64,000 nucleotides of DNA from a virus. The notes beneath the pieces were generated by a model. It did not search any database. It was not told the DNA's origin and saw nothing but the letters and a program-made list of their open reading frames with translations. Each line of letters opens with the position of its first letter. The first letter of the stretch is position 1. The translations under genes were made by a program, and so were the position numbers. The stretch spans positions 1 through 64,000 of IMG/VR virus record IMGVR_UViG_3300050013_000165; one strand, written 5' to 3'. This document shows, piece by piece, positions 1 through 64,000 of the stretch.

Positions 1-294
1 GAAGGCTTATTTCCATGCCCCCATTATCCCAAATGGGTGTATCAATTCAGCCGTCCATATAGGGAATTACAGCGATGTCATTTAACCAAAACAACCCCGC
101 TGGGTCCGCTAAGTGGGGCATCACCAATCGAAAAGAAGACTAAAGAAAAGGCGCATCACAAAGACGCTTGGGTATGGCAAGTTACAACCCAAAACGACGT
201 TGTGCCTTTGTTGAAGCTCCTTGCGCCTCTTATGATGTCGCGCAGACAAGCACGGATTTACGAAATTCTCGATTTGCTCGGGGAGGCACACTAA
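1..294 (+). CDS. C-terminal end of a possible LAGLIDADG-like homing endonuclease (partial)
   Basis: The frame is open at the left edge, so the N-terminus lies outside the window. From about base 121 the product contains DAWVWQV, a leucine-rich stretch (LLKLLAPL) and SRRQARIYEIL. A W-x-V motif, then a leucine-rich helix and an R-R-Q-A helix, is what the C-terminus of many phage LAGLIDADG-like endonucleases looks like. Upstream of base 120 this frame is not convincing, and another frame (bases 2-85) looks at least as plausible, so a frameshift or decay is possible. The stop overlaps the next start (TAATG). The family call is weak. Confidence 0.35.
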   Translation, partial: EGLFPCPHYPKWVYQFSRPYRELQRCHLTKTTPLGPLSGASPIEKKTKEKAHHKDAWVWQVTTQNDVVPLLKLLAPLMMSRRQARIYEILDLLGEAH

Positions 295-836
295 TGGCGG
301 GATCAAATACGGGAGGAACGTCCTTCCAATCGATCATGTACAACCCGCCGATGCCCATCAATCCTGGTGCAATCGTCGGTTCGATGCCTCCCCAGCCGTG
401 GGTGCGTTCGGTGCTCGATGCGCGCCGAATGATGTACAACCGGACCCCGGAAAGCGAGTATCCGAGCGGATTCCTCGGCACGATTACCGACCGTCGCGGG
501 GATCGAGTTCTCGACTCCCTGAAGGCTCGGGTCAATCAACGGAGCTATCAACGAGGAGTCCACCTCGGGGAGCGCATTGACCCCGGCGACTATCTCTGGC
601 CGGAAGAGTACGACCCAATGGACGGGCTCATTAGAGAGGCCACCACCGGGCTGCGCTATGCGCCCAAGTTGGAGTTCTTCCAGCCGACGCCGTCAATTGA
701 GGGCAAGCTCGCTCCACGGGGCTCTGAGTCGGTTCTCACTATCGATCAGCACCGTGCCTCGCAACTCGCCATGCTCCGGCCGAAGGCGAACCTGCCGTCG
801 CGCCGTGAAGCTAACCAGCGGATGATCGCAGCATGA
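294..836 (+). CDS. hypothetical protein, 180 aa
   Basis: Not recognised. The ATG at 294 is chosen because GGGAGG lies 7 bases upstream and it overlaps the previous stop as TAATG. The N-terminus is rich in Gly, Ser, Pro and Met and low in charge; the middle and C-terminus are Arg-rich. No membrane segment or signal peptide is seen. It heads a chain of small genes joined by ATGA/TAATG overlaps (294-1961), which suggests one transcript and translational coupling. A virion-associated role is possible but not shown. Confidence 0.7.
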   Translation: MAGSNTGGTSFQSIMYNPPMPINPGAIVGSMPPQPWVRSVLDARRMMYNRTPESEYPSGFLGTITDRRGDRVLDSLKARVNQRSYQRGVHLGERIDPGDYLWPEEYDPMDGLIREATTGLRYAPKLEFFQPTPSIEGKLAPRGSESVLTIDQHRASQLAMLRPKANLPSRREANQRMIAA

Positions 837-994
837 ACGAGGGCACCAACACCGGGTCATTTGAGCCCAGTTATACGCTCACGTATTCGAACATTTGGCC
901 GAACGATCCAAATCCGCCGATGGCGTCGATTTTCGCTTTTCCCGAACAGCCCCTGAGCCCAAGGGACCCACTGGCAGCAGCGGTCGCTCCCTAA
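833..994 (+). CDS. small hypothetical protein, 53 aa
   Basis: Not recognised. It starts in an ATGA overlap with the previous gene and ends in a TAATG overlap with the next. It is Pro-, Asn- and Ser-rich (WPNDPNPPM; PEQPLSPRDPLAAA) with no Lys. There is no Shine-Dalgarno site, so translation probably depends on coupling. Both overlaps support it as a real gene. Confidence 0.6.
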   Translation: MNEGTNTGSFEPSYTLTYSNIWPNDPNPPMASIFAFPEQPLSPRDPLAAAVAP

Positions 995-1173
995 TGGCGT
1001 TCATTACGGGGCAAGGTGGATCAGCCCCAGTGAGTGCACCCGGTTATGACGAGCCCCCACGCTCGACCGGTAATCGCATGTTCACTGACTACTCGCCAAA
1101 TGACGACACTCGGTATCGTGTCTTCAAGGACAGAAGGGTGATCTCAAATGGGCTTCCAACAAGGCGAAAGTGA
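994..1173 (+). CDS. small hypothetical protein, 59 aa
   Basis: Not recognised. It begins in TAATG overlap with the previous gene. The sequence is Gly/Pro/Ser-rich at the N-terminus (FITGQGGSAPVSAPGYDEPP) and basic at the C-terminus. The 3' end overlaps the next gene by 26 bases. Confidence 0.6.
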   Translation: MAFITGQGGSAPVSAPGYDEPPRSTGNRMFTDYSPNDDTRYRVFKDRRVISNGLPTRRK

Positions 1174-1408
1174 AGGACTGGCAACACCTCGAAGCGGAGG
1201 TGACGCAGACGCCGACGATCAGTCGGCGATGGCGCTTGTCCGGCTCGAAGGCGACAATCGCCCGTGGAAGCTTGAAGCATGGTCGAAGAGCCCCGATCAA
1301 TTGCGTGAGGAAGCCAAGGCGATGAACGCCGCAGGCTTCAGCGGTGTCGTTGCGGCATCAACTCGCCATTCTGATTCTCCGGCATCGGCTGCGCTCAGGA
1401 ACTTCTAA
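1148..1408 (+). CDS. hypothetical protein, 86 aa
   Basis: Not recognised. The start has AAGGGTGA upstream. The product is acidic near residues 15-25 (GGDADADDQ) and may form one helix around 48-58 (SPDQLREEAKAM). It is joined to the next gene by TAATG. Confidence 0.6.
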   Translation: MGFQQGESEGLATPRSGGDADADDQSAMALVRLEGDNRPWKLEAWSKSPDQLREEAKAMNAAGFSGVVAASTRHSDSPASAALRNF

Positions 1409-1608
1409 TGGCGTCGTGGACAAGCGACGACGGGGTCAACGTCCTACCGAAAGGTGAGGAGCTTGATCGTGCGCTTGCCGAGAATCAATCAGTCCGACAC
1501 ACGAACGGTGAGCACTATTTGAGCCGTCGAGACGATTGTCCCAACTGCAATGCTGCCGTTGAAGCAATGACTCCAAAATTGTTTCGGGATCGAAGGGGAA
1601 CTCGGTAA
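1408..1608 (+). CDS. hypothetical protein with a CPNC pair, 66 aa
   Basis: Not recognised. It starts in TAATG overlap with AGGAA upstream and ends in TAATG overlap. A single C-x-x-C pair (DDCPNCNAA) at about 43-48 could bind metal with partner residues, but no second Cys pair is present. Confidence 0.6.
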   Translation: MASWTSDDGVNVLPKGEELDRALAENQSVRHTNGEHYLSRRDDCPNCNAAVEAMTPKLFRDRRGTR

Positions 1609-1961
1609 TGCTTCCAACCCAAGAGTTCAGCGAGAACGTCGGTCCTCCTTGGACCCCGCCTGTTTGGACGGAAGGACCTGACGGTCTAATCGCACAAGCG
1701 AAGTCCGATTTGTTCCAGACCGACGCCGACATCGGACGCATTCTGTCGGCGAACGAGGCAGCCATGTCCGGCACCAAGCAAGCTCCTCAAAACGAAAGCG
1801 ACCAAGTCATTCCTGCCGATGCCAGCTCGAACAACAGCCGTAGTGAATTTTGGCAGAGCACGCTCAACGAGCTTCGCAAGACTGCTCCACTGGCGGGGAT
1901 GGACAACCCCAACAAACCAGGCGGTCCTGAAGCGACGCCGACACCAAACCCAAATGCGTAA
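1608..1961 (+). CDS. hypothetical protein, 117 aa
   Basis: Not recognised. The start is supported by AAGGGGAA upstream and a TAATG junction. The product is Pro/Asn/Ser-rich and acidic, with a low-complexity end (PEATPTPNPNA). The last 8 bases overlap the start of the following endonuclease gene. It may have been longer before that gene arrived: the frame just after the endonuclease gene reads YNADTMAEG and then the zinc-ribbon protein. Only Asn-Ala is shared with this end, so this is not claimed. Confidence 0.6.
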   Translation: MLPTQEFSENVGPPWTPPVWTEGPDGLIAQAKSDLFQTDADIGRILSANEAAMSGTKQAPQNESDQVIPADASSNNSRSEFWQSTLNELRKTAPLAGMDNPNKPGGPEATPTPNPNA

Positions 1962-2442
1962 TTACACTCCTCGGAGCACGGTTCCATTTGACGAACGGAA
2001 GGTAAAAGTCTGTCCACGGTGTAATCGACGACGCCTTCGTAAAAGCTGGAACATTCGAAAGGATGGGTCCTTCACTTCGTATTGCAAATTTTGCGAGAGA
2101 AAGCGAGTTGGACCTCTCGTCAAGAAATACGATGAACGTGATCGAGTTCGGCTTCGAGCCACATCGCTGAAGAGACATCACGGCATTACATTCGAAGAGT
2201 ACGAGGCTTTGCTTGCAGAGCAGGATGGCAAATGTGCCATCTGTGGGTCAGAGGGTGAATTTCCAAAGGAGATTGGAAAGCCTCTACTAGATACTCACCA
2301 ATTGGTGGTTGATCACAATCACGTCACCGGCAAAATTCGTGGCCTGTTGTGCTGGCGTTGCAACCTCGGGCTTGGTCACTTGCAGGACAATTTGTCCACT
2401 CTGCGGAGTGCAGTTGAGTACTTGGAGAAGTCCGATTCGTAA
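1954..2442 (+). CDS. HNH endonuclease, recombination endonuclease VII family
   Basis: Predicted DNA endonuclease of 162 residues. An N-terminal zinc knuckle (VKVCPRCNRRR, then SYCKFCERKR) is followed by the family core: HGITFEEYEALLAEQDGKC, a C-x-x-C (CAICG), VVDHNHVTGKIRGLLCWRCN and the tail LGHLQDNLSTLRSAVEYLE. The D-H-N-H and the distal C-x-x-C are the ββα-metal site. Homologues such as T4 gp49 resolve branched DNA, but small phage versions with this layout are usually free-standing homing enzymes. It starts inside the end of the previous gene without a Shine-Dalgarno site. The ATG at 1954 is chosen because an earlier start would read through the neighbour. Confidence 0.9.
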   Translation: MRNYTPRSTVPFDERKVKVCPRCNRRRLRKSWNIRKDGSFTSYCKFCERKRVGPLVKKYDERDRVRLRATSLKRHHGITFEEYEALLAEQDGKCAICGSEGEFPKEIGKPLLDTHQLVVDHNHVTGKIRGLLCWRCNLGLGHLQDNLSTLRSAVEYLEKSDS

Positions 2443-2464
2443 GCGCGCCTACAATGCCGACACG

Positions 2465-2758
2465 ATGGCCGAAGGAATTCGACACATCAGCACGCTTCGA
2501 TCTCAAATGATCGACAGTGGCGCAATCACGCCGACACTGCCTGGTGCAAATGCTCCGGCGTCGGCCGAGCAAATTGAACAGCTCGAAGGTCACTGCGTGA
2601 AGTGTCGAGACGCAGACAACAAGCCGACGAAGAAAACCTTCAACGTCGAGGGTCGAGAAACCATGAGGCAGGGACATACTCGGGCATTTGGAAAGTGTCC
2701 TGATTGTGGAACGAGCATGAGCACCTTCGAAAAGAAGCAGGTAGCAAATGCCGCGTAG
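2465..2758 (+). CDS. DUF5679-like zinc-ribbon protein, 97 aa
   Basis: The C-terminal half has two C-x-x-C pairs (HCVKCRDADNKPTKK and GKCPDCGTSMSTF) about 30 residues apart, with a turn ending in GHTRAFGKC. This matches the small DUF5679 zinc-ribbon family common in phages, whose function is unknown. The N-terminal 45 residues are helical and Ala/Pro-rich. Its stop lies 11 bases inside the next gene. The region just upstream, behind the HNH gene, lacks a Shine-Dalgarno site, so the start is uncertain. Confidence 0.75.
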   Translation: MAEGIRHISTLRSQMIDSGAITPTLPGANAPASAEQIEQLEGHCVKCRDADNKPTKKTFNVEGRETMRQGHTRAFGKCPDCGTSMSTFEKKQVANAA

Positions 2759-3689
2759 CAATTACGAAATGGACAAAGACCTGTTTTCCGAAGAGAACAT
2801 GCCGGACGAAGACGAACAAGAGTACATGCGCAAGAAGATGACGGCTGCGAACTATCCGCACGCCGACGTGACGAACCCCGAGCAGTTTCGTCGTGTTGCT
2901 GCCCGAAACATTGCGAATATGCACGGAGTAACGACGCCCCAAGAACGCGAAGCTGGACGAACTTGGTATCCGCAAGTTCACGACGCCGTTGCAAAAGGCA
3001 TTAGAGGATCGAGCCTCACACATCTCGCCGGTTCAGGTCTCGTTGCGGCAGTGAGCCCCAACATGGACTGGGAGACCAACAACATCCATGCGTTCCGAGA
3101 GCTGACGGGGTTGAAGTCAGAGCAGTGGGATGCCATTCACCGATCTGCGGAATCAAGCGGTGGTCCGACGCACATCCGCAGTGCTGAAGCTCAACACGCA
3201 TTGCGAGGGCTCTCGATTTCAGCAGCGCCGGATCACGGCTTGGTAAAGGCGCATCGAATTCTGCAAGGTGAAGACCCGAACGAAGTTCTGCGTCGGCAAA
3301 ACTCTCCAAAAACGAACTCGTTCATGTCGAACATTCACGATCCCGAGGGGTCGCCTCACGTCACCGTTGATAGTCGAGCGCACGACATAGCGAACAACAA
3401 GATGTATCCGTGGACCTACAGCGGTCGGGGAATTACGAGTGCTGATTTGCCGTCATCGCATCGCATCTTGAAGTCGGGGCTGCCAGCCAAGAGCTTTGGG
3501 CAAAAGACTCGCTACGAGCATTTCGAAGACGCCTATCGAGACGCAGCAGAAGCTGTTGGGGAGCACCCGACAGCGATGCAGGCGATTACGTGGCTTGGCG
3601 GGAAACGGGTTGAGCGCTCTGGTCTGACTAAGTCGGGTCAGCCGCGGAAGCAAGGTCCGGCTCGTCACGGCCAGCCATATGAGATTTGA
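2748..3689 (+). CDS. conserved phage protein, 313 aa, function unknown
   Basis: No firm family call. It has an acidic N-terminus (MDKDLFSEENMPDEDEQEY), a helical region and the stretch SGLVAAVSPNMDWETNN, which resembles the A-A-x-S-P-x-x-x-W-x-x-N motif of phage proteins distantly like helix-hairpin-helix glycosylases. A second block, DSRAHDIANNK and later AITWLGGKRVERS, fits the same type of protein. AGGT upstream supports the start. It runs convergently into a minus-strand gene, with a 62-base overlap of the 3' ends. Confidence 0.75.
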   Translation: MPRSNYEMDKDLFSEENMPDEDEQEYMRKKMTAANYPHADVTNPEQFRRVAARNIANMHGVTTPQEREAGRTWYPQVHDAVAKGIRGSSLTHLAGSGLVAAVSPNMDWETNNIHAFRELTGLKSEQWDAIHRSAESSGGPTHIRSAEAQHALRGLSISAAPDHGLVKAHRILQGEDPNEVLRRQNSPKTNSFMSNIHDPEGSPHVTVDSRAHDIANNKMYPWTYSGRGITSADLPSSHRILKSGLPAKSFGQKTRYEHFEDAYRDAAEAVGEHPTAMQAITWLGGKRVERSGLTKSGQPRKQGPARHGQPYEI

Positions 3690-3873
3690 TTGCCTTCAGG
3701 CGCTCCCAAATCTCGTTTTCGGCACGGATGGCGTTGGAGATGTGGCTGTCGTCTGAATAGACGCTCGTGAGGCTTTCGAACGTCTCATAGAAGAAGGCGA
3801 AGTCCGTTTTGGAGATGCAGACGACGTCGTGGTATTCACCGCTCTCGTCTTCGACAACCATAATTTTCTCCAT
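3628..3873 (-). CDS. hypothetical acidic protein, 81 aa
   Basis: Not recognised. It reads MEKIMVVEDESGEYHD and then a helical, Glu- and Phe-rich middle, with normal composition for a small soluble phage protein. Its 3' end overlaps the 3' end of the plus-strand 313-residue gene by 62 bases, which is unusual, so it may be shorter or not expressed. It is the only minus-strand gene in the first 5 kb. Confidence 0.45.
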   Translation of the reverse strand: MEKIMVVEDESGEYHDVVCISKTDFAFFYETFESLTSVYSDDSHISNAIRAENEIWERLKAIKSHMAGRDEPDLASAADPT

Positions 3874-3918
3874 GAACTGATTATAGGGCTCGGGTGTCTC
3901 AGCGGTACGATTCCGATC

Positions 3919-4272
3919 ATGTTGGTGCGCCCTTTTGATCAGCCGTGGGAGACGAATTATCAGCGGCAGGCCGATGACGCATTTGCGCGAGCAAACGAGC
4001 TAACCGACGAACAGCTTCGAGACCTTGGGCCACCCCTCCCCCAAATCGTTTACCTTCCCCCTCGATTTGGTTACCCCCCCTATGCCGAGCGCCAGTGGAC
4101 CGTAATGGACGTCTTCGGCATTACAAGAACGTGGTCTGGTGCTATTCCTGGGTTCCCGAGACTGCACGGCAAGGATCGAGTTGATTTCAGTCGTTCGCAA
4201 TCGAGCGATCAAGGTTCCGAGCGCAACTCCAATTCAGGCGATCCGCTCGGCTTGGGTGGTGTCTCATGGTAG
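3919..4272 (+). CDS. hypothetical protein, 117 aa, 3' end next to an HNH fragment
   Basis: Not recognised. The start ATG at 3919 is chosen because the sequence before it overlaps the minus-strand neighbour. It has a helix (QRQADDAFARANELTDEQL) and a Pro/Tyr-rich part (LPPRFGYPPYAERQW). The last residues are GLGGVSW. The same ending, GGVSW-stop, recurs at 4415-4432 just behind the HNH fragment, with different codons for Gly, Gly, Val and Ser. This indicates that the 3' end was duplicated when the HNH element inserted. Confidence 0.65.
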   Translation: MLVRPFDQPWETNYQRQADDAFARANELTDEQLRDLGPPLPQIVYLPPRFGYPPYAERQWTVMDVFGITRTWSGAIPGFPRLHGKDRVDFSRSQSSDQGSERNSNSGDPLGLGGVSW

Positions 4273-4424
4273 CGAAGCACATCATTGGCGAACACATCAA
4301 TGTGTCGTGGGAACGCCTGTGGGCTGAAGTCGCCAAATGCGACGTTCGATGTGCTAATTGCCATCGGATCATTACTGAGGAGCGACACCAAAAGAAGACC
4401 CGACCTGTTAGGTCGGCGGCGTAA
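4266..4424 (+). pseudogene. HNH endonuclease C-terminal fragment
   Basis: Only 52 codons remain: SWERLWAEVAKCDVRCANC, then HRIITEERHQKK. The run A-K-C-D-V-x-C-A-N-C-H-R is the characteristic end of a common phage HNH family, whose members are normally two to three times longer and carry the H-N-H residues upstream. No N-terminal part is found in any frame between 4140 and 4266, so this looks like a deletion remnant. It may still be translated from the ATG at 4266, which overlaps the end of the previous gene. Confidence 0.75.
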
Positions 4425-4432
4425 GTTGGTAG
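4415..4432 (+). repeat. relic of the 3' end of the 3919-4272 gene (GGVSW-stop)
   Basis: GGC GGC GTA AGT TGG TAG encodes GGVSW-stop, the same ending as the upstream gene (GGT GGT GTC TCA TGG TAG). All four degenerate codons differ while the protein is identical. The next gene starts two bases after this TAG, as expected if this is the original gene end. Confidence 0.7.
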
Positions 4433-4434
4433 TC

Positions 4435-4713
4435 GTGGCCTTCCGTGATCTCTTACACCCCACCCAGTTCGCTAATAACGGGCCTGTTGAACAAGTGACG
4501 CCTCGTCACGCTCAACTGGGCTCGGCGTACTTTGGGACGACCCACCCGGCCGACAAGGCGCTCGGATTCTCTCGATATCTTTCTGAGCTTCACGACACGG
4601 CGTCGGGCAAGGCGGCAGCACCCACCAAGGCCACGCACAGCGTGGAAGAGGTGTCGTCGATCTTGCACCAAAGTCGCCAGCAGTCTCACATGATGGGAGG
4701 CCCACATGCCTAA
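4435..4713 (+). CDS. hypothetical protein, 92 aa
   Basis: Not recognised. The GTG at 4435 lies two bases after the relic stop codon at 4430-4432. This fits the original tight packing and is why it is preferred over the TTG at 4426. The product is helical and His-rich towards the end (HSVEEVSSILHQSRQQSHMM). It overlaps the next gene by 8 bases. Confidence 0.65.
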   Translation: MAFRDLLHPTQFANNGPVEQVTPRHAQLGSAYFGTTHPADKALGFSRYLSELHDTASGKAAAPTKATHSVEEVSSILHQSRQQSHMMGGPHA

Positions 4714-4969
4714 TGGTGGCGTGATCACCGCTGCTTCAGTCAACGGGAGCAATGGCGGCATGGAGGATCGCTCGGCGACGGGCCTTCAGTTCCAGCGATT
4801 TCAAATGGGCGTCAACGCCCGAGGAAGCACACTGGGGATCGGCCGTCGAAGCGCCGTCGATCCGAACGTGCTCTTTACTCACACGATGTCCGGCGCTCAA
4901 TTTGGCACCGGCACCAACCCTCGGTCAACGGCGGAAGCCTGGGACCAGAGTAATCAGGAGGAAGCGTAA
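4706..4969 (+). CDS. hypothetical protein, 87 aa
   Basis: Not recognised. GGGAGG stands before the ATG. It is Gly/Asn/Ser-rich with no charged runs (NGSNGGMEDRSATGLQF). It ends in a TAATG junction. The composition is like that of the small proteins at 294-1961. Confidence 0.65.
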   Translation: MPNGGVITAASVNGSNGGMEDRSATGLQFQRFQMGVNARGSTLGIGRRSAVDPNVLFTHTMSGAQFGTGTNPRSTAEAWDQSNQEEA

Positions 4970-5181
4970 TGGTCGCCCGTAATCAACGGAACCTCACCGA
5001 GGAACTTCTCGAAGGAGCAACGGACGGGGCGCTGAAGAAGCCCGCACCGAACTGGGGCAATCGTGTTGACGATGACACCGACTCGGCACGGGCTCTTCTC
5101 AGCGACGTCGAGGGCGGCTTTGACTGGGACTCAACGCACCCAGGCAACCGCCGTTACACACGCGGCTACGTCCGCTCCTAG
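4969..5181 (+). CDS. hypothetical protein, 70 aa
   Basis: Not recognised. It is preceded by AGGAGG and starts in a TAATG overlap. It is hydrophilic, with an acidic middle (NRVDDDTDSARALLSDVEGG) and a basic tail. It is the last gene of the left plus-strand block. No clear terminator is seen after it, and the next gene is convergent. Confidence 0.65.
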   Translation: MVARNQRNLTEELLEGATDGALKKPAPNWGNRVDDDTDSARALLSDVEGGFDWDSTHPGNRRYTRGYVRS

Positions 5182-5241
5182 ATCGCCCATCGGCGAATCA
5201 GGGCAGTCGGCTGCCGCATCTCGCGTCAACAGACGGCTGCC

Positions 5242-5652
5242 CTACTTTTTCGTTGGTTGCCAAATCACCTTCTTGATTTCAGCGAGCGGTATCGGCTTGC
5301 CTTGATTGAAAGCCCGAGTGAGTGCGCCCTTCTTTCGTACAGCGAGTTTGGCTATTGCTCGTTTGTGCTCGGCGATCTCCGCATCAATCTCGTCGAGAAT
5401 TTCCCGGTCTCGGGATGCAAGCTCTTTCACGACACTGTTGACGCTGGTTTGAGCTAGTGGGATGTACCGACTGTTCCCAGTTCCGCACCGAATTGAAATC
5501 CGTGTTTTGTCGTAATGGTCGTGTTCGACAAATCGAAACATCGTGTCAGTGCGAGCACCCTTTACTGGCCGGGTCACGGAGAGATAGAAGGCTCTTAATT
5601 CGCCGTCTTGATAGACACGGTACTTACCGTTCAATAGATATTTTGGTTGCAT
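5242..5652 (-). CDS. hypothetical protein with C-terminal coiled coil, 136 aa
   Basis: Not recognised. The ATG at 5652 is chosen because AAAGGAA sits 7 bases upstream; an in-frame TTG further up would place that site inside the gene. The N-terminal half looks like a small β-rich domain (KYLLNGKYRVYQDGELRAFY). Residues about 85-120 form a charged helix (REILDEIDAEIAEHKRAIA). A comparable β-domain plus helix occurs in small phage DNA-binding proteins, but nothing here proves it. Confidence 0.65.
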   Translation of the reverse strand: MQPKYLLNGKYRVYQDGELRAFYLSVTRPVKGARTDTMFRFVEHDHYDKTRISIRCGTGNSRYIPLAQTSVNSVVKELASRDREILDEIDAEIAEHKRAIAKLAVRKKGALTRAFNQGKPIPLAEIKKVIWQPTKK

Positions 5653-5849
5653 CGTCAGGTTCCTTTCGGTCAATCAATTTGATTTGACAATGCAATTTTA
5701 CTCTTCTCGGTTTTGCGCTCTCCGATTAGAAACCGACTTTGCTGGGATTACGCGAACGACTAAAAACTGAAGGTGCTGGTAGATGAAAAGTTCAAATTTC
5801 TGCTTGACAAGGTTTTGGCACATTTCATGAGAAAGGGTTTGATGAGCCG

Positions 5850-6359
5850 ATGAGACTGCTTTTGTGTCGTGTTTGCAAGACACTGGAAGAGCTTCCCGAT
5901 TACACCGGAGATGCCAACGACGACCGCACTTTGAACGAGTTGGTGCGACGTCACAATGTGCTCAGTCTTGAAGACCACCAGCGCGACGGCGTGGCAAGTC
6001 TTATGCACGTTGAGGATCGAGACTGGGAATTACACCGAGGGCCAATCCTCGACAAGATGAAGCAGAAGAGCGACGAGTTCGGCGGGTTCGGTGAACCTTG
6101 GATCAAGGATGCTCAGAACACGTACATGGAAGATGCCATGAAGTGTTACCGGCAACACGGACGACCTCAGGAAGGTTGCACCGACTGGTGGTCAGAATCG
6201 AAGCGCATTGGACGTCCGACCGCTGAAGGGCGTGCTGTTGTTGAGAGCAAAGACTTTCGAAAGCTCGGGCAACTCGACCCACATCTTTGTCAGTGGTGTC
6301 CGGTGGCGAGCTACGTTCGCACACAAGTCAACTTGAAGCGAGGAGCATATGACCGCTGA
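5850..6359 (+). CDS. hypothetical cysteine-containing protein, 169 aa
   Basis: Not recognised. An N-terminal C-x-x-C (LLCRVCKTLEELPDY) and a C-terminal C-x-x-C (HLCQWCPVASYV) could form one zinc site. The rest is charged and helical. The ending LCQWCPVASYVRTQVNLK resembles small phage proteins of unknown role. It lies 18 bases before the HNH gene, with no sign of a duplicated end. Confidence 0.65.
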   Translation: MRLLLCRVCKTLEELPDYTGDANDDRTLNELVRRHNVLSLEDHQRDGVASLMHVEDRDWELHRGPILDKMKQKSDEFGGFGEPWIKDAQNTYMEDAMKCYRQHGRPQEGCTDWWSESKRIGRPTAEGRAVVESKDFRKLGQLDPHLCQWCPVASYVRTQVNLKRGAYDR

Positions 6360-6376
6360 CGCAATGCAGAGGAATC

Positions 6377-6838
6377 ATGGCCGGTAATGCAGCCGGTACG
6401 TTGATTCCGGTAGCCCATCGCTTGGGGTTAACAGTTGATGAGTACTTGGCTCACAAAGAAGCTGGCTTGAAATGGTGTTCGGGGTGCAAGGACTGGCATC
6501 CTACAGAAGACTTCTTTCGCGACAGGCGCAGAGCCGATGGGCTCGGACCAGAGTGTCGCCGCTTCAAGCGGTCGCACACCGCAACAAGGGTGAGAAGCAA
6601 ACGTGTTTATGACGCTCACAACGCAGTCAGGAGAGCGGTAGCGAAAGGAGTCTTACTGCCTCCGAACCTTCTTGCCTGTGTTGATTGCGGGCATGTATGG
6701 ATTGAGAACGAACGTCGTCATGAATACGACCATTACCTCGGTTACGACAAAGAAAACTGGCTCGATGTTCAATCGGTATGCACGACTTGTCACGCTGATC
6801 GAGAGAAAGTGAGAAGGAACAATGCTTCAATTTCCTGA
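6377..6838 (+). CDS. HNH endonuclease, 153 aa
   Basis: Predicted free-standing endonuclease. An N-terminal zinc knuckle (WCSGCKDWHPTEDFF, then GPECRRFK) is followed by a DNA-binding helix region. The C-terminal HNH-like site reads LACVDCGHVWIE, HEYDHYLGYDKENWLD and SVCTTCHADREK. In this family the D-H-Y-L-G-Y run carries the catalytic His and the two C-x-x-C pairs bind structural zinc. AGAGGA precedes the ATG. The stop lies 17 bases inside the next gene. Confidence 0.85.
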   Translation: MAGNAAGTLIPVAHRLGLTVDEYLAHKEAGLKWCSGCKDWHPTEDFFRDRRRADGLGPECRRFKRSHTATRVRSKRVYDAHNAVRRAVAKGVLLPPNLLACVDCGHVWIENERRHEYDHYLGYDKENWLDVQSVCTTCHADREKVRRNNASIS

Positions 6839-7403
6839 CATCACCGGTCTTCAGGTAATGCTGGCACCAGAGCAAGGTCAGCAAATCCACGACACGTTGC
6901 TCGCTCGCATTACAGCGCTCACCGCTGACTGGGCTCTCTATGCGATGAACTACTCGATCACCGATGCCGACGTGTTGAACGCCATGCAAGTGGTCTCGTT
7001 GGCTAATCCGGCGAGCCTGTCGGTGTTCGATGAGTCACAGTTCTTCGGCACGTATGAGAACCCACTCGTGCTCGCTTTCTGTCACGCAGTCCCAGCGGCA
7101 CAGTGGGGAATTGGTCCGGCACCAGATGGACGCGACATCGTTCACAACAAGACGTTCGCCGCTATCAATTCGAAGGAGGGTCTTGGGTGGGTCTTCACGG
7201 GCTCGTTCAACATCACGGCATCCGCACAGAAAGAGTGCAACAACGCTCTAATCATCGACAGCCATTCGATGGCGCTCTTCTATGCGGCCGAGACGCAGTC
7301 GCAGCTCTCTCGAATCCAGCACAACTACCCGACCCAACCACCAGTCGCACGGACGGCTGATTTGCTCGGTGCGCAGTTTGAGGGGATCGAGAGCGAGAGT
7401 TAG
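6822..7403 (+). CDS. phospholipase D-like protein (single HKD motif), 193 aa
   Basis: A single H-x-K motif is present at about residue 108 (IVHNKTFAAINSKEG), followed by VFTGSFNITASAQKECNNA. The order H-x-K then G-S-x-N matches the PLD/Nuc superfamily. Small single-motif members usually work as dimers and cut nucleic acids without metal; others act on phospholipids. No signal peptide is seen, so a cytoplasmic nuclease is more likely. The Asp of the classic HxKx4D motif is not in the usual place, so activity is uncertain. AAGGA precedes the start, and a strong terminator follows at 7444. Confidence 0.75.
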   Translation: MLQFPDITGLQVMLAPEQGQQIHDTLLARITALTADWALYAMNYSITDADVLNAMQVVSLANPASLSVFDESQFFGTYENPLVLAFCHAVPAAQWGIGPAPDGRDIVHNKTFAAINSKEGLGWVFTGSFNITASAQKECNNALIIDSHSMALFYAAETQSQLSRIQHNYPTQPPVARTADLLGAQFEGIESES

Positions 7404-7443
7404 CGGTACAATGTTCTTGTCGTGGTAATTACCGTGGCATAAG

Positions 7444-7480
7444 AAACCCCCTCGGATTAACGCCGAGGGGTTTTCTCTTT
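7444..7480 (+). terminator. intrinsic terminator
   Basis: CCCCCTCGG and CCGAGGGG form a GC-rich stem around a 7-base loop and are followed by TTTTCTCTTT. It lies 40 bases behind the PLD-like gene and closes the left plus-strand transcript. A minus-strand gene converges on it from the right. Confidence 0.85.
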
Positions 7481-7512
7481 CTCTGGTTAAAAGCGCATGG
7501 GCGCTCCTTTCG

Positions 7513-7659
7513 TCAATACGTTGCGGTCCTGCTGTTGTCGCTCGATCCTCCGAGTGACGTTTCGAATTCGTCTTGCGTGACTTCCTTGCTGACGTAGCAG
7601 CCGTTCTTGGCGTCGTACTCGGAAAGCCGAATGAGCTGGCGAGTGGTGATTGCGTGCAT
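7513..7659 (-). CDS. small hypothetical protein, 48 aa
   Basis: Not recognised. The ATG at 7659 has AGGAGG 9 bases upstream, which makes it clearly better than earlier in-frame starts. It is hydrophilic (ITTRQLIRLSEYDAKNGCYV) with no membrane segment. It has its own promoter-like sequence at 7703-7731 and is transcribed away from the helicase gene. Confidence 0.65.
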   Translation of the reverse strand: MHAITTRQLIRLSEYDAKNGCYVSKEVTQDEFETSLGGSSDNSRTATY

Positions 7660-7702
7660 GATTTTGTACCTCCTGGTTGCGGGTCCTTCGCCCGATGAGG
7701 CC

Positions 7703-7731
7703 AGTATAGGCATGGGGAATGCAATCTGCAA
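7703..7731 (-). promoter_or_regulatory. sigma70-like promoter for the 48-residue gene
   Basis: On the minus strand TTGCAG (-35) is separated by 17 bases from TATACT (-10). It lies 44 bases upstream of the minus-strand start at 7659. Five of six -10 bases and four of six -35 bases match the consensus. Confidence 0.6.
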
Positions 7732-7773
7732 CTACATTGCATTTGCCCAGGTAGATAGCCGAATCCGAAGAAC

Positions 7774-7803
7774 TTGCACGATGATACAGGTTGTGATTAC
7801 ACT
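7774..7803 (+). promoter_or_regulatory. putative promoter of the helicase operon
   Basis: TTGCAC, 18 bases, then TACACT, 31 bases before the helicase start. The -10 sequence TACACT recurs exactly in the promoter at 12910-12938. It is divergent from the minus-strand promoter at 7703. Confidence 0.45.
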
Positions 7804-7834
7804 GTCTCGTAGGAACTGACTTGGAGGTCACGAA

Positions 7835-9487
7835 ATGGCACGCACTATTCCGAACAAGTACCCAGGCAAGTGCTGGGACTGCAAGAACGACGTAGGTGCC
7901 GGACTCGGTACTGCTACGCAACCGGAAGTAAAAGGTAACCCGTGGAAGTTGCAGTGTCGCGTGTGTGCAAGCGGGGAAGTCCCCACACCTGAAGTTGCGA
8001 CACCGACTGCGACTCGTCCGACGTTTCCTCTCACCGATGAGCAAATCGCTGCGGTCGCTTTGTTCGAAGAGGGCGAATCGATTGCAATTCAAGCGGGCGC
8101 AGGAACCGGAAAGACGAGCACACTTGTTGCGATTGCAAAGTCAACAAATCGTCTCGGTCAATACCTTGCGTTCAACAAGCCGATTGCGCTCGACGCTGCG
8201 ATCAAGTTCGCCGGAACGAATTGCTCGGCGGCAACGATTCACTCGGTTGCGCTTCGTCAAGTTCGATCTATCTACAACGCACGTCTGAAGGCTGCAAAGC
8301 CACAGCGCTCGTCTGAGATCGCTCGCTTTCTTGGGATCGACCCGTTCTTTTACACTGTGAACGAAGAAGACAAAGTCGTGCAGACGCACACGCTCGCCGG
8401 TTACGTCAAGCAGGCGATCACGAACTTCTGCAACTCAGCAGACAAGGCTCCTGGGCTTCGTCACATCGCCTACATCGACGGGCTCGACAAGCCAGGTGAG
8501 TACACCAACAACCGCAAGGTTGCACAGCACCTTCTTCCCTACATCCAAGCGGCGTGGTCGGACATCATCAAGAGCGATGGTTACCTTCGCTTCACGTACG
8601 ACCATTACCTGAAGATTTGGGAACTTGGTATCCACGGCGCACCGATCATCCCAGGCGACTACATCCTCTTCGATGAGGCGCAGGACGCTTCGCCAGTTTT
8701 CACCTCGGCCATCGAGCAGCAGGGCAAGCAAGTCGTCTACGTGGGCGATGCACAGCAGGCCATCTATGAGTGGCGTGGTGCGGTAAATGCCCTCGATAAC
8801 GTAAACGCCGACGCAACGACCTACCTCACGAACAGCTTCCGATTTGGTGAAGACATTGCAGCGATTGCGAACAAGGTTCTCGGTCACATTCCGAGCGCTG
8901 TTCTTCGTCTCGTTGGTCGCGGCGCTGCGGGCAAGGTTGACTTCTGCTCGACACCTGACGCCATCTTGACTCGCTCGAACGCCGGAGCCATCACGGTCGT
9001 GTTGGACTACCTCTCGAAGAACAAGCGAGTCCACCTTGTTGGTGGCGGCGGCGAGGTTGAGAGCTTCGCAAAGGCGGCAAAGGAGCTTCAGACCAAAGGC
9101 TCGACGACTCACCCCGAGCTGTCACTCTTCGACTCGTGGAGTGAAGTTCAGGATTACGCAGAGAACGACCCATCGGGTGGCGACCTTGCTCGCCTCGTGA
9201 AGCTCATTGACGACAACGGCGTCGAGAACGTCGTTCGTGCGGTGTCCAACACGGTTTCCGAAGAAGATGCCGACATCGTCGTCTCCACGGCGCACAAGTC
9301 CAAGGGTCGTGAGTGGGACAGCGTGAAGATCGCTGGTGACTTCTCTGAGGCTCGCACAGACGACGGAGAGCTTCGCTTGCTCTACGTGGCAGTTACACGA
9401 GCCCGCTTGCACCTCGACATCGAGTCGTGCGCCCCAGCCGTAGCAATTCGAGACGGCCGTTTCGGCCAGAAAGGAAGTCAATCATGA
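7835..9487 (+). CDS. UvrD/Rep-like superfamily 1 DNA helicase with N-terminal zinc ribbon, 550 aa
   Basis: Predicted ATP-dependent DNA helicase acting in replication, repair or recombination. Residues 11-45 contain two C-x-x-C pairs (GKCWDCKND and LQCRVCASG), an unusual zinc ribbon in front of the helicase. SF1 motifs follow in order: a Q-motif region (FPLTDEQ), Walker A QAGAGTGKTST (86-96), Walker B DEAQDASP (about 280), VGDAQQAIYEWRGA, an S-F-R-F motif (NSFRFG), AHKSKGREWD (about 485) and YVAVTRAR (about 517). All key residues are present. It is shorter than cellular UvrD (about 700), lacking large 1B/2B insertions, like other phage versions. GGAGGT lies 5 bases before the ATG. Confidence 0.92.
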   Translation: MARTIPNKYPGKCWDCKNDVGAGLGTATQPEVKGNPWKLQCRVCASGEVPTPEVATPTATRPTFPLTDEQIAAVALFEEGESIAIQAGAGTGKTSTLVAIAKSTNRLGQYLAFNKPIALDAAIKFAGTNCSAATIHSVALRQVRSIYNARLKAAKPQRSSEIARFLGIDPFFYTVNEEDKVVQTHTLAGYVKQAITNFCNSADKAPGLRHIAYIDGLDKPGEYTNNRKVAQHLLPYIQAAWSDIIKSDGYLRFTYDHYLKIWELGIHGAPIIPGDYILFDEAQDASPVFTSAIEQQGKQVVYVGDAQQAIYEWRGAVNALDNVNADATTYLTNSFRFGEDIAAIANKVLGHIPSAVLRLVGRGAAGKVDFCSTPDAILTRSNAGAITVVLDYLSKNKRVHLVGGGGEVESFAKAAKELQTKGSTTHPELSLFDSWSEVQDYAENDPSGGDLARLVKLIDDNGVENVVRAVSNTVSEEDADIVVSTAHKSKGREWDSVKIAGDFSEARTDDGELRLLYVAVTRARLHLDIESCAPAVAIRDGRFGQKGSQS

Positions 9488-9705
9488 GCAACCTCAACAA
9501 CCTTCATATCCACGATTACTCGACTGGCGAACTGCCAGAGAGTGACGACCCGCAATGGGACACAAAGCAGCTTCAAGAGGAGTTTGAAGTTCTCGGGTTC
9601 TCTGCTCCATTTGTTGTCGTCCGGCGCAAAGCAGACGGCAAGAAAGGCCTCATGCAGTTCAATCACTCGCCTCGTGTCTATTTTGGATTCGAGCCCGAGT
9701 CATGA
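9484..9705 (+). CDS. hypothetical protein, 73 aa
   Basis: Not recognised. The start has AAAGGAAG upstream and overlaps the helicase stop (ATGA). The second half (FSAPFVVVRRKADGKKGLMQF) looks like a small β-rich domain. Its position directly behind the helicase suggests co-expression. Confidence 0.65.
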   Translation: MSNLNNLHIHDYSTGELPESDDPQWDTKQLQEEFEVLGFSAPFVVVRRKADGKKGLMQFNHSPRVYFGFEPES

Positions 9706-9881
9706 AACTGCGTTGTCGCTTCGGTTGGCACCGTTGGACCAAATGGGAGGAGGTCGGCACCGCAAGTCGTTGGGTCTTTGCCGACAACAAAGAAAAACTT
9801 GACCGTGGACGTCTTCCGGTTCAAGGGCGAAATTGCGAAGACTGCAACAAGCTGCAATTGAGGGAGCTTCACCTTGACTGA
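9702..9881 (+). CDS. small basic protein, 59 aa
   Basis: Not recognised. It starts in ATGA overlap. It is Trp- and Arg-rich (FGWHRWTKWEEVGTASRWV) with a late C-x-x-C (NCEDCNKL). Its C-terminal end overlaps the next gene by 8 bases. Confidence 0.6.
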   Translation: MKLRCRFGWHRWTKWEEVGTASRWVFADNKEKLDRGRLPVQGRNCEDCNKLQLRELHLD

Positions 9882-9999
9882 CCAAGAGTTCTTGAACAAC
9901 TTTTGGCAGATCGAAAAAGTCGCCGAACAGCTCGACGGCAACATCAACAATTTTCCACAAGCATTTCGGGTAACTAGAGAAAGAGAAGGTAAAAACTGA
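9874..9999 (+). CDS. small hypothetical protein, 41 aa
   Basis: Not recognised. The TTG start at 9874 lies inside the previous gene, behind GAGGGAG about 9 bases upstream. The stop overlaps the next ATG as TGATG. It reads MTDQEFLNNFWQIEKVAEQL and then a short basic tail, probably one amphipathic helix. Confidence 0.5.
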   Translation: MTDQEFLNNFWQIEKVAEQLDGNINNFPQAFRVTREREGKN

Positions 10000-10994
10000 T
10001 GGGCTTGGATGTCAACCTGAGCTACTACCCCGACTACGAGCGCTCCAAGGCGCTTGAAGCGGCATACGAAGAACGGACGGAAGGGCTCTATGACCTTCAC
10101 GTCGAACAACCGGTCAAGGCATTGTTGGACGCTGACTTCGATCTTGCACACAAGGTGCGAGCGTTAGAGGCCAAGGCCAACGACTACCGAGGCACGACGT
10201 GGGAAGAACGCGATTCGGCGTCAAAGAAGGTTCGTGAACTCACAGGTCACGACAAGTTCTACGACGCGTACCGTGCAGCCGAAGAGATCATCCAAAAAGA
10301 GATGGGCGTCGGCAAGTACGGTGAAGACCTCACCAAAAAGAGCATCGAGACCACCTCAGCTCTTCACCCCGACCACTACTTCAAGGTTGGATACTGGCGT
10401 AGCTCGCACAACGGCAGCGGATTCGATCACGTCGTCGGCGATCAGTGCGGCTGGCGTCTCGAAAACATCGCCTTCGGCCCTGAGGGGTTCGTCGAGAGCG
10501 AGGGCTATGACCGAGTGCTCGACTGGTCTGCCGCATTAGAGCGCTCCGGACAAGCGAAGGCAGCGTATAGCGCCGTCATTGCCGAGGAAGCCGTGTCGTG
10601 CTCGGAGCACACACCGTTCTACATGCCCGACCGGAAGTTCCCGAGAAGCCAGAAGGAAGCCATCGAGATTTACCGGCAGACCGTCTCCGAGCAAAAGGAT
10701 CGCAAGCCGTTCCCTGGCGAAGAGGATTCAAAGGCGAACTGGTTCAGCAACGGCTCGGGTGATTACTACCTTGGCGAGCCCGCAAAGCTCGTGGCGCTTC
10801 TTCCTGGTGAAGGATTCATGATGAACCCACAAGGCGGGTTCAAGGGACCAACGATGTATGCGATCTTCCAAACCGACAAAGAGGGCAGTCAGTGGTATCT
10901 CGATGCGATTGAAATCATCGAAGAGACCATTCAGTACGTTCTCGATCAGCCAGAAGAAGAGCGTTCCAAGTACCGCATGTATTGGAGTGGTTAG
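9999..10994 (+). CDS. hypothetical protein, 331 aa
   Basis: Not recognised. It begins MGLDVNLSYYPDYERSKALE, the kind of N-terminus found in a group of phage proteins of unknown role that begin MGLD. Residues 10-110 are strongly helical; the middle and end are mixed with many aromatic residues (HYFKVGYWRSSHNGSGF). No membrane segment. It is coupled to the previous gene by TGATG and to the next by a 2-base gap. Confidence 0.75.
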   Translation: MGLDVNLSYYPDYERSKALEAAYEERTEGLYDLHVEQPVKALLDADFDLAHKVRALEAKANDYRGTTWEERDSASKKVRELTGHDKFYDAYRAAEEIIQKEMGVGKYGEDLTKKSIETTSALHPDHYFKVGYWRSSHNGSGFDHVVGDQCGWRLENIAFGPEGFVESEGYDRVLDWSAALERSGQAKAAYSAVIAEEAVSCSEHTPFYMPDRKFPRSQKEAIEIYRQTVSEQKDRKPFPGEEDSKANWFSNGSGDYYLGEPAKLVALLPGEGFMMNPQGGFKGPTMYAIFQTDKEGSQWYLDAIEIIEETIQYVLDQPEEERSKYRMYWSG

Positions 10995-10996
10995 TC

Positions 10997-11506
10997 GTGA
11001 GCGCATGGATGGTTTCAAAAGAGCACATCGACGTCTTGGTGACAGCCAGCATCGCCCTCGGAATTATCCCGAAGGACGAAGCCGACATGACCGGCATTCA
11101 GTTGTGGGACGAGAACTGGAAGAGCATTAACTCTCGATACCCCGACACGATTGACGATCACGAAAGCATCCCTGGTCCCATTTCGTTTCGACCGGAACAC
11201 ATCGCCGAGTACACGTTTGACCCTCGTCCAACCGAGGATTTGATTTACGTGTACAAGCAAGCTGGTTGCTACGGCTATCAATCGTGTGAGCACGATGAAT
11301 GGAAAGACAGCACTGCTTTCAGGATCACAGGGGAAATAGAGACTGAGATTTTGAAGCACACGGGGCTCACCGAAGCAAGCATTCAGAACCACCCCTTGTA
11401 CAAAAAGGCAACATGGGGCGTGCACATTAAAGAAGACGGTTCTCTCTGGCTCGACTCAAATGAGTTCTATGCCTGGTGCCGGATTCAGAACGGTGTGGAT
11501 CAGTAA
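10997..11506 (+). CDS. conserved actinophage-type protein with YGYQSCEHDEW motif, 169 aa
   Basis: Function unknown. The segments VSKEHIDVLVTASIALGI, LWDENWKSINSRYPDT and YGYQSCEHDEWKDS are conserved in a family seen in actinobacteria and their phages. The Y-x-Y-Q-S-C-E-H-x-x-W block is its clearest mark. GTG at 10997 is taken as the start because it follows the previous stop by 2 bases; an ATG at 11009 is possible. The C-terminal part (after about residue 115) is longer than I expect for the family. Confidence 0.7.
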   Translation: MSAWMVSKEHIDVLVTASIALGIIPKDEADMTGIQLWDENWKSINSRYPDTIDDHESIPGPISFRPEHIAEYTFDPRPTEDLIYVYKQAGCYGYQSCEHDEWKDSTAFRITGEIETEILKHTGLTEASIQNHPLYKKATWGVHIKEDGSLWLDSNEFYAWCRIQNGVDQ

Positions 11507-11559
11507 CAACAATTCGCAAATAGCGAGAAATGCCATTTCATTTCAACAAGGAGAACCAA

Positions 11560-12135
11560 TTGAGTACAAGAGCAATTGTTGCAGAGCCGTATGGTGATTC
11601 GTGGCGAGGTCGTCACACTCACTCAGACGGATACCCGACATATCGAGCGCGCCATCTTTGGGCGCTCGTAAAGAGGGACGGCTTTGAGAAGGTCCGTAAG
11701 ACCATCTGTGAGGATCACTATGGATGGTCAGTGATCGACGCAGAGCAAGCGGACTTGACGGCTGTCAAAGTTCCGAAGAGCTACGAAGAGGCACAGAAGT
11801 TTGGTTACGGTTCGCCGGAATACGAAGCTTTTAACCTCGGTCCACAAGGCAGCTACGGCGACGGTCGTTTCGTGAATGTTCCAGGCTACGGCGTGGCATA
11901 CACGACGGAAAAAGGTCAAAGTGATGCTGATGACTGGATGACGCCAGAAGACACTCGCGATAGTGAGTGGGCTTACGTTGTTGCGGATAATGGGCTTTGG
12001 GTGTTCAAGACACACATGGGTCCTGGCTTCAACACAGTGACACCGCCGACGCTTCTCGGCATCTTCAACTGGAATGAAGATGAGCCGAATTGGGAAGCAG
12101 TCGAGAACTCGGCTTACGAGTCGGCCGAAGCATGA
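11560..12135 (+). CDS. conserved actinobacterial/phage protein (STRAIVAEP family), 191 aa
   Basis: The start MSTRAIVAEPYGDSWRGRHT, continuing HSDGYPTYRARHLWAL, is the mark of a family widespread in actinobacteria and their phages; function unknown. TTG at 11560 is chosen because AAGGAG stands 6 bases upstream and the family pattern begins right after it. The acidic C-terminus (WNEDEPNWEAVENSAYESAE) is typical. It is joined to the next gene by ATGA. Confidence 0.75.
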   Translation: MSTRAIVAEPYGDSWRGRHTHSDGYPTYRARHLWALVKRDGFEKVRKTICEDHYGWSVIDAEQADLTAVKVPKSYEEAQKFGYGSPEYEAFNLGPQGSYGDGRFVNVPGYGVAYTTEKGQSDADDWMTPEDTRDSEWAYVVADNGLWVFKTHMGPGFNTVTPPTLLGIFNWNEDEPNWEAVENSAYESAEA

Positions 12136-12332
12136 CGACAACTCCTGCGCCTGTTGAAGACGACGGTAAGCGATACAAGATCATTCGGTTCCATCAATTT
12201 GGCGGGTTTGATGGAGACGGGTACAAGAAGACCATTGCCTACGGTCAAACGCGTGAAGAGGCGCAGGAGCACTGTCGTCGTGAAGACACACACGGTAATG
12301 GCTGGTTCGATGGATACGAGGAGCAGAGATGA
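12132..12332 (+). CDS. hypothetical protein, 66 aa
   Basis: Not recognised. It starts in ATGA overlap and ends in ATGA overlap. KRYKIIRFHQFGG and KTIAYGQTREEAQEHCRRED suggest a small β-α domain like those of short phage proteins that modulate host enzymes, but no family is assigned. Confidence 0.65.
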   Translation: MTTTPAPVEDDGKRYKIIRFHQFGGFDGDGYKKTIAYGQTREEAQEHCRREDTHGNGWFDGYEEQR

Positions 12333-12913
12333 AGGCACCATTAGAAAAAGCAATAGCTCGTGCGGATTGTGTAGACCGACACGTCTATTACATCAAGTCA
12401 CGCAATCTCAACTGTGGTGTCTTTCGCGAAGCGACAGGTGGGTTCATCGGCATTCGTGAGAAGTTCGACAGTCTCTATTTGTTCGAGGAGTACCACTGGG
12501 AGACGAGCAACACGTTCGGAACCGTCCAACCTTTAATTGACATTGGCGTTCTGCCAGAAGGCATTGAGTTGTTGGAGACAGTCGATGGCGGGTGCACGGG
12601 GTGCGGCAACCCGATCACTTACGATAACGACGTCAAGGCTCGAATGACGGCAGCAGGCCTCACGCTCACTGATGATGCTTATGAATGGCCGTGGAAACAC
12701 GACAACCCCGAAGACGAGATCGCTTGCGCTGAGGAGAACCCAGGCGGATCGCGCCGGAGGTATCAACCGTTGTTCGATTACCTCACTCCGATCAATGCCG
12801 GGATAGCGGCAGAAGAAAGAACCAGTAGGGCATTTTGGGAGTCTTGGATCGAAGAGAACTATGTCTCGAAACAGGAGGCAGCGAAGAAAAAGCCCAGGTC
12901 GGGGAGTATTTGA
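12329..12913 (+). CDS. hypothetical protein with C-x-x-C, 194 aa
   Basis: Not recognised. GAGGAG precedes the start. The first 75 residues are β-rich (DRHVYYIKSRNLNCGVFREA). One C-x-x-C (DGGCTGCGNPITY) lies near residue 90. The C-terminus is charged and basic. It ends four bases past the start of the -35 box of the downstream promoter. Confidence 0.65.
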   Translation: MKAPLEKAIARADCVDRHVYYIKSRNLNCGVFREATGGFIGIREKFDSLYLFEEYHWETSNTFGTVQPLIDIGVLPEGIELLETVDGGCTGCGNPITYDNDVKARMTAAGLTLTDDAYEWPWKHDNPEDEIACAEENPGGSRRRYQPLFDYLTPINAGIAAEERTSRAFWESWIEENYVSKQEAAKKKPRSGSI

Positions 12914-12938
12914 CATACCCGGTTGCTACTCTTACACT
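12910..12938 (+). promoter_or_regulatory. strong sigma70-like promoter
   Basis: A perfect TTGACA at 12910-12915, 17 bases, then TACACT at 12933-12938. It drives the DUF932 gene, whose start is 56 bases further on. The -35 overlaps the end of the preceding gene. Confidence 0.8.
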
Positions 12939-12993
12939 GAGTAGTGGCATATTGCATGTTGCAAGCCACATTCCAAAACAAGGGAGAATGGAA

Positions 12994-14109
12994 ATGTCCG
13001 CAGAAACAGCCGAATGGCTGAACCAGAACATCCTCATCGGGCTCACCGACAAGCGCGGGAAAGCGTGGCATTACAAGGAGAGCGCACAAGGCAACGAACC
13101 AAATCATTACCCAGGTTTCATTCCAATCGACGACGTTGTTCGTCGGCTCTTCAACTTCGAGGCCATTGAGCCCCAAGCTGCGTATCTGCTTCCAGTCGGA
13201 GCGGGTCAGACAATTTCAGACCTTCGGGCGCATGGAAAGCAGATTGTCACCATTGACGGCCTTAATTATGAGGTCGTTGTTGACAAAGAGCACAAGGCAA
13301 TCGTCGATGCAGAGACCGGCGTCGTGTTCAACTACCCCGGTGTCGAGTGGGCGCAGCACCCCTACACGGGATGGCTCGTTGACGGTGTCGCCAACATTCT
13401 CGACACGTCGCGTGGCGAGCTTGGTTGTTCAAGCGCCGGACTTCTGAAGCGTCGTGGGCAAGCGTGGGTCGAGTTCTCGATTCCCGAGAACATCTCGACT
13501 CCCGAAGGTGTCACTTTCCGACCGAACATTCTCGGCTGGACGAGCCTCGACAGCTCACTCGCAACCGGGTTCAAGACCACCGACGAGTTCACAGTGTGCG
13601 ACAACACGCTTCGCTTGCGTCAACGTGATTGCGAAGGCTCTTCGACGTTCTACGCCAAGCACACGTCGAACAGCGGTCTTCGAATCGGCGAGGCTCGCCA
13701 GGTCTTGAACATTTTGTTCAAGGATGCAGACGACACTGCAAAGGCAATTCATGACCTCTGCGCCACCACGGTGACTGAGACTCAATGGCGTGGCGTGCTC
13801 GACGCTATCTTCCCGTTGCCGGAAAAGGAGTCCAACGAGAAGCCAGGACGTTCGTTCTCCATTGCCAACAACAAGCGCGAAGTGATCGACGGGCTGTACC
13901 GCACCGACGAGCGCTGCGCTCCTTGGGTCGGCACGGCGTTCGGTGCTGTGCAAACCTTCAACACCTGGAAGCTTCACCACGCAACCGTTCGCAACACGAG
14001 CGGCGGCGGGCGTGTGGAGCGCAACAAGATCAACGTCATCAACGGGCAGCTCGACGCCTGGGACACCAAAGTCCTCGACGCTGTTGATGCAGTTCTGGCA
14101 GTCGCCTAA
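12994..14109 (+). CDS. DUF932 phage/plasmid-like protein, 371 aa
   Basis: Matches the DUF932 (TIGR03299) family of phage and plasmid proteins. Typical stretches are NILGWTSLDSSLATGF, TVCDNTLRLRQRD, STFYAKHTSNSGLRIGEARQ and RSFSIANNKREVIDGLY. Some members are linked to replication or recombination, but the activity is unknown. ATG at 12994 is preferred over 12988 because AGGGAG is 7 bases from the former and only one base from the latter. It is a one-gene transcript: a strong promoter in front and a terminator 31 bases behind suggest high early expression. Confidence 0.88.
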   Translation: MSAETAEWLNQNILIGLTDKRGKAWHYKESAQGNEPNHYPGFIPIDDVVRRLFNFEAIEPQAAYLLPVGAGQTISDLRAHGKQIVTIDGLNYEVVVDKEHKAIVDAETGVVFNYPGVEWAQHPYTGWLVDGVANILDTSRGELGCSSAGLLKRRGQAWVEFSIPENISTPEGVTFRPNILGWTSLDSSLATGFKTTDEFTVCDNTLRLRQRDCEGSSTFYAKHTSNSGLRIGEARQVLNILFKDADDTAKAIHDLCATTVTETQWRGVLDAIFPLPEKESNEKPGRSFSIANNKREVIDGLYRTDERCAPWVGTAFGAVQTFNTWKLHHATVRNTSGGGRVERNKINVINGQLDAWDTKVLDAVDAVLAVA

Positions 14110-14139
14110 CGATTTGGACACACGCAGGGTCCTCTCACT

Positions 14140-14173
14140 AGCCTCCTGGCCTTCGGGTCGGGGGGCTTTTGGG
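14140..14173 (+). terminator. intrinsic terminator behind DUF932
   Basis: AGCCTCCTGGCC and GGTCGGGGGGCT form a 12-pair stem (some G-U pairs) closed by a TTCG tetraloop, followed by TTTTG. The 57143 terminator also uses TTCG. Confidence 0.85.
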
Positions 14174-14191
14174 GTGAGTGAAAGGAACTCA

Positions 14192-14437
14192 ATGCAAACC
14201 ATAACGTGGACCAAGCACTTGATTACCGTTGCCCAGTTTCGGTCGAAGCCGATTCACGTCAACGAAGCAAAAGTCAATAACGATGGTGTCACCAAGCGCG
14301 TGCTGTTGCTTGAACAAGAAGGTAGCGAGAGTATCGAAGTCGATACGGAGTGCCTTGATCTCCTAATTAGGAGCTTGCAGCCTCTTCAGCGAACGTACCC
14401 GCCTTCCAAATCGGAAAGGCTGTTGACGACTCTATAA
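14192..14437 (+). CDS. hypothetical protein, 81 aa
   Basis: Not recognised. AAGGAA precedes the ATG. It is a small mixed protein: KHLITVAQFRSKPIHVNEAK is followed by a β-strand-rich part (RVLLLEQEGSESIEVD) and a helix. No promoter is evident between the terminator and the start. Confidence 0.6.
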   Translation: MQTITWTKHLITVAQFRSKPIHVNEAKVNNDGVTKRVLLLEQEGSESIEVDTECLDLLIRSLQPLQRTYPPSKSERLLTTL

Positions 14438-14447
14438 GAGGTTGCTA

Positions 14448-14675
14448 ATGCTGACGGACTGGGCCGAACCACACGACCTGCCCGAGGCATTAGATCGTCG
14501 GAGAGTCATCACGGCCGAGATCGAAGAGATTCAAGCTCAGCTTGGCGACAAGACCAAAGAGCAAGATGCTGAATGGCGCAAGAAGGCGATTTGGGCTCTC
14601 ACGAACCGACTACAGGAACTCCGATTGGTGAAGGCATGGGTCAGAGAAAATCGAATGATGAGTCTGACGGTTTAG
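14448..14675 (+). CDS. small coiled-coil protein, 75 aa
   Basis: Not recognised. Most of it is one charged helix (DRRRVITAEIEEIQAQLG, then EQDAEWRKKAIWALTNRLQE). AGAGG lies a few bases before ATG 14448, which I prefer over the in-frame TTG at 14442. Confidence 0.6.
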   Translation: MLTDWAEPHDLPEALDRRRVITAEIEEIQAQLGDKTKEQDAEWRKKAIWALTNRLQELRLVKAWVRENRMMSLTV

Positions 14676-14896
14676 AAGCACGTCACCTTCAAGGCAATCT
14701 CAATGAGCCCCTTGACGCTGTTTACGCTGTAATCCGTGAGTACTTTCCACGGGCAAACAAAGAAACGTGTGACCAGTTGGCATTCGCAATCGTGTACCGA
14801 GTTCTGCAAATGCGATCTGTTGAAGGGAATCTTTGGGCCGCTACTATCGACCAGCCCGATCCTTCTCGTCTGCCTCCAACGCTCGACGACCTCTAG
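14636..14896 (+). CDS. hypothetical protein, 86 aa
   Basis: Not recognised. It overlaps the previous gene by 40 bases. The middle is helical (EPLDAVYAVIREYFPRANKE, then QLAFAIVYRVLQM). The 3' end overlaps a convergent minus-strand gene by 53 bases. Confidence 0.5.
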   Translation: MGQRKSNDESDGLEARHLQGNLNEPLDAVYAVIREYFPRANKETCDQLAFAIVYRVLQMRSVEGNLWAATIDQPDPSRLPPTLDDL

Positions 14897-15380
14897 CTTG
14901 GCGGTACGTGTTGGCGACATCTCGCTCGAACTTCGGGCGGTCAAACCCTTTTGGTTCTTCAAACGATTTTGGTTCTTGTCGGTAGACGTTTGGAATGGAG
15001 TGCTCGCCGCCTAATGGGTACATCGAGCGTTGGTTCTCCATGACCATTTCATCAGTGGCCTTATGGCGACTGTGGATTACCTGCGTGTTGTCGAGGAAGG
15101 TCTTCCCATGTTCGGGGTCATCTTTGTCGGGAGACCACGCACCCACATAGACGCCGCGACGCCCGAGAGATTCGTTATGCCGCTGTGAGTATTCCTCGAT
15201 GTCGTTGCCGGTGATGTCGGAGCGCTTCAGCTCCTTCTCCGAGCCCGCCAGAGACACGGCGTAGCCTTTCTTGGGGCTCTTGCCTGTGGTGTGCTTGACG
15301 GTGAATCCTGTCTCGCCTTCTCCGTGGGGTTCCAGGCCTTCAGCGAGACCTTGGAACTGTGCTTTCGAGAGTCCGGCCAT
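14844..15380 (-). CDS. hypothetical protein, 178 aa
   Basis: Not recognised. The ATG at 15380 directly follows the stop of the upstream minus-strand gene. It begins MAGLSKAQFQGLAEGLEP and has the block KKGYAVSLAGSEKELKRSD followed by a polar, Arg-rich C-terminus. The GYAVSL part suggests a small β-domain. It may be part of a virion or toxin-like protein, but nothing firm can be said. Confidence 0.6.
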   Translation of the reverse strand: MAGLSKAQFQGLAEGLEPHGEGETGFTVKHTTGKSPKKGYAVSLAGSEKELKRSDITGNDIEEYSQRHNESLGRRGVYVGAWSPDKDDPEHGKTFLDNTQVIHSRHKATDEMVMENQRSMYPLGGEHSIPNVYRQEPKSFEEPKGFDRPKFERDVANTYRQARGRRALEADEKDRAGR

Positions 15381-15381
15381 C

Positions 15382-15879
15382 TCAGTACTCGTAATCCATG
15401 TTGAGGCTGCCTCCGTCCTCGGGAAAGACATTTGGGTTTGGTGGGACGCCCGCAGCGCCCTGCATCGGTCCGTCGCCGAGCGGTCCGCGGTTGAGAGGGT
15501 TGTAATCGCCATAGGCAACCACAGGGGTCATGTCGTACTGCCCCGCAGCGAGCCCGTTGTTGTCCGCAGTCCAATCGGGGATGTGTCCCATGCCCTCGGC
15601 CGTCCACTCCCCTGGCTGCTCCACAAAGGCGCTCTTGGAGCCGTTCTGAGCCGTCCAGCCGATCTTTGGCAGGTTCGCCGGTCCACCGGGCTGCACGGCC
15701 CAGTTGATGTCGTTGGAGCCTCCCATGCACTCGGGAACGTGACCAGGAGCACTCGCTAGATCGATTGCCATTTGTGCGTATTTGGCTTGTAGATCGGCGA
15801 TCTGCTCCGGCGACGTTGCAGAGTCCGGCCGACCGAAGATGCCACCTTGGATTTGGGTGTGGTAGCCGAGGTCGCTCAT
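15382..15879 (-). CDS. hypothetical Gly/Pro/Asn-rich protein, 165 aa
   Basis: Not recognised. Composition is low in Lys and rich in Gly, Pro, Asn and Asp (NRGPLGDGPMQGAAGVPPNP), like the small proteins at the left end and at 47854. A helix lies near residues 24-45 (PEQIADLQAKYAQMAIDL). It is the first gene of a two-gene minus-strand unit. Confidence 0.65.
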   Translation of the reverse strand: MSDLGYHTQIQGGIFGRPDSATSPEQIADLQAKYAQMAIDLASAPGHVPECMGGSNDINWAVQPGGPANLPKIGWTAQNGSKSAFVEQPGEWTAEGMGHIPDWTADNNGLAAGQYDMTPVVAYGDYNPLNRGPLGDGPMQGAAGVPPNPNVFPEDGGSLNMDYEY

Positions 15880-15898
15880 GGCTTAGATTCTACGACCA

Positions 15899-15922
15899 AT
15901 GAAGATTGTTGTTGGGTTCTAA
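15899..15922 (+). repeat. relic of the 5' end of the 16541 glycosyltransferase (MKIVVGF-stop)
   Basis: ATG AAG ATT GTT GTT GGG TTC TAA gives MKIVVGF-stop. The glycosyltransferase gene behind the HNH gene begins ATG AAG ATT GTC ATT GGA TTT, giving MKIVIGF. Six of seven residues agree, and wobble bases differ in three codons. The relic lies just in front of the HNH gene, which suggests the HNH cassette entered the 5' end of the gene and supplied a new start. Confidence 0.75.
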
Positions 15923-15962
15923 CTGACTTGTAGTTGGATTGCCGGTAACGCATACTCAGTAA

Positions 15963-16544
15963 ATGGCTGCAAAGAACATCAATACACCACAGGCTCTGAA
16001 GCGTCGAATACGAGAGCAAACAATTGTTGACGACAACGGCTGTTGGATTTTCCAAGGAGCCAAAGATCGAGCAGGGTATGGGCGCTTCTATATGGGGCTC
16101 GGGCAGACTCGACGCACTCATCGCCTCACTTATGAATTGTGGGTAGGGCCAATTCCTGAAGGATTAGAGCTAGACCATCTTTGTAATACTCCGGCTTGTT
16201 GTCGTCCATCACATTTAGAACCAGTTACCGGATTAGAAAATAGGCAACGGGGGACAAAACGTCGAAAGCGATGCGGGCGCGGACATTATTACTCAAAGCG
16301 AAATACCTACATTACGCCGCAAGGTGTTCGAATGTGTCGAGAATGTCGTCGAATCCACGGAAGGATCAATGACGCCAAACGACGTCCTTCTCATCTTCCA
16401 AAGCGAATTTCTCCTAATCATTGTTTTCGTGGGCATCTTTTGACTGAAGAGAACACCTATCGCATTGATGGGGAACGTCGGTGTCGAAAATGCAGTGCCG
16501 ACCGGCAAAGAGGTTACCGCCAAGCGAAGAAAGAAGTTGCATGA
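15963..16544 (+). CDS. HNH endonuclease (HNH_3 type) with C-terminal zinc knuckles, 193 aa
   Basis: Predicted free-standing homing endonuclease. The core GCWIFQGAKDRAGYGRF, THRLTYELWVGPIPEGLELD, HLCNTPACCRPSHLEPVT is the HNH_3 pattern: D-H-L-C, then C-x-P-x-H-L-E. Two C-terminal zinc knuckles follow (KRCGRGHYY with RMCRECRR; NHCFRGHLLTEENTY with RRCRKCSAD), as is common in this family. It ends in ATGA overlap with the glycosyltransferase, and a relic of that gene's start lies at 15899. Confidence 0.9.
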   Translation: MAAKNINTPQALKRRIREQTIVDDNGCWIFQGAKDRAGYGRFYMGLGQTRRTHRLTYELWVGPIPEGLELDHLCNTPACCRPSHLEPVTGLENRQRGTKRRKRCGRGHYYSKRNTYITPQGVRMCRECRRIHGRINDAKRRPSHLPKRISPNHCFRGHLLTEENTYRIDGERRCRKCSADRQRGYRQAKKEVA

Positions 16545-17206
16545 AGATTGTCATTGGATTTCCTGTGAAGGATAGAGCTTGGGTTCTCCCACAGATGCTT
16601 CAAGCGCTCGAACAGCAAGACGTGACCTTCGAAGTCGTGGCGCTCTATACGGCGTCGGAAGACGATACGGAGCAAATCCTCAAAGACCACGGCGTCGAGA
16701 TTCACTATGACGAGAGCCCCGGCAGACCGCGGCACAAGATCGATGGGCACAACTGGGGGACACTCGATCAGTTCGAGTACATGGCGACACTGCGTAATCG
16801 CCTCGTGGACATCTGCATTGAGAAAGATGCCGATTATTTCTTCTCCCTAGACAGCGACATCATCTTGCCGCTGAACGCATTAGAGAGCCTGCTCGCCTTC
16901 TCTCAAAGCCATCCTGGTGTTGTTTCACCGGCCGTCAATATGACCATCAATCAGACGGCGTGGAACATGATGCGCTGGAACGGATTGATCGGTGTCGCTG
17001 ATCGAACCGGCAGAGCTGCGATAGGTGAGACGGGGCAAGCCGACGTAATCATGGCCGCAATGTTGCTCGACCGATTAGGGATGACAGCGCGCTGGCGACC
17101 AAATCCCAATGGTGAAGACATGGGTTTCTGCCATGATTGCGAAGAGAAGGGAGTCCCTAGATGGTGGGTTCGAGAGATCGTGTGTGACCATCTTATGTTC
17201 AGATAA
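16541..17206 (+). CDS. glycosyltransferase, GT2-like, 221 aa
   Basis: Predicted sugar transferase using a nucleotide-sugar donor. The N-terminus MKIVIGFPVKDRAWVLPQML and the strand FEVVALYTASEDDTEQIL fit the GT-A fold; FFSLDSDIILP holds the D-x-D metal site at about residue 107. The C-terminal NGEDMGFCHDCEEKGVPRW, with E-D, is the usual acceptor-side motif. It is flanked on both sides by HNH genes; its 5' end is duplicated at 15899 and its last codons (MFR-stop) recur at the end of the 3' HNH gene. It belongs functionally with the nearby heptose and glycan genes. Confidence 0.85.
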   Translation: MKIVIGFPVKDRAWVLPQMLQALEQQDVTFEVVALYTASEDDTEQILKDHGVEIHYDESPGRPRHKIDGHNWGTLDQFEYMATLRNRLVDICIEKDADYFFSLDSDIILPLNALESLLAFSQSHPGVVSPAVNMTINQTAWNMMRWNGLIGVADRTGRAAIGETGQADVIMAAMLLDRLGMTARWRPNPNGEDMGFCHDCEEKGVPRWWVREIVCDHLMFR

Positions 17207-17625
17207 TGGCTGCTCCATACACACCCGAACTGTTTTGGGCCAAAGTAGTTAAGACCGAAACATGTTGGATTTGGCAAGGAAATAGTGACAATGGTCGGGG
17301 TTACTTTTCGATCATGTGGGCTCAAAAACGACGTTACGTGCATCGCGTAGCATGGGAGTTGGTCAATGGTCCCATTCCAGACGGATTACAAATTGACCAT
17401 TTATGCAGAAACAAGCGCTGTGTCAATCCCACTCACCTCGAACCCGTTACAGGACGCATCAACAAATTGCGTGGAAATACAATCACTCGGAGAAATGCGG
17501 AGGTGACACATTGCGTTCGAGGCCATCCTTACGACAAAGAAAACACCATTGTGGGGACTACGCCCCTTGGAACTCCTCGGCGAGCTTGTCGGAAGTGTCG
17601 AAAGCTTTATCGGATGTTTCGTTGA
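17206..17625 (+). CDS. HNH endonuclease (HNH_3 type), 139 aa
   Basis: Predicted homing endonuclease. It shows CWIWQGNSDNGRGYFSI, HRVAWELVNGPIPDGLQID, HLCRNKRCVNPTHLEPVT, then one zinc knuckle (THCVRGHPYDKENT ... ACRKCRKL). It starts in TAATG overlap with the glycosyltransferase. Its last codons, ATG TTT CGT TGA, spell MFR-stop, the same as the end of the glycosyltransferase (ATG TTC AGA TAA). Its 3' end overlaps the convergent epimerase gene by 68 bases. It is related to, but only partly like, the 15963 enzyme. Confidence 0.9.
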   Translation: MAAPYTPELFWAKVVKTETCWIWQGNSDNGRGYFSIMWAQKRRYVHRVAWELVNGPIPDGLQIDHLCRNKRCVNPTHLEPVTGRINKLRGNTITRRNAEVTHCVRGHPYDKENTIVGTTPLGTPRRACRKCRKLYRMFR

Positions 17626-18595
17626 GCTGTTGCTCGATCCAGGTGTAAAGCATTGCGAGTCCGTATTCGAGAGAGACTTCCGGTTCCCATCCGCAGACTT
17701 CTTTGGCGAGAGAAATGTCCGCATTGCGTGCATCTACACCGATTGCTCCATCGACATAGCGGCGACTCAAACGAACACCGCCAATCTGTTCGACTATTGA
17801 AACAAGATCATCAACGGTGACCGAACGGTCGCTTCCGATGTTTACCGGCTTTGAGTAATCGGATTCCATCAAGGCGATGGTTCCTCGAACGCAATCCTCC
17901 ATGTGAAGGTAACTGCGGAGCTGCTTGCCGGTCCCCCAAATCTCGATCTCATGGTTCCCTGTCTTGACGGCCGTTGCTACTTTGCGGCACATCGCTGCCG
18001 GAGCCTTCTCCTTGCCGTCGTTCCACGTTGAGTGCTCGCCGAAGACGTTGTGGTATCGAGCGATGCGGACTTCGAGTCCTTGCTCTTCGGCGTAATGCTT
18101 CATTAGCTCTTCCATGTAGAGCTTCGAGAATCCGTAGCCTTCCTCGGGCTGTGCAGGCCATGCCATGTCTTCTGACATTTGCCAATCGTTTGACTGACCA
18201 GAACCACCAACCATGTACTTGGTGTTTTGTAGATTTGTGTTGTAAACACAAGCGCTCGACGAAAAGAAGACCCGTGGTACTCCGGCTTTGACTGCTTCCC
18301 GAAGGATCGCTATGCCAATTTCAATGCTCTCGGCACACGCCACTTTGTGGGTGGTGATGTAACCGATGCCGCCCATGTTCTCGGCAAGATCGTAGATGGC
18401 ATCAGCTCCTCGAAACGCCCCCGAACCGCCAACTTTGGTGCAGTCGAGTTGCACGTTCTGTGCCTGATTGTGTAATTGCCACCATTCGTTCTTTGGCTTG
18501 ATGTCGATGGCTCGAACTTCGTTTCCTCGGACCAATAGCTCCCTAACCAAATGTCCGCCAATGGCACCACCGGCCCCGCAAACAACGATCTTCAT
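17558..18595 (-). CDS. NAD-dependent nucleotide-sugar epimerase/dehydratase, GDP-mannose 3,5-epimerase-like, 345 aa
   Basis: Extended short-chain dehydrogenase. The N-terminal MKIVVCGAGGAIGGHLVREL carries G-x-x-G-x-x-G for NAD. DLAENMGGIGYI resembles the A-D-M-G-G-M-G-x-I block typical of GDP-mannose 3,5-epimerase. SSSACVYN and YGFSKLYMEEL give the Ser and the Tyr-x-x-x-Lys catalytic residues. The end part (VNIGSDRSVTVDDLVSIVEQ) is the usual sugar-nucleotide side. It probably acts on a GDP-sugar, here perhaps GDP-heptose made by the neighbouring operon, but the substrate is inferred. GGAGG lies upstream of ATG 18595. It is divergent from GmhA with an 86-base gap. Confidence 0.87.
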   Translation of the reverse strand: MKIVVCGAGGAIGGHLVRELLVRGNEVRAIDIKPKNEWWQLHNQAQNVQLDCTKVGGSGAFRGADAIYDLAENMGGIGYITTHKVACAESIEIGIAILREAVKAGVPRVFFSSSACVYNTNLQNTKYMVGGSGQSNDWQMSEDMAWPAQPEEGYGFSKLYMEELMKHYAEEQGLEVRIARYHNVFGEHSTWNDGKEKAPAAMCRKVATAVKTGNHEIEIWGTGKQLRSYLHMEDCVRGTIALMESDYSKPVNIGSDRSVTVDDLVSIVEQIGGVRLSRRYVDGAIGVDARNADISLAKEVCGWEPEVSLEYGLAMLYTWIEQQLNETSDKAFDTSDKLAEEFQGA

Positions 18596-18681
18596 TAGAG
18601 GTTCCCTCCGAGTCGGAATTGAATTGAGATCGACGGTAGCTGGCAAGTAGAAAGGGGTCATAGTCAATTTCGGGAGATCAA

Positions 18682-19254
18682 ATGTCGTTCGCCGAGGAGT
18701 ATTTGAACGAGACCCGTGCGATTATCGATCAGCTCGATTACGAGCAAATCGAAGCAATCGCTCAGGGTATTGCCGGAGTTAGACGGCTTTTCATCCTCGG
18801 TGTTGGGGGCTCAGCAGCAACGGCTTCACATGCAGTGAACGACTTCCGAAAGATTTGTGGTGTCGAGGCCTACGCACCAACTGACAACGTGGCCGAGCTA
18901 ACAGCGCGCACGAACGACAACGGTTGGGGGACAACTTTCGTTGACTGGCTAAAGGTTTCGAAGCTCGACAGTGACGACGGTGTTCTAATCCTCTCGGTCG
19001 GCGGCGGGGACAGCCACGGAGCTTCACCCAATCTTGCTGAAGCGATTAAGTACGCTCGCCGGACATTGGGAATCGAGAAGGGTATCGGAGCAACAATCTT
19101 TGGCATCGTTAGTCGCGACGGGGGGTACACGAAACGATTTGGTGATCGTGTGCTAGTAATCCCTCCGCTTTACGAGAACCGGATTACACCTCACACGGAA
19201 GGATTGTGTTCAGTGATCTTGCACTTAATCGTTTCTCATCCGGCACTCTCATGA
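18682..19254 (+). CDS. gmhA: SIS-domain sugar-phosphate isomerase, GmhA-like, 190 aa
   Basis: Matches phosphoheptose isomerase (sedoheptulose-7-phosphate to D-glycero-D-manno-heptose-7-phosphate). The length (about 190) is usual. LFILGVGGSAATASHAVNDF is the phosphate-binding motif with the typical N-D-F-R-K continuation. LSVGGGDSHGASPNLAEAI is the second SIS motif, and ITPHTEGLCSVILHLIVSH is the last helix. GmhA is normally a zinc-dependent tetramer in the cytoplasm. Bacterial GmhA has S-G-N-S-x-x-S-x-N, so the G-G-G-D-S-H-G version here is a variation. It is first in a four-gene operon joined by ATGA/TTGA overlaps; GGGAG precedes the ATG. Confidence 0.85.
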   Translation: MSFAEEYLNETRAIIDQLDYEQIEAIAQGIAGVRRLFILGVGGSAATASHAVNDFRKICGVEAYAPTDNVAELTARTNDNGWGTTFVDWLKVSKLDSDDGVLILSVGGGDSHGASPNLAEAIKYARRTLGIEKGIGATIFGIVSRDGGYTKRFGDRVLVIPPLYENRITPHTEGLCSVILHLIVSHPALS

Positions 19255-19940
19255 AGCTCTTTTGCGATGGTGCCGATTTGCGCTCAATGGAGCGTTATGC
19301 CGAGGAAGATTTCATTCACGGATTCACCACGAATCCGACCTTGATGGCGAAAGAAGGTGTGCGACAGTACGAAACCTTCGCCAAGGAAGCGCTACGACTC
19401 ACGGTCAAACCGATCTCGTTCGAAGTACTGGCCGACGAACCTTCCGAGATGGTGCGCCAAGCTCGAATCATCGGTAGCTGGGGCGAAAACGTCTTCATCA
19501 AGATTCCAATCCAAACGACCAAAGGTCGCCACACGACTGAGATCATCTCGACGCTCAGTAGGGAAGGGTTCAGGATCAATGTCACCGCAGTGTTCACCGA
19601 GGCGCAGGTTTCTCGTGCAGCGACGGCACTCACTGGTGGCATCAATCGAGGGATCATTTCGGTGTTCGCCGGACGAATTGCCGACACTGGCGTTGATCCA
19701 ATAAGGACGATACGTTACGCACGAGACTGGGCAGGCAGATGGTCCGAAGTTCTTTGGGCGAGCCCGCGTGCAGTGTGGGACTACTACGCAGCCGATTATG
19801 CGGGCGCACAGATCATCACCATGACACCAGAGCTGATCGAGAAGATGCGAGCAAGTGCGGGCAAAGACCTCACTCTGTTTTCGCTTGAAACGGTGGTGAT
19901 GTTTCACAACGACGCCAAGGCTTCTGGTCTCTCGCTTTGA
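19251..19940 (+). CDS. talC: transaldolase, TalC-like, 229 aa
   Basis: Small TalC/fructose-6-phosphate aldolase family enzyme. MKLFCDGADLRSMERY and GFTTNPTLMAKEG are the usual N-terminal motifs; ISFEVLADE and NVFIKIPIQTT contain the strand with the Schiff-base Lys84. INVTAVFTEAQV and ISVFAGRIADTGVDP complete the barrel. The length is slightly above the bacterial 214-220. Cyanophage TalC is known as a metabolic gene for the pentose phosphate route. Here it lies between GmhA and the heptose kinase, so it most likely makes sedoheptulose-7-phosphate as substrate for GmhA (inference). Confidence 0.88.
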   Translation: MKLFCDGADLRSMERYAEEDFIHGFTTNPTLMAKEGVRQYETFAKEALRLTVKPISFEVLADEPSEMVRQARIIGSWGENVFIKIPIQTTKGRHTTEIISTLSREGFRINVTAVFTEAQVSRAATALTGGINRGIISVFAGRIADTGVDPIRTIRYARDWAGRWSEVLWASPRAVWDYYAADYAGAQIITMTPELIEKMRASAGKDLTLFSLETVVMFHNDAKASGLSL

Positions 19941-20890
19941 TCATTACTCAAACCCCGCTGCGCCTCACACTCGGCGGCGGGGGCACCGACGACCCAACCT
20001 TCGTAAAGGAACACGGAGGCTTTGCACTAACGGTGGCAATCGACAAACACGTCTTCGTGGGCATTCACAAAATGCTCGATCCTGGCTATCGTTTGAAATA
20101 TGCCAAGGAAGAGATCGTCAACGAACTCGATGAGATCAAGCACCCGATGTTTCGGGAAGCGCTCCGCTATTACCAAGTTCCTCCTGGCGTTGAGCTTGTC
20201 TCTCTTGCTGACATTCATTCTGGTAGTGGTCTTGGTTCTTCTGCTGCCTTCACAGTCAGTCTTTGTCGTGCTCTGGCTGCTTTCACGGGTCGCCACCCCA
20301 TTCACCGCTATGAGATAGCTCGGGTTGCTGCACACATCGAGCTAGAAGTTCTTGGTCGCGGTGGAGGTGTGCAAGATCACTGGGCGTGTGCGCTCGGGGA
20401 CCTTCAGGCGTTGACGTTTCGTCGTGACGGCTCAGTTGATTACGACTACATCCCAATGCAAGGACACGTCGTCAAAGAGCTTCAAGCAGGGCTCTGCATG
20501 TTCCTGGTCGGCTACTCACGCGATGCCGACACGGTGCTCGTCGAACAGTCTCAGGACGGGCTCGCCGAGATCAAAGCTCGGGGGTATGAGGCCTACGAAC
20601 TTCTCTGTCAAGGTGAGCTTCGGACGTGGGCCGAGAACATGAATTACCACTGGGAGGCCAAGAAGAAGCGCTCGAATTTGATCTCGTCAAACGAGGTCGA
20701 TGAGATGTACGCTTACGGTCTCGCCAATGGAGCCATAGGCGGCAAGCTCGTCGGTGCCGGAGGTGGGGGCTTCCTAATGTTCTATACCGAGGAGCCCGAG
20801 CGATTGTCGTCGGCGTTCCGAGGCAAACTTCAAGAGGTTCAATTTGAGTTCACAGGAGATGGAACCGAAACCATCACACGCACTCCCTAA
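19937..20890 (+). CDS. hddA: GHMP kinase, D-glycero-D-manno-heptose 7-phosphate kinase (HddA)-like, 317 aa
   Basis: GHMP-family sugar kinase. TPLRLTLGGGGTDDPTFVKE is motif 1, SGSGLGSSAAFTVSLCRAL is the ATP-binding motif 2, and KLVGAGGGGFLMFY is motif 3. HddA adds a phosphate at C1 of heptose-7-phosphate. The length fits HddA (about 340). The TTG start at 19937 overlaps the previous stop (TTGA), and no better start lies nearby. GHMP enzymes also phosphorylate fucose or galactose, but the neighbours GmhA and HddC favour the heptose. Confidence 0.85.
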   Translation: MIITQTPLRLTLGGGGTDDPTFVKEHGGFALTVAIDKHVFVGIHKMLDPGYRLKYAKEEIVNELDEIKHPMFREALRYYQVPPGVELVSLADIHSGSGLGSSAAFTVSLCRALAAFTGRHPIHRYEIARVAAHIELEVLGRGGGVQDHWACALGDLQALTFRRDGSVDYDYIPMQGHVVKELQAGLCMFLVGYSRDADTVLVEQSQDGLAEIKARGYEAYELLCQGELRTWAENMNYHWEAKKKRSNLISSNEVDEMYAYGLANGAIGGKLVGAGGGGFLMFYTEEPERLSSAFRGKLQEVQFEFTGDGTETITRTP

Positions 20891-21419
20891 GCAGTTGCAG
20901 TGTGTGGTGCTGGCCGGTGGGTATGGCACTCGATTGGCTCCCCTCACCGACAACTGCCCGAAGATCATGGTGCCTGTTCTTGGGCGTCCCTTTGCCTATT
21001 GGCAGCTTGATCTCATGAAGAAGTGGGGCGTCACTGAGGTTGTCTATTGCGTCAATCATCTCGCTCACAAAGTGAGAGAGCTGGGCGACGATTACAAAGG
21101 CATCCGCTTGCTCTACAGCGAAGAGAAGAACCGACCACCAGATGCATTGTGGAAGTTTGCTGTTCGCAACGCACTCCCGCTTCTCGATGAAGAGTTCTTG
21201 TTGATGTACGGCGACTCTTATTTGCCGGACGTGGACATTGACTCAGTGAAAGCGTTTGGTCCTTCACTCATCACGTCGTGGCAAGGGATCGACTACGGGT
21301 TGTGGCACTGCCATCGAAGCGAGTTCGCATTCGCCGAGCTTCAAATCATCGAGCGCTTTCACGAGATCGGTTCTCTCGAAGGGCTCGTCGAGCTAGAGGC
21401 GTATCTACAAAACCGGTAA
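20844..21419 (+). CDS. hddC: sugar-phosphate nucleotidyltransferase, HddC-like, 191 aa
   Basis: Nucleotidyltransferase of the glucose-1-phosphate thymidylyltransferase fold. VVLAGGYGTRLAPLTDNCPK is the nucleotide-binding loop with the catalytic Lys, VPVLGRPFAYWQLDLMKKWG follows, and LLMYGDSYLPDVD holds the metal-binding Asp. HddC joins GMP to heptose-1-phosphate to make GDP-D-glycero-D-manno-heptose. It is shorter than typical HddC (about 230). TTG at 20844 (behind AGAGG) or ATG at 20859 could be the start. It overlaps the kinase gene by 47 bases. Its 3' end overlaps the convergent glycosyltransferase by 15 bases. Confidence 0.83.
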   Translation: MSSQEMEPKPSHALPKQLQCVVLAGGYGTRLAPLTDNCPKIMVPVLGRPFAYWQLDLMKKWGVTEVVYCVNHLAHKVRELGDDYKGIRLLYSEEKNRPPDALWKFAVRNALPLLDEEFLLMYGDSYLPDVDIDSVKAFGPSLITSWQGIDYGLWHCHRSEFAFAELQIIERFHEIGSLEGLVELEAYLQNR

Positions 21420-22169
21420 TGGTGGGCGGCGCATGAAGTCGATGTTGCACTCGTTCGAGCCCTCAGGGTCGATGCGCCAGTTCGCCAACGGGTTGTCGCT
21501 CTTGTAGTACATCAGCGTTTCAGTGATGAACTTGAAGCGTGGCCCAGCGAGTTCGAGCGCAGTCAAGGTGAACTGCACATCACAGCCCTTCTCGTACCAC
21601 GCACCTATCTTCGGTCCACCGTCGTAATGAAACTGATCCACGGGGACGTTGTTGAAGATGCGACCTTTCATCGTTCGAAGGTGGTTGAAGTACACAGCGC
21701 CGAACGCTCGATAGGAGCGGTTCGCTATCACTTCCGGCGGGTACTCGCGTGCCGGTGGGCAACCAGGCTCTGGTGGGTCCGGTAGGTAGCTCCCATACGT
21801 CGCCAGCGTGTCGTCGGCGTAATAGTCGAGCAAGTGCGCAAGAACATCGGGGTGTGCAAAGCGATCACCATCAAGGTCAAGAAAGATGATGATGTCGTCA
21901 TCGGCAGGCTCCATCTTCTGGATGCCTTCCCAACGCATTTGGGTGTCGAGCTTCCACGGAGCTTCATCGTTTCCGTTGAAGATGATTTTGTTGGGGTAAT
22001 CAAGAAGGGCGCACTCTATTTGGTGTCCAGCGGGATCAGTCGCCCAGTCTTCGGTCTCATAGGAGATGCAGAGTTGCCAGTCCTTGACAGTCTGCATTCC
22101 AACGGAGGAGATCGTTTGGTGAATCTGTTGTGGTGTGCACTTCCAACCGTTGCTGATGATTTTGAACAT
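21405..22169 (-). CDS. GT2-like glycosyltransferase, 254 aa
   Basis: Predicted sugar transferase. The N-terminus MFKIISNGWKCTPQQIHQTI replaces the usual V-S-V-I-I-P-x-Y-N. The core IIIFLDLDGDRFAHPDVLAH gives D-L-D-G-D at about residue 97, the metal site, and ATYGSYLPDP and RTMKGRIFNNVPVDQF follow. It is a paralogue of the upstream neighbour (DGDRFAH, RTMK, DQF and MFKI are shared). It is the last gene of the minus-strand glycan operon, overlapping by one base (TAATG). Confidence 0.82.
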   Translation of the reverse strand: MFKIISNGWKCTPQQIHQTISSVGMQTVKDWQLCISYETEDWATDPAGHQIECALLDYPNKIIFNGNDEAPWKLDTQMRWEGIQKMEPADDDIIIFLDLDGDRFAHPDVLAHLLDYYADDTLATYGSYLPDPPEPGCPPAREYPPEVIANRSYRAFGAVYFNHLRTMKGRIFNNVPVDQFHYDGGPKIGAWYEKGCDVQFTLTALELAGPRFKFITETLMYYKSDNPLANWRIDPEGSNECNIDFMRRPPLPVL

Positions 22170-22978
22170 TAGAACTTCTTCTTTAGTGGCGGCTTTGCCC
22201 TGAAGTTGTCATCGCACTCTTTGTTCTCGTTGTTATTCATGCGCCACGCCGAGAACGGATTGAGTGAGTTGTAGACCATCAGCACCTCTTCGATGTAGCG
22301 ATGGCGGTAGCCGACCATTTCGAGCGCGGGGATCATCGAGGTGACGTCATCGACTTTCTTATACCACTCTCCCTTTTTGTGTGGGTACTTTTCAGCGCCG
22401 TTGCCGAGAACGTCTTCGGACCACTGGAACTGATCGAGTGGGATTGCGTTGAAGACCTCGAACTTCATGGTGCGCAAATCAGCAGCACGATAGGGGGCAG
22501 AGCGAAACGAGCGATCCACAATGACCTTGTTGTCGTAGGGAAGGGCTCGCAGTGGAGAACCGACAGGTGGCACGTTCTCGTAGTTCCCATACGTCAAGAG
22601 CGGAAAGCCGTCAGCGTAAGCGTCGTGCACTCTGTCCAACACTTGGTGGTGTGCAAACCGATCCCCGTCAAGGTTGAGCCAAATGATGACGTCTTCGTCG
22701 TCGGGCTCCATCGCCTGAATTGCCTCATAGCGAGCCTTCGTACCGTAAATGAAGTTCTCTTGGCCGGTGCGAATTGTGTACCTGAATTGCGTGTCGCGAT
22801 CAGATGCCGCTTTGATCCACCATTTGAGTCGGTAATCGACAGAGAAGGTTTCTTCTTCGTTCTCTGACTCGTAGGAGATCATGACCTCAAAGTCACGACG
22901 ACTCTGCAAATCGATTGAGTTGAGGGTCCACATCATGGAGTCGAAACAGCGCCACCCGGCGCACACAATCTTAAACAC
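22169..22978 (-). CDS. GT2-like glycosyltransferase, 269 aa
   Basis: Paralogue of the 21405 gene. MFKIVCAGWRCFDSMMWTLN and VIIWLNLDGDRFAHHQVLDR carry an N-L-D-G-D variant of the D-x-D site, and YGNYENVPPVGSPLR, RTMKFEVFNAIPLDQFQW follow. The Asn in place of the first Asp may matter for metal binding. It has the usual length for the family. The tandem copy suggests two similar sugar linkages. Confidence 0.82.
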   Translation of the reverse strand: MFKIVCAGWRCFDSMMWTLNSIDLQSRRDFEVMISYESENEEETFSVDYRLKWWIKAASDRDTQFRYTIRTGQENFIYGTKARYEAIQAMEPDDEDVIIWLNLDGDRFAHHQVLDRVHDAYADGFPLLTYGNYENVPPVGSPLRALPYDNKVIVDRSFRSAPYRAADLRTMKFEVFNAIPLDQFQWSEDVLGNGAEKYPHKKGEWYKKVDDVTSMIPALEMVGYRHRYIEEVLMVYNSLNPFSAWRMNNNENKECDDNFRAKPPLKKKF

Positions 22979-23516
22979 GAGGCGTCAACCGAAAGATGTC
23001 GTCTTTGAGATCACAATCGAAATCGTTTTTGATTGCGGTCTCTGCCACCCACTCGTAATGGGGGTAGTCCTTGAACTCCTCTGTGTGCTCCGGCATACCA
23101 CCAAAGAGACGAGCATCGTCGATGAGGATCACGCTCCCCTTTGGTGCAGTTACTGCTGCTTCAAGTTCCGCAACGATGGGGGTGTCGCTGTCGGCAGCTT
23201 TGGCTGTGCCGTCGCCCGAGTAGTGGCCGTCCAACCAAAAGAGAATTGGTTGGTGATCAATGACGAGATGCTTCAGTAGCTCGCCGCTGTTTCCATGAAG
23301 ACAAGTCACATGGGCGAAGGGTGCAAATCGTGCGCGACAGTGATCGTAAAGCCCTTCATCAAGTTCAATGGTGATGATCTTGTCGAAGTCTTCAATCAAG
23401 CCACCGGGAGTGGTTCCATATCCACTTCCACTTTCGATGAGAACGTGGAGATCGTAGGAACGGGCATAGCCACGCATCATGTTCATGCGCTGCTCGAACT
23501 CTAAGATGTGTGACAT
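22971..23516 (-). CDS. class I SAM-dependent methyltransferase, 181 aa
   Basis: Predicted methyltransferase of small-molecule or sugar type. LHVLIESGSGYGTTPGGLIE is the SAM-binding motif 1 variant, IITIELDEGLYDHCRARF is motif 2, and ILFWLDGHYSGDGTA with DTPIVAELEAAV and SVILIDDARLF complete the fold. The W-L-D-G-H-Y pattern is seen in bacterial sugar methyltransferase-like proteins. The AAGGAG before ATG 23516 fixes the start. It overlaps the glycosyltransferase gene by 8 bases. Confidence 0.8.
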   Translation of the reverse strand: MSHILEFEQRMNMMRGYARSYDLHVLIESGSGYGTTPGGLIEDFDKIITIELDEGLYDHCRARFAPFAHVTCLHGNSGELLKHLVIDHQPILFWLDGHYSGDGTAKAADSDTPIVAELEAAVTAPKGSVILIDDARLFGGMPEHTEEFKDYPHYEWVAETAIKNDFDCDLKDDIFRLTPRV

Positions 23517-24163
23517 CAGTTGCTCCTTACTGCCAGATAGTTTCGGTATTCGTAATCGTCGCTTGCGTCTCGAATGGGGCGCATGTGTCCGTCTCGGTAC
23601 TCGTAGATGGTGAAAGCCGATGGAAGCCAATCAATGGCGTCTTGAAGACGCTCACTCCACGGAGAGCCAGGTCCCCATGTGCCGCCGTACTCGAACTGCA
23701 CGGCCTGGATCATCTCTTCAGCAAGTGCGTGTGTTGCACCTTTGATGACAGGGACTTCATAGCCCTCAGTATCGATCTTCAAGAAAATGTCGTCTTCAAC
23801 TTTGTAATTGAGTAAATAGTTGTCAATGGTTGTGACACTGACTTCTTCCCACTCCTCGCCCTCGAACACGCCACGCAAGTGCGATTGACAAATGTCGTCG
23901 GTGCCGAGTGTGAGCTTTGTGCGTTCGATGATGTTCCCAACAGCCGTGTTGATTACCGACGTTCTCAAATCACCCGAGTACTTTTCAGCGAGAAGCATTG
24001 CAGCACCTGAGCGAGGTTCGAATAGGTGCGCCTCAACGTGCCCGCAGTGCTCTCGAACGCAATCGGTGTAGGCACCTTCTGCTGCACCGACATCGAACAG
24101 GACGAACTCGTCGTGGAATAAGTTGAAGACCATCTCGATAATGGCGTGCTCGTCAGCCTGCAT
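23516..24163 (-). CDS. FkbM-family methyltransferase, 215 aa
   Basis: FkbM-type O-methyltransferase fold: FVLFDVGAAEGAYTDCVREH (SAM site), EAHLFEPRS, NTAVGN, DDICQSHLRG, VSVTTIDNYL and FLKIDTEGYEVPVIKGA, with I-D-T-E-G the family hallmark. It probably methylates a glycan built by the neighbouring transferases. ATG at 24163 is chosen for GGAAG 6 bases upstream. It overlaps the next upstream gene by 11 bases. Confidence 0.88.
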   Translation of the reverse strand: MQADEHAIIEMVFNLFHDEFVLFDVGAAEGAYTDCVREHCGHVEAHLFEPRSGAAMLLAEKYSGDLRTSVINTAVGNIIERTKLTLGTDDICQSHLRGVFEGEEWEEVSVTTIDNYLLNYKVEDDIFLKIDTEGYEVPVIKGATHALAEEMIQAVQFEYGGTWGPGSPWSERLQDAIDWLPSAFTIYEYRDGHMRPIRDASDDYEYRNYLAVRSN

Positions 24164-24788
24164 TGTTCTTCCGTGCATAGAGAGCATCGCCCCAACCCTG
24201 GCCTGGAACCCAGCACGTCTCGACGCGATCAAAGTCCTTCAGAATTCCATCGAGTTCCCAAACCTGATCGCAGTCGATGTAGACCGGTTGGTCGTTGACT
24301 TCGCTCATTACAAATTGAAGCGATGGCAGAAGGCGGGCTGCTCCACGAAGAGCGTGAGCTTCAACACCCTGGATATCCAGTACGAGCATGTTCACATTGG
24401 TGATGTCGAACATGTCCACGAGTGTGTCGATACGTCGGGTCTTCATTGGCTTGGTTTCAACAACGGTGATCTCGGGGGAGAACTGGACGTGTGTGCCAAA
24501 GGAGAGGATCGAAGAAGACATGCCGTCGAGGTTGGTGACATTGAAGTTGAACTCGACTTCGTCTTCATCCCACACAAGAGCGTGGATTACTTTGTGGCCT
24601 CGGTGCACGACGTTCTGTGCGAGTGTCACGAGGATGTTGTCGTTGGCTTCCACCCACCACACGTTGTCAATCCCAGCGCTCTGGTAGTAGTCGGCTTCCT
24701 CGCCGATGCGAGCCCCACAATGAATGACGCCAGTCACCTTGTTAGCCAGATCGTATTTGGCAGCAATGGTGTTCCAATCAAGCAGCAT
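24153..24788 (-). CDS. FkbM-family methyltransferase, 211 aa
   Basis: A second FkbM-type enzyme: GVIHCGARIGEEADYYQSAG, VWWVEANDNILVTLAQNV, NVTNLDGMSSSIL, TRRIDTLVDMF and MLVLDIQGVEAHALRGAARL. L-D-I-Q-G-V-E replaces I-D-T-E-G. Such variants are common. It is next to a second, less similar FkbM gene, so two methyl groups or two acceptor sugars are likely. Confidence 0.87.
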   Translation of the reverse strand: MLLDWNTIAAKYDLANKVTGVIHCGARIGEEADYYQSAGIDNVWWVEANDNILVTLAQNVVHRGHKVIHALVWDEDEVEFNFNVTNLDGMSSSILSFGTHVQFSPEITVVETKPMKTRRIDTLVDMFDITNVNMLVLDIQGVEAHALRGAARLLPSLQFVMSEVNDQPVYIDCDQVWELDGILKDFDRVETCWVPGQGWGDALYARKNNAG

Positions 24789-25638
24789 CTACGACTCTCC
24801 ATCCGGCGGGGAACAAAATTGACTCATCAATGAAATCGTTCAGGGGACCGTACACCTTGCTCGGGCGTACAACATGGTCCGGCGGAACATTAGCGAGAAT
24901 GGCTCCCCAAATCCCAAACGTGGAGCCCGTTACGACGAGGTAATCACACGCCGCAAGCGTGAACAAATCGATCCAATCAGATGGTTCGGTTGTTCCATAG
25001 AGCGGGTCGTGTTCTTTGAAGTAGTCGCGCCCGTTGCCAAAGAAGCAGTTTGACTTCCAGTGTTGTTGGCACCAAATAACGTCGTCTGAGATGATGACGG
25101 TGGAGCGGACAAACTCATTTGCTTTGTCGTGAACTTCTCGTTCAGCGGTCTTGTAGTAACCAAGCGACATGCACAGGTGGTAATCGAGATTGTTTGGCAC
25201 ACCTGGGTCTGCTCCACCAACTTTGTCTGAACGACGCACATGGATACCGAGACTGGTTCCAGAAGCGGTGCCGATGTAATCAGGATTGCCTGCAAGCATT
25301 TGCACAGCATGGTTACTGGGGGCCAGGTACTCACGAATCTCGTCGATGCAGTGCCAGAACAAATTGACGTCTTGAAGATATGGCCGACAACGAGGGTCCA
25401 TGTGATGAGTGAGTTCCGAGTCCATAGGAGTAGTTGCTGTCCCTGCCGATATATAGCCTGCCATTACCAAATTGATGGCGAACATCTCATTTGGAATTGA
25501 GAAGTATGGTCGGTAAATCCAATCGGCAGGGAAGATTGGGCGTTCGCCAAGAGTGCGAGCAACACCGACAGTGGATGCGAATTCGAAGAGAGCGTTGCCT
25601 AGACGACCAAATCGTCCGAGATTTGGGTAGGCAATCAC
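24778..25638 (-). CDS. glycosyltransferase family 11 (alpha-1,2-fucosyltransferase-like), 286 aa
   Basis: GT11 marks: the N-terminus MIAYPNLGRFGRLGNALFEF (G-R-L-G-N-x-x-F), the GDP-fucose-binding H-x-R-R-x-D in TSLGIHVRRSDKVG, VIISDDVIWCQQHW and LVVTGSTFGIWGAILAN. The usual donor is GDP-fucose; in this setting a GDP-heptose derivative is another possibility (inference). The GTG at 25638 starts inside the end of the HNH gene. It is the first sugar gene of the minus-strand operon. Confidence 0.87.
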   Translation of the reverse strand: MIAYPNLGRFGRLGNALFEFASTVGVARTLGERPIFPADWIYRPYFSIPNEMFAINLVMAGYISAGTATTPMDSELTHHMDPRCRPYLQDVNLFWHCIDEIREYLAPSNHAVQMLAGNPDYIGTASGTSLGIHVRRSDKVGGADPGVPNNLDYHLCMSLGYYKTAEREVHDKANEFVRSTVIISDDVIWCQQHWKSNCFFGNGRDYFKEHDPLYGTTEPSDWIDLFTLAACDYLVVTGSTFGIWGAILANVPPDHVVRPSKVYGPLNDFIDESILFPAGWRVVDAA

Positions 25639-26129
25639 GAAGCTCTCTTTTTTCTCGGCTTCGTTTCAGCTACACCTTTTGGCCGACCAGTGGACGGCTG
25701 CCCAACAATGTGTAATCCGTATCGCTCTGTGGCGATCTTCCGACTCTTGTTGCGAGGTCCGCTGATCTCGTTGTTCTCAAATCGTTTGATGGTGTTGCAA
25801 TTGGCACACAACAGTTGGTAGTCATCAAGATTTGCGAGCACCTTGTTGTAGAAGCGCCTCGTGCAATTACCTAGCTCGCGTTGTTCAGCAGTTCCACCAC
25901 CATTGATGTGATCGATCTGAAGAGCCCGCCAATCGTCGAACTCGCAACGAACACATTTGCCGCCCATTAGGGCGAGCATTTCCAGACGTCTTTTCAGCAT
26001 GCTCTTTTTTGAAGCGAGTTTGTTGTGTTCGATACACAGAGATGAGAAGCCATCCCGACTGTTTTTGTGCGTGTAGAAGCTGCTTATGGGCAAATCTTCT
26101 TTGCACTGCGGGCACCACTTGGTTTGCAA
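25635..26129 (-). CDS. HNH endonuclease, 164 aa
   Basis: Predicted homing endonuclease between terminase and the GT11 gene. KWCPQCKEDLPISSFY and SLCIEHN form a zinc knuckle; GGKCVRCEFDDWRALQID, HINGGGTAEQRE and YQLLCANCNTIKRFEN hold the H-N-H site. The TTG at 26129 is preferred: AGGAG is 5 bases upstream, and the terminase stop lies 1 base before it, whereas the ATG at 26159 would overlap the terminase. No duplicated gene end was found here. Confidence 0.87.
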   Translation of the reverse strand: MQTKWCPQCKEDLPISSFYTHKNSRDGFSSLCIEHNKLASKKSMLKRRLEMLALMGGKCVRCEFDDWRALQIDHINGGGTAEQRELGNCTRRFYNKVLANLDDYQLLCANCNTIKRFENNEISGPRNKSRKIATERYGLHIVGQPSTGRPKGVAETKPRKKRAS

Positions 26130-26130
26130 C

Positions 26131-27660
26131 TCATCTCCTCCCCACCCCACTTCTTTCATAGAAGGGGTTGGAATTCCAGACTTCCACTTCGCCGCCTTGT
26201 CCGAACTCTTTTGTCATCCAGCACGCAAGGGCCAAGGAGTCGAGGTAATCGTCGTGAGCGTTCTTCTCGTTCTTTGGTGCGCCGACCAAAAGGTAGCGCC
26301 CTTTGTATTCCTTTTCAACATTCAAAATCTGCTGGATAAATCGTTGGTGGGTCATTAGACGTTGAGTGCGAGGATGTGCAGGCCAGCCGAGCAATTTGCG
26401 TTGGATTAGCTGCATTAAATGCTGCCAGCGCTCGGACTGATCAATTGGATTCATAGCGCAGGCAACTACTTCGATGCTCGGGAGGAGGGTCTGAAGGCGC
26501 TCGGCCACCGGGCCTCCCATGCCCTGAGCATCCACGGCAATCCGCATGACGTAATACCGCGACACGAACTCACAAATCTGTCGGTACTGGGACTCCCAAT
26601 TCTCACCGTGCAGTTCGAGCCAGTTCAAGATGCGATGGTTGAAGAGCCCAAACTCATCGGGGTGTTCCCAGTCCACCCAAATCGCCGTGCACACCGTGGA
26701 GTCGTGCTTCGCTGCGACGTCAATGCCAATCACGATTGGTGATTCGGTGTAATAGGGAACAGTCATCATGTCGTAATCACTTAGTTCTTCGATGATGTCT
26801 TCGGTGACGAACATGCCTCTGTCGAGTAGCCATTTGAGGCAGTACGACATTTGGAACTCGTCCGAGTCTTCGCCGAGCCGTTCTTTTTCCTTCTTGATTG
26901 CCTGTGCGTAGAACTTTGACTCCTTTGCTGCGCGCCGCCAGTCATAGGCGAAATGGTTCTTCTTGCCATTAGACGGTGAGCGTCGCTTATTTCGTTGGAT
27001 CGCTTCGAGGAAGTCAGATGTGTGCGTAGTCGGTGTCCCAATCTTCACAATGGTGCCGGACACAGCAGTCATCATCGGGTGAATACGACGGCGCACTGTT
27101 TCAGAGTCAGCGTCTTGCGCCTCGTCGATAATGATTAGGTGATACGTCGTGGACTCGATCTTCGCCTTAGGGAATGCAGTCTGCTTCCGGCAGAACGAAT
27201 GGTTGTGTCGCATTTGAATGAGGTTCCCGTTCGGGTGAGCCTCATCGTCGATTTCAGGATCAGCGAGAAACTGCTTGGCGTGCTCTGACGTTAGATGCAT
27301 TTCAATGCGACTGAAGAGCGTATCGGCCTGGAAATCAATCGGGGCGAACAGACCAATCATTACACCGTATTTGAATTTCTGAAGCACCTCATCGGTGGGG
27401 AACATCTTGGCGAGTTGGGGCAGGATTACCATCGCCGTCGAAACGACACAGCTAATGGTCTCGGTCTTGCCGCCCTGACGTGTTGCCTCGACAGTGATTT
27501 CGTCGGCGTCGCCAAAGATGAGCGAGAAGAAAATGCGATCTGCCATTTCGAGCTGGTAACTGCGCAGGCTGATTTCACACAGCGATTCGAGCAAAATCAA
27601 ACACTTGTCAGTCAACCATTGCGCCCAGGCGATGCGAGGATTAACTGTTTTTGTTGGCAC
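26131..27660 (-). CDS. terL: terminase large subunit, 509 aa
   Basis: Phage DNA-packaging motor. The ATPase half has VEATRQGGKTETIS (Walker A-like, residues 61-67, with Gln in place of the first Gly) and LIIIDEAQDADSE (Walker B, 176-184), then the coupling motif region IVKIGTPTTHTSDF. The nuclease half has IGIDVAAKHDSTV (Asp314), IAVDAQGMGG (Asp377) and HDDYLDSLALACW, the three acidic sites of the RNase H-like fold. Both halves are complete. The GTG start at 27660 lies inside the HNH gene in front. It is on the opposite strand to portal and capsid. A possible relic of the original start is at 28056. Confidence 0.93.
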   Translation of the reverse strand: MPTKTVNPRIAWAQWLTDKCLILLESLCEISLRSYQLEMADRIFFSLIFGDADEITVEATRQGGKTETISCVVSTAMVILPQLAKMFPTDEVLQKFKYGVMIGLFAPIDFQADTLFSRIEMHLTSEHAKQFLADPEIDDEAHPNGNLIQMRHNHSFCRKQTAFPKAKIESTTYHLIIIDEAQDADSETVRRRIHPMMTAVSGTIVKIGTPTTHTSDFLEAIQRNKRRSPSNGKKNHFAYDWRRAAKESKFYAQAIKKEKERLGEDSDEFQMSYCLKWLLDRGMFVTEDIIEELSDYDMMTVPYYTESPIVIGIDVAAKHDSTVCTAIWVDWEHPDEFGLFNHRILNWLELHGENWESQYRQICEFVSRYYVMRIAVDAQGMGGPVAERLQTLLPSIEVVACAMNPIDQSERWQHLMQLIQRKLLGWPAHPRTQRLMTHQRFIQQILNVEKEYKGRYLLVGAPKNEKNAHDDYLDSLALACWMTKEFGQGGEVEVWNSNPFYERSGVGRR

Positions 27661-28042
27661 GACACTCCAAATAAGTAATCAAAATCTTCAGGCGTTCGAT
27701 GTCGTCATTCAAAAGTCCTAATGCAATGTTGCAATTACGGCAAAGCAATCCTCGGATGCATTTGCCACAAGAACTAGTACCTGGACAACAACTGTGGTCG
27801 TGATCAACACAGAATAATTTGTGCCCGCCTCCTGGTTCTCGTGCTCCACAGATGCAGGTTCCACCTTGTCGCTCTAACAGCTTTTGGTACTCCGCAAGAG
27901 TGATGCTGTAACGGCTCAGAGATCGATTAGCTGATTTTTCAGGGTCGAGGTTTTTACGTTTCGAGGATGCTTTGTAGGAACACATTTGGCAATACGACCG
28001 AGGTCTTCCTTGCGCCGTCTTGAACTCACCTATTGGTTTCAT
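27641..28042 (-). CDS. endonuclease VII-type HNH endonuclease, N-terminally truncated, 133 aa
   Basis: Core motifs: YSITLAEYQKLLERQGGTC, CGAREPGGGHKLFCVDH, DHSCCPGTSSCGKCIRGLLC and RNCNIALGLLNDDIERL. In front of the first ATG the frame continues as IPCEKCGH, which would complete the zinc knuckle C-x-x-C pair with SYCQMC. No start codon lies there: GTG followed by five A and TTCCC is out of frame. With one A fewer it would read GTG AAA ATT CCC TGT, a normal start. So the gene appears to carry a one-base insertion, and the present ATG at 28042 drops one zinc pair. Confidence 0.8.
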   Translation of the reverse strand: MKPIGEFKTAQGRPRSYCQMCSYKASSKRKNLDPEKSANRSLSRYSITLAEYQKLLERQGGTCICGAREPGGGHKLFCVDHDHSCCPGTSSCGKCIRGLLCRNCNIALGLLNDDIERLKILITYLECRANKNS

Positions 28043-28055
28043 GTGTCCGCACTTC

Positions 28056-28100
28056 TCACAGGGAATTTTTCACATCGGCTATTGCGGTTTGTGTAGGCAT
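28056..28100 (-). repeat. possible relic of the terminase start (MPTQT...)
   Basis: ATG CCT ACA CAA ACC begins a 14-codon frame MPTQTAIADVKNSL-stop in front of the HNH gene. The terminase behind it starts GTG CCA ACA AAA ACA, MPTKT. Four of five residues agree, with synonymous changes in two codons. After that the sequences differ. This is weaker than the other relics and could be chance. Confidence 0.4.
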
Positions 28101-28129
28101 TGACAGTGACAGTACGATTCGGCTAATCC
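28100..28129 (+). promoter_or_regulatory. putative promoter in front of 28166 gene
   Basis: TTGACA at 28100-28105, then an 18-base gap and TAATCC as a weak -10. It lies between the divergent terminase and structural-type plus-strand genes, and it overlaps the possible terminase start relic. No second promoter is evident. Confidence 0.4.
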
Positions 28130-28165
28130 TGATACCAGGCAGTAACTATTTTGAGGAGATTTCAA

Positions 28166-28696
28166 ATGGCCGATGGCGAAGAGACCGAGACCCATACAGT
28201 GCGCGACAAGCGTGCGAGTGCACAGCAGATACACAAGCCCGGTGTCGAACTCGAAGGCGGCACCGACATCCCCGAGGAAGAGGAAACGAACCACGAAGCT
28301 CGACTCGTGCGTCCTGAAGATGAACTCACCGATGAAGAGCGTGCCGCTGCTGGAATTTTCTCAGATTCAGTTGGTGATGCACCTGTTGTAATCAATACTC
28401 CCTGCGCCTTCGTTGTCTATATCGATGCCGCTGGCAAATGGGCAGCCGACAACGACATGACCAAGGTGATCATCGCCGAGCGTCAAGCGGTCTTCGATGA
28501 CTTCTATCTCGCTGCCGCAATGATCCAAAAGGACGTCATGGTGCGTGAGACAGCAAATCTTGCCGCTCAAATGACTGTCGGATTTCAGCAGGCCACAATG
28601 ATGCAGGCGATGGAGGCCCAAAAAAATGCTGAAATCGCACGAGCAGCAGGCATGACCGGCAGCCCTGCGGGTCGTTTCATTCCACCGCACCGCTAA
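28166..28696 (+). CDS. hypothetical acidic protein, 176 aa
   Basis: Not recognised. The ATG at 28166 has GAGGAG 7 bases upstream. The first half is very acidic (GGTDIPEEEETNHEARLV, DELTDEERAAAG). The second half is helical, with many Ala and Met (MTVGFQQATMMQAMEAQK). It lies divergent from the terminase and begins a chain of coupled genes up to 31453. A small-terminase or head-related role is possible but not shown. Confidence 0.7.
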   Translation: MADGEETETHTVRDKRASAQQIHKPGVELEGGTDIPEEEETNHEARLVRPEDELTDEERAAAGIFSDSVGDAPVVINTPCAFVVYIDAAGKWAADNDMTKVIIAERQAVFDDFYLAAAMIQKDVMVRETANLAAQMTVGFQQATMMQAMEAQKNAEIARAAGMTGSPAGRFIPPHR

Positions 28697-29172
28697 TGGC
28701 GGGAGTCCTTCTTATCGGTGCCGAGGATGTAATCCTTGTTCCGTCAGCCGCAAAGGTGTACGAAGCACCTCGGCCCATTAGAGAGGGCATTGAACTGGTC
28801 CGGCAGCTTCAGAACTTCCCGACGTCGCGCTGCGCTGTAATCGTTGGTGCCACAGGCACAGAAGGCGCAGAGCACTGGTGCAAAATGAACGGACTCCCGC
28901 AGGTCTCGGTCGTCCCCATTGCCGTCGAAGATGCTGATTTGAAGCTAGAGACGGCTCAGTGGCACGCCATTGAGCGTCAGCGGGCTGCCGGACCCGTGAA
29001 CATGGTCCTGACGGCTTACCCCTACGTCTTCGAGATGTGTTCGAGAACTCACCAGGCGGTGCTATTGTACGGGCGCAGGGGCGGCCTCGAAGACATTCCA
29101 AAGCCTGAGTCGTGGGATACTTTGCAGGAGCGCTCGCGCCAACGTCGCGAGGCCATTGCGGAGGCATCATGA
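28696..29172 (+). CDS. conserved hypothetical protein, 158 aa
   Basis: Family uncertain. The order VLLIGAEDVILVPSAAKVYE, IREGIELVRQLQNF, CAVIVGATGTEGAEHW and VNMVLTAYPYVFEMCSRTHQ suggests an α/β fold with a Rossmann-like sheet, a little like HAD-type phage proteins, but no catalytic Asp-x-Asp is visible. It starts in TAATG overlap. ATGA coupling follows. Confidence 0.65.
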   Translation: MAGVLLIGAEDVILVPSAAKVYEAPRPIREGIELVRQLQNFPTSRCAVIVGATGTEGAEHWCKMNGLPQVSVVPIAVEDADLKLETAQWHAIERQRAAGPVNMVLTAYPYVFEMCSRTHQAVLLYGRRGGLEDIPKPESWDTLQERSRQRREAIAEAS

Positions 29173-29384
29173 AGCCCAACGATGTGTCACAGTCCCCAGT
29201 TAATCCACAGTACCCATTAGGGGCTACCAGCGATGAAGCAGAAATGCATCAGCAGCTTGTGGACAGAGACTTGCCCGGTCCTGGCGACATCGTTGCGCGG
29301 CTTGGTCGGCAATTCCAAATACCTCGGGCGCAGCCGGACTCACAAATGAGCCAGCGGCCGGGGATCAACGTAGGAGAGAGCTAA
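29169..29384 (+). CDS. hypothetical protein, 71 aa
   Basis: Not recognised. It starts in ATGA overlap and ends in TAATG overlap. It is Pro/Asp/Gln-rich (LPGPGDIVARLGRQFQIP). No charged runs and no membrane segment. Confidence 0.6.
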   Translation: MKPNDVSQSPVNPQYPLGATSDEAEMHQQLVDRDLPGPGDIVARLGRQFQIPRAQPDSQMSQRPGINVGES

Positions 29385-29707
29385 TGCCAGCAACGCAAGA
29401 ACGATTAGATGCAATGGTTGTGATGTTTCGGGAACTCCCAATTAACGAAGGATGGCCGGACACAGACACCAATATCGAGGGTCGAGTACACCAGGGGTTC
29501 GCCGTCGAAGCAGGAGACGTCGGTGGTGGTAATGAGGAAGACGTTCGCTTCTCGGCATTGCGCTTGCTTGCACGCAATTGTGCACAGTACGAGGCCTATC
29601 GAATTGAGAAGGACCCGCATGCCGGTCGTTTCGAGAACCTTCAAATCTTCCATGACGGAAATAAGTGGTGCTGGTATTGCACCACGCCCGCTCTTGCGGC
29701 GGTGTAA
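29384..29707 (+). CDS. hypothetical protein, 107 aa
   Basis: Not recognised. TAGGAGAG precedes the start. Helical N-terminus (TQERLDAMVVMFRELP), acidic middle (AGDVGGGNEEDV), and a Trp/Cys pair near the end (NKWCWYCTTP). TAATG overlaps on both sides. Confidence 0.6.
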   Translation: MPATQERLDAMVVMFRELPINEGWPDTDTNIEGRVHQGFAVEAGDVGGGNEEDVRFSALRLLARNCAQYEAYRIEKDPHAGRFENLQIFHDGNKWCWYCTTPALAAV

Positions 29708-31080
29708 TGGATTTCTATTTCGCTGGGGCTGAGAACCCTCAGTACGCAAAGGTCCTTGCTCGATTAGGAGTGAAGCACGTAGCTATCTCATTCAACGAGT
29801 GGCGACGACGTCACGCCAACGACAACCTCGATCTTCATTTCGCTGAAGACGTGAAGGTGTGCATTACCGCCGGGGTCTCCAAGAAGAATGAAGACTTCGA
29901 TTGGGACGACTTCGCTGCCGACTACTGCTTCTTTGCCGAGCACAATCTCGACGCTCTGGTCTACGACATCGACGCCGATGGATGCCCGCTTCCGGTTCGA
30001 ACAGAGGTGCGTCGAATTCTTGGTGACTTCCCCAACTCAGTGATCTTCCCAATGGAGGGCGAAGACCTCGACGAACTTGCACGAGAGTACGAACACATCG
30101 GAATTAACGCCCGACTCAACAAATCGAAACACATCACCGATCTCCGGCGCATTCGATCAAAGCTCTACGCCTCCAACATCACGAGCCCAACCACGCTTCG
30201 GGACGGTCGATTTGTTGCCACCACATCATTTGCTTGGCTCTCTGCACGCAAATACGGAGAGTTGTGGATATGGTCGCGCAACAAGCTCGTGCACTATTCC
30301 GACGACAATCGAGCAAAAGGCGTCAAAGCACACACAAAGGAGATTGAGGCGCTTGGTGTCGATCCTCTTGCGTGTCTGCAAAACGACACGAATTCGCTGG
30401 TCACAGTGGCTGTTTCAAGCATGTTGATGATGGAACAGTTCGTCTCTGGTCGCACCCGAGACGTCAAAGCTGTGGCTGCTACATCTGAAAATATCGTGAG
30501 TGCCGATCCCTTGGCAAAAGAGCTTTTTGGACCTGCTATAACCGTCCAAAACTCTGACCTTGTACCTGTTCGAGAACGTCAACGCGTGACCCTACCGGTC
30601 ATATCAATAGAAGACCAGGATGGCAAGCAAATTGTTCGTTCAAACGCCGATTCTTTGCGCCAGTGCAATAGCTGCTACATCCGCAATGATTGCCCTCGTT
30701 TTGAGGACTCTGCGTCGTGCGCCTTCTCTTTGCCGGTCACGATCTCCACTGCAAGGGATTGGGAATTGGTCGGGGCAGCCCTATTGGAGATTCAGGCAAA
30801 GCGAATTATGTTTGGTCACTTCGCTGATGAAGTGAGTGGTGAGGGTCCATCAGCACGAGTTGGACAAGAGATGGATCGCTGGTTCAAAATGGTTGCCAAC
30901 CTGAAGGAATCAATGGTTCCGATTCCAATGGCTGGTGAAGGGGCACTGTCCAAGGCATTCGGAGAAATGCCCGCCGAGCTAATGGGAGGTTTTGGTGCCA
31001 CCGAAGAAGAAGGCTCATACGACGAAGAAGACGACTTCGAAGAAGGAGTCGTTGTCGATAGGGTTGCCAGCGTGGGATAA
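29707..31080 (+). CDS. hypothetical 457-aa protein with cysteine cluster
   Basis: Function unknown. The first 300 residues look like an α/β domain (FYFAGAENPQYAKVLARLGV; VYDIDADGCPLPVRTEV; FAWLSARKYGELWIWSRNK). Near residue 325 it has RQCNSCYIRNDCPRFEDSASC, with four Cys in the C-x-x-C-x5-C-x8-C pattern that could bind zinc or an iron-sulphur cluster. A helix and a very acidic end (EEEGSYDEEDDFEEG) follow. It lies in a block divergent from terminase; a role in packaging or host takeover is possible. Confidence 0.75.
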   Translation: MDFYFAGAENPQYAKVLARLGVKHVAISFNEWRRRHANDNLDLHFAEDVKVCITAGVSKKNEDFDWDDFAADYCFFAEHNLDALVYDIDADGCPLPVRTEVRRILGDFPNSVIFPMEGEDLDELAREYEHIGINARLNKSKHITDLRRIRSKLYASNITSPTTLRDGRFVATTSFAWLSARKYGELWIWSRNKLVHYSDDNRAKGVKAHTKEIEALGVDPLACLQNDTNSLVTVAVSSMLMMEQFVSGRTRDVKAVAATSENIVSADPLAKELFGPAITVQNSDLVPVRERQRVTLPVISIEDQDGKQIVRSNADSLRQCNSCYIRNDCPRFEDSASCAFSLPVTISTARDWELVGAALLEIQAKRIMFGHFADEVSGEGPSARVGQEMDRWFKMVANLKESMVPIPMAGEGALSKAFGEMPAELMGGFGATEEEGSYDEEDDFEEGVVVDRVASVG

Positions 31081-31177
31081 GGAGCCCCCGCAACTTGAAA
31101 TAAAAAGAACGCGTGTCGTTCGAACGGGGCGTCAAAAGATGCCACGTAATTGGGACAGCCCAGGAGGGCCACTGTAA
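30995..31177 (+). CDS. small Lys-rich protein, 60 aa
   Basis: Not recognised. The GTG at 30995 has GGGAGG 5 bases upstream and overlaps the end of the previous gene by 86 bases in another frame. The N-terminus MPPKKKAHTTKKTTSKKES is strongly basic, as in small DNA-binding proteins. The stop is followed directly by the next ATG. Confidence 0.5.
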   Translation: MPPKKKAHTTKKTTSKKESLSIGLPAWDKEPPQLEIKRTRVVRTGRQKMPRNWDSPGGPL

Positions 31178-31453
31178 ATGCCTACTTCACTTCACGAGGA
31201 TTACCGCTGTTCTTGTCGCATCCCAGTGCCAAAGGTCTTCAGGACTCCTGAGCAAGTCGAGAAGGGTGAGCGCGGCGATGACTGGGGCGTGTGTGTCACA
31301 TGCAACAACGTGTTCGACGAACGTCTCTACGAAATGATGTGTCGCAAGCACATCAAGAACTGGAACTTCGAATCGGTGGGCGATTACATCGCCAACTTTG
31401 ATCCCCATTATCGAGAGTTGATGGGGCTCGCCCCCTTAGCCGCCGAGCAGTAG
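31178..31453 (+). CDS. hypothetical cysteine-containing protein, 91 aa
   Basis: Not recognised. Cys residues at YRCSCRIP, WGVCVTCNNVF and MMCRKH form a possible zinc site. GGAGG precedes the start. Its 3' end overlaps the convergent minus-strand gene by 18 bases. Confidence 0.65.
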   Translation: MPTSLHEDYRCSCRIPVPKVFRTPEQVEKGERGDDWGVCVTCNNVFDERLYEMMCRKHIKNWNFESVGDYIANFDPHYRELMGLAPLAAEQ

Positions 31454-31816
31454 CCGGGACCGCCGTCCAAAGATGGTTGGCGGCTTCGGTGGCGTGTTCT
31501 CCACATTCCATGCGTCAATGCCCTTAATGACTTCCTTCATGGGCTCGATGGCAGCACGACGGACCTTCTCTTGTTCGAGCAGGATGTCATAGGCGGCTTC
31601 GAGTTGCCCTCGTGCACCGAGAGCGCTGCTCGGTGGGTGTCCCGGCGGGATTGAGAGCAGCGTCTTCATGACAAGGCGTTGATCGGCCTGCATTCGTTGT
31701 CCGGCATAGAGAAACGCCATCATCTGTGAGCGCCAATTGACCTCGCGCAACAACAGCCAAATCGTTAGCACCGTGAGTGCCAACGCAACGGCCAGAACAA
31801 TCACGAGAATTTTCAC
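31436..31816 (-). CDS. membrane protein with one N-terminal segment, 126 aa
   Basis: MKILVIVLAVALALTVLTIW, continuing LLL, is a clear transmembrane helix at residues 2-23; the rest is cytoplasmic or outside and helical (RAAIEPMKEVIKGIDAW). The GTG at 31816 overlaps the kinase stop (GTGA). It is the last gene of the minus-strand block. The size would fit a spanin or holin partner, but the lysis genes lie elsewhere, so no role is assigned. Confidence 0.65.
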   Translation of the reverse strand: MKILVIVLAVALALTVLTIWLLLREVNWRSQMMAFLYAGQRMQADQRLVMKTLLSIPPGHPPSSALGARGQLEAAYDILLEQEKVRRAAIEPMKEVIKGIDAWNVENTPPKPPTIFGRRSRLLLGG

Positions 31817-32439
31817 TTCACGCCTCCAAATTTCTGTAGCTCGTCCCACCAGTCATCAACTGATTTGTTCAAATCGTCGAGCGTCCCGTCATTACGGAAC
31901 ACACCACTGAAGTCGTCAATGCCAAGTGAGTGTTCGCTTGAATGATCATTGAGTGGCCCTTTATCGCCTCGTTGAATCCACAAATCCCACCCGCTGTGAT
32001 AATGAATTGCGTCAAGTTCTTGTGGGTAGCGCACCCCAGTGATGACAACATTCTTCTGTTCAATTCGTGCCGGTTGGACGACATTCTTGAACAACCAATC
32101 AATCCAAATCCTCTCGTTGCCGAGAAGGTTGCGTCCGACGTCGGTGCCAAGTGTCTGAAACAACCTACGCACTTCGGGATTCTCTTTGCTCGCTGCATAC
32201 CCAATACGAGCATGTAGGTCTTGATAGCGCTCCATGCCGTATCGACCATCGGTGAAGTCTTCACCAAGGAATTTTCCATCGGCAAAGGCGTGGCAAACGG
32301 GAACCCAAGGATTGAGAATGAGCAATGCCTTCTCTAATCCAGATGAGCAACCACAACGCACCCAACCGTGTTTGGTTTCAAGCCGTTCTGCGAATGCATC
32401 CTTGCCAGCTTCTGCAAATCCACCAAGACCAAGGATCAT
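31813..32439 (-). CDS. deoxynucleoside monophosphate kinase, 208 aa
   Basis: MILGLGGFAEAGKDAFAERL is a P-loop of the phage dNMP kinase family (like T4 gp1), followed by WVRCGCSSGLEKALLILNP, RLFQTLGTDVGRNLLGNERI and NVVITGVRYPQELDAI. It phosphorylates dNMPs to dNDPs in the cytoplasm. The ATG at 32439 overlaps the ThyX stop (ATGA), supporting this start over longer versions. With ThyX it forms a dTMP-supply pair. Confidence 0.85.
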   Translation of the reverse strand: MILGLGGFAEAGKDAFAERLETKHGWVRCGCSSGLEKALLILNPWVPVCHAFADGKFLGEDFTDGRYGMERYQDLHARIGYAASKENPEVRRLFQTLGTDVGRNLLGNERIWIDWLFKNVVQPARIEQKNVVITGVRYPQELDAIHYHSGWDLWIQRGDKGPLNDHSSEHSLGIDDFSGVFRNDGTLDDLNKSVDDWWDELQKFGGVK

Positions 32440-33155
32440 GGGCTGACATATCCGTTCTTGACAAACGATGCCCATGTAATCGGCATCAGGGTTGAAAACG
32501 ACTCTTCCATTTTGTCCACGAGGATGTTGATTTCCTTCATGGGATGTGATGGGAACTTGGCCTCTTCTTCGGTGAGTTCTTTGCGTAATGAAAGAATTGC
32601 CATCAAGCTTCGAGCATTGACGGTGTAATACTGCGACGAGAAGATTGAGACCGGCAGACACATGCGTGCGACCTCTTTTGCAATGCCATGTTTTAAAAGG
32701 TCTCGGTAATCAGTCCAAGCATCAGTAAAACTGCCTTTTAAAACATTGCTCAATGTACGATATTGAGCATCATCGCCTGGTGAGAAAATGTAATGTCCGG
32801 CTTTGCCTGTTTGAATGAGGTTGCGCTCTCGTGCTGGTATGTAGAACTTCGGACGCATCTCTTTATAGCGTCCGCTCTCCTCATTGATTGAGATACCAAT
32901 GCGGTGTCGATGCAGCTCTCGATACACAAAGATTGGCGCATCAGTGAAGAACGTGAACTGATTGTGCTCGAACGGTGTACCGTGCCGGTTCTTCATCAAG
33001 AAGTTAATGAGCCCGGCCTTCTCACTGTTGTCTGCATCAACCGCATCAGGCCCGAGCACACTCACGCGAGCAGCCGCAACTACGTCTTCATCCCTCGCAA
33101 GCGAGCGCACGAGTTGGCAAGTGATCTCCGAAGTGAATTCAATTTCGTCAGGCAT
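32436..33155 (-). CDS. thyX: flavin-dependent thymidylate synthase ThyX, 239 aa
   Basis: Makes dTMP from dUMP with FAD, NADPH and methylene-tetrahydrofolate. The ThyX motif is seen as RHRIGISINEESGRY (R-H-R-x-x-S-x-N-E-x-S-x-R-Y), followed by PKFYIP and the FAD/dUMP region YRDLLKHGIAKEVARMCLPV. Length and domain order are usual. ThyX is common in actinobacteria and their phages. It overlaps the RyR-domain gene by 8 bases. Confidence 0.95.
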   Translation of the reverse strand: MPDEIEFTSEITCQLVRSLARDEDVVAAARVSVLGPDAVDADNSEKAGLINFLMKNRHGTPFEHNQFTFFTDAPIFVYRELHRHRIGISINEESGRYKEMRPKFYIPARERNLIQTGKAGHYIFSPGDDAQYRTLSNVLKGSFTDAWTDYRDLLKHGIAKEVARMCLPVSIFSSQYYTVNARSLMAILSLRKELTEEEAKFPSHPMKEINILVDKMEESFSTLMPITWASFVKNGYVSP

Positions 33156-33630
33156 GGATCAACGCATGAACAACGTTCGAGAACAAGTGGTCTTTGATTT
33201 GCTGTGACTCCGGTAATGCTGAATAAGGAACAAGGAGTGGGTGCTCTTTCTTTTCCTCATCTTTGACCGGGCCGAACTTCCAACCATGTTCGAGCTTGAA
33301 TGCGACCCACCCTTCGTGTGATTGCTCGGGTGTGTTGCCGTCAATGATCCCTTGAACACCAGAGGTGGCCGACTCCTGAGTCTCTAAGTCGAGGTTTTCC
33401 CATAATGGCGAAACAGGAATGGTCGTTGGTGCTGAGGTCTTGATCGGGTGAGCGTCGTACCATTTGCGACGTTCTTCGGGATCGCAAATGATTTGGCTTG
33501 GTGATCCAAGAGCGTGCCCCATCATGCCTGTCACTGCTCCGCACTGAGCGCAGTGGTAATGAGACCCACCGAAATCTTGATCGCAACAACGTGACCGGTT
33601 TTGGTATTTGGCAAAATCTGCATCACTCAT
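33148..33630 (-). CDS. RyR-domain protein, 160 aa
   Basis: The C-terminal half (SHEGWVAFKLEHGWKFGPVK, then HPLLVPYSALPESQQIKDHL) matches the bacterial RyR domain: W near the start, G-W-x-x-G, H-P-x-L-v-P-Y-x-x-L-P-x-x-x-x-x-D. The N-terminal half has a zinc-like motif (SRCCDQDFGGSHYHCAQCGA). RyR domains occur in phages and in proteins thought to bind nucleotide-like ligands; the ligand is unknown here. The start ATG 33630 follows the previous stop by one base. Confidence 0.82.
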   Translation of the reverse strand: MSDADFAKYQNRSRCCDQDFGGSHYHCAQCGAVTGMMGHALGSPSQIICDPEERRKWYDAHPIKTSAPTTIPVSPLWENLDLETQESATSGVQGIIDGNTPEQSHEGWVAFKLEHGWKFGPVKDEEKKEHPLLVPYSALPESQQIKDHLFSNVVHALIHA

Positions 33631-33631
33631 G

Positions 33632-33898
33632 CTAAGAGTCACGTCTGAGTCTCGCTTCCTGTCCACATCCATCGCATTTGAAGTAATCCATGTGCCCACC
33701 ACCAGTGGGACGCGACTCAATAAACGTCATGATGTCTTTGCACGTACAGACGGCCACCAATTCAAATTGGAGCTTGTCCGCATCACTGATGTTGTGTTCG
33801 AGCAGGAAATGCCCAACGCTCACATCAGCCATTGAGAATTCATCGGGTGGTAGCCAATGGCACACACCACAGGCGAGCTTTAGCTCAGGCTTGATCAC
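33632..33898 (-). CDS. zinc-finger-like hypothetical protein, 88 aa
   Basis: Not recognised. Three Cys groups (LACGVCHWLPPDEF; AVCTCKDIM; DYFKCDGCGQEARL) suggest zinc binding. The GTG at 33898 is one of two possible starts (the other at 33907). It overlaps the preceding gene by 14 bases. Confidence 0.55.
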   Translation of the reverse strand: MIKPELKLACGVCHWLPPDEFSMADVSVGHFLLEHNISDADKLQFELVAVCTCKDIMTFIESRPTGGGHMDYFKCDGCGQEARLRRDS

Positions 33899-34295
33899 TC
33901 TGGTCACCAATGGGCTCAATGACCGCACCATCCATCAGTGGTCGTATCTTGTCCAGAAGGTCCGGCGCAAAGATGAATGCAGGAAAGAACCCAGTTGTTC
34001 CATCGGCATCACCTTGTGGACCTACCAAGGCAACTTCCATGTTGATGTCGTCGTTGATCTTCAAGGTGCCCTTCGCAACCCAAAGCTCGTCAGTGAGAGC
34101 TGCAATAAGAATGTCGTGAATCACGCACTGAAGTTCGGCTTCTTCGTGCTCATTGAAGTTCTCGGCATCCAACACGTTCACATCAAAGCCGCCGTCGTCT
34201 ACTTCAAACTGTGCGCGCATTTCCGCCAAATGAGCAAGGAAATCAAGAATTGGAATGTTGTCGTGCTTCTTGTGCTTGTGCTTCTTTTTCCCCAT
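33885..34295 (-). CDS. hypothetical protein, 136 aa
   Basis: Not recognised. The TAATG junction at 34295 supports this start. It begins MGKKKHKHKKHDNIPILDFL with a basic run, then an acidic, mostly helical body (FNEHEEAELQCVIHDILIAA). Confidence 0.6.
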   Translation of the reverse strand: MGKKKHKHKKHDNIPILDFLAHLAEMRAQFEVDDGGFDVNVLDAENFNEHEEAELQCVIHDILIAALTDELWVAKGTLKINDDINMEVALVGPQGDADGTTGFFPAFIFAPDLLDKIRPLMDGAVIEPIGDQSDQA

Positions 34296-34504
34296 TAGAT
34301 CACCCTCATTCTGATCTTCCATTCGGACTTCAGGCCTTGTTCGACGTCATCAGCGTAGGACTTAGTGACACGTCGAAGCAAGGGTGTGATGTCCCCACAC
34401 CAATCTGTTTCACCTGTTGTGGTGTCTTCGATCTCGAAAACAAATCCAGGGCGTACCAGTGGCATCTGCATTGAGGTGTGACGAGTTGTCTTCTTGGATT
34501 GCAT
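34295..34504 (-). CDS. hypothetical protein, 69 aa
   Basis: Not recognised. AAGGGGAA stands in front of the ATG. It has a basic start and a β-like middle (PGFVFEIEDTTTGETDWCGD). The stop overlaps the next start as TAATG. Confidence 0.6.
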   Translation of the reverse strand: MQSKKTTRHTSMQMPLVRPGFVFEIEDTTTGETDWCGDITPLLRRVTKSYADDVEQGLKSEWKIRMRVI

Positions 34505-34528
34505 TTGATTCCCCTTCTTGAAATGAAA

Positions 34529-34786
34529 TTAGGTGCTGTCTCGTAATCGTTGTTGAAGCTCCAATGTGTACTTCTGCACGAGAGCGAGCGGATCGGTATC
34601 ACCGATCTGCGCCAGCAAGTTGACCACACCGCTGTGGCTGCACGCAACAGCGAACAAGATGAGAACGAGATCATCGTGCTCGATGTCTTCAAAGAAGTCA
34701 AAGAACGGCTGAACTTCGGTCGTGGTGAGAGCCATTGTGATTGCTGCGGTGGCATTTGATGCCACCTCTTCTTCACTCAATCGCAT
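34529..34786 (-). CDS. hypothetical acidic protein, 85 aa
   Basis: Not recognised. MRLSEEEVASNATAAITMAL and FFEDIEHDDLVLILFAVACS are helical and moderately hydrophobic without a full membrane segment. The start overlaps the preceding gene. Confidence 0.6.
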   Translation of the reverse strand: MRLSEEEVASNATAAITMALTTTEVQPFFDFFEDIEHDDLVLILFAVACSHSGVVNLLAQIGDTDPLALVQKYTLELQQRLRDST

Positions 34787-34919
34787 CGTGCGGCCACCTC
34801 AGTGATTGCTGTTGATCGTCATAGATGAGTCCACACGTACAGGGGACCCACTGGACCTCGGACTCTCCACCTTCGGGCATGACACTTTGGGGATCGTTTC
34901 CGTTACAGGTGTGCTGCAC
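34773..34919 (-). CDS. small cysteine-containing protein, 48 aa
   Basis: Not recognised. GTG 34919 begins MQHTCNGNDPQSVMPEGGES and the tail WVPCTCGLIYDDQQQSLRWP holds C-x-C. The region also codes, in another frame, for the end of the membrane protein 34799-35137. Since that protein's tail is unconvincing beyond about residue 70, this small gene may be the real one over 34800-34919. Confidence 0.45.
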   Translation of the reverse strand: MQHTCNGNDPQSVMPEGGESEVQWVPCTCGLIYDDQQQSLRWPHDAIE

Positions 34920-35137
34920 GTTGGCCTCCACTCTCGCCAGTTCCGAAAGTACAAGGCTACAAAGAACGGGCAGGCAAATGTTGCCGACCACTCGTGCAAC
35001 CAAATGAAGATACCAGCCCATAAGAACTCGCTTGAAATGGCAATGAGCCAACCAAAGCGTCTCTTCTTGCCGGTGAACCAAACAGCCGTGAGACCCCACA
35101 GAGTCAGCACCAAGCCAGGTATTTGGTGTTCAATCAA
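34799..35137 (-). CDS. small membrane protein, 112 aa
   Basis: TTG at 35137 follows the previous stop at once. The pattern LTLWGLTAVWFTGKKRRFGW, LIAISSEFLWAGIFIWL, ATFACPFFVALYFRNWREW is typical of a widespread family of small phage membrane proteins with three membrane segments (PnuC-like look). Beyond about residue 70 the sequence (CSTPVTETIPKVSCPKVESP) looks like a reading of the overlapping gene in another frame, so the true end may be earlier or frameshifted. Confidence 0.6.
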   Translation of the reverse strand: MIEHQIPGLVLTLWGLTAVWFTGKKRRFGWLIAISSEFLWAGIFIWLHEWSATFACPFFVALYFRNWREWRPTCSTPVTETIPKVSCPKVESPRSSGSPVRVDSSMTINSNH

Positions 35138-35578
35138 TCAGTTGTTGCCCGCATCTCTTTGTCCATATCTTCCTCGGTCGATGTTCCGAATTTGATCTTT
35201 ACAACGTGCACACAACGGTGGTTTTGGATCAGGAACTTCATGCTCATGACCACGTAGACCGGGAGTGCAAAACCAACACGATTCCTTCTTTTCTAATCTA
35301 ATGCGTGGAGCAGACTTTACCTGAACAGACGGTGCCGCTTGTTTCTTTGGACGGCCAGGAGTTCTTTGTACTCTCTTCTTCGGGCTCGCTTTATCCTGCG
35401 CTTGTATTGGTAATTGCGTAGGAGGAGCAATAAGTTCTTCATATCGTCGTGTTTCAGGCTCTGATAATGGATCACGATGACCTAGCCGAAAGCATGGCCG
35501 ACAGACCCCACCAATTGCGGCTGGATTCTCTCCGCATACTGAACAGGTTGGCCGGTCAATCGAGAGCACAATAGACAT
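35138..35578 (-). CDS. hypothetical protein with zinc knuckles and an AT-hook-like motif, 146 aa
   Basis: Not recognised. N-terminal PTCSVCGENPAAIGGVCRPC and C-terminal KKESCWFCTPGLRGHEHEVP with LCARCKDQIRN are zinc-binding pairs. Between them lies a basic stretch, KKRVQRTPGRPKKQAAP, containing G-R-P-K like an AT-hook. This suggests nucleic-acid binding. Confidence 0.65.
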   Translation of the reverse strand: MSIVLSIDRPTCSVCGENPAAIGGVCRPCFRLGHRDPLSEPETRRYEELIAPPTQLPIQAQDKASPKKRVQRTPGRPKKQAAPSVQVKSAPRIRLEKKESCWFCTPGLRGHEHEVPDPKPPLCARCKDQIRNIDRGRYGQRDAGNN

Positions 35579-35693
35579 TCAATTCACCCCTTCTGGCAAG
35601 CAAGAACAGTCGATCAAACTCCACCTGGTGATTCTCGATGAGAACTTTGACCGCTTGACCTCTTGCCTGGTTGTAAGCCTTCTCACTCACCAT
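35556..35693 (-). CDS. small conserved phage-type protein, 45 aa
   Basis: MVSEKAYNQARGQAVKVLIE and NHQVEFDRLFLLARRGELNV match a short helical pattern (R-G-Q-A-x-x-x-L-I-E-x-H-x-x-E-F) common among small actinophage proteins of unknown role. ATG at 35693 overlaps the previous stop, and the 3' end overlaps the next gene by 23 bases. Confidence 0.65.
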   Translation of the reverse strand: MVSEKAYNQARGQAVKVLIENHQVEFDRLFLLARRGELNVYCALD

Positions 35694-35923
35694 CCCGCTT
35701 CCTCGCCCATCTCGGCACGGCGGTGCTCGTTACTGATCCTGATTCTTTCTCGCTCACACCGTGATGGCTCTTCTCGTGTCCACGTTCCTTTTTGACAATG
35801 ATGGATTACGAGGTTGCCCTTCACAGTGAGGAACATTGGATCATTACAAAGGCTGGGCGACCAGAAAGAGAAGCACAGAGCGCATTCGTCATGAGGGGCG
35901 GCAACACGAGACACAACCATCAC
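35687..35923 (-). CDS. hypothetical protein, 78 aa
   Basis: Not recognised. GTG 35923 overlaps the previous stop (GTGA). Cys and His residues (HDECALCFSFWSPSLCNDP; VIHHCQKGTW) could form a zinc site. The end is basic and polar. Confidence 0.6.
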   Translation of the reverse strand: MMVVSRVAAPHDECALCFSFWSPSLCNDPMFLTVKGNLVIHHCQKGTWTREEPSRCERERIRISNEHRRAEMGEEAGW

Positions 35924-36192
35924 TCCGGCAAAGGATGAGCTTCAAAACGAGAGAACCGACACTCGTAACTGATGATCTCGTTTCGTGCTCGCACAATGCG
36001 GTCGATTAGATAGAACCACTGACCGGCAGTGTCGGTAATGACGATGAACTCAGTGAGGTGTTCACTTGTCCATCGCTTGATGTGTGGGCTCATCTCAACG
36101 AGCTGTGTATAGAAGGTCTCCCTGTCATGAGCCTTTGTGATCGTTACTTCCCCCGCCTCATTAGAACGAGCTTCCATTATCCAATCACTCAT
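35920..36192 (-). CDS. hypothetical protein, 90 aa
   Basis: Not recognised. ATG 36192 overlaps the preceding gene. It begins MSDWIMEARSNEAGEVTITK and looks like a small β-α domain (LTEFIVITDTAGQWFYLIDR). GTGA coupling to the next gene. Confidence 0.6.
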   Translation of the reverse strand: MSDWIMEARSNEAGEVTITKAHDRETFYTQLVEMSPHIKRWTSEHLTEFIVITDTAGQWFYLIDRIVRARNEIISYECRFSRFEAHPLPE

Positions 36193-36355
36193 CGGCTAAT
36201 CCCTCCACTTGGCCTGTGTGTTTGTATTCGTCCATTTGCTCATCAGTGAGCCCACGTAATCCCTCGCACTCGCTAATGGGGAAGTGCAGTGGCCGGAGAC
36301 ATCGTGGACAGCATTGTTCAATACGAAACACTTGTGCTGTCGCCTCATCGACCAT
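36185..36355 (-). CDS. small hypothetical protein with CCPRC, 56 aa
   Basis: MVDEATAQVFRIEQCC, then PRCLRPLHFPISECEG and a helix. The Cys cluster suggests zinc binding. ATG 36355 lies within the same packed operon; the stop overlaps the next start. Confidence 0.6.
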   Translation of the reverse strand: MVDEATAQVFRIEQCCPRCLRPLHFPISECEGLRGLTDEQMDEYKHTGQVEGLADE

Positions 36356-36440
36356 TAGCTAATCCTTCGCCTTCTTGTAATCGCACAACGGGGCAGTAGA
36401 ACATAAACCAACACCAGAGACAACAGAGAGAGTAGATCAA
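36345..36440 (-). CDS. candidate micropeptide, 31 aa, hydrophobic and Cys-rich
   Basis: TTG 36440 lies one base after the stop of the RHH gene. It reads MIYSLCCLWCWFMFYCPVVR and a polar tail, which could be a membrane peptide. The stop is inside the next gene. Only the position and continuous frame support it. Confidence 0.3.
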   Translation of the reverse strand: MIYSLCCLWCWFMFYCPVVRLQEGEGLANGR

Positions 36441-36441
36441 C

Positions 36442-36588
36442 TCACTCCGGTAGACAAGGGTCGGTGTCCTTGGTGATCAACCATCGAATGTAATCCTCTA
36501 ATGGCATCTCCAATCGTTCTGCCTTCTTACGTGCACGAGCCATTAGCCAATTAGGGATGCGTATCTGATAACGAGTGGAGAAAGACAC
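36442..36588 (-). CDS. ribbon-helix-helix DNA-binding protein, 48 aa
   Basis: The frame STRYQIRIPNWLMARARKKA, then ERLEMPLEDYIRWLI is the Arc/CopG pattern: a short basic β-strand (R-Y-Q-I-R-I-P) followed by two helices. Such proteins bind operators as dimers. GTG at 36588 is the nearest start and no clear Shine-Dalgarno site is seen. It sits at the edge of the AT-rich intergenic region with palindromes, so it may regulate that promoter region (inference). Confidence 0.65.
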   Translation of the reverse strand: MSFSTRYQIRIPNWLMARARKKAERLEMPLEDYIRWLITKDTDPCLPE

Positions 36589-36813
36589 GACACACTCATT
36601 AGCACTCACGCATTACACAGTCAATAGATATGACATGTCACGTTCCCTTCATATTCACTCCTTCGCTTGCCTACCCTCTCCCAACTCCTTATGCACTCAC
36701 CATTTGGTAACTCATAACTCCATTGTCGTAATAACCCATCTAATCAACAGATCATTTGGTTATTCATGTGTAATGCCCGCTCTAATGCGTAACACCATTT
36801 ATGCATAATCCAA

Positions 36814-36832
36814 ATGTCAAGACCTTTGACAT
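36814..36832 (+). promoter_or_regulatory. inverted repeat overlapping a -35 box
   Basis: ATGTCAA and TTGACAT are exact complements separated by five bases (GACCT). The right arm contains the TTGACA of the plus-strand promoter. Possibly an operator for the nearby ribbon-helix-helix protein. Confidence 0.5.
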
Positions 36833-36854
36833 GCCTCTTTGTAATGCATAATGC
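36826..36854 (+). promoter_or_regulatory. sigma70-like promoter
   Basis: TTGACA (36826-36831), 17 bases, then TAATGC (36849-36854). It faces right, towards the 37097 gene. The -10 is a weak match; other promoters in the area may exist. Confidence 0.5.
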
Positions 36855-37096
36855 ATGCATGAATATGCAGCTCTAATGCATGTAACTCCATATGCAGGGA
36901 TTATGCAACAACATTACATAATGTACGTTATGAGCTGTAATGCGTATCAAATGCGTGATTACGCTCCACGAATGGTCAATGGTCGATGACCCCCCCATCA
37001 TTAATCGTAAATAGGGTCCCATACAACGTGCCAAGCGACATGGACACACAACGTTGCTAATGGTGCAGTAACTCACACACCACAAGAAATTTTTTG

Positions 37097-37375
37097 ATGG
37101 AAAGTTGCATTGGGCATAACACAATGGGAGGATGGCGAGATGAATCGACGGGACATTTGGGAGTGGCGATTTGCGGTCGCCCTGAATCGGTGCATCGAAC
37201 AAGCGAGCTACCGAAAGAGGTTCGCGACAGGCTCACGGCTTCGTTGCCATCCGACCCTCGCGACTTGCTGACCGACGAAGACAAAGCGTTTCTTGCCGAT
37301 CAAGCCGAACGCAATCGTCTTCGTAAGGCCCAAATCTCAATGGAAACCGGCATCCCAACGAACGAGGTCGGCTGA
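37097..37375 (+). CDS. hypothetical protein, 92 aa, possibly frameshifted
   Basis: The second half (ELPKEVRDRLTASLPSDPRD, then LTDEDKAFLADQAERNRLRK) looks like real protein, but the first 40 residues do not and the start has no Shine-Dalgarno site. In another frame ATG 37140 has GGGAGG 8 bases upstream and gives MNRRDIWEWRFAVALNRCIE before stopping at 37271. The two may have been one gene before a frameshift near 37205. Confidence 0.5.
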   Translation: MESCIGHNTMGGWRDESTGHLGVAICGRPESVHRTSELPKEVRDRLTASLPSDPRDLLTDEDKAFLADQAERNRLRKAQISMETGIPTNEVG

Positions 37376-37460
37376 GTAAATGTCCACTAATACGAAAAGA
37401 CCCCCAGCCGAAGCCGAGGGCCGATCCGTTCTCCCTAGAACTGGGAGGTTTGTTGGGAGA

Positions 37461-37751
37461 TCAATGAGCTTCACTATCCCAAAAGGTAGGAGCGATACCG
37501 ACAAGGTGATCCATTGTGATGTTCTCCCCACGCAGGCGAGCGGCCTTACACATCTCGGCGGCTTCGCGTGTCTCAACAAACACGCCGAAACAGAATGAAT
37601 CGCTCATGGGACCGGAGCGAACGTGAAAACCTCGCACGCCGCGATATTCACCGGCTCGGATTCTGATTTGTTCGTGCGAGGGGCAATCGCAGAAAAGTGG
37701 GGTGCAAATACCAGCGCCGCAACTACAGCGACCACAAACTTGACAAGTCAT
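37461..37751 (-). CDS. hypothetical Cys-rich protein, 96 aa
   Basis: Not recognised. ATG 37751 has GGGAGG in front. The N-terminus MTCQVCGRCSCGAGICTPLF, continuing CDC, is a dense metal-binding region. The rest is a small α/β part (CFGVFVETREAAEMCKAARL). The 12 bases AACTGGGAGGTT in front of this gene also occur, in opposite orientation, at 37439-37450 behind its end. Confidence 0.65.
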   Translation of the reverse strand: MTCQVCGRCSCGAGICTPLFCDCPSHEQIRIRAGEYRGVRGFHVRSGPMSDSFCFGVFVETREAAEMCKAARLRGENITMDHLVGIAPTFWDSEAH

Positions 37752-37826
37752 CTTGAACCTCCCAGTTCATGTGTTGTTGTCAACATGATAACAGGGCTGT
37801 CAATAGCGGTTGACCAGGAGAATTAG

Positions 37827-37859
37827 ATGGCGATTACTCCGGAGGTTTTCATAACATGA
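37827..37859 (+). CDS. candidate leader peptide MAITPEVFIT
   Basis: ATG 37827 has AGGAG 8 bases upstream, codes ten residues and ends as TGA in ATGA overlap with the next gene's ATG. The downstream gene has its own GGAGGT inside this frame. A translationally coupled leader peptide would fit. Confidence 0.35.
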   Translation: MAITPEVFIT

Positions 37860-38017
37860 AAACAATACTCAGTGAGGACGAATTAGACCTGGGAGACTGC
37901 CCATACCTCGCGCGATGGAACAATGAAGCTGGGCACGATCCCGAAGCTGTTGAAAAGGTCTGGGATGCGTATTGCCCAAACGTATGCAGGTGGTGGGAAG
38001 TCAAAGAAATACCTTGA
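37856..38017 (+). CDS. small hypothetical protein, 53 aa
   Basis: Not recognised. GGAGGT lies 9 bases upstream. It reads MKTILSEDELDLGDCPYLAR and has three Cys (GDCPY; AYCPNVCRWW), acidic overall. It is the first of three overlapping genes to 38578. Confidence 0.6.
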   Translation: MKTILSEDELDLGDCPYLARWNNEAGHDPEAVEKVWDAYCPNVCRWWEVKEIP

Positions 38018-38021
38018 AACC

Positions 38022-38387
38022 GTGCGAGCACGGCTAGAGCGTGAGTTCTGGCTCTCGATTTGGCCGTGGTGGATCATCCAGTGGTTCCACACACGTTTCG
38101 AGCGTCGTGGGCTCCGCAGATGTCATAACGGTGATCACTGCGACATCATCGAAGAGACGTCGAACTGGACGACACTGACGCTCCTCTACACCTATTGCAA
38201 GTACTGCGGGCGTCCCTCGATGTGCACCTATTCGCATTATCCATACGATGGTTGGGCTCACTGTCACGACAAACATCGCTTCGAGCACGACACAGTTGAG
38301 CGTGTTCGGACGCTAATCAAACCAGAGCACTGGCGATCCATGATGGAGCGAGAAAGGACTTGGTTGCAGCGATGGCCTACCGGTTGA
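38022..38387 (+). CDS. hypothetical protein, 121 aa
   Basis: Not recognised. GTG 38022 gives a start four bases past the previous stop; ATG 37965 is an alternative that overlaps it. It has a Trp-rich hydrophobic stretch (LSIWPWWIIQWFHTRF) and Cys pairs (CHNGDHC; CKYCGRPSMC). It overlaps the next gene by 16 bases. Confidence 0.55.
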   Translation: MRARLEREFWLSIWPWWIIQWFHTRFERRGLRRCHNGDHCDIIEETSNWTTLTLLYTYCKYCGRPSMCTYSHYPYDGWAHCHDKHRFEHDTVERVRTLIKPEHWRSMMERERTWLQRWPTG

Positions 38388-38578
38388 ACGAACGCAGCAC
38401 CGTCCACGATGGAACGCTCGTCTACAACACAGATACGGATGAACAAGGGAAGGCCACGCGCATACACAATCATCTCAACGTGACGTGGCAGAACGGCCGG
38501 AGCACGCTGCATCCCATCGACCAGTTTCGTCGGCGCAAAGATGCAAAAGATTTGGAGTATTTAGAGCTTGCGCCGTGA
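38372..38578 (+). CDS. hypothetical protein, 68 aa
   Basis: Not recognised. ATG 38372; an in-frame TTG at 38360 is possible. It has a small β-domain look (TVHDGTLVYNTDTDEQGK; HLNVTWQNGRSTLHPIDQF). It is the last gene before the structured RNA candidate. Confidence 0.6.
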   Translation: MAYRLNERSTVHDGTLVYNTDTDEQGKATRIHNHLNVTWQNGRSTLHPIDQFRRRKDAKDLEYLELAP

Positions 38579-38604
38579 GAATTAGGCATTACAATTGCAA
38601 TGAA

Positions 38605-38693
38605 GCGGCGGCTGGGCAGGAGCGGCGACTGGTGACATCGTCGGACCTGAGACCTCCAAATCGATAGGTTCCTTTCCCTGACCCAGCCGCTGC
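38605..38693 (+). ncRNA. candidate structured RNA with three-way junction
   Basis: GCGGCGGCTGGG-CAGG (38605-38620) pairs with CCTG-A-CCCAGCCGCTGC (38677-38693), 16 pairs with one bulged A. Inside, CGAC (38626) pairs with GTCG (38640), and GGACCT (38643) pairs with AGGTTCC (38666). Direction is unknown. It lies between convergent genes and lacks a T-tract, so a plain terminator is less likely. Confidence 0.4.
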
Positions 38694-38698
38694 CCCAA

Positions 38699-38878
38699 TT
38701 AGGCCTTTCGGCGTCGATACTTCGTTGAGCCGACTGCGTTGCACGCTCCGAAGTGTGGAGCGTTGTAGCAAACAGGACAGTGTCCTTGTGTTTGCCGCTT
38801 GCCGTGGAAGATGCCTCGATTGCGTAAGTACGCCGCCATCTCACGGTCTTTGTTCTTTTGGACTTGATTAGAAGCCAT
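38699..38878 (-). CDS. small zinc-type protein, 59 aa
   Basis: Not recognised. ATG 38878 has AGGAGGT 12 bases upstream. Helical start (MASNQVQKNKDREMAAYLRN) and basic tail; C-x-x-C and a third Cys (GHCPVCYNAPHFGAC) suggest metal binding. Confidence 0.6.
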   Translation of the reverse strand: MASNQVQKNKDREMAAYLRNRGIFHGKRQTQGHCPVCYNAPHFGACNAVGSTKYRRRKA

Positions 38879-38929
38879 GACGAAAAGTTCACCTCCTTCA
38901 GGTTTACCTAGTCGTCATGGCGCGACTCC

Positions 38930-39055
38930 TTAATCATTTGAATTCCTTTCGTTCCGAATTTCGGAAAGCCGATCAACGTAGCACGCGATAATGCCCCGAC
39001 GCAGAGCGAGGGCGACTCTCTCTGAATCAGGGCATCGTCGGGAGCTACCCAACAC
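38930..39055 (-). CDS. candidate small protein, 41 aa
   Basis: GTG 39055 gives MLGSSRRCPDSERVALALRR and GIIACYVDRLSEIRNERN, an amphipathic, coding-like helix. A longer open frame upstream lacks a good start. A second tiny frame (ATG 38940, MIKESRHDD) with AAAGGA overlaps it, so this call is doubtful. Confidence 0.3.
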   Translation of the reverse strand: MLGSSRRCPDSERVALALRRGIIACYVDRLSEIRNERNSND

Positions 39056-39171
39056 TCGCCTGCGCTTGGTGAGCCGGTCATCTTCGTCACGGCCGGAATT
39101 TGGACTCCGGCTTGCTCGTCGATGGGAGTGCGGACTTTCGGCGCGCAGACCGCAGCACTCGCATTAGCCAG

Positions 39172-39244
39172 CTCCCCCAGGAGGACTTGAACCTCCGACC
39201 CTCGGATTAACAATCCGGTGCTCTGCCGACTGAGCTACAGGGGA
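39172..39244 (-). tRNA. tRNA-Asn (anticodon GTT)
   Basis: On the minus strand the full cloverleaf is seen: acceptor TCCCCTG with TGGGGGA, D-arm GCTC...GAGC, anticodon loop TTGTTAA (GTT), T-arm GGAGG-TTCAAGT-CCTCC and a G discriminator. 73 bases. No CCA is encoded. One mismatch at the top of the anticodon stem. Confidence 0.92.
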
Positions 39245-39299
39245 ATGATGCATCTTGATCTATTAGCACCATTGACTCTAATGCTCGACTGGTGCAACA

Positions 39300-39584
39300 T
39301 CAATAACGAGCCAGCCGGACGAACTTGCGAAGCGAATAAATCGTCAAATCGACGTCCCCAGGCCCGCTCGGTTGTCCCTCTGGCTGTGTGCGCCAGGTGT
39401 GATGCTCGAACTGCTTGGCTAATCCGCAACCCTCTGCGGCTGTTTCAAGCTTGACCCCCATGAGATCGAGATCGTCTGTACCGGCAACGTGTAATCCGTG
39501 GATAGTTGAACCGATGATTACCCGCAAAAACTCGCCGGGGTAAGCCCGAGGTGATCCATCGGCATTCAATTTGATTTCAGGCAT
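39300..39584 (-). pseudogene. nucleotidyltransferase-like gene, 3' truncated, 94 aa
   Basis: MPEIKLNADGSPRAYPGEFL, RVIIGSTIHGLHVAGTDDLD and LMGVKLE match a phage nucleotidyltransferase-domain family (G-S-x-x-H-G...D-x-D). The middle (FEHHTWRTQPEG, DVDLTIYSLRKFVRLA) continues as expected but stops there. Intact relatives run about 100-150 residues further, starting with a G-N-P segment. The tRNA gene sits 55 bases behind the stop, so a rearrangement or tRNA gain may have cut it. Confidence 0.7.
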
Positions 39585-39815
39585 AACGCTCCATCGTGCA
39601 AATCGGGGAGTCCCCGCAGCCATTATCCATTACACATTAAGTCATTAGATAAAGATTCTAATGACATTACGCAATACAAAGATTCCTAATCTCTACTTTT
39701 CCGGTGAAGCGAGCGAAGCGAGAAGAGATAAAGGGGAGGCTCGCCCGTTGGTCGGTCAACGTAGTGAGAAAATCAGACTCTTGTCAAATGCCGAGGCAGA
39801 CGCTACGTTTTTTCT

Positions 39816-40052
39816 GTGCCGCTTTTCGACAAGCTTCTTGAATCCCCACGTCGTCGCTATCTCGATTTGAACAACAAGTGGCGACCTTCTCGACAGTCAG
39901 TTCAAGGTGTGGCTTGCCCGCATTGTGGAAGTCTCCCCGGCAAAGCATGCGTTCGATGGAGTCGAAGCGAGAAGAGAACCGTATTACGTAAATCAAATCA
40001 CGAGGAACGATTAGCTGCTCTTTTGGACTGGTTAGAGGAGACCCTTGGATGA
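39816..40052 (+). CDS. zinc-finger protein, 78 aa
   Basis: GTG start. VACPHCGSLPGKACVRWSRS, followed by R-x-x-N-H-x-x-R, is the short actinobacterial zinc-binding motif (C-x-x-C...C...H). The role is unknown. ATGA overlap with the next gene. Confidence 0.65.
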   Translation: MPLFDKLLESPRRRYLDLNNKWRPSRQSVQGVACPHCGSLPGKACVRWSRSEKRTVLRKSNHEERLAALLDWLEETLG

Positions 40053-40318
40053 GCGAGCCCCAACTGGTGTTTACGAAGCACAGCTTGACCGACAAATGGA
40101 AGAGTCAGATTACGGAAGCCTTCGCCGCCTGCCGAACGAATCAGGACGCCAACCATTTGTACAAGCGAATTTTTCACTTCTACTTCATCCGCAAGTTTCA
40201 CGACCCTGGTTACAACGAGCCTGAGTACCAGACTTGGAAGCAAGTGCGGGATTACATCTCTGAGGCATTACGTCGCCGCTTTGCTACTTTCGCTGGCTAC
40301 AAAGATACCAACGTCTAA
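40049..40318 (+). CDS. hypothetical protein, 89 aa
   Basis: Not recognised. Starts in ATGA overlap. Mostly helical, with basic and aromatic residues (HLYKRIFHFYFIRKFHDPGY). Confidence 0.6.
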   Translation: MSEPQLVFTKHSLTDKWKSQITEAFAACRTNQDANHLYKRIFHFYFIRKFHDPGYNEPEYQTWKQVRDYISEALRRRFATFAGYKDTNV

Positions 40319-40392
40319 CAGGACTTTTGTCATATGGGAAGCATTATGGCATTACCGGTGTTAGATTCATTAGATGGACAAGGAGGTCCAAG

Positions 40393-40782
40393 GTGAAAAG
40401 GAACAGGCTGCACATAGCGTTTTGGATGTGGATGCTGCTTATCGGCGGGTTCGCTGTTTTACTTGGTTCGTCTTCACACACTGTTGATGGCATTGCCACC
40501 GGCATGATCCTTGTTGCTCTTGCTGCTGCTCTGATTTGGTTTCTCCGTTGCGGGTGGTCGGCTGCCCATTATTTCAATCAGCAACTCACCGTCGCTGCGA
40601 CCCCGGTCATGTCTCCGCAGGAGATCAACCAACGCTTCATTAACGACCAGGGGCGTGAGCCAACTATCGAAGAGGTTGCTGCAATTCAGCAAATGCTTCG
40701 TAATGAGCACAACGACGCCTTGGTGCGTTCGGGGATTGGCATTGGAGCACTTCTCTTCATTGGGCGTAGCGCCAGGCTCTAA
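40393..40782 (+). CDS. membrane protein, 129 aa
   Basis: GTG 40393 has AGGAGG 6 bases upstream. Two membrane segments (FWMWMLLIGGFAVLLGS and ATGMILVALAAALIWFL) and a possible third near the end (SGIGIGALLFIG). Between lies a helix (PQEINQRFINDQGREPTIEE). Function unknown. Confidence 0.65.
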   Translation: MKRNRLHIAFWMWMLLIGGFAVLLGSSSHTVDGIATGMILVALAAALIWFLRCGWSAAHYFNQQLTVAATPVMSPQEINQRFINDQGREPTIEEVAAIQQMLRNEHNDALVRSGIGIGALLFIGRSARL

Positions 40783-40791
40783 ACTGGGCTC

Positions 40792-41175
40792 ATGCCACGA
40801 CGCCCAGGCGGATTAGGTGACTACGGTCGCCGTCGAGTAGACGATCTTCTTTCTCCCTTTCTGAGCGTCGATCCGGTCGAGCCCGAAGGCAACCCGGCGG
40901 CGCTCACCATCTCAATTCCCGATGAGCGAGAGTTTGTCCCCGATTACTGGGACACCTTTGATTCTTCGCGGGTCCGCGAAGCTGTCTATGACCGAGAGCA
41001 CCAGCGGCTCTATGTTCGGTTCGTAAAACCCGAGCCAGTCGGGACGCCGTGGACCTATGAAGGAGTGCCAGAGAATGTTTGGCGCAATTTCAAAGCATCA
41101 AAGTCGCAAGGGAAATTCGTCAATCGAGTTCTCAACCAGTACTCCTACCACCAAGGGACCTGGAACTCTCGCTGA
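40792..41175 (+). CDS. KTSC-domain protein, 127 aa
   Basis: The C-terminal VREAVYDREHQRLYVRFV, GTPWTYEGVPENVWRNFKAS and SQGKFVNRVLNQYSY match the KTSC domain, named for its Lys-Thr-Ser-Cys motif; here S-S-R-V replaces the start. The domain is common in phages and its function is unknown. N-terminus is Pro/Gly-rich. Confidence 0.8.
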   Translation: MPRRPGGLGDYGRRRVDDLLSPFLSVDPVEPEGNPAALTISIPDEREFVPDYWDTFDSSRVREAVYDREHQRLYVRFVKPEPVGTPWTYEGVPENVWRNFKASKSQGKFVNRVLNQYSYHQGTWNSR

Positions 41176-41187
41176 TCAGGTGATTGC

Positions 41188-41604
41188 GTGATCGCCTTCA
41201 TCCATGCGAGCTTGCGTTACGACCTAGACCACCTCCGGCATTTTTTCGCCTTCGCATTTAATCCAGACAACTGGATCACCAACGGGTCCGAACAAGTCAT
41301 TGCGGCTCTCGTCATCTTCGTCTTCAGTGCATTTTTCGTGAAGAAAATTTGGCCCAAATGGAAGGCTCGCCTCAGCGCTCGACTGAAGAAGGGCGACACC
41401 TTTCTTCACGAAATTGTCGGGCACCTCCTGAAGCCACATCTCGATGCACACCATGATCGAATGGTGCGCTCGATCCGAGGCGAACTTCGAGCAAAGCCTG
41501 TGTTGCCTAAAGCTCCGCAGCGCTCTGCTCCGAGGTTGCCGACCCCGGCAAAGAAAAGCTCTCCAAAGAGGAGATCACCGACACGAAGGAGTTCTAATTC
41601 ATGA
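41188..41604 (+). CDS. membrane protein with basic tail, 138 aa
   Basis: GTG start. One membrane segment (EQVIAALVIFVFSAFFVKKI, about 35-54) and a very basic, Ser/Pro-rich C-terminus (KKSSPKRRSPTRRSSNS). Function unknown. It is followed in ATGA overlap by the 326-residue gene. Confidence 0.65.
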   Translation: MIAFIHASLRYDLDHLRHFFAFAFNPDNWITNGSEQVIAALVIFVFSAFFVKKIWPKWKARLSARLKKGDTFLHEIVGHLLKPHLDAHHDRMVRSIRGELRAKPVLPKAPQRSAPRLPTPAKKSSPKRRSPTRRSSNS

Positions 41605-42581
41605 CACGTACCGCTGGACGAGTAGGTCCGCATCGCGAAAGTCACGAGGAGTCGCTTCTCGTAACCAACTTCTCAGCGGCGGGCGAGTCCAATGCATATG
41701 CCGACTGGGATGGGACGCACGGCATTACCGAATGGGGAATGGACAACAACGGTCCTGACCCGACCAATCCTCCGGCGTTTCCTGACGGACTTGGTTGTTG
41801 TGGAGGTGCTGCACCTGATCACGGCAACATGGCGAAGAAGGACGACGTCTCGTTGCTCGGCACGCTTGGTCAACCAAAATTTTCTGGCATGCTCGGCACA
41901 TATTTTGCATTTGGTGTGTCACAAGGTGAGGTCGGCCAACCTCCGGCACCAGAAGATGAGCCCGACCAAGGTGTTGCAAATGCTCCTTGGTTGAAGTTCC
42001 TTTTCGAGAACGGGATCCTCGACGAGTACGCCGAAGTTCCGCTCGATCAGCTAGACACCTATGCGCCGATTGGCAACGGTCTTTTGATTGGTGTGCAGCT
42101 CGATGCGCAGGCGCAGCAACAGTTCGAGAATCAGGAGCCGTGGGACGGAGCGCCGGACCCCGAGATGGGGCACGACGTTTGGCTCATCAAGCTCAATGCT
42201 GATGGTTCGGGTGAGGTGATTAGTTGGGGAGCGAACCAGGCGTTCACTCTCAACTTCCGACAGAACAACATCACCGACGCTTGGTTGATTGGTGACAACG
42301 ACGACCCGACCGTGGATCATGACGCACTGCATGCAGCAATCGTTGCGCTCGGTGGTGCATCGAACAACCAAACGCCGCCAGCAGACGACACGCCACCTCC
42401 TGCGCCTCCGGCGAAGGGGAAGTCGAAGATCAAGGACGTGCTCGAATCCGTTGAACACGACATCGAAGAAGCTGTGCACGATGTTGATGAAGAAGCAAAG
42501 CGACTCGCCAGTGACGTCAGTAAGGGCGTTTTCGGTCGAAGCAATGCGGACGTTTCAAACGGGCCTGGTCCAAGACGGTGA
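41601..42581 (+). CDS. hypothetical 326-aa protein
   Basis: Not recognised. AAGGAG lies upstream. The first 90 residues are rich in Gly, Asp, Asn and Pro (ADWDGTHGITEWGMDNNGPD, GLGCCGGAAPDHG). The middle (IGNGLLIGVQLDAQAQQQFE; HDVWLIKLNADGSGEVISWG) is a compact β-rich domain. The end has a Pro-rich linker and an acidic helix (VESVEHD and similar). Cargo or surface protein is possible; no catalytic motif is seen. Confidence 0.7.
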   Translation: MTRTAGRVGPHRESHEESLLVTNFSAAGESNAYADWDGTHGITEWGMDNNGPDPTNPPAFPDGLGCCGGAAPDHGNMAKKDDVSLLGTLGQPKFSGMLGTYFAFGVSQGEVGQPPAPEDEPDQGVANAPWLKFLFENGILDEYAEVPLDQLDTYAPIGNGLLIGVQLDAQAQQQFENQEPWDGAPDPEMGHDVWLIKLNADGSGEVISWGANQAFTLNFRQNNITDAWLIGDNDDPTVDHDALHAAIVALGGASNNQTPPADDTPPPAPPAKGKSKIKDVLESVEHDIEEAVHDVDEEAKRLASDVSKGVFGRSNADVSNGPGPRR

Positions 42582-42585
42582 CCTA

Positions 42586-42909
42586 ATGCCGCCAGGAGAC
42601 ATCACTGATGCTCGCCGCGTCTTCTCGTTTGATGAGATCGAGAAGGCTGGTGACTACTTCCTCGGTCAGATCGACGATGGAGGAGTTATCAAACCGATGG
42701 TTTGGTTTTTGTTACCTACTCACAAGGGAACAGACAAATTTGATCGGCCTGACGAGCACAGTGGTCTCCACGGTTTGACCGAACCACCGTGGACCATTCG
42801 AGAGTGTGGAGATGGTTCGATTGAAGTCAGAGCATCAATAGGATGCGGGCCAGAGCCTTACTATTGGCACGGCTACCTCGATGAGGGTAATCATTGGCGG
42901 GAAGTCTGA
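42586..42909 (+). CDS. hypothetical protein, 107 aa
   Basis: Not recognised. ATG 42586 starts four bases past the previous stop. Small β-rich domain (ARRVFSFDEIEKAGDYFLGQ; VWFLLPTHKGTDKFDRPDEH; WTIRECGDGSIEVRASIGCG). TGATG overlap with the next gene. Confidence 0.65.
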   Translation: MPPGDITDARRVFSFDEIEKAGDYFLGQIDDGGVIKPMVWFLLPTHKGTDKFDRPDEHSGLHGLTEPPWTIRECGDGSIEVRASIGCGPEPYYWHGYLDEGNHWREV

Positions 42910-43118
42910 TGAAGGACTGCTCGCAACTGAAGGCTCGAATTGACGAAGTTGCGAACACCATTGATCAAGTTTTGGAGGAAAACGAGTGGCAGTTAACGAA
43001 GTCTCAATTAGGGCGCTCTACACCGCCATCGTCAAGCTCGAAAAAGGTGCCCCCCTTGTCCACGTCTCGGGGTGCATCCAACAGCACCCCCCGTTCCGTC
43101 GAGGAAAGGTCCTTATAG
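42909..43118 (+). CDS. small protein, 69 aa, long overlap with next gene
   Basis: MKDCSQLKARIDEVANTIDQ, then a helix; the second half is a Ser/Pro-rich tail (STPPSSSSKKVPPLS) that overlaps the next gene by 133 bases in another frame. The overlap is unusually long, so the true protein may be cut short. Confidence 0.45.
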   Translation: MKDCSQLKARIDEVANTIDQVLEENEWQLTKSQLGRSTPPSSSSKKVPPLSTSRGASNSTPRSVEERSL

Positions 43119-43354
43119 TCAAGGTTCTTCCCCGACGAGGCATTGCAGTTGGTGTGTGGACACGGAGAAAAGTTCCTGACTGGATGCCGGATTGGATGGC
43201 CGACGAACTCTGGATTTTGCCGGAGTCGTGGGATAACCTCCCTCCTGAAGATTTGACCAAATTCAAGGACATTGCAAATTGGTTTGCCGATGATGCTGAG
43301 ACGCCGAACAACAGCGAAACAGAACGAGACACCAAACCAGTCGAAGCTGGCTGA
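42986..43354 (+). CDS. hypothetical protein, 122 aa
   Basis: Not recognised. GTG start with GGAGG 7 bases upstream inside the previous gene. Helical N-terminus (EVSIRALYTAIVKLEKG) and a β-rich middle (KVLIVKVLPRRGIAVGVWTR), acidic end. Confidence 0.65.
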   Translation: MAVNEVSIRALYTAIVKLEKGAPLVHVSGCIQQHPPFRRGKVLIVKVLPRRGIAVGVWTRRKVPDWMPDWMADELWILPESWDNLPPEDLTKFKDIANWFADDAETPNNSETERDTKPVEAG

Positions 43355-43574
43355 GCGCGCCTCGAACCTCGGTGACGATGAGTTAGTGAAGCTCCTCGAA
43401 GCGTCCATCGCATCTATGTCGAGCTACGTCCCCGAGTACCGCTCGACGAGAGATGTTGCTTTTCTCGGGGAGATTCGACTGTCGGCTGAAATGGCCTACT
43501 CACTTGCTGATGAACTATTCAGTCGAGGGCAAGACTCCGCAGTCAAGCGCACTCGACAGTTCTTGGGCCGCTAA
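43290..43574 (+). CDS. hypothetical helical protein, 94 aa
   Basis: Not recognised. It overlaps the previous gene by 65 bases and its start is uncertain. The C-terminal part (ELVKLLEASIASMSSYV; AEMAYSLADELFSRGQ) is helical. TAATG overlap with the glycosyltransferase gene. Confidence 0.5.
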   Translation: MMLRRRTTAKQNETPNQSKLAERASNLGDDELVKLLEASIASMSSYVPEYRSTRDVAFLGEIRLSAEMAYSLADELFSRGQDSAVKRTRQFLGR

Positions 43575-44347
43575 TGCCTGTCGATGTTGTTGTCGTGAAC
43601 TACAAGACACCGGATTTGCTTCAAGACTTCATTCGTTCTTATGAAGCCTTGGAACTACCGGGTTGCACGCTCACTATTGTTGAAGTTGAAGCGAACATTC
43701 CTGAAGATTGGCTTCGTGCTGAAGAATCCAATTCAAGGCAAACTCTCTTCTTTCGGGAAAACATTGGATATGGAAAAGCGTGCAACGAAGGGGCAGCTCT
43801 CGGGCACAATTCCATAATTCTCTTCGCTAACGCTGACACCCTTTTGAGTGATGGGTTCAGGGAATGCCATGACGCTTTAAGAGACCATCCGAATTGGGGA
43901 GTTCTCGGACCTCGACAAGTGAACGAGTTCAACTGCTTTACTGCGGGCGGCATCCCTGGTGGACCTCACGGCCATGTTCAACGTGGTTGGAACCAAACCG
44001 ATGTTGGTCAGTGCAGCGATGTGCTTGAAGACGTCTACTCGGTTTCGGGTTCGCTTTATTTCATCAAACGCTCTGTGTGGAAAGAACTGACTGAGTGTCC
44101 GGTTTGGAAAGAGTATGCACCCAATGCTGTTGGAGCCTTCTTGGAGACGCGGCACTACTTCGAAGAGACGACGTGTTCTCGGCATCTCACTGCTCACGGG
44201 CACATCAATGTGTTCTACGGACCCGTGAAGATGACACACCTCTTTCATCGTTCATCAGATCACGGGGGTTGGCAGGATCGAGAGGTCACCAACAGCAAAA
44301 CGATGCACAGAGAATTTCTTGCGCTACACGGCATTGAACATGAGTAA
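43574..44347 (+). CDS. GT2 glycosyltransferase, 257 aa
   Basis: MPVDVVVVNYKTPDLLQDFI and FFRENIGYGKACNEGAALGH, then ILFANADTLLSDGF (the N-A-D-x site in place of D-x-D) and VSGSLYFIKRSVWKEL, match the rhamnosyltransferase-like GT2 group. First of the second glycan gene cluster. The last residues GIEHE recur as RIEHE at the end of the following HNH gene, with different codons. Confidence 0.87.
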   Translation: MPVDVVVVNYKTPDLLQDFIRSYEALELPGCTLTIVEVEANIPEDWLRAEESNSRQTLFFRENIGYGKACNEGAALGHNSIILFANADTLLSDGFRECHDALRDHPNWGVLGPRQVNEFNCFTAGGIPGGPHGHVQRGWNQTDVGQCSDVLEDVYSVSGSLYFIKRSVWKELTECPVWKEYAPNAVGAFLETRHYFEETTCSRHLTAHGHINVFYGPVKMTHLFHRSSDHGGWQDREVTNSKTMHREFLALHGIEHE

Positions 44348-44777
44348 CAAACTTCGGTGTAGTGCTTGTCGGCTGAATAAGGGTGAAGCAGAGTTTGCAC
44401 TGAATTCCCGAACTAAGACTGGGCATCAAAATCAATGCCGTAGTTGCATGAAGAAGCACAACTCTCGTTATACAACTGATGATTACCGCTGGAAGAAAAT
44501 CCTTTGGATGTATCATCTGACCCGAGCGCAATTTGAAGCCCTCTTGAAAAAGCAGGGCGGTCGTTGCGCCATTTGTCGGACGAAACGCCCAGGAGGTCGG
44601 TACAACCGTTGGGTAATCGATCACGATCACAAGTGTTGCGACGGCCCTTATTCCTGCGGTAAGTGTGTTCGAGGATTGCTGTGCAATCGATGTAATCACG
44701 GTTTAGGAAACTTTGCAGATAATCAAAAAGCTCTTCAGCGTGCTGTCATCTATCTTGAACGAATCGAGCACGAGTGA
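44340..44777 (+). CDS. endonuclease VII-type HNH endonuclease, 145 aa
   Basis: Zinc knuckle at the N-terminus (LRCSACRLNKGEAEF; NQCRSCMKKHN); core HLTRAQFEALLKKQGGRC, AICRTKRPGG, WVIDHDHKCC, YSCGKCVRGLLCNRCNHGLG. The extra C-C insert in the H-D-H-K-C-C region also occurs in the 27641 gene. Its final codons ATC GAG CAC GAG TGA spell IEHE-stop, the same as the end of the glycosyltransferase in front (ATT GAA CAT GAG TAA). Confidence 0.88.
   Translation: MSNKLRCSACRLNKGEAEFALNSRTKTGHQNQCRSCMKKHNSRYTTDDYRWKKILWMYHLTRAQFEALLKKQGGRCAICRTKRPGGRYNRWVIDHDHKCCDGPYSCGKCVRGLLCNRCNHGLGNFADNQKALQRAVIYLERIEHE
44763..44777 (+). repeat. relic of the glycosyltransferase 3' end (IEHE-stop) fused to the HNH end
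   Basis: ATC GAG CAC GAG TGA here against ATT GAA CAT GAG TAA at 44333-44347. Identical protein, four of five codons changed. The next gene starts in TGATG overlap with this stop, as a normal gene junction would. Confidence 0.65.
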
Positions 44778-44884
44778 TGGAAGACATTCGAGATCGAGAC
44801 TGGTGTGCTTGTGTTGATCCACTTCTCAATCAGTGCAAGGAGCGTCACTGTCCGTGGAAGAGAAAGCGACTTGAAGAAGAATGA
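44777..44884 (+). CDS. small Cys-containing protein, 35 aa
   Basis: MEDIRDRDWCACVDPLLNQC, KERHCPWKRKRLEEE: four Cys in C-x-C...C...C spacing suggest metal binding. TGATG in front and ATGA behind fit a real gene. Not recognised. Confidence 0.6.
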   Translation: MEDIRDRDWCACVDPLLNQCKERHCPWKRKRLEEE

Positions 44885-45612
44885 GACTTTTTGCTTTTAC
44901 GGTTGGAAAGAACGAGGAGAGTCGATACCTGTCTTCCATGATTCGCAATCTTGATGGCTTTGTCGATGATCACTTTTTTTACGACGATCAATCGACAGAT
45001 CGAACATTGGATATTGCTGACGTTTTGGGTTGTGTCGCTATCCGGCGTCCTGATGGGGTGGCCTCTTTTTCAGAAGATGAGGGAATGTTTCGCGAAGCCG
45101 CTTGGAAGTCTTTTGAGCTTCATATGCATCCCCGGCTTGGTGATTGGGTTCTCGTAATTGACTGTGACGAGTTTCTTTCCATCAAAGGTCAGGGTGTCGA
45201 GTTCAACGACATCATGCGTGGTGGAACGGCCGTCAATCTGAGTATCCCCGAAGTTTTCGGCTTTGATACAGATGGGTGCCCTCTTGTTCGCACGGATCGA
45301 AAGTGGGGAACAATTTTTGCTCCCCGACTTTTCGCCTATCAAGAAAATGGTGGCTTCGCTCGGGGCAAGGTTGGTGTTCCTGCTGTTCCGAGTTACGTCA
45401 TGGCGACCCCGAATCGGGTCTCGACGGACGATGTCGTTTTGATGCACTTGGGGTACGCACGGTTTGAAGATCAAGAGATCAAATACGCTCGATACAACGG
45501 CGTCGATGGTCATTCTGACGAACACGTTCAGTCAATTGTGTCACCGGACAAGACGCTTGTTCGGTGCGAAGAGTGGAAGTGCAGGATTCCGTGGAAACAG
45601 TTGATGTCATAG
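44881..45612 (+). CDS. GT2-like glycosyltransferase, 243 aa
   Basis: MRLFAFTVGKNEESRYLSSM (the K-N-E-E start of this GT2 group), DDHFFYDDQSTDRTLDIADV and DWVLVIDCDEFLSI with the D-x-D at about residue 90; the end DDVVLMHLGYARFEDQEIKY fits. It probably adds a sugar in the second glycan cluster. Confidence 0.83.
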   Translation: MRLFAFTVGKNEESRYLSSMIRNLDGFVDDHFFYDDQSTDRTLDIADVLGCVAIRRPDGVASFSEDEGMFREAAWKSFELHMHPRLGDWVLVIDCDEFLSIKGQGVEFNDIMRGGTAVNLSIPEVFGFDTDGCPLVRTDRKWGTIFAPRLFAYQENGGFARGKVGVPAVPSYVMATPNRVSTDDVVLMHLGYARFEDQEIKYARYNGVDGHSDEHVQSIVSPDKTLVRCEEWKCRIPWKQLMS

Positions 45613-46223
45613 TTCCAACCTGTGGCGATATCGATGTATGGAAGCCGTTGGCCGAGCGTGCTCAACAGTCGGCCTTCAACCAAGTTGTCAAAGCGAATCG
45701 AGTGATCTGGTCACACAAGGCGACGGTTTCCGAAGCTCGGAACTTCGGAGCTTCACTCAGCACCGGAGATTGGCTGATCTTTCTTGACGCCGACGATGAA
45801 CTTGACCCACGGTATATCGAGCACATGATCGCGGGGAGTGGAGATATACGGCAACCTTCGACGCTCGGGGTCGTTAATGGCGTCGAGGATGATTTTCCAG
45901 TTCTTATCGAGCAGAAGAGCCTCATCATAGGTAACTATCTGATAATCGGCTCGATGGTCCGGCGGAAGTTGTTCTTGTCGGTAGGGGGTTTCCGTGACTT
46001 CCCGATTCTTGAAGATTGGGATTTATTTATTCGCCTCGCACTGGCTGGGGCTAAAATTGGCAAATGCCCTGATGCCATTTATCGGGTGCATGTACTTCCC
46101 GATAGTCGAAATAAACAGGGAGACTCAATTCATGGCAGCGTCTACAGTCAAATCCAAAGGGAACACGAAGCCGCTTGGTTCGCAAAGTTCCACCGTGACG
46201 AGTCATCCTTGTACGTTGTGTAA
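45576..46223 (+). CDS. GT2 glycosyltransferase, 215 aa
   Basis: VDVIVPTCGDIDVWKPLAER, ARNFGASLSTGDWLIFLDAD (D-A-D-D site), FRDFPILEDWDLFIRLALAG and PDAIYRVHVLPDSRNKQ are the GT2 order, including the E-D-W-D-L acceptor motif. The GTG start is uncertain (45576 or 45588). Its 3' end overlaps the HNH gene by 92 bases. The last 60 residues have a close but different copy at 46886-47071, the likely original end. Confidence 0.82.
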   Translation, partial: EVQDSVETVDVIVPTCGDIDVWKPLAERAQQSAFNQVVKANRVIWSHKATVSEARNFGASLSTGDWLIFLDADDELDPRYIEHMIAGSGDIRQPSTLGVVNGVEDDFPVLIEQKSLIIGNYLIIGSMVRRKLFLSVGGFRDFPILEDWDLFIRLALAGAKIGKCPDAIYRVHVLPDSRNKQGDSIHGSVYSQIQREHEAAWFAKFHRDESSLYVV

Positions 46224-46608
46224 GCGACCAATTAAGAGCAAATACAAGCGTTGCAGTAACTGTCGTCAAGGTCAACGAGAGGATTATTACGCCAATCACG
46301 ACCGCTTATTGAAGAAAATGCGTGAGCGTGATCCAGAAGGACGATTTGCTTACAACATAAAGCGTTGGTACGGAATCACGCTTGACGAGTACAACTCTTT
46401 GTTGAAAGAGCAGGGCGGGGGGTGCGCCATTTGCCATTCGACAGAACCGGCAGGCAAAAGAGTCAAGCGGTTTTCTGTTGACCATGACCACCGGACCGGA
46501 AAAGTTCGAGGTCTGCTTTGTAATCTTTGCAATCACTTGCTTGGCTGTGCTCGGGATGATTTGCAGCTTTTAGTAAATGCCGTTGCGTATTTGGAGCGGG
46601 TGGCATGA
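46132..46608 (+). CDS. endonuclease VII-type HNH endonuclease, 158 aa
   Basis: Zinc knuckle HPCTLCKRPIKSKYKRCSNC, then WYGITLDEYNSLLKEQGGGC, AICHSTEPAG, FSVDHDHRTGKVRGLLCNLC and NHLLGCARDDLQLLVNAVAY. Complete core residues. AGGGAG lies 9 bases before ATG 46132, which is inside the glycosyltransferase gene. It separates the gene from its duplicated 3' end. Confidence 0.88.
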   Translation: MAASTVKSKGNTKPLGSQSSTVTSHPCTLCKRPIKSKYKRCSNCRQGQREDYYANHDRLLKKMRERDPEGRFAYNIKRWYGITLDEYNSLLKEQGGGCAICHSTEPAGKRVKRFSVDHDHRTGKVRGLLCNLCNHLLGCARDDLQLLVNAVAYLERVA

Positions 46609-46889
46609 CCAATAAAATTTATCTAAATACTAACGAAATTATCTTTCTAAACGCCGACCATCAATTAGTTGATGGAAGTGCTGTTCATCCTCTGATGTGT
46701 GAACAGACAATGGAGCACATGAGAGAAGTCCACGGTGTTACAGACGGTTATACCGAAGGTGCAATTTTGGACTTGTCGTGGTGGCTGCAACAACACTTGA
46801 AACTTCACCCACCAATTACTCGGAAGTGGCCTGACCTTAATGAGCCTGGGTATGGTCGTCCAATAAAAATGAAACCTGTAAAACGATGA
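46605..46889 (+). CDS. hypothetical protein, 94 aa
   Basis: Not recognised. Starts in ATGA overlap. AT-rich beginning (KIYLNTNEIIFLNADHQLVD) unlike its neighbours, then AILDLSWWLQQHLKLHPPIT. It lies between the HNH gene and the relic gene end, so it may be cargo of the mobile cassette, like the gene at 56656. Confidence 0.55.
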   Translation: MTNKIYLNTNEIIFLNADHQLVDGSAVHPLMCEQTMEHMREVHGVTDGYTEGAILDLSWWLQQHLKLHPPITRKWPDLNEPGYGRPIKMKPVKR

Positions 46890-47071
46890 GTTTGTGGATT
46901 AGGTGCAAAATGGCCGGGGCTGTAATTTCGGCAGTACCCGAAGCCATCTATCGCGTTCATGTGAACGAGGGTAGTCGCAACAAACAGCCGCCAGAGTTGC
47001 ACGGTCAGACCTATATGCAGATTCAGCAGGAACACCAAATGGAATACATGCGAATGTTCGGTCGAACATGA
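46886..47071 (+). pseudogene. relic C-terminus of a GT2 glycosyltransferase, 61 codons
   Basis: The frame LWIRCKMAGAVISAVPEAIY, RVHVNEGSRNKQ and LHGQTYMQIQQEHQMEYM aligns with the end of the 45576 enzyme (LFIRLALAGAKIGKCPDAIY, RVHVLPDSRNKQ, IHGSVYSQIQREHEAAWF). About half the residues are identical over 59 positions. No catalytic part is present, and an ATG has arisen by chance at the cut. The next glycosyltransferase starts in ATGA overlap with its stop, so this is the original gene end. Confidence 0.8.
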
Positions 47072-47787
47072 TCTCGTTCCTGATCCCTTATCTCCCAAAT
47101 GGTGACGAATACCGAGAACGTGCGTGCAAGTACATTTTGGGGGCGTTGGCAATCGATTGGCATGAGCCAGATGCCGAAATCATCATTGGAGGAATCGAGC
47201 CGTTTAATCGGTCGGCAGCGCGCAACCAGGCGGCAAAGCGTGCCGATGGGGACATTCTCGTTTTTGTCGATGCCGACTCTTTTGTTCCAAAGCATCAAAT
47301 TCGTGAAGCCCTTTCTCTGGCCGAGGAACGAGGGTGGGCATTTCCTTACGATCACTATTGCTCTATGACGGAGATGGGGACCGAGAACTTCATTGCTGGG
47401 GCTGCTCTTCCTGATCCATTGAGCTGGGGAACTGACATGTTTGATCGTGACTATTACGAGTTCATTTTTCCCTCGAAGGACACTCCTGAGCCCGCAGTCG
47501 GCGGGTGTGTTGTTGTGACTAGAGCTGCTTTCGAAACGGTAGGCGGATACGACGAGCGCTTCATTGGCTGGGGAGAAGAGGATCGAGCCTTCATGCTCGC
47601 ATTAGACACGCTCGTGAATGCAGAGCATCGGGTGAGCGGCAACATCTTTCACCTATGGCACGAGCACCCCGAAGAGGAGTGTTTCGCTCAACCGAACTTC
47701 AGTGATAACCGGAAGCTCTGTAATCGCTACCGGGAAGCTTGCGGCAACCTTCAAATGATGCGGGAGTTGATCGCCGAACGAAACTGA
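47068..47787 (+). CDS. GT2 glycosyltransferase, galactosyltransferase-like, 239 aa
   Basis: MISFLIPYLPNGDEYRERAC, SAARNQAAKRADGDILVFVD, ADSFVP (D-A-D-S) and GGCVVVTRAAFETVGGYDER with FIGWGEEDRAF are the marks of the GT2/GT7-like galactosyltransferase group; the W-G-E-E-D block binds the acceptor. It is the last gene of the second sugar cluster. Confidence 0.87.
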   Translation: MISFLIPYLPNGDEYRERACKYILGALAIDWHEPDAEIIIGGIEPFNRSAARNQAAKRADGDILVFVDADSFVPKHQIREALSLAEERGWAFPYDHYCSMTEMGTENFIAGAALPDPLSWGTDMFDRDYYEFIFPSKDTPEPAVGGCVVVTRAAFETVGGYDERFIGWGEEDRAFMLALDTLVNAEHRVSGNIFHLWHEHPEEECFAQPNFSDNRKLCNRYREACGNLQMMRELIAERN

Positions 47788-47853
47788 CTCGCTTTTGATT
47801 AGGGCCGTGCGGTACAACAGGCACAAAGCTCTGATCAAGAGGAGAGCCAGAAA

Positions 47854-48249
47854 ATGACAATTGCACCTTCGAACATTCCGCCGGAGCGGACGCCGCAGTC
47901 GTACCCGCGCTCAATGGGTCCCGACATGGCGGGTCGCACCGGTCCCTTGCGTTTCGAGGAGGGGCTTGCCACCGACACCGATGTGCCGGACTCGTACACC
48001 CACGGGATGCGGGACGGCTATGCGACCGGGCCTGGTTCACCGAACCACAACAACCCCGACTCGCAGTACAAGCACGCCGACGAGACAATGGCCGAGCGTG
48101 CCCACGTCGGTTCGGCTTCATGGACGGACGCCCCGAGCATGCTCCGGTCGTTCGTTGATGGCGTCACCGAGCCCCCGGTCACCTTCCCCGACGTCATGCG
48201 CTCAGGCAGTCGCTATGAGCGAATGAGTCCAGAAACGGTGACGGACTAA
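47854..48249 (+). CDS. hypothetical Pro/Gly-rich protein, 131 aa
   Basis: Not recognised. AGAGGAGAG precedes the ATG. The sequence is Pro-, Gly-, Ser- and Asp-rich and disordered in look (ATGPGSPNHNNPDSQYKH). A terminator-like hairpin follows at once. Likely virion-associated, as it lies just in front of structural and lysis genes. Confidence 0.65.
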   Translation: MTIAPSNIPPERTPQSYPRSMGPDMAGRTGPLRFEEGLATDTDVPDSYTHGMRDGYATGPGSPNHNNPDSQYKHADETMAERAHVGSASWTDAPSMLRSFVDGVTEPPVTFPDVMRSGSRYERMSPETVTD

Positions 48250-48269
48250 ATTTAGCCCTCGGGCTAAAT
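48250..48269 (+). terminator. hairpin terminator
   Basis: ATTTAGCCC and GGGCTAAAT form a nine-pair perfect stem around two bases, followed by a weak T-rich stretch (GCTTCTTGT). It overlaps the stop of the previous gene. Confidence 0.6.
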
Positions 48270-48361
48270 GCTTCTTGTAGTTGTGCATTTCAATCGGAGA
48301 ACGAATCGTGCTCCCAGGTAATGGCTGGGATTCCTTATGACTCTCACAGGAGGAGAGATAT

Positions 48362-48997
48362 ATGTCCGGCCTTTATCCGAGCACCGTTCTTGTCGAACGA
48401 TTTCTTGCATCCGTTTCCGCGGAAACGATGGCTCAGAAGTTCATTGCTCCGTGTGACCTCGAAATCCTCGGGATGCTTCTTGTCCTTGGGACTGCCGCAG
48501 GTGCTGGCGACGGCGTAACCGTCAATGTCAGCAACAACCCGGTGGCTCAGGCCAACGTCGCCAGCACGCAGTTGTCTCCTAACCCCTACAACCTTTGGAC
48601 GGCAGCAAACGTCCCCTCGGTTGCGGGTTCGGCGACGAGCAACATCACGTCGGGAACGATCACCACGAACGCCTACTTGGGAGCGTTGCTTGAAAACAAG
48701 CCTTACGCTCTCGAATACCCGTTCCCTGGTCCGCCGGGAACCGTTGGGTTCGAGACGGCGCAACAGACGTCGCAAATCACGTCGGCTCCGGTGACGACTC
48801 CTCCGACGATTGTCAAGTTCGGCATCACGGCGGGGCTCGTTGCTCCCGACAACACCTACACTGACGCGAACGGCTTCACAAGCACGCCAACGTCAACGGT
48901 GCACGAAGGTGACATTCTCTCCTTCGTGATCGGTGCCATCAGTTCCGTCGGGGCTGCCGCCAACTTGGAGATCGTGCTCTACGGCCAAGTTCGGTAA
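48362..48997 (+). CDS. probable virion structural protein, 211 aa
   Basis: AGGAGGAG precedes the ATG. Low charge, many Thr, Ala, Val and Asn, β-rich (FIAPCDLEILGMLLVLGTAA; DGVTVNVSNNPVAQANV; GDILSFVIGAISSVGAAANL). This composition fits a fibre or head-decoration protein. No family is assigned. Confidence 0.65.
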   Translation: MSGLYPSTVLVERFLASVSAETMAQKFIAPCDLEILGMLLVLGTAAGAGDGVTVNVSNNPVAQANVASTQLSPNPYNLWTAANVPSVAGSATSNITSGTITTNAYLGALLENKPYALEYPFPGPPGTVGFETAQQTSQITSAPVTTPPTIVKFGITAGLVAPDNTYTDANGFTSTPTSTVHEGDILSFVIGAISSVGAAANLEIVLYGQVR

Positions 48998-49248
48998 TGA
49001 ACCAAGAAGACGCTCGACTGCCGCAACGGCCTAGAGCTATTCAGGTTTGCGGTGTGTGTAATCCTCCATTTCGGACTCTTTCGAAATCCGAAATGGAGGA
49101 TCACATCGAGAATTACCACGGCACGAATTGGGCTCCTGGCTCCCTGGTGCGTTCCAAAGATCAGTTGGAATTCCGACCACATCTGATGGACACACCTTGG
49201 GGCTCAGAGTTCAAGGAAGGACCGCTGAATCGTCGAAGGAGACGGTAA
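48997..49248 (+). CDS. C2H2-like zinc-finger protein, 83 aa
   Basis: QVCGVCNPPFRTLSKSEMED, then HIENYHG is a C-x-x-C...H-x4-H zinc finger. Basic tail (NRRRRR). TAATG overlap. Zinc fingers near phage structural genes occur, but the role is unknown. Confidence 0.65.
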   Translation: MNQEDARLPQRPRAIQVCGVCNPPFRTLSKSEMEDHIENYHGTNWAPGSLVRSKDQLEFRPHLMDTPWGSEFKEGPLNRRRRR

Positions 49249-50103
49249 ATGTCAATTGTCAATTTGCGTGGTATCGATGCAGCAGGCCACCCATCCGCAG
49301 CAGCAGTAAAGGCCGCAGGGTGCAATGTGGTTGGCTTCTATTTGACCGGTAAGTTCGCTCCGACGTCCGCACTGATCGAGAGCTACTTGGCCGCTGGGCT
49401 CGGGTTGATATCGATCTTCGAGACCGGCGCACAGAACGCTCTCGGCGCAGCCGCACAAGCCACGACCGATGCTCACGCCGCATTAGCTGCAATGGCGTCC
49501 TTCAAGCAGCCCACGGGAACCGCAGCCGTCTTCACAGTGGACTTCGACCCGACCGCTGCGCAACTCGCTGCTGTTGGTGAGTACGCCCAAACTTTCGCTG
49601 GCTTTTTGCGCGCAGCCAAGAACCTCGTCACCGGTTACGGAGGGACGGCCACTCTTCAAGAAGTAGTGAGCCGTGTTGATTACACCTGGCAAGCAGCCGG
49701 TTGGTCAAATGGTGTGCTCTTCCCCGCAAACATTCGCCAGGAGATCACGCAAATCACTGTTGGTGGCGTGCAGTGCGACCAAGACGCCATCCTGAAGCTC
49801 CCGTTTGGTGCGTGGTGTTCGAAGGGCGTTTATCCACCGACGCCGGTTCCAATGACTGCCGACGAATACTGCACCGTGCACGGCATGGTCATTATCGATT
49901 ACGCCGAAGCAGAGATGTGCGTGTTTCCGGCAAAGCGAACGACGGCAAAAGGTAAGGCGTTGCCGGAGATCGGCTGGTATCAGTGGAACAATACGACCCA
50001 CGACATGATGCCGCACAGTGATGCCAACATCCCAAAGACAGGGACCCTTTATGCATTCAAGGCAAATTTGGACGCAGCGGTCATTCCGCACGCCGGGACA
50101 TGA
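49249..50103 (+). CDS. endolysin with DUF1906 (glycoside hydrolase-like) domain, 284 aa
   Basis: The N-terminal domain (about 6-190) matches DUF1906, the Rv2525c-like TIM-barrel family related to peptidoglycan hydrolases: NLRGIDAAGHPSAAAVKAAG, CNVVGFYLTGKF, GLISIFETGAQNALG, AVFTVDFDPT, ITQITVGGVQCDQDAIL. The C-terminal 90 residues (KALPEIGWYQWNNTTHDMM and onwards) are probably a separate cell-wall-binding part. No signal peptide, so release depends on a holin; two membrane proteins follow directly. Confidence 0.82.
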   Translation: MSIVNLRGIDAAGHPSAAAVKAAGCNVVGFYLTGKFAPTSALIESYLAAGLGLISIFETGAQNALGAAAQATTDAHAALAAMASFKQPTGTAAVFTVDFDPTAAQLAAVGEYAQTFAGFLRAAKNLVTGYGGTATLQEVVSRVDYTWQAAGWSNGVLFPANIRQEITQITVGGVQCDQDAILKLPFGAWCSKGVYPPTPVPMTADEYCTVHGMVIIDYAEAEMCVFPAKRTTAKGKALPEIGWYQWNNTTHDMMPHSDANIPKTGTLYAFKANLDAAVIPHAGT

Positions 50104-50592
50104 TTGGAGATGTTTGCTGTTACAGGGCCGTTGGTAGGGAACGACTCGGGGACAATAATTCTCGTGGTTGTGTGTTCTCTTATTTCTGGATTAGGCGCTA
50201 CAGGGATAAGTGCCTTGGTTCACCGTCGCTCTGATGATCAGGCCAATCAAAGGTTCAATGCTGAACTGCGCGGGCGCAAGGACGTCCCAGGACTCCCCGA
50301 CGAGGAGAGCATTATCGAGCGCATAGCGAGCGTTGAGAAGATGCTGAAACCTGGAACGAACGGGGTTAGGACTCTGTATGACAAGGTTGATTCCATCGAG
50401 AAGGTGACAGCGGCTGCCGGTTTGGGAGCAGAGCACGCAGCCCAAGCAGTTACCGAGGCTGCAATGCATGCAGCTATGCGAGTTGAAGCCGTTGCCGAGG
50501 CGGCAGCCCGACGACTTGATGATGCAGCACAAGCTGCGGCGACTCGACTAGCAGATGCTGAGACAAAAAAAACTGAAACTGAAAGGGATTGA
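50104..50592 (+). CDS. membrane protein with coiled coil, lysis-associated, 162 aa
   Basis: One membrane segment near the N-terminus (GTIILVVVCSLISGLGATGI), then a long Ala/Glu-rich helix (HAAQAVTEAAMHAAMRVEAV, EAAARRLDDAAQAAATRL). The position directly behind the lysin suggests a lysis role. TTG 50104 or ATG 50110 is the start. Confidence 0.65.
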   Translation: MEMFAVTGPLVGNDSGTIILVVVCSLISGLGATGISALVHRRSDDQANQRFNAELRGRKDVPGLPDEESIIERIASVEKMLKPGTNGVRTLYDKVDSIEKVTAAAGLGAEHAAQAVTEAAMHAAMRVEAVAEAAARRLDDAAQAAATRLADAETKKTETERD

Positions 50593-50596
50593 ATAA

Positions 50597-50785
50597 ATGG
50601 GACCAGTGAGCGCAGTTGCAATTTTCATCTTTTTGTTTCTCTATGGCCTGAATGAAGGCAAATGGATTACGGCCAGCGGCAGATTGCTCGGCGTTATTGC
50701 GATCATTGTTGGACTCGTGATCTTGATTGACACGTTCTGGTATCAGTCGAGTGCTCGTTGGGCTGCAAGACATCCCAACGGCTAA
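50597..50785 (+). CDS. putative holin, 62 aa
   Basis: Two membrane segments (VSAVAIFIFLFLYGL and LLGVIAIIVGLVILIDTFWY) with a short basic tail. Size, topology and position behind the lysin fit a small holin. No sequence family is assigned. Confidence 0.6.
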   Translation: MGPVSAVAIFIFLFLYGLNEGKWITASGRLLGVIAIIVGLVILIDTFWYQSSARWAARHPNG

Positions 50786-50837
50786 TGTCGGGAAAGTGAC
50801 TAACCAGTTCTAATCGCCTCTTGTTACCTTTGATGGC

Positions 50838-51551
50838 GTGTCTGAGCAGCAAGCATTCTTCGATCCAAAGAAGCTCAATCCTCATCAGTTTGAGCCTGTC
50901 GGCAGTGCTCTTGAAGGAGCATCGCAGTACACACACGGGCGACACACGATTGAGGGATTAGACGACCGCATCAATGACCGGCACGCCGGTTACCGGACCC
51001 AGCTTGATTATCGCATGGCCGAGAAGCAGCCCGAGTCACCAAACATTCGCCGGAGTTATGGCGCATTTCGAGGTGCGGTCAACAAGCAATACGACTTCAT
51101 GACAAAGCCTCGCGAAGAAGGCGGCATGGGACTCCGTCACGAAGCGGTCAATTTTGACCCATATGAGCCTAGCGCTGAGGGTGCGAAGGCAATGGGCGAG
51201 GATGTCAAGCGTGGTGTAATTCGCACGCACGCCACGACTCCTGAAGAGTCGCACGCCTATTTGAGCCCCGAGGAGAACGACAAGTTCCGAGCGGTGCACG
51301 ACGTCTTCGGTCACGCAGCCACCGGTCGTGGGTTTGATCGTTATGGCGAAGACGTTGCGTACCTCAGTCACCGGCAGATGTTTCCGAAGAAGGCTGTTCA
51401 AGCACTCACCTCAGAGACTCGCGGGCAGAACACCTATTTGAATTACGGACCTGGGGGACACGGGGCAGGAACTTTCCCCGATCAGTCCAACAAGCTCATC
51501 GGGCTTCCTGCTCGGGCTAGTCGTGTCCGGCGTCCACGGAGAAGTGTGTAA
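50838..51551 (+). CDS. phage-conserved protein with HDVFGH and TSETRGQN motifs, 237 aa
   Basis: The C-terminal half contains FRAVHDVFGHAATGRGFDRY, YLSHRQMFPKKAVQALTSET and RGQNTYLNYGPGGHG, a set of conserved His/Asp/Glu residues found in a group of phage proteins next to portal genes. H-D-x-x-G-H looks like a metal site, but no activity is known to me. GTG start; the stop is directly followed by the portal ATG. Confidence 0.7.
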   Translation: MSEQQAFFDPKKLNPHQFEPVGSALEGASQYTHGRHTIEGLDDRINDRHAGYRTQLDYRMAEKQPESPNIRRSYGAFRGAVNKQYDFMTKPREEGGMGLRHEAVNFDPYEPSAEGAKAMGEDVKRGVIRTHATTPEESHAYLSPEENDKFRAVHDVFGHAATGRGFDRYGEDVAYLSHRQMFPKKAVQALTSETRGQNTYLNYGPGGHGAGTFPDQSNKLIGLPARASRVRRPRRSV

Positions 51552-53309
51552 ATGGCGATTAGCTTCGTTTCTAATTCTTACCGAGCGTCGTCATCAGACC
51601 TCACGATTGCGATTAGTCCGCTCGGGCTCGTTGAGCTTGCCGACGAAGAGTTCGAGGTTCACGGGCCACGCCTCAATCGGTACGCATCCAACTGGGCCTT
51701 CTACCTTGGGCACCACTGGTCGTATCGGCGCGAGATCGGCGAGCCCCAACTCACGTTCAACTGGTGTAAGACGTTCAGTGATTACCTCACGAACTTCGCA
51801 CTCACCAACGGAGTCAATTTCTCGTCCCCCGAAGCGACGTCGGCGATTGTGCCGGAGCTGTTGCGCCAGGTTTGGGAAGAGCACCAGCCAATGGGCAAGA
51901 TGGCTGTGATGTGGGAGATCATGCAGCAAGGCTCGGTCTCCGGCGACTCGTTTGTCAAGGTTGCATTTGAAGAGGCCTACGACGACCCGGCGGGCAACTT
52001 CCACCCACCGAAGATTCGCATCCTTCCGCTCAACAGTGCCTTCTGTTTTCCTGAGTACCACCCCCACGACATGTCGCGCCTAATCCGCTTCAAGATGAAG
52101 TACCGCTTTTGGGGAACGGCGCTCGAAGGCACTCGACAGGTGTTCTCATATACCGAGCTTTGGACTGAAGACGCCTTCCAGTCGTTCATCAATGATGAGC
52201 TAATCGAGAGCCAAGAAAACCCGCTCGGGGTAATCCCGTTCATCCATGTCTCGAACACGAAGGTGCCGTCGTCGCCGTGGGGCTTGTCTGACATTCAAGA
52301 CGTCACGGACCTCAACCGGCAGTACAACGAGACGGCCACATTGATTACTGACATCGTGAACTACTACGCATCGCCGGTCACGATCATTACCGGCGCGAAA
52401 TCGAACAACCTCGAACGCGGCCCCCGCAAGGTATGGGCAATTCCGAATAAGGATGCTCGTGTTGCCAACCTCGAAATTAACTCACAGCTCGATGGACCTT
52501 TGAAGTTCCTCGAAACGCTGAAAGAGAAGATGCACGAGATTGTCAACATTCCGATGAATGCTTTTGGGCAGGAGTTGCAGATCAGCAACACCTCGGGCGT
52601 CGCACTTCAAATCACGTTGCTGCCATTGATGCAGAAGTTCCGACAGAAGTCGATTCAGTACGAGTCGGGGCTTGTTCGAGTTAATGAGCTAATCATCCGT
52701 GTCGCTTCGGTCTATATGCCGGAGCTTTTGCAGTTCGATCCATCTCGGGATGTCTTGCCTGAACCCGGTCAGCTTTCCGTGCTCGATCCGCTTGATCCTT
52801 TGACGTTTCGAAATAGTGTCGAATTTGCCAACCCGATGCCCATTGACAAGACGTTGGCTCTTCAGGAAATCCAAATGGAGATGGCACTCGGGCTCTTGTC
52901 GAAGCGTGGCGCTCTTCGCCGTCTTGGCGAGGCTTACCCCGCAGAAAAGCTCGAAGAGCTGTATAACGAATTGCACCTCGACCAACTCGAACAAGGTGCG
53001 CTCGATTTGCAAAGCGCACAGCTTCAGGTACTCATTCCGTTTCTCACCGGCATTTCCCCGACAACTGGGGAGCCGGTTGGAGAGGAAGGAGGGTCCGCAT
53101 CTACGACCAGTGCCGGTCCTGCTGTTCAGTCTGCCGGTGGCCCAGGTGTCAACACGGCGACTGCAACACAACCAGGCTCGGCGATGCCAAACATTTTCGA
53201 CAATCCAGAGACGAAGGATTTGCTCACTCGGCTCTCCACACTGGCGGCGGGAACCAAAGTTCCGCAAGTTCGGAATCCACTTCATGATCCAGAGGACGAC
53301 AATTCCTGA
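51552..53309 (+). CDS. portal protein, 585 aa
   Basis: Fits the phage portal family by length, position and motifs: LADEEFEVHGPRLNRYASNW, WCKTFSDYLTNFALTNGV, GDSFVKVAFEEAYDDPAG, NPLGVIPFIHVSN, VTDLNRQYNETATLITDIVN and MNAFGQELQISNTSGVALQI. The C-terminal 80 residues are Thr/Gly/Pro-rich and probably disordered. It forms the dodecameric DNA channel. TGATG overlap with the following HNH gene; no duplicated 3' end seen. Confidence 0.9.
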   Translation: MAISFVSNSYRASSSDLTIAISPLGLVELADEEFEVHGPRLNRYASNWAFYLGHHWSYRREIGEPQLTFNWCKTFSDYLTNFALTNGVNFSSPEATSAIVPELLRQVWEEHQPMGKMAVMWEIMQQGSVSGDSFVKVAFEEAYDDPAGNFHPPKIRILPLNSAFCFPEYHPHDMSRLIRFKMKYRFWGTALEGTRQVFSYTELWTEDAFQSFINDELIESQENPLGVIPFIHVSNTKVPSSPWGLSDIQDVTDLNRQYNETATLITDIVNYYASPVTIITGAKSNNLERGPRKVWAIPNKDARVANLEINSQLDGPLKFLETLKEKMHEIVNIPMNAFGQELQISNTSGVALQITLLPLMQKFRQKSIQYESGLVRVNELIIRVASVYMPELLQFDPSRDVLPEPGQLSVLDPLDPLTFRNSVEFANPMPIDKTLALQEIQMEMALGLLSKRGALRRLGEAYPAEKLEELYNELHLDQLEQGALDLQSAQLQVLIPFLTGISPTTGEPVGEEGGSASTTSAGPAVQSAGGPGVNTATATQPGSAMPNIFDNPETKDLLTRLSTLAAGTKVPQVRNPLHDPEDDNS

Positions 53310-53869
53310 TGGCATTGACGTCAGTTGAAAGACGACGGCTGTACGTCCAACGCCATCCCGAACGTGTTGCTGCTTCCAAGAAGTCCTATGGCGCAACCGA
53401 ACGAGGCAAGACGACAAAGAGGAATTACAACCGTCGATATTACGAAGAGCATGGCGAAGAAATTCGCTCCCAGGCGAGAGATTGGTGTAAACAAAATCTT
53501 GATCGCAAGCGGCAACTGAACCATGTTTGGCGTGATGCCAATAGAGAGCATTACAACGACACCCAGCGAAGTTGGTATAAGACCAATCGAGAACAAAACC
53601 TATTGCAGCGCCGTGCTTACGACGCTCTGGTTGCAGCCCAAAGGCGTGCTCGAAAGCGTGGGGCTCAAATTGGTGCGGTCACTATCGAGCTTCTTCAGGA
53701 GAAGTGGAATTATTGGTTTGGGCGTTGCTGGATGTGCGGAAAACAAGCTGAAGCTTGGGATCACGTAAAACCTCTAGCTAAGGGCGGTGCTCATTGCCTC
53801 GCAAACCTTCGTCCGGCATGCAAACCATGCAACAGCCGAAAACGAGATCGTTGGCCGTTTCGTAACTGA
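53309..53869 (+). CDS. HNH endonuclease, 186 aa
   Basis: Long basic N-terminal helix region with repeated R-x-x-Y/N units (RRRLYVQRHPERVAASKKSY and on), then the HNH core GRCWMCGKQAEAWDHVKPLA, KGGAHCLANLRPACKPCNSR, KRDRWPF. The D-H-V-x-P-L-x-x-G-G and N-x-x-P-x-C-x-x-C-N residues are intact. It separates portal and scaffold. Confidence 0.9.
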   Translation: MALTSVERRRLYVQRHPERVAASKKSYGATERGKTTKRNYNRRYYEEHGEEIRSQARDWCKQNLDRKRQLNHVWRDANREHYNDTQRSWYKTNREQNLLQRRAYDALVAAQRRARKRGAQIGAVTIELLQEKWNYWFGRCWMCGKQAEAWDHVKPLAKGGAHCLANLRPACKPCNSRKRDRWPFRN

Positions 53870-53950
53870 CTTCCGGTCGGCATTAGCCATTAACTACTGT
53901 CGCCGACGTAACACTGTGGCCTTAATCGGAGAATTAGAAGGAGAGTTGTA

Positions 53951-54754
53951 ATGACACTCGATCCAGCAGCGGTAGTTCCTGGCGGAACTCCGCTTCACCT
54001 CCACATCGACCCGCGTGCTTCCGCAGTGCCGGATGGCTATATGTCAGCAGCGCAGGTCGAAGAGCTGCTAAATCGTGAGCGCGAGCGCGTTCGTCAGGAA
54101 GAGAAGAACAAGCTCTACCCTGAACTTGAACAGGTTCGAACCGAATTTCGTTCAGCGCAAGAGACGCTTGCAACGCTCACGACTGAGCGAGAGCAGCAGA
54201 TCGCCGAGCAGACTCGGATTGCCCAGGAAGCCGAAGCGGAAGCCGAGCGCCTTCGGCAAGAAGGACTCAGTGCAAACCAGCGCCTCGAAGAGTATCAATC
54301 TTCGATGGATCAACGATTTGCCCAAATCGAAGCCGAGCGTTCCGCCGAGCGAGCATTACTCGCAAAGGAATCGCGTTTGCGTGAACTCGACAACTACGCA
54401 TCACGGCGTGTGCAAGAAGTGACGCAGGCGGAAGAGATCATGCCGGAACTTGCCACCTTCATTCGTGGGAACAACGAAGACGAGATTGAGCAGAACATCG
54501 AAATCGCCAAGGCGAAGAGCGCCGAAATCGCAGCTCAGATCAGTGCGCGGTTCAACAGTGCGCCTCCACGTCGAGTGATGATGCCTCCGACCGGAGCGCC
54601 GCCCATCGACGTCGCCGCCTTCACCGGCAACGACCGTCAAATCACTGCACAAGAGATCGCCGACATGCCGATGGAGGATTACCGGCAAATGCGGGGGGCT
54701 CTTCTCGGTGCCGCAAGCGAGCGTGTTCGCACTCTTGGGGCGTATGCGCCGTAA
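53951..54754 (+). CDS. capsid scaffolding protein, 267 aa
   Basis: Pattern of a phage scaffold: short Pro-rich start, SAAQVEELLNRERERVRQEE and a long coiled coil (about 35-170; EREQQIAEQTRIAQEAEAEA), then a Pro-rich linker and a helical end (QEIADMPMEDYRQMRGAL). AGAAGGAGAG stands before the ATG. It lies just in front of the major capsid gene, as usual. Confidence 0.85.
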   Translation: MTLDPAAVVPGGTPLHLHIDPRASAVPDGYMSAAQVEELLNRERERVRQEEKNKLYPELEQVRTEFRSAQETLATLTTEREQQIAEQTRIAQEAEAEAERLRQEGLSANQRLEEYQSSMDQRFAQIEAERSAERALLAKESRLRELDNYASRRVQEVTQAEEIMPELATFIRGNNEDEIEQNIEIAKAKSAEIAAQISARFNSAPPRRVMMPPTGAPPIDVAAFTGNDRQITAQEIADMPMEDYRQMRGALLGAASERVRTLGAYAP

Positions 54755-54888
54755 TAGTGCCTTGCATTGCATTAGTGAAATGCACTTTGATGTTTGATTA
54801 GCGGATTTTCTTTTGTAGAACCAAATCGTGGCTGCCAGAGTCAGGCATTAGAGGCTCGAATCATTATTGAGTAAAGGAGACTCAAAGC

Positions 54889-55881
54889 ATGGCCTCTGCA
54901 ATTACCGGCTCGCCTTATCTGGCCGCTTCGCCGACTGGATATGCGGGCGCAAACTCAACGCTTGGGCAGGCAATCCAGACGATTTGGTCCAAGGAAATCC
55001 TGTTCCAGGCAATGCCCATTCTGCGCTTCGAGCAGTTTGCGGTCAAAAAGACGGAGCTTGGTGTTCAGCCTGGTCTGACCATCAACTTCATGCGATACAA
55101 CAACCTGCCAAATGCTTCGCAGTTGGTGGAAGGTGTTCGCATGCAGACCGTCGCTTTGACGGCGAGCCAGTTCTCGATCACGGTTGCAGAACAGGGCTTC
55201 GCTGTGTCGGTCACGGAGCTGTTGCTCAATGCCTCGTTCGACGACGTCATGGCTTCGGCCTCCCGTCTGCTCGGACGAAACATGGCGCAGTACCTCGACT
55301 ACAGCGCTCGGAACACACTGCTTTTGGCGTCGTCAGTGATCTTCGGATACAACTACCTCGCCACCGACAACCCGCGGACCACGCAGTCGCCGTATGACCA
55401 CGGCTCCGCTGCAACGTCCACCAACGGGTTGACGGGGAACTACTACTTCACCCCGGCTTTGGTGAAGGATGCAGTATTGACCCTTGCTTCGAAGAACGTT
55501 CCTCGCCTCGGTGAGACCTACGTCTGCTTCGTGGCACCGACCCAGTCCCGAGAGCTTCGAGACTGCCCTGAGTTCATCGAGGTTACGAAGTACGCCGCCC
55601 CCGGCAACTTCGCCCTTGGCGAGATCGGTCGGCTTTGGGACTGCGTGTTCATTGAGACCACGCAGGTCAACCAAGCGCAGACCACGGCCGCTACTCCGGC
55701 CACGTACTACCAGGCGATCTTCATCGGCGACAATGCTTTCGGGCATGCGATTTCGTTGCCGGTCGAGCTTCGTGACGGTGGCGTTCTCGACTTCGGTCGA
55801 GAGCACGCTCTGGCATGGTACGCGATTTGGGGTCTTGGATTGATTACAGATTGGTCGGTCGTGATCGCAAATACCAACTAG
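54889..55881 (+). CDS. major capsid protein, N4-gp56-type, 330 aa
   Basis: Matches the N4-gp56/HK97-fold capsid family: SKEILFQAMPILRFEQFAVK, KTELGVQPGLTINFMRYNNL, MASASRLLGRNMAQYLDYSA and RLGETYVCFVAPTQSRELRD. Shine-Dalgarno AAAGGAG lies in front of ATG 54889. The end ITDWSVVIANTN-stop is duplicated as TDWSVVVANTN-stop at 57078-57113, with synonymous codons changed almost throughout, so the 3' end here is a replacement brought in with the HNH cassette. Confidence 0.92.
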   Translation: MASAITGSPYLAASPTGYAGANSTLGQAIQTIWSKEILFQAMPILRFEQFAVKKTELGVQPGLTINFMRYNNLPNASQLVEGVRMQTVALTASQFSITVAEQGFAVSVTELLLNASFDDVMASASRLLGRNMAQYLDYSARNTLLLASSVIFGYNYLATDNPRTTQSPYDHGSAATSTNGLTGNYYFTPALVKDAVLTLASKNVPRLGETYVCFVAPTQSRELRDCPEFIEVTKYAAPGNFALGEIGRLWDCVFIETTQVNQAQTTAATPATYYQAIFIGDNAFGHAISLPVELRDGGVLDFGREHALAWYAIWGLGLITDWSVVIANTN

Positions 55882-55889
55882 TTGAACTC

Positions 55890-55915
55890 CCCAGTAGTTG
55901 TGTTAAACTGCTGGG
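55890..55915 (+). terminator. hairpin between capsid stop and HNH start
   Basis: CCCAGTAGTT and AACTGCTGGG form ten pairs (one G-U) around a 6-base loop. It ends exactly before the ATG of the HNH gene, where a ribosome site would lie. It may stop capsid transcripts or hide the HNH start; no T-tract follows. Confidence 0.45.
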
Positions 55916-56659
55916 ATGACAATCAGAACGTGTGCTCTGTGCCCAGCACAGAAAGCTCCATACAAACATCCAGAAGACCCTGAGCTTCGTATCTGTCAGG
56001 CGTGCAAGCGTCGATTAGAACGACAAGCTCGGGGTCTTTTGCTGCCAGGACCAAAGCCTGATCCAACACGACCAAGGTCACGATATGGAACACAACGGGA
56101 AGGAAGCCCAAATCGAATATCACGTCGTCAATTTGCGACTGAAACTCGCTGTGCCAACAATCACCTGTTTACCAATGAGAGCACGTATTGGCGCAAAGAC
56201 CCAAATGATGGAGTAGAGCGTCGAATCTGCCGAATTTGTTTGCGAGCAGCACAGCGCAAATCAAAAGGGCTTCCAGCAATTCCAGATGACACTCCGTTTG
56301 GACCACGCAATAAAGACAAGACGCATTGTCCACAAAATCATGAGTACACGCCAGAGAACACTTACACCTATAAGAGCGGTCTTCGTCGATGCCGAAAATG
56401 TATGCGAGCGCAGCAAATACGACACGATTATGGGATTGAGCCGGAGCAGTTTGACTTTTTTATCGAGAAGCAAGGAAATGCTTGTGCGATTTGTGAGCGG
56501 TCGTTTGAGGTGGAAACACCGCACGTTGACCACGATCACGCTGACGGGCATGTACGAGGCATTCTCTGTCGTCCTTGTAACTCGGGCCTCGGGTTCTTTG
56601 AGGATTCCCTGACGATGCTCAGGCGGGCCGTTCGCTACTTGGATAGGATTTCAGCATGA
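55916..56659 (+). CDS. endonuclease VII-type HNH endonuclease with zinc knuckles, 247 aa
   Basis: Three or four zinc-binding parts (RTCALCPAQKAPYKHPED with RICQACKRRLER; TRCANNHLFTNESTYWRKDP with RICRICLRAAQRK; THCPQNHEYTPENTYTYKSG with RCRKCMRAQQ), then the nuclease core YGIEPEQFDFFIEKQGNACA, HVDHDHADGHVRGILCRPCN. The C-terminal SGLGFFEDSLTMLRRAVRYL is usual. It is longer than its relatives here because of the repeats. It starts immediately behind a hairpin and is the endonuclease of the capsid-gene cassette. Confidence 0.9.
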   Translation: MTIRTCALCPAQKAPYKHPEDPELRICQACKRRLERQARGLLLPGPKPDPTRPRSRYGTQREGSPNRISRRQFATETRCANNHLFTNESTYWRKDPNDGVERRICRICLRAAQRKSKGLPAIPDDTPFGPRNKDKTHCPQNHEYTPENTYTYKSGLRRCRKCMRAQQIRHDYGIEPEQFDFFIEKQGNACAICERSFEVETPHVDHDHADGHVRGILCRPCNSGLGFFEDSLTMLRRAVRYLDRISA

Positions 56660-57078
56660 GCAGGATTTCACCGCAGGCTCAACGACTAAAGGACGCCGCC
56701 GCCAATGTCACCGGCCACCCAAAAAGCTTTTTTACGGTTCGCACCGAGAAGAACCGTTATGGCGAATACGGTGATGCTCATCTCGATTTGAACATCCGAA
56801 ATATCGTTCGAAAAGGAAATGGGCTGACGCATAGAGATGTTCACGAGAATCTTGCGGATCACGCCGATGATCTTGCAAAGCAAGGCTTGACCGTGAATGT
56901 GATTCACTCTTTGGACGGTCGCCGGAGCACCCATGTCTCGTCTACTCACAACCCTCGGCAAGAGGTGGCGGAATATCAAAATGGCAAGTGGAACACCCGT
57001 TCTCTGTTTCACGACCGTCGTCAATTGAGCGCCCAGGAACTTCGAACACTTCAAAAGCCGGATTCGGAGTGGAACTAA
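56656..57078 (+). CDS. hypothetical protein inside the capsid-gene cassette, 140 aa
   Basis: Not recognised. ATGA overlap with the HNH gene. Basic, mixed α/β, with FFTVRTEKNRYGEYGDAHLD, LTVNVIHSLDGRRSTHVSS and FHDRRQLSAQELRTL. Its stop TAA overlaps the capsid relic by one base. It is thus part of the inserted unit, perhaps an accessory or cargo gene. Confidence 0.65.
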   Translation: MSRISPQAQRLKDAAANVTGHPKSFFTVRTEKNRYGEYGDAHLDLNIRNIVRKGNGLTHRDVHENLADHADDLAKQGLTVNVIHSLDGRRSTHVSSTHNPRQEVAEYQNGKWNTRSLFHDRRQLSAQELRTLQKPDSEWN

Positions 57079-57113
57079 CCGACTGGTCGGTGGTTGTGGC
57101 GAATACGAACTAA
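57078..57113 (+). repeat. relic of the original capsid gene end (TDWSVVVANTN-stop)
   Basis: ACC GAC TGG TCG GTG GTT GTG GCG AAT ACG AAC TAA here; the capsid gene ends ACA GAT TGG TCG GTC GTG ATC GCA AAT ACC AAC TAG. Ten of eleven residues agree, with synonymous third-base changes in six codons. The true capsid terminator follows 30 bases later. This is the strongest of the duplicated ends. Confidence 0.9.
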
Positions 57114-57142
57114 CGTCTCCAATCGAGACGTCTGCAAGGCTG

Positions 57143-57168
57143 AGGCCCGCCCTTCGGGGCGGGTCTTT
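57143..57168 (+). terminator. intrinsic terminator, probably original to the capsid gene
   Basis: AGGCCCGCCC and GGGCGGGTCT form a 10-pair stem with a TTCG loop, then TTT. It lies 30 bases behind the capsid relic, where the original capsid gene would have ended. Confidence 0.85.
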
Positions 57169-57169
57169 G

Positions 57170-57370
57170 CTATTCGAGGGCTTCTGTAATGAGGAAGCTC
57201 ACTCGTTCGTCGTCGCGCCATCGCACATAGAGATCGACCATTTCGTCAATCGCTTCCCACGTTGTGACGAATCCACAACGGGCGGCTTCTCGGGCAGCGG
57301 AATTGCGCAGACGAACACGCACCTCATCGTTGCTGATTGTCGTCCAGTACGGAACGAATCCGCCGAGCAT
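57170..57370 (-). CDS. hypothetical protein, 66 aa
   Basis: Not recognised. Helical, basic and acidic residues balanced (EVRVRLRNSAAREAARCGF; EAIDEMVDLYVRWRDDER). Ends against the terminator of the plus-strand transcript. It is the only minus-strand gene among the structural genes apart from the HNH-AP2 gene. Confidence 0.55.
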   Translation of the reverse strand: MLGGFVPYWTTISNDEVRVRLRNSAAREAARCGFVTTWEAIDEMVDLYVRWRDDERVSFLITEALE

Positions 57371-57469
57371 TAGAGCAGCCTAACTGACGTGAAGTGGGAT
57401 TAGGCCGCATGGCAAGCTCTTTCTCATTGGGAACCCGGGACTAACCATGTCCCAAAAAGGAGAATTCAA

Positions 57470-58048
57470 ATGGCGCAGCCAAAAGGTAATCGAGGTCCAG
57501 ACCGGGCGAGTGCGGGAAGCCGTCGCTCTGCTCGTTCCCCCGGCGACATGACCGGGCGAGTAAAGGACCAACAGGCGAAGGCAGCCAAGGCTGATCTTGA
57601 AGAGCGCGGAGCAGAACTCACAATGATGAACTCAGCGCAGGCCGACGACGAAGAGCACGGTGTCTTCGACGGCCAGTCCGGTGACCGTGTTGATTTGCGT
57701 GATGCACAAAACCGTCACGTTGTAATCGATGACGAAGGCGATGACGATGAGAGCTTCCGATTCGCTCCTCAATTTGCCGAGGAAGAGCCCACTTTGACTG
57801 GTAAGGAAAGCGCCGAAACGCTTGCGCCAATCATCGCCGCCCGACGACAGCACGCAGCGCCTCCGGCGCACGCAGTTCGTTCGTCGATGGCAACCATTCG
57901 CGTCGATCAAGACATCGAGGATATGACCTACGGAGTCGTGAACGGCCGACCAAATAACTTCACACTCCGTGAGGGGTTGAAGTATCGATTGCCGCTTCCC
58001 GTGGCCGAGCATTTGAACGATCTCGGGTTGGTTCGCCAATGGTTCTAA
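57470..58048 (+). CDS. phage structural-region protein, 192 aa
   Basis: AAAGGAG precedes the ATG. The first half is basic and disordered, the middle very acidic (DDEGDDDESFRFAPQF). The end NFTLREGLKYRLPLPVAEHL, NDLGLV is a motif seen in many phage proteins encoded between capsid and tail genes. Its function is unknown; perhaps head completion. Confidence 0.7.
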   Translation: MAQPKGNRGPDRASAGSRRSARSPGDMTGRVKDQQAKAAKADLEERGAELTMMNSAQADDEEHGVFDGQSGDRVDLRDAQNRHVVIDDEGDDDESFRFAPQFAEEEPTLTGKESAETLAPIIAARRQHAAPPAHAVRSSMATIRVDQDIEDMTYGVVNGRPNNFTLREGLKYRLPLPVAEHLNDLGLVRQWF

Positions 58049-58061
58049 CGAGGAGAACACT

Positions 58062-58370
58062 ATGCCGTCCGTCCAACAGACGTTGGTCCCCAATCAGTTC
58101 TTTCGGTACACCATTACCGATGCAATTTGTCGCGGGGTCACTGTTTATCAAGTAGCCAACGTTGCAGAATGTTGGGCGACGGCAAATGGGCAGGACCCCG
58201 TTGTGCCCTCCGGTGGTGTTGAAGTGACCGATGGTCAAACGACTCTTTCGGGAGTTCTCGGATTGGCGGGTGCACGGGTCCTGCATCCTCCGTATCCGGC
58301 GGGCCAACCTGTTCAACCAAACATTCGAATTCTCTCGCAAGGATCGCCAACAATCGTAATCGAGTGGTGA
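58062..58370 (+). CDS. hypothetical structural protein, 102 aa
   Basis: Not recognised. CGAGGAG precedes the ATG. β-rich and low in charge (QQTLVPNQFFRYTITDAI; NIRILSQGSPTIVIEW), consistent with a small virion or decoration protein. Confidence 0.6.
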   Translation: MPSVQQTLVPNQFFRYTITDAICRGVTVYQVANVAECWATANGQDPVVPSGGVEVTDGQTTLSGVLGLAGARVLHPPYPAGQPVQPNIRILSQGSPTIVIEW

Positions 58371-58374
58371 TCAA

Positions 58375-59214
58375 ATGGCGCTCGATAACCTAGTCAACCT
58401 TGCTTATTCGCTTGTAACTGGCGCACCGTCGCCGCCAACGTCGGGAACGGCGTGCACGGTTCAAGCGGGCATCACCTGGCCGACCGGCAACTTCGACATG
58501 TTGTTCTGGCCTCCCGGTGACATCCCTCTGCTTTCGAACGCAGAGATTTGTCGTTGTTCGGCGGTTGGCAACACAATCACGATGACTCGCGGTGCATATG
58601 GCACTACCGAGCAAGCCATCGCCATTGGTTGGCAGTGTGCTCAGGTCATTACGGCCGATCTCTTCACCGAGATTGTGGCTTTGATTAACGCCACTGTGAC
58701 GAGCTTCAATACTCGAACTGGTGCCGTGACCCTTGCTGCGGCAGACATCGAGGGGTTGTTCACCGCTGCGGGTCAGTTGTTTGTTGGAACTGGTTCAGGA
58801 ACTGGTTCGCTCCTTGCCGGTGGAGCAACTGGCACATTCCTTGGCGCTAATACCGGCGGGGCTCCCACTTGGAAGGCCGTCACGAGCAGTGTTGCTGCTA
58901 CGGCAAGTGAGGTTGAGTGCACCACCACCGGGGCTACTCAAATTGTCACCTATACGCCAAGCGGTGACGGAAACTTTCACATCAGTGTTTACTTTCGAGT
59001 CGTCACGGCAACGACCGTTGTCACCATTACGGTGACTTGGACAGACGCCACTGGTTCGCAAACAATGACGTTGATAAATGCTGTTTCGTGTGCAACTGGT
59101 TCGTACTCACTCACCGATTTCATGATCAACGCAGAAGCAGATGCGATAACCGTTTCAATGACCGCTGGAACCTCAAATCAGGTCTACGGTTCCGCTTCGA
59201 TACTCGTGGGTTAG
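58375..59214 (+). CDS. probable virion protein, fibre- or decoration-like, 279 aa
   Basis: Thr/Ala/Gly-rich, low-charge sequence with many short repeats (FNTRTGAVTLAAADIEGLFT; FVGTGSGTGSLLAGGATGTF; TVVTITVTWTDATGSQTMTL). The run 'SFNTRTGAVTL' is typical of phage fibre-like proteins. The C-terminal β-sandwich look suggests a surface protein. Confidence 0.7.
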   Translation: MALDNLVNLAYSLVTGAPSPPTSGTACTVQAGITWPTGNFDMLFWPPGDIPLLSNAEICRCSAVGNTITMTRGAYGTTEQAIAIGWQCAQVITADLFTEIVALINATVTSFNTRTGAVTLAAADIEGLFTAAGQLFVGTGSGTGSLLAGGATGTFLGANTGGAPTWKAVTSSVAATASEVECTTTGATQIVTYTPSGDGNFHISVYFRVVTATTVVTITVTWTDATGSQTMTLINAVSCATGSYSLTDFMINAEADAITVSMTAGTSNQVYGSASILVG

Positions 59215-59225
59215 GAAGAATAAAA

Positions 59226-60080
59226 ATGGATACAAGGGGCGCAATCGATCTCGACGAAGAATTTCTTGGTCGTAAGTATCACGACAAGAGTTTGATTCGA
59301 CCGGCATTAATTGCTGCTCGTCGAAATATGGGCATGATGGCAACTGCAACTTTGCTCAATGGTGGATTGCAGGGAACAGCACTTACATCGCACGTTGCTC
59401 ACGGTAAGACGTTTAGTTCGGCTTCGGCCGGATTCAATCAAACTGGTTCGCTGTTTTGGGCCGCATCACCAGTGAATGGGGCGGTTTACAACGGCTCCCT
59501 TTACAACAACACCCTTAGTGTTCCATACAACGGATGCCCGATTTTTTTGGCAGGAGCTATTGGTAACAGTCTCACGGCGACGACAATCACGGATACGTTT
59601 AGTAGTAGTTATACGTGGACTTTGATTGATTCTGTTGCAATTGGTGCGGGAATCCAAAACAATTACATATGGATTGGGCAGGGCGGCTCAGGATTATCGG
59701 GAACTGTCGCCATCAATTTTTCCGGTAGCACAGACTGCATGGGATTCGCTGTTCCGATTATTGGATGTTCTCAGGCATCCGGCACCGGAGCCGTTGATGT
59801 GCACGGTCATAACAGCGGAAGTTCGTCAACCGCCTCTGGTCCTTCGTTGACACCATCCGTTGCGGGGGAAGTTGGACTTTGGTTTGCGGCCGCTCTCATG
59901 AACACCGACGCATTTACTAATGGCAATTACAAAAGCGGGGCTATGGCGATGTATGGGCCTTCTGTTGCTGGCATTTTAGAGACTGCTTGTGCGCTGCCAA
60001 CGTCTGCTCAAAATCCAAGTTGGGGGCTTAACGGATCAAATTATTGGGGCACGATGGGTGCAATTTTCAAGGGCGCATGA
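59226..60080 (+). CDS. probable virion protein, 284 aa
   Basis: AGGAAG precedes ATG 59226. Gly/Ser/Thr/Asn-rich and β-rich (GSLYNNTLSVPYNGCPIFLA; YIWIGQGGSGLSGTVAINFS; GAVDVHGHNSGSSSTASGP). A type of protein often found on phage heads or fibres, with repeated aromatic-glycine strands. No family is assigned. Confidence 0.7.
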   Translation: MDTRGAIDLDEEFLGRKYHDKSLIRPALIAARRNMGMMATATLLNGGLQGTALTSHVAHGKTFSSASAGFNQTGSLFWAASPVNGAVYNGSLYNNTLSVPYNGCPIFLAGAIGNSLTATTITDTFSSSYTWTLIDSVAIGAGIQNNYIWIGQGGSGLSGTVAINFSGSTDCMGFAVPIIGCSQASGTGAVDVHGHNSGSSSTASGPSLTPSVAGEVGLWFAAALMNTDAFTNGNYKSGAMAMYGPSVAGILETACALPTSAQNPSWGLNGSNYWGTMGAIFKGA

Positions 60081-60084
60081 GCTT

Positions 60085-60231
60085 GTGACTACCATCGGAC
60101 GTCAATCATTACAACTCGTTGTGCAACCGGCACTCGTCGGAGATCAAGAAAATCTCGGCTTAGTTGTACAACCGGCAATGAAGCCGGATCAGGAATCACT
60201 TGACTTAACAGTGCAGCCCGCTCTTCAATAG
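60085..60231 (+). CDS. micropeptide with three VQPA(L/M) repeats, 48 aa
   Basis: GTG 60085 gives MTTIGRQSLQLVVQPALVGD, then QENLGLVVQPAMKPDQESLD and LTVQPALQ. The unit L-x-L-x-V-Q-P-A-(L/M) with a D-Q-E-(N/S)-L spacer occurs three times. It may be a small virion or assembly peptide with repeated β-strands. Confidence 0.55.
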   Translation: MTTIGRQSLQLVVQPALVGDQENLGLVVQPAMKPDQESLDLTVQPALQ

Positions 60232-60241
60232 GATTTCTTCC

Positions 60242-61276
60242 ATGTCCACAGCGTCAATCACATTGAGAACTCGGTTCGAGATTCAGGACACCGGCATGCC
60301 TTTCGCGTGCGCTGTGGTGCTCGATGGCGTCTCGACTGTTTACGATTTGCCGGTTGAGTCAATTTCTTCGACGGCGACGCCTCCGACCGTAATCATTGAT
60401 GGCGCTGTTGTTCCGGCCAATCAAGCGACACCGGCTTACACATTTGATTACAAGCACGGGATCATCGTCTTTCCGACACCCCCACAACCGCAAGGTGGAT
60501 CGCTTCAAGTATCCGGTATTACCTACGACTACTTCATTGATGCGGAAGTCTCCCAAGCCGTAACCGACGCATTCAACTTGCACGTTGCTGACGAAGAACC
60601 GTTGCCGGTAATCGACCCGGTCTCCGGCGAACTGGGGATCAACTCGAACAATCAATATCTCGTGTCCCTTATGGCGGCTGTCGAGCTGCTTTGGTTTCGC
60701 GCAACGGATGCTTCGAAGGACATTGACATTCATACGCCCGAGGGAGTCTCGCTTCCTCGTGCGCAGCGTTATCGTCAAATCCTTCAACAAATTCAGGGAT
60801 TGCAGCAACAGTACAAAGACTTGTGTGCCGCACTCGGTGTCGGTATCTGGCGCATTCAAATCCTCAATCAGCGCCGAGTTAGTTACACGACAAACCGCCT
60901 CATCCCGATCTTTCGAGAGCAGAATTACAACGAGCCCTATACCGGGTTCTTTCCGACCACGGGGTTGGTTGGAGCACTTATTACGATCAATGGCAAATAC
61001 TTCAATAGAACAACTCAGGTCACCTTTGGTGGTGTTCCGGCACTCACGTCCGTGCCGTATCCATACTCGACTCCGTTGGTCGCCGGACAGTTCTCTGTCG
61101 TCAACGATGGGCAACTTCAGGTAGCTGTTCCTGTGGGAGCCATGACGGGCCAAATCGGGGTTGTCACGCCCTATGGCGTTGTGCTTTCGACGGCGCAGTT
61201 CGTTGTGGGGCAACCTGCTCCGTTCGTTGACTATGGACCAGAGCTGGTCCCGATCCCAATTCCTCCTGGTCATTGA
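60242..61276 (+). CDS. virion protein with C-terminal IPT/TIG-like domain, 344 aa
   Basis: The C-terminal third (TGLVGALITINGKYFNRTTQ, VTFGGVPA and DGQLQVAVPVGAMTGQIGVV, then TPYGVVLS) is the IPT/TIG immunoglobulin-like pattern. The N-terminal half is a β-rich domain followed by a coiled-coil-like helix (RYRQILQQIQGLQQQYKDL). A tail or fibre role is likely. Confidence 0.75.
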   Translation: MSTASITLRTRFEIQDTGMPFACAVVLDGVSTVYDLPVESISSTATPPTVIIDGAVVPANQATPAYTFDYKHGIIVFPTPPQPQGGSLQVSGITYDYFIDAEVSQAVTDAFNLHVADEEPLPVIDPVSGELGINSNNQYLVSLMAAVELLWFRATDASKDIDIHTPEGVSLPRAQRYRQILQQIQGLQQQYKDLCAALGVGIWRIQILNQRRVSYTTNRLIPIFREQNYNEPYTGFFPTTGLVGALITINGKYFNRTTQVTFGGVPALTSVPYPYSTPLVAGQFSVVNDGQLQVAVPVGAMTGQIGVVTPYGVVLSTAQFVVGQPAPFVDYGPELVPIPIPPGH

Positions 61277-61305
61277 TCGTGAAAAAAGTTCCGGTGGAGC
61301 ACTAA

Positions 61306-61821
61306 ATGCCGAACGCTAATGGTCCTTCAGATCGCCGGTTATGGCGAGAGATTTGGGGAGCGCGTCAAGCCTTCAAGGACTACCAACTCGAAGCTGGTCA
61401 ATGGGTCCAGTGGTTCCGTTTCAACAAGCCGGGGACCACAGCTAATCCGATCTATGACACCGGGCCTCAGCGTGTGTGGTATCCGGCGATCACTCTGCCG
61501 GTAATGCTGGCTGAGCAAACCCGAGCATCGCAGAACTTCGACGACGATGGGTTGTACCTCGTTTCTCGACTGCATTTGATCTTCAGCTACTACGCCTTCT
61601 TTCAAACTACGATGCCGGACCCTGACCCCTACGGACAGGATCACGTCAACGACCGTGTGGGCTTCGATACCACCCTCTTTTCGGTGGATTCGTTCATTCC
61701 TCACGGTCGCGTGGCGGGACAATGGTTGACGGTCTCGTGTGATTTGACTGAGGTCGCTTCCGAGGATTTGGCAGAAGACGTTCCCGCTCCGATGTTCGCT
61801 CCGTATGTGGTTGCCTCCTAA
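61306..61821 (+). CDS. phage head-tail region protein, 171 aa
   Basis: Not recognised by a firm family. Begins PNANGPSDRRLWREIWGARQ, then VWYPAITLPVMLAEQTRAS and HLIFSYYAFFQTTMPDPDP. Position between IPT protein and sheath suggests a neck or tail protein. Convergent with the HNH-AP2 gene, 4 bases overlapping. Confidence 0.65.
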   Translation: MPNANGPSDRRLWREIWGARQAFKDYQLEAGQWVQWFRFNKPGTTANPIYDTGPQRVWYPAITLPVMLAEQTRASQNFDDDGLYLVSRLHLIFSYYAFFQTTMPDPDPYGQDHVNDRVGFDTTLFSVDSFIPHGRVAGQWLTVSCDLTEVASEDLAEDVPAPMFAPYVVAS

Positions 61822-62297
61822 CTTGGAAAATTGAGCTTCGGGAACTCGCTTCCGTAATGCTTGATGGTTTCCCTATCCCTCGCAATTGCTGCTTCTTTTG
61901 GCGTGCCAAAGCCTCCGATATAGGTGTTTTTCTTATTCACTTTGAGCATTGCGATCCACATACCTCGGCGTGAGTCATAGTGGACCCCGATGAACCCTGA
62001 TTTGTTGTCAGACCTGATGTTGTTGTTCAGATTGTTTTGAGTTTTGGTTGCTAGTCGAAGGTTCTTTCGGCGGTTGTCCAATCCGTTGCCGTTGACGTGA
62101 TCTACATCGAACTCGCTTGGGGCTTGCAAGATCAGCCGGTGCATGAGGTGCGGCGATTTTCCGATGTTGCGTCTCGCGTAATACCGTCCTGGTTCGGATT
62201 CAAGTGTGGTCCAGTGCCATTGATTGAGGTAATCAAAATCTTCGTCATCGATCAATGCAAGTTTGCTTCTTGTTAGCTCGATTTGCGCCATTGACAA
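61818..62297 (-). CDS. HNH endonuclease with AP2 domain, 159 aa
   Basis: Typical phage AP2-HNH homing enzyme. HNH part: KLALIDDEDFDYLNQWHWTT, YYARRNIGKSPHLMHRLIL, PSEFDVDHVNGNGLDNRRKN, LRLATKTQN. AP2 part: SGFIGVHYDSRRGMWIAMLK, TYIGGFGTPKEAAIARDRET. It lies opposite to the structural genes it sits among. Confidence 0.92.
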   Translation of the reverse strand: MSMAQIELTRSKLALIDDEDFDYLNQWHWTTLESEPGRYYARRNIGKSPHLMHRLILQAPSEFDVDHVNGNGLDNRRKNLRLATKTQNNLNNNIRSDNKSGFIGVHYDSRRGMWIAMLKVNKKNTYIGGFGTPKEAAIARDRETIKHYGSEFPKLNFPS

Positions 62298-62417
62298 ATC
62301 ATAGTCAGTTAGTGACTTCCATTTCGCTCTCCGCTTTTGGGATCATCGTTTCGACGGATCGCAGTGTCCGTTGAAGTACATGCGAAGTGCAATTGCCTAT
62401 ACGGAGGTGGTGGCGGA

Positions 62418-62822
62418 ATGTTCCGTCTAATCGATAACGCCATTAGCCCCCGTAAGCACTCGTTCGAAACCGCCGTCAAGCGCCTTCCTTCGGCTCACCG
62501 GGAGGCCCAGCACGCTGCGGTCACTCACCTTCACGGGCGTGCGATTGAAGCTCTCGACTCTGCTGGGCTCAGTCAGCACCGGAGAGCCATCGACGTATTC
62601 ACAGATCGACCAGAGCCCTACGTCGGAATCGTTGGCGGCCCGAGTGGTGACGAGATTTCCGATATTGAATTCGGGCGGCCACAACGAACCCTCGACAAAG
62701 AAGGGCGAGAACTCGACAGCGGGGCTCCAAACCCCGTTCTTCGAACCGCCCTGCATCGAGCACGACCAGAGGCTGAGACTGTCTACAACTCGGTCCTTGT
62801 TGATCGATTGGGGCTCGGATGA
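62418..62822 (+). CDS. hypothetical protein, 134 aa
   Basis: Not recognised. GGAGGT lies 9 bases before ATG 62418. Helical, basic N-terminus (RKHSFETAVKRLPSAHREAQ) and a mixed middle (PYVGIVGGPSGDEISDIEFG). ATGA overlap with the next gene. Probably a neck or tail-completion protein. Confidence 0.65.
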   Translation: MFRLIDNAISPRKHSFETAVKRLPSAHREAQHAAVTHLHGRAIEALDSAGLSQHRRAIDVFTDRPEPYVGIVGGPSGDEISDIEFGRPQRTLDKEGRELDSGAPNPVLRTALHRARPEAETVYNSVLVDRLGLG

Positions 62823-63460
62823 CTCTGATTCCTACCCCTCAGACGGGAATGTGGCTGCGGGATGAAGACAACGCCCTGAAGACAAAACTCTCGGGTTTTG
62901 CCGTCTCGAACTACGGCCAAGGAGGTCCTGGCGGCGTTCCGAAAGAGAACATCGCTGTGTACTTCCGCTTCCCTGATCCCGAAGAGCGCACACGCACATT
63001 TCCCCACATCGCCATCGATCTAATCGACGTCGAGTACGACCAGACACGCGCCCACCGAGCCGGTGGCTACATCGTGCAGTATCCGTTGGAAATGGCAACT
63101 CCTCCGGTGGGAACCAACTTGGTCTCGGACGACATGCCTTGGCCCTCGACGCTCGTTTACCAACTGGCTGCATATTCACGTCAGCCGTGGCACGACCGTC
63201 AATTGTCATTGATGCTGTATCAATTTTTCCCCGAGCAGTTTGGGTTTCTCGATATGACTACGTGGGACGGCACTGTCCGTCGCGCCGATCTGCGTGGGGT
63301 TGCTCGACGAGACATCATCGATGCAAATCGCAAGCGAACGTTTAGAAATGTTTTCACGATTGGCGTTTCATCCGAACTTTACCTGTACCAAATCCAAGAC
63401 ATCATGCAAGTTCTTTCGGTTTCCGCTGACGTCGAAGTCAGCATTAACTCACCACTCTAA
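62819..63460 (+). CDS. phage neck/tail protein, 213 aa
   Basis: Begins MTLIPTPQTGMWLRDEDNAL, then ENIAVYFRFPDPEERTRTFP, HIAIDLIDVEYDQTRAHRAG and YQLAAYSRQPWHDRQLSLML. The order fits a protein near the tail sheath of contractile phages, perhaps a tail-terminator-like one, but this is inferred from position. Confidence 0.65.
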   Translation: MTLIPTPQTGMWLRDEDNALKTKLSGFAVSNYGQGGPGGVPKENIAVYFRFPDPEERTRTFPHIAIDLIDVEYDQTRAHRAGGYIVQYPLEMATPPVGTNLVSDDMPWPSTLVYQLAAYSRQPWHDRQLSLMLYQFFPEQFGFLDMTTWDGTVRRADLRGVARRDIIDANRKRTFRNVFTIGVSSELYLYQIQDIMQVLSVSADVEVSINSPL

Positions 63461-63483
63461 GAACGTAAAGGTAAGGAGACGAA

Positions 63484-64000
63484 ATGCCTACACCAACCAC
63501 TGGGGCTCCCGGCGTCACTGTTGTCGAGAACCTGAGTCCTGCGTCGCCGCCACCCCCAGCCGCATCTCCTTCAGTTTGCGGCTTTATGGGAGAGCACTGG
63601 GCTGGCCCGGTCAACGAGGCTATCTTGTGCAATTCGTGGCAAGACTTCCAGAAGTATTTTCAGGGGTTCAACCCGAATTCTATTCCGACGCTTGCCAATC
63701 CATATCTGGCATATGCCGTGTCGAAGTTCTTCCAGAACGGCGGGACGATGTGTTACATCGTTCGTGTCATGTCGTCGGCGTCACCGGGCGCATCTGCATC
63801 AGCGACTCTTGTTGATGGCACTGCAACTCCTCAACAGACGTTGAAGCTGACGGCTGGTTCACTTGGGGTCATTGGTAACCCAGGCACGTGGGGCAATGGG
63901 CTCTTCTTTGCCGTTACACAGACGACAACGGCTAATCGATTCAATGTTGCCATCTACAACGGGGCATTGAACCAGGCGAATCTCGTTGAGACTTGGTACG
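63484..64000 (+). CDS. tail sheath protein, N-terminal part
   Basis: Runs off the right edge. AAGGAG precedes the ATG. The start PTTGAPGVTVVENLSP (P-G-V-x-V-x-E), VCGFMGEHWAGPVNEAILCN (the F-x-G-x-x-x-x-G-P-x-x-x-P-x-x-V segment), SWQDFQKYFQGF and LAYAVSKFFQNGGTMCYIVR are the sheath family marks. The sheath contracts to drive the tail tube into the host. This makes the phage a myovirus. Confidence 0.88.
   Translation, partial: MPTPTTGAPGVTVVENLSPASPPPPAASPSVCGFMGEHWAGPVNEAILCNSWQDFQKYFQGFNPNSIPTLANPYLAYAVSKFFQNGGTMCYIVRVMSSASPGASASATLVDGTATPQQTLKLTAGSLGVIGNPGTWGNGLFFAVTQTTTANRFNVAIYNGALNQANLVETWY

Follow-up and report, generated by a model that had tools for sequence, protein, structure and literature searches.

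A free-standing HNH homing cassette has probably replaced the 3' end of a phage major capsid gene and left the displaced end behind as a scar

Why would a phage carry the end of its major capsid gene twice, once on the gene itself and once more behind two further open reading frames? This question is raised by the window analysed here, a stretch of 64,000 nucleotides covering positions 1 to 64,000 of the IMG/VR virus record IMGVR_UViG_3300050013_000165. From comparison with related phages, we consider it likely that a free-standing homing cassette has replaced the 3' end of the capsid gene, with the displaced end surviving downstream as a scar. The features on which the argument turns all lie on the plus strand:

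54889-55881, plus strand: major capsid protein (MCP) gene, complete, with a 3' end that appears to have been replaced
55840-55881, plus strand: capsid 3' end, last 13 codons and stop, putatively cassette-borne; the left edge of the replacement is nominal
55882-55915, plus strand: gap containing a 10-bp hairpin that stops immediately upstream of the HNH start codon
55916-56659, plus strand: gene of a free-standing EndoVII-type HNH (DHHRN) endonuclease of 247 aa (PF02945, E=1.1e-21)
56656-57078, plus strand: ORF2, an orphan of 140 aa, overlapping the HNH gene at ATGA and sharing base 57078 of its stop codon with the relic
57078-57113, plus strand: relic, the putatively displaced capsid 3' end, with no start and out of frame with ORF2
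57135-57172, plus strand: intrinsic-terminator-like hairpin behind the relic, taken as the original MCP terminator
57470-58048, plus strand: conserved next gene, encoding a DxTGR protein, which directly follows the MCP gene in HNH-free relatives

The capsid protein matches the phrog_1357 major head protein (E=2e-61) and, above the cut-off, PF25209, and is 70-72% identical to the major capsid proteins of Streptomyces phages such as BRock and LuckySocke. Its C-terminus reads ITDWSVVIANTN (GLGLITDWSVVIANTN), closed by the stop codon TAG. The relic reads ACC GAC TGG TCG GTG GTT GTG GCG AAT ACG AAC TAA, which translates as TDWSVVVANTN and a stop and thus forms a frame of 36 nt (11 codons plus stop) without a gene of its own. 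That this is a genuine duplicate of the capsid end, as a preliminary description of the locus had proposed, is borne out by a profile built over 12 positions from MCP ends across the family, in which the relic scores 39.8 and unrelated sites downstream of the MCP gene in 80 relatives reach at most 6.5. It is also the only match outside MCP genes in 1.97 Mb of related sequence searched in six frames. Two further IMG/VR contigs, 3300037132_000201 and 3300050014_000587 (99.96-99.98% identical), share the whole arrangement, so that misassembly is an unlikely source of it.

The two copies agree in 10/11 residues, the sole change being between I and V, and a recount upheld the earlier statement that six of the ten identical residues are written with different codons; the stop codons differ as well (TAG vs TAA). 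Altogether, 9/36 nucleotides distinguish the relic from the present capsid end, eight of them at third positions (binomial p = 0.001), a pattern of difference like that between the capsid genes of different phages. Because the differences are nearly all synonymous, both copies seem to have evolved as functional ends; judged by their codons, they are two diverged, functional capsid ends and not a gene end with its decayed duplicate. Compared with native ends, the relic matches those of the relatives L106 and L001 at 31/36 and 30/36 nucleotides, respectively, vs 27/36 for the end of its own capsid gene, and it is as near to the native ends of this clade as these are to each other. The W-type end that it carries is common to L001, L002, L003, L004, L106 and L108. 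The present capsid end matches the ends of relatives at 30/36 nucleotides at best, though even the nearest relatives are only around 80% identical in DNA.

What follows the relic also suggests that it is in the place of the native capsid end, since a terminator hairpin and the DxTGR gene come next, as they do behind the MCP genes of relatives. The canonical terminator noted in the preliminary description is in part confirmed: the hairpin is real (-27.6 kcal/mol, z -5.1, with a UUCG loop), but a strict terminator scan does not list 57135-57172. Hairpin-like sequence stands directly behind the MCP stop in many relatives, in which a short, often hairpin-bearing gap leads from the capsid gene to the DxTGR gene. 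The stretch from the relic's stop to the DxTGR gene measures 357 nt, a longer gap than in relatives, and a 66-aa open reading frame lies on the minus strand between the two (57170-57370).

Capsid genes of relatives without the HNH gene, a comparison that had been proposed along with the initial observation, revealed the empty site. From the MCP stop to the next conserved gene it is 87-236 nt in five of the nearest relatives, the cassette-free L001, L002, L003, L004 and L108, vs 1,589 nt in the window. The records of L001, L003, L004, L106 and L108, most of which are fragments, yielded no PF02945 gene. The HNH gene itself is bound to this position. Its closest relatives (E <= 1e-21) in a family-wide search made without the capsid are ten other distinct elements (L025, L037, L043, L065, L084, L132, L141, L190, L194 and L198), all of which lie directly behind an MCP gene of the same family, as does the HNH gene of L016. 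Sporadic presence at one precise site between conserved genes, with the empty site in relatives, is the distribution of a homing gene, and from these genomes the HNH lineage is evidently tied to exactly the 3' site of the capsid gene. The same slot holds other small open reading frames in L003 and L106 (MVWKNGKDPIHIKASRVGTF... and MAWKNGKDPIHIKASRVGTF..., respectively), directly after the capsid stop.

The nuclease is assigned to the EndoVII-type (DHHRN) HNH class by its PF02945 domain and its D-H-H-R-N residues: D205, H206, H208, R214 and N222 are invariant across ten aligned HNH proteins. Matches in the PDB are Hpy99I and T4 endonuclease VII, and several CxxC-like motifs precede the nuclease domain on its N-terminal side. 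The hairpin in the gap before the gene (-17.1 kcal/mol, z -5.1) possibly exerts translational control over the nuclease; hairpins before some nuclease genes control homing endonucleases of the T4 type (PMC2988022). A promoter-like match in the same gap is not significant, unlike the clear match TTGACA-17-TACCAT found in L194 and L198, and inverted or direct repeats between the capsid end and this gap are no more frequent than chance. ORF2 is, by its ATGA overlap, probably coupled translationally to the nuclease. It has no match in Pfam, NCBIfam or phage records (best E in PHROGs 0.06), relatives in phages and other genomes were found in the two near-identical contigs only, and its fold prediction from the single sequence is poor (pLDDT 57). 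Since L016 has an unrelated frame in the coupled position of ORF2, the accessory cargo behind the HNH gene may be exchangeable; this small frame (L016:3414-3725) is likewise ATGA-coupled to the HNH gene, has no family match and shows no evident kinship to ORF2.

Does the company of the nuclease leave a mark on capsid ends more generally? For 13 capsid genes next to an HNH gene and 79 not so placed, we measured how well the codons of conserved residues agree with those of the closest relatives that lack the HNH gene. The agreement over the last 13 codons minus that over the gene body has a median of -0.13 with and +0.07 without the HNH gene (p = 5.8e-5, kinship ignored); this segment gives the strongest signal of 26, and codons 1-13 also deviate (p = 0.002). 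The capsid tail of the window itself departs from its gene body in this direction (-0.13). Synonymous recoding of the capsid end thus appears linked to the presence of the HNH gene, though not universally, as L016, L025 and L037 carry the gene without an unusual capsid end. Recoding from the Ile codon of LITD onward is near-complete in L065, L043 and L075. The clearest case is L065, the end of which runs ATA ACT GAC CAA AGT GTG ... GCC GAG ACG AAT, where its relatives mostly have ATY ACN GAY CAG TCT GTA ... GCA GAA ACC AAC, and its recoding begins at a codon that adjoins the position where the relic of the window starts. Ends recoded from the same Ile codon onward also occur with no adjacent HNH gene (L147, L177, L182, L184, L186 and L187; L078/L176; L068), and these are possibly escape alleles or sites that have lost the nuclease.

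Taken together, the earlier idea of a selfish insert that spares the protein gains support from the empty sites, the native-like relic, the site-bound HNH gene and the recoded capsid ends, and the following course of events would account for the locus. A homing cassette would target the last dozen codons of this MCP family, its HNH enzyme presumably cutting capsid genes that lack the cassette, close to the conserved codons for LITD(Q/W). With a phage that bears the cassette as template, repair would then copy in a differently coded but functional capsid end together with the HNH gene and its coupled ORF2. The new end would preserve the essential protein and disrupt the recognition sequence, so that the carrier genome should stay uncut. 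The 3' half-site of the recipient, comprising its last 11 codons and stop, would survive as the relic on the right-hand side of the insert, ahead of the original terminator, and may have served as the right-hand homology arm. What can be read off the genomes directly is that the capsid end is duplicated and has diverged synonymously, that the site is empty in relatives, that the HNH lineage keeps to this site and that recoding of the tail goes with the HNH gene; the cutting, the self-protection of the carrier, the part of the relic as homology arm and the direction of the replacement, with it the choice of the native end, are what we infer from them.

A clear relic is found in one genome lineage only. 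Decayed relics were sought behind the MCP genes of around 150 relatives and around some 80 relatives of the HNH gene, and none was seen except for a possible stub in L037. There, the HNH protein ends in VETN and a stop, the same as the MCP of this phage, with GTG GAG ACG AAC TGA at the HNH end vs GTC GAG ACC AAT TAG at the MCP end, and a terminator-like hairpin stands behind the former. Only two distinct ends of this form outside MCP genes occur among 86,428 frames, which is suggestive of a second, shortened scar.

The most serious competitor to this account, itself unlikely, turns the direction around: the present capsid end would be native, and the cassette would have brought the right flank of its donor (capsid end and terminator), which was joined behind the stop by imprecise recombination. 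The duplicate as such would be explained just as well in this way, the two ends are of one and the same W-type clade, and codon usage marks neither as clearly foreign; a search for foreign codon usage in the capsid end gave no significant signal (ca. 12th percentile). Against it, GC3 falls to 0.55 in the last 20 codons of the capsid gene (a percentile of ca. 10 only) compared with 0.73 in its body and 0.75 in the relic, HNH-bearing phages generally have altered capsid ends, and in the fungal parallels discussed below it is the downstream copy that is native (PMC3630166). The two direct-orientation copies that flank the insert could also bring to mind that the capsid 3' end was simply duplicated, locally or as a target site, which we regard as very improbable: a dead copy would not hold 10/11 residues while 25% of its bases change, nearly all at third positions, nor should it be nearer to the end of another phage's gene than to its own. 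Target-site duplication was rejected on this codon evidence.

Introns do occur in this gene family, with a group I intron in L042 a few codons upstream of the site (2031-2288, between ALAW and YAIWGLGLITD; Rfam RF00028, 70 bits) and another, probable, in the first part of the gene in the close relative L004 (5094-5317, near the start; 40 bits, below the gathering score). The insert might by analogy be a degenerate or active intron with TDWSVVVANTN as its downstream exon and a 5' end that mimics this exon, but we give this the least credence of all, given that the capsid frame of the window is complete without splicing. An intron reading was also dropped for the insert as such, in which no Rfam group I or II match was found at E <= 5. 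Hardly more plausible is an ordinary intergenic HNH insertion, with the relic as a chance remnant of recombination and the enzyme serving not in homing but, e.g., as a resolvase or packaging nuclease. Most HNH-bearing relatives indeed lack a visible relic, and HNH genes near late genes can serve packaging (PMC10448857), but the relic clearly derives from a capsid end, the HNH gene is sporadic and confined to one precise site, and its EndoVII-type catalytic set is common to site-specific enzymes.

Returning to replacement by a homing cassette as the favoured explanation, its closest parallels are mobile ORFs of fungal mitochondria, known from Glomus atp6, atp9, cox2 and nad3, Allomyces atp6 (Paquin 1994) and Rhizopus atp9 (PMC3630166). 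In the Glomus genes and in Allomyces atp6, a C-terminus of foreign origin is accompanied by an endonuclease ORF and by the native end that was displaced (PMC3630166). As in these cases, the window has an endonuclease ORF behind a gene with a seemingly replaced 3' end and the displaced end further downstream, the copies resembling each other in protein but having diverged in DNA, and the protein being intact. Unlike them, it belongs to a double-stranded DNA phage, concerns a structural gene, uses an EndoVII-type HNH instead of a LAGLIDADG or GIY-YIG enzyme, includes an extra coupled ORF and has a scar of only 36 nt. Among phage systems, F-CphI of cyanophage S-PM2 is a characterised free-standing homing endonuclease of the same EndoVII (DHHRN) type (PMC6083498), with which our predicted enzyme shares the catalytic motif, a free-standing gene beside its presumed target and, putatively, a target made resistant in the carrier. 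F-CphI, though, has its own target shielded by a group I intron (collaborative homing), whereas in the window this role apparently falls to the recoded gene end. The intronless homing of T4, represented by SegF, SegG and MobE and by the mobA insertion at gene 60 (PMC2988022), resembles our case in the sporadic free-standing nuclease beside an essential gene, the co-conversion of flanks and the hairpin before some nuclease genes. Its cut sites, however, are at least hundreds of bases away from the insertion, whereas the scar of the window sits at the very edge of the insert, and no displaced duplicate of a gene end has been described for T4 (PMC2988022). A phage example of C-terminus replacement by a mobile ORF was not found in the mostly open-access literature searched.

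If correct, homing by end replacement would extend the fungal strategy of bringing one's own gene end to phages and to an essential structural gene, and it would explain how a free-standing nuclease can target vital coding sequence at close range with its carrier unharmed. It is possible, though we hold this broader view with some reserve, that a recoded 3' end for 'immunity' is a fixed component of such cassettes, which would create hybrids of an essential capsid gene with each transfer. One family would then have specialised on the capsid gene of a wide Streptomyces-phage-like group and would drive the turnover of synonymous alleles at its 3' end, even in phages from which the nuclease has meanwhile disappeared. 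Synonymous variation at the ends of capsid genes may reflect escape from a nuclease rather than codon optimisation. The relic, the present end, the cassette-free ends and the recoded ends of L065, L043 and L075 form a matched set of natural substrates for studying recognition, immunity and homing.

Beyond the capsid locus, the genome of the window is rich in HNH-type nucleases, with further HNH-like open reading frames at 53309-53869, 44319-44777, 45994-46608, 15963-16544, 17206-17625, 27641-28042 and 1819-2442. Two relatives, L065 (6084-6100) and L132 (4494-4510), contain AACTGGTCYGTAATAAG immediately behind the capsid stop and ahead of the HNH gene. This is the reverse complement of the capsid codons for LITDQ, and no other reverse-strand LITDQ site occurs in 1.37 Mb. 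The two sites could be an inverted relic or an operator for autorepression, a mode of control known for I-TevI (PMC2988022).
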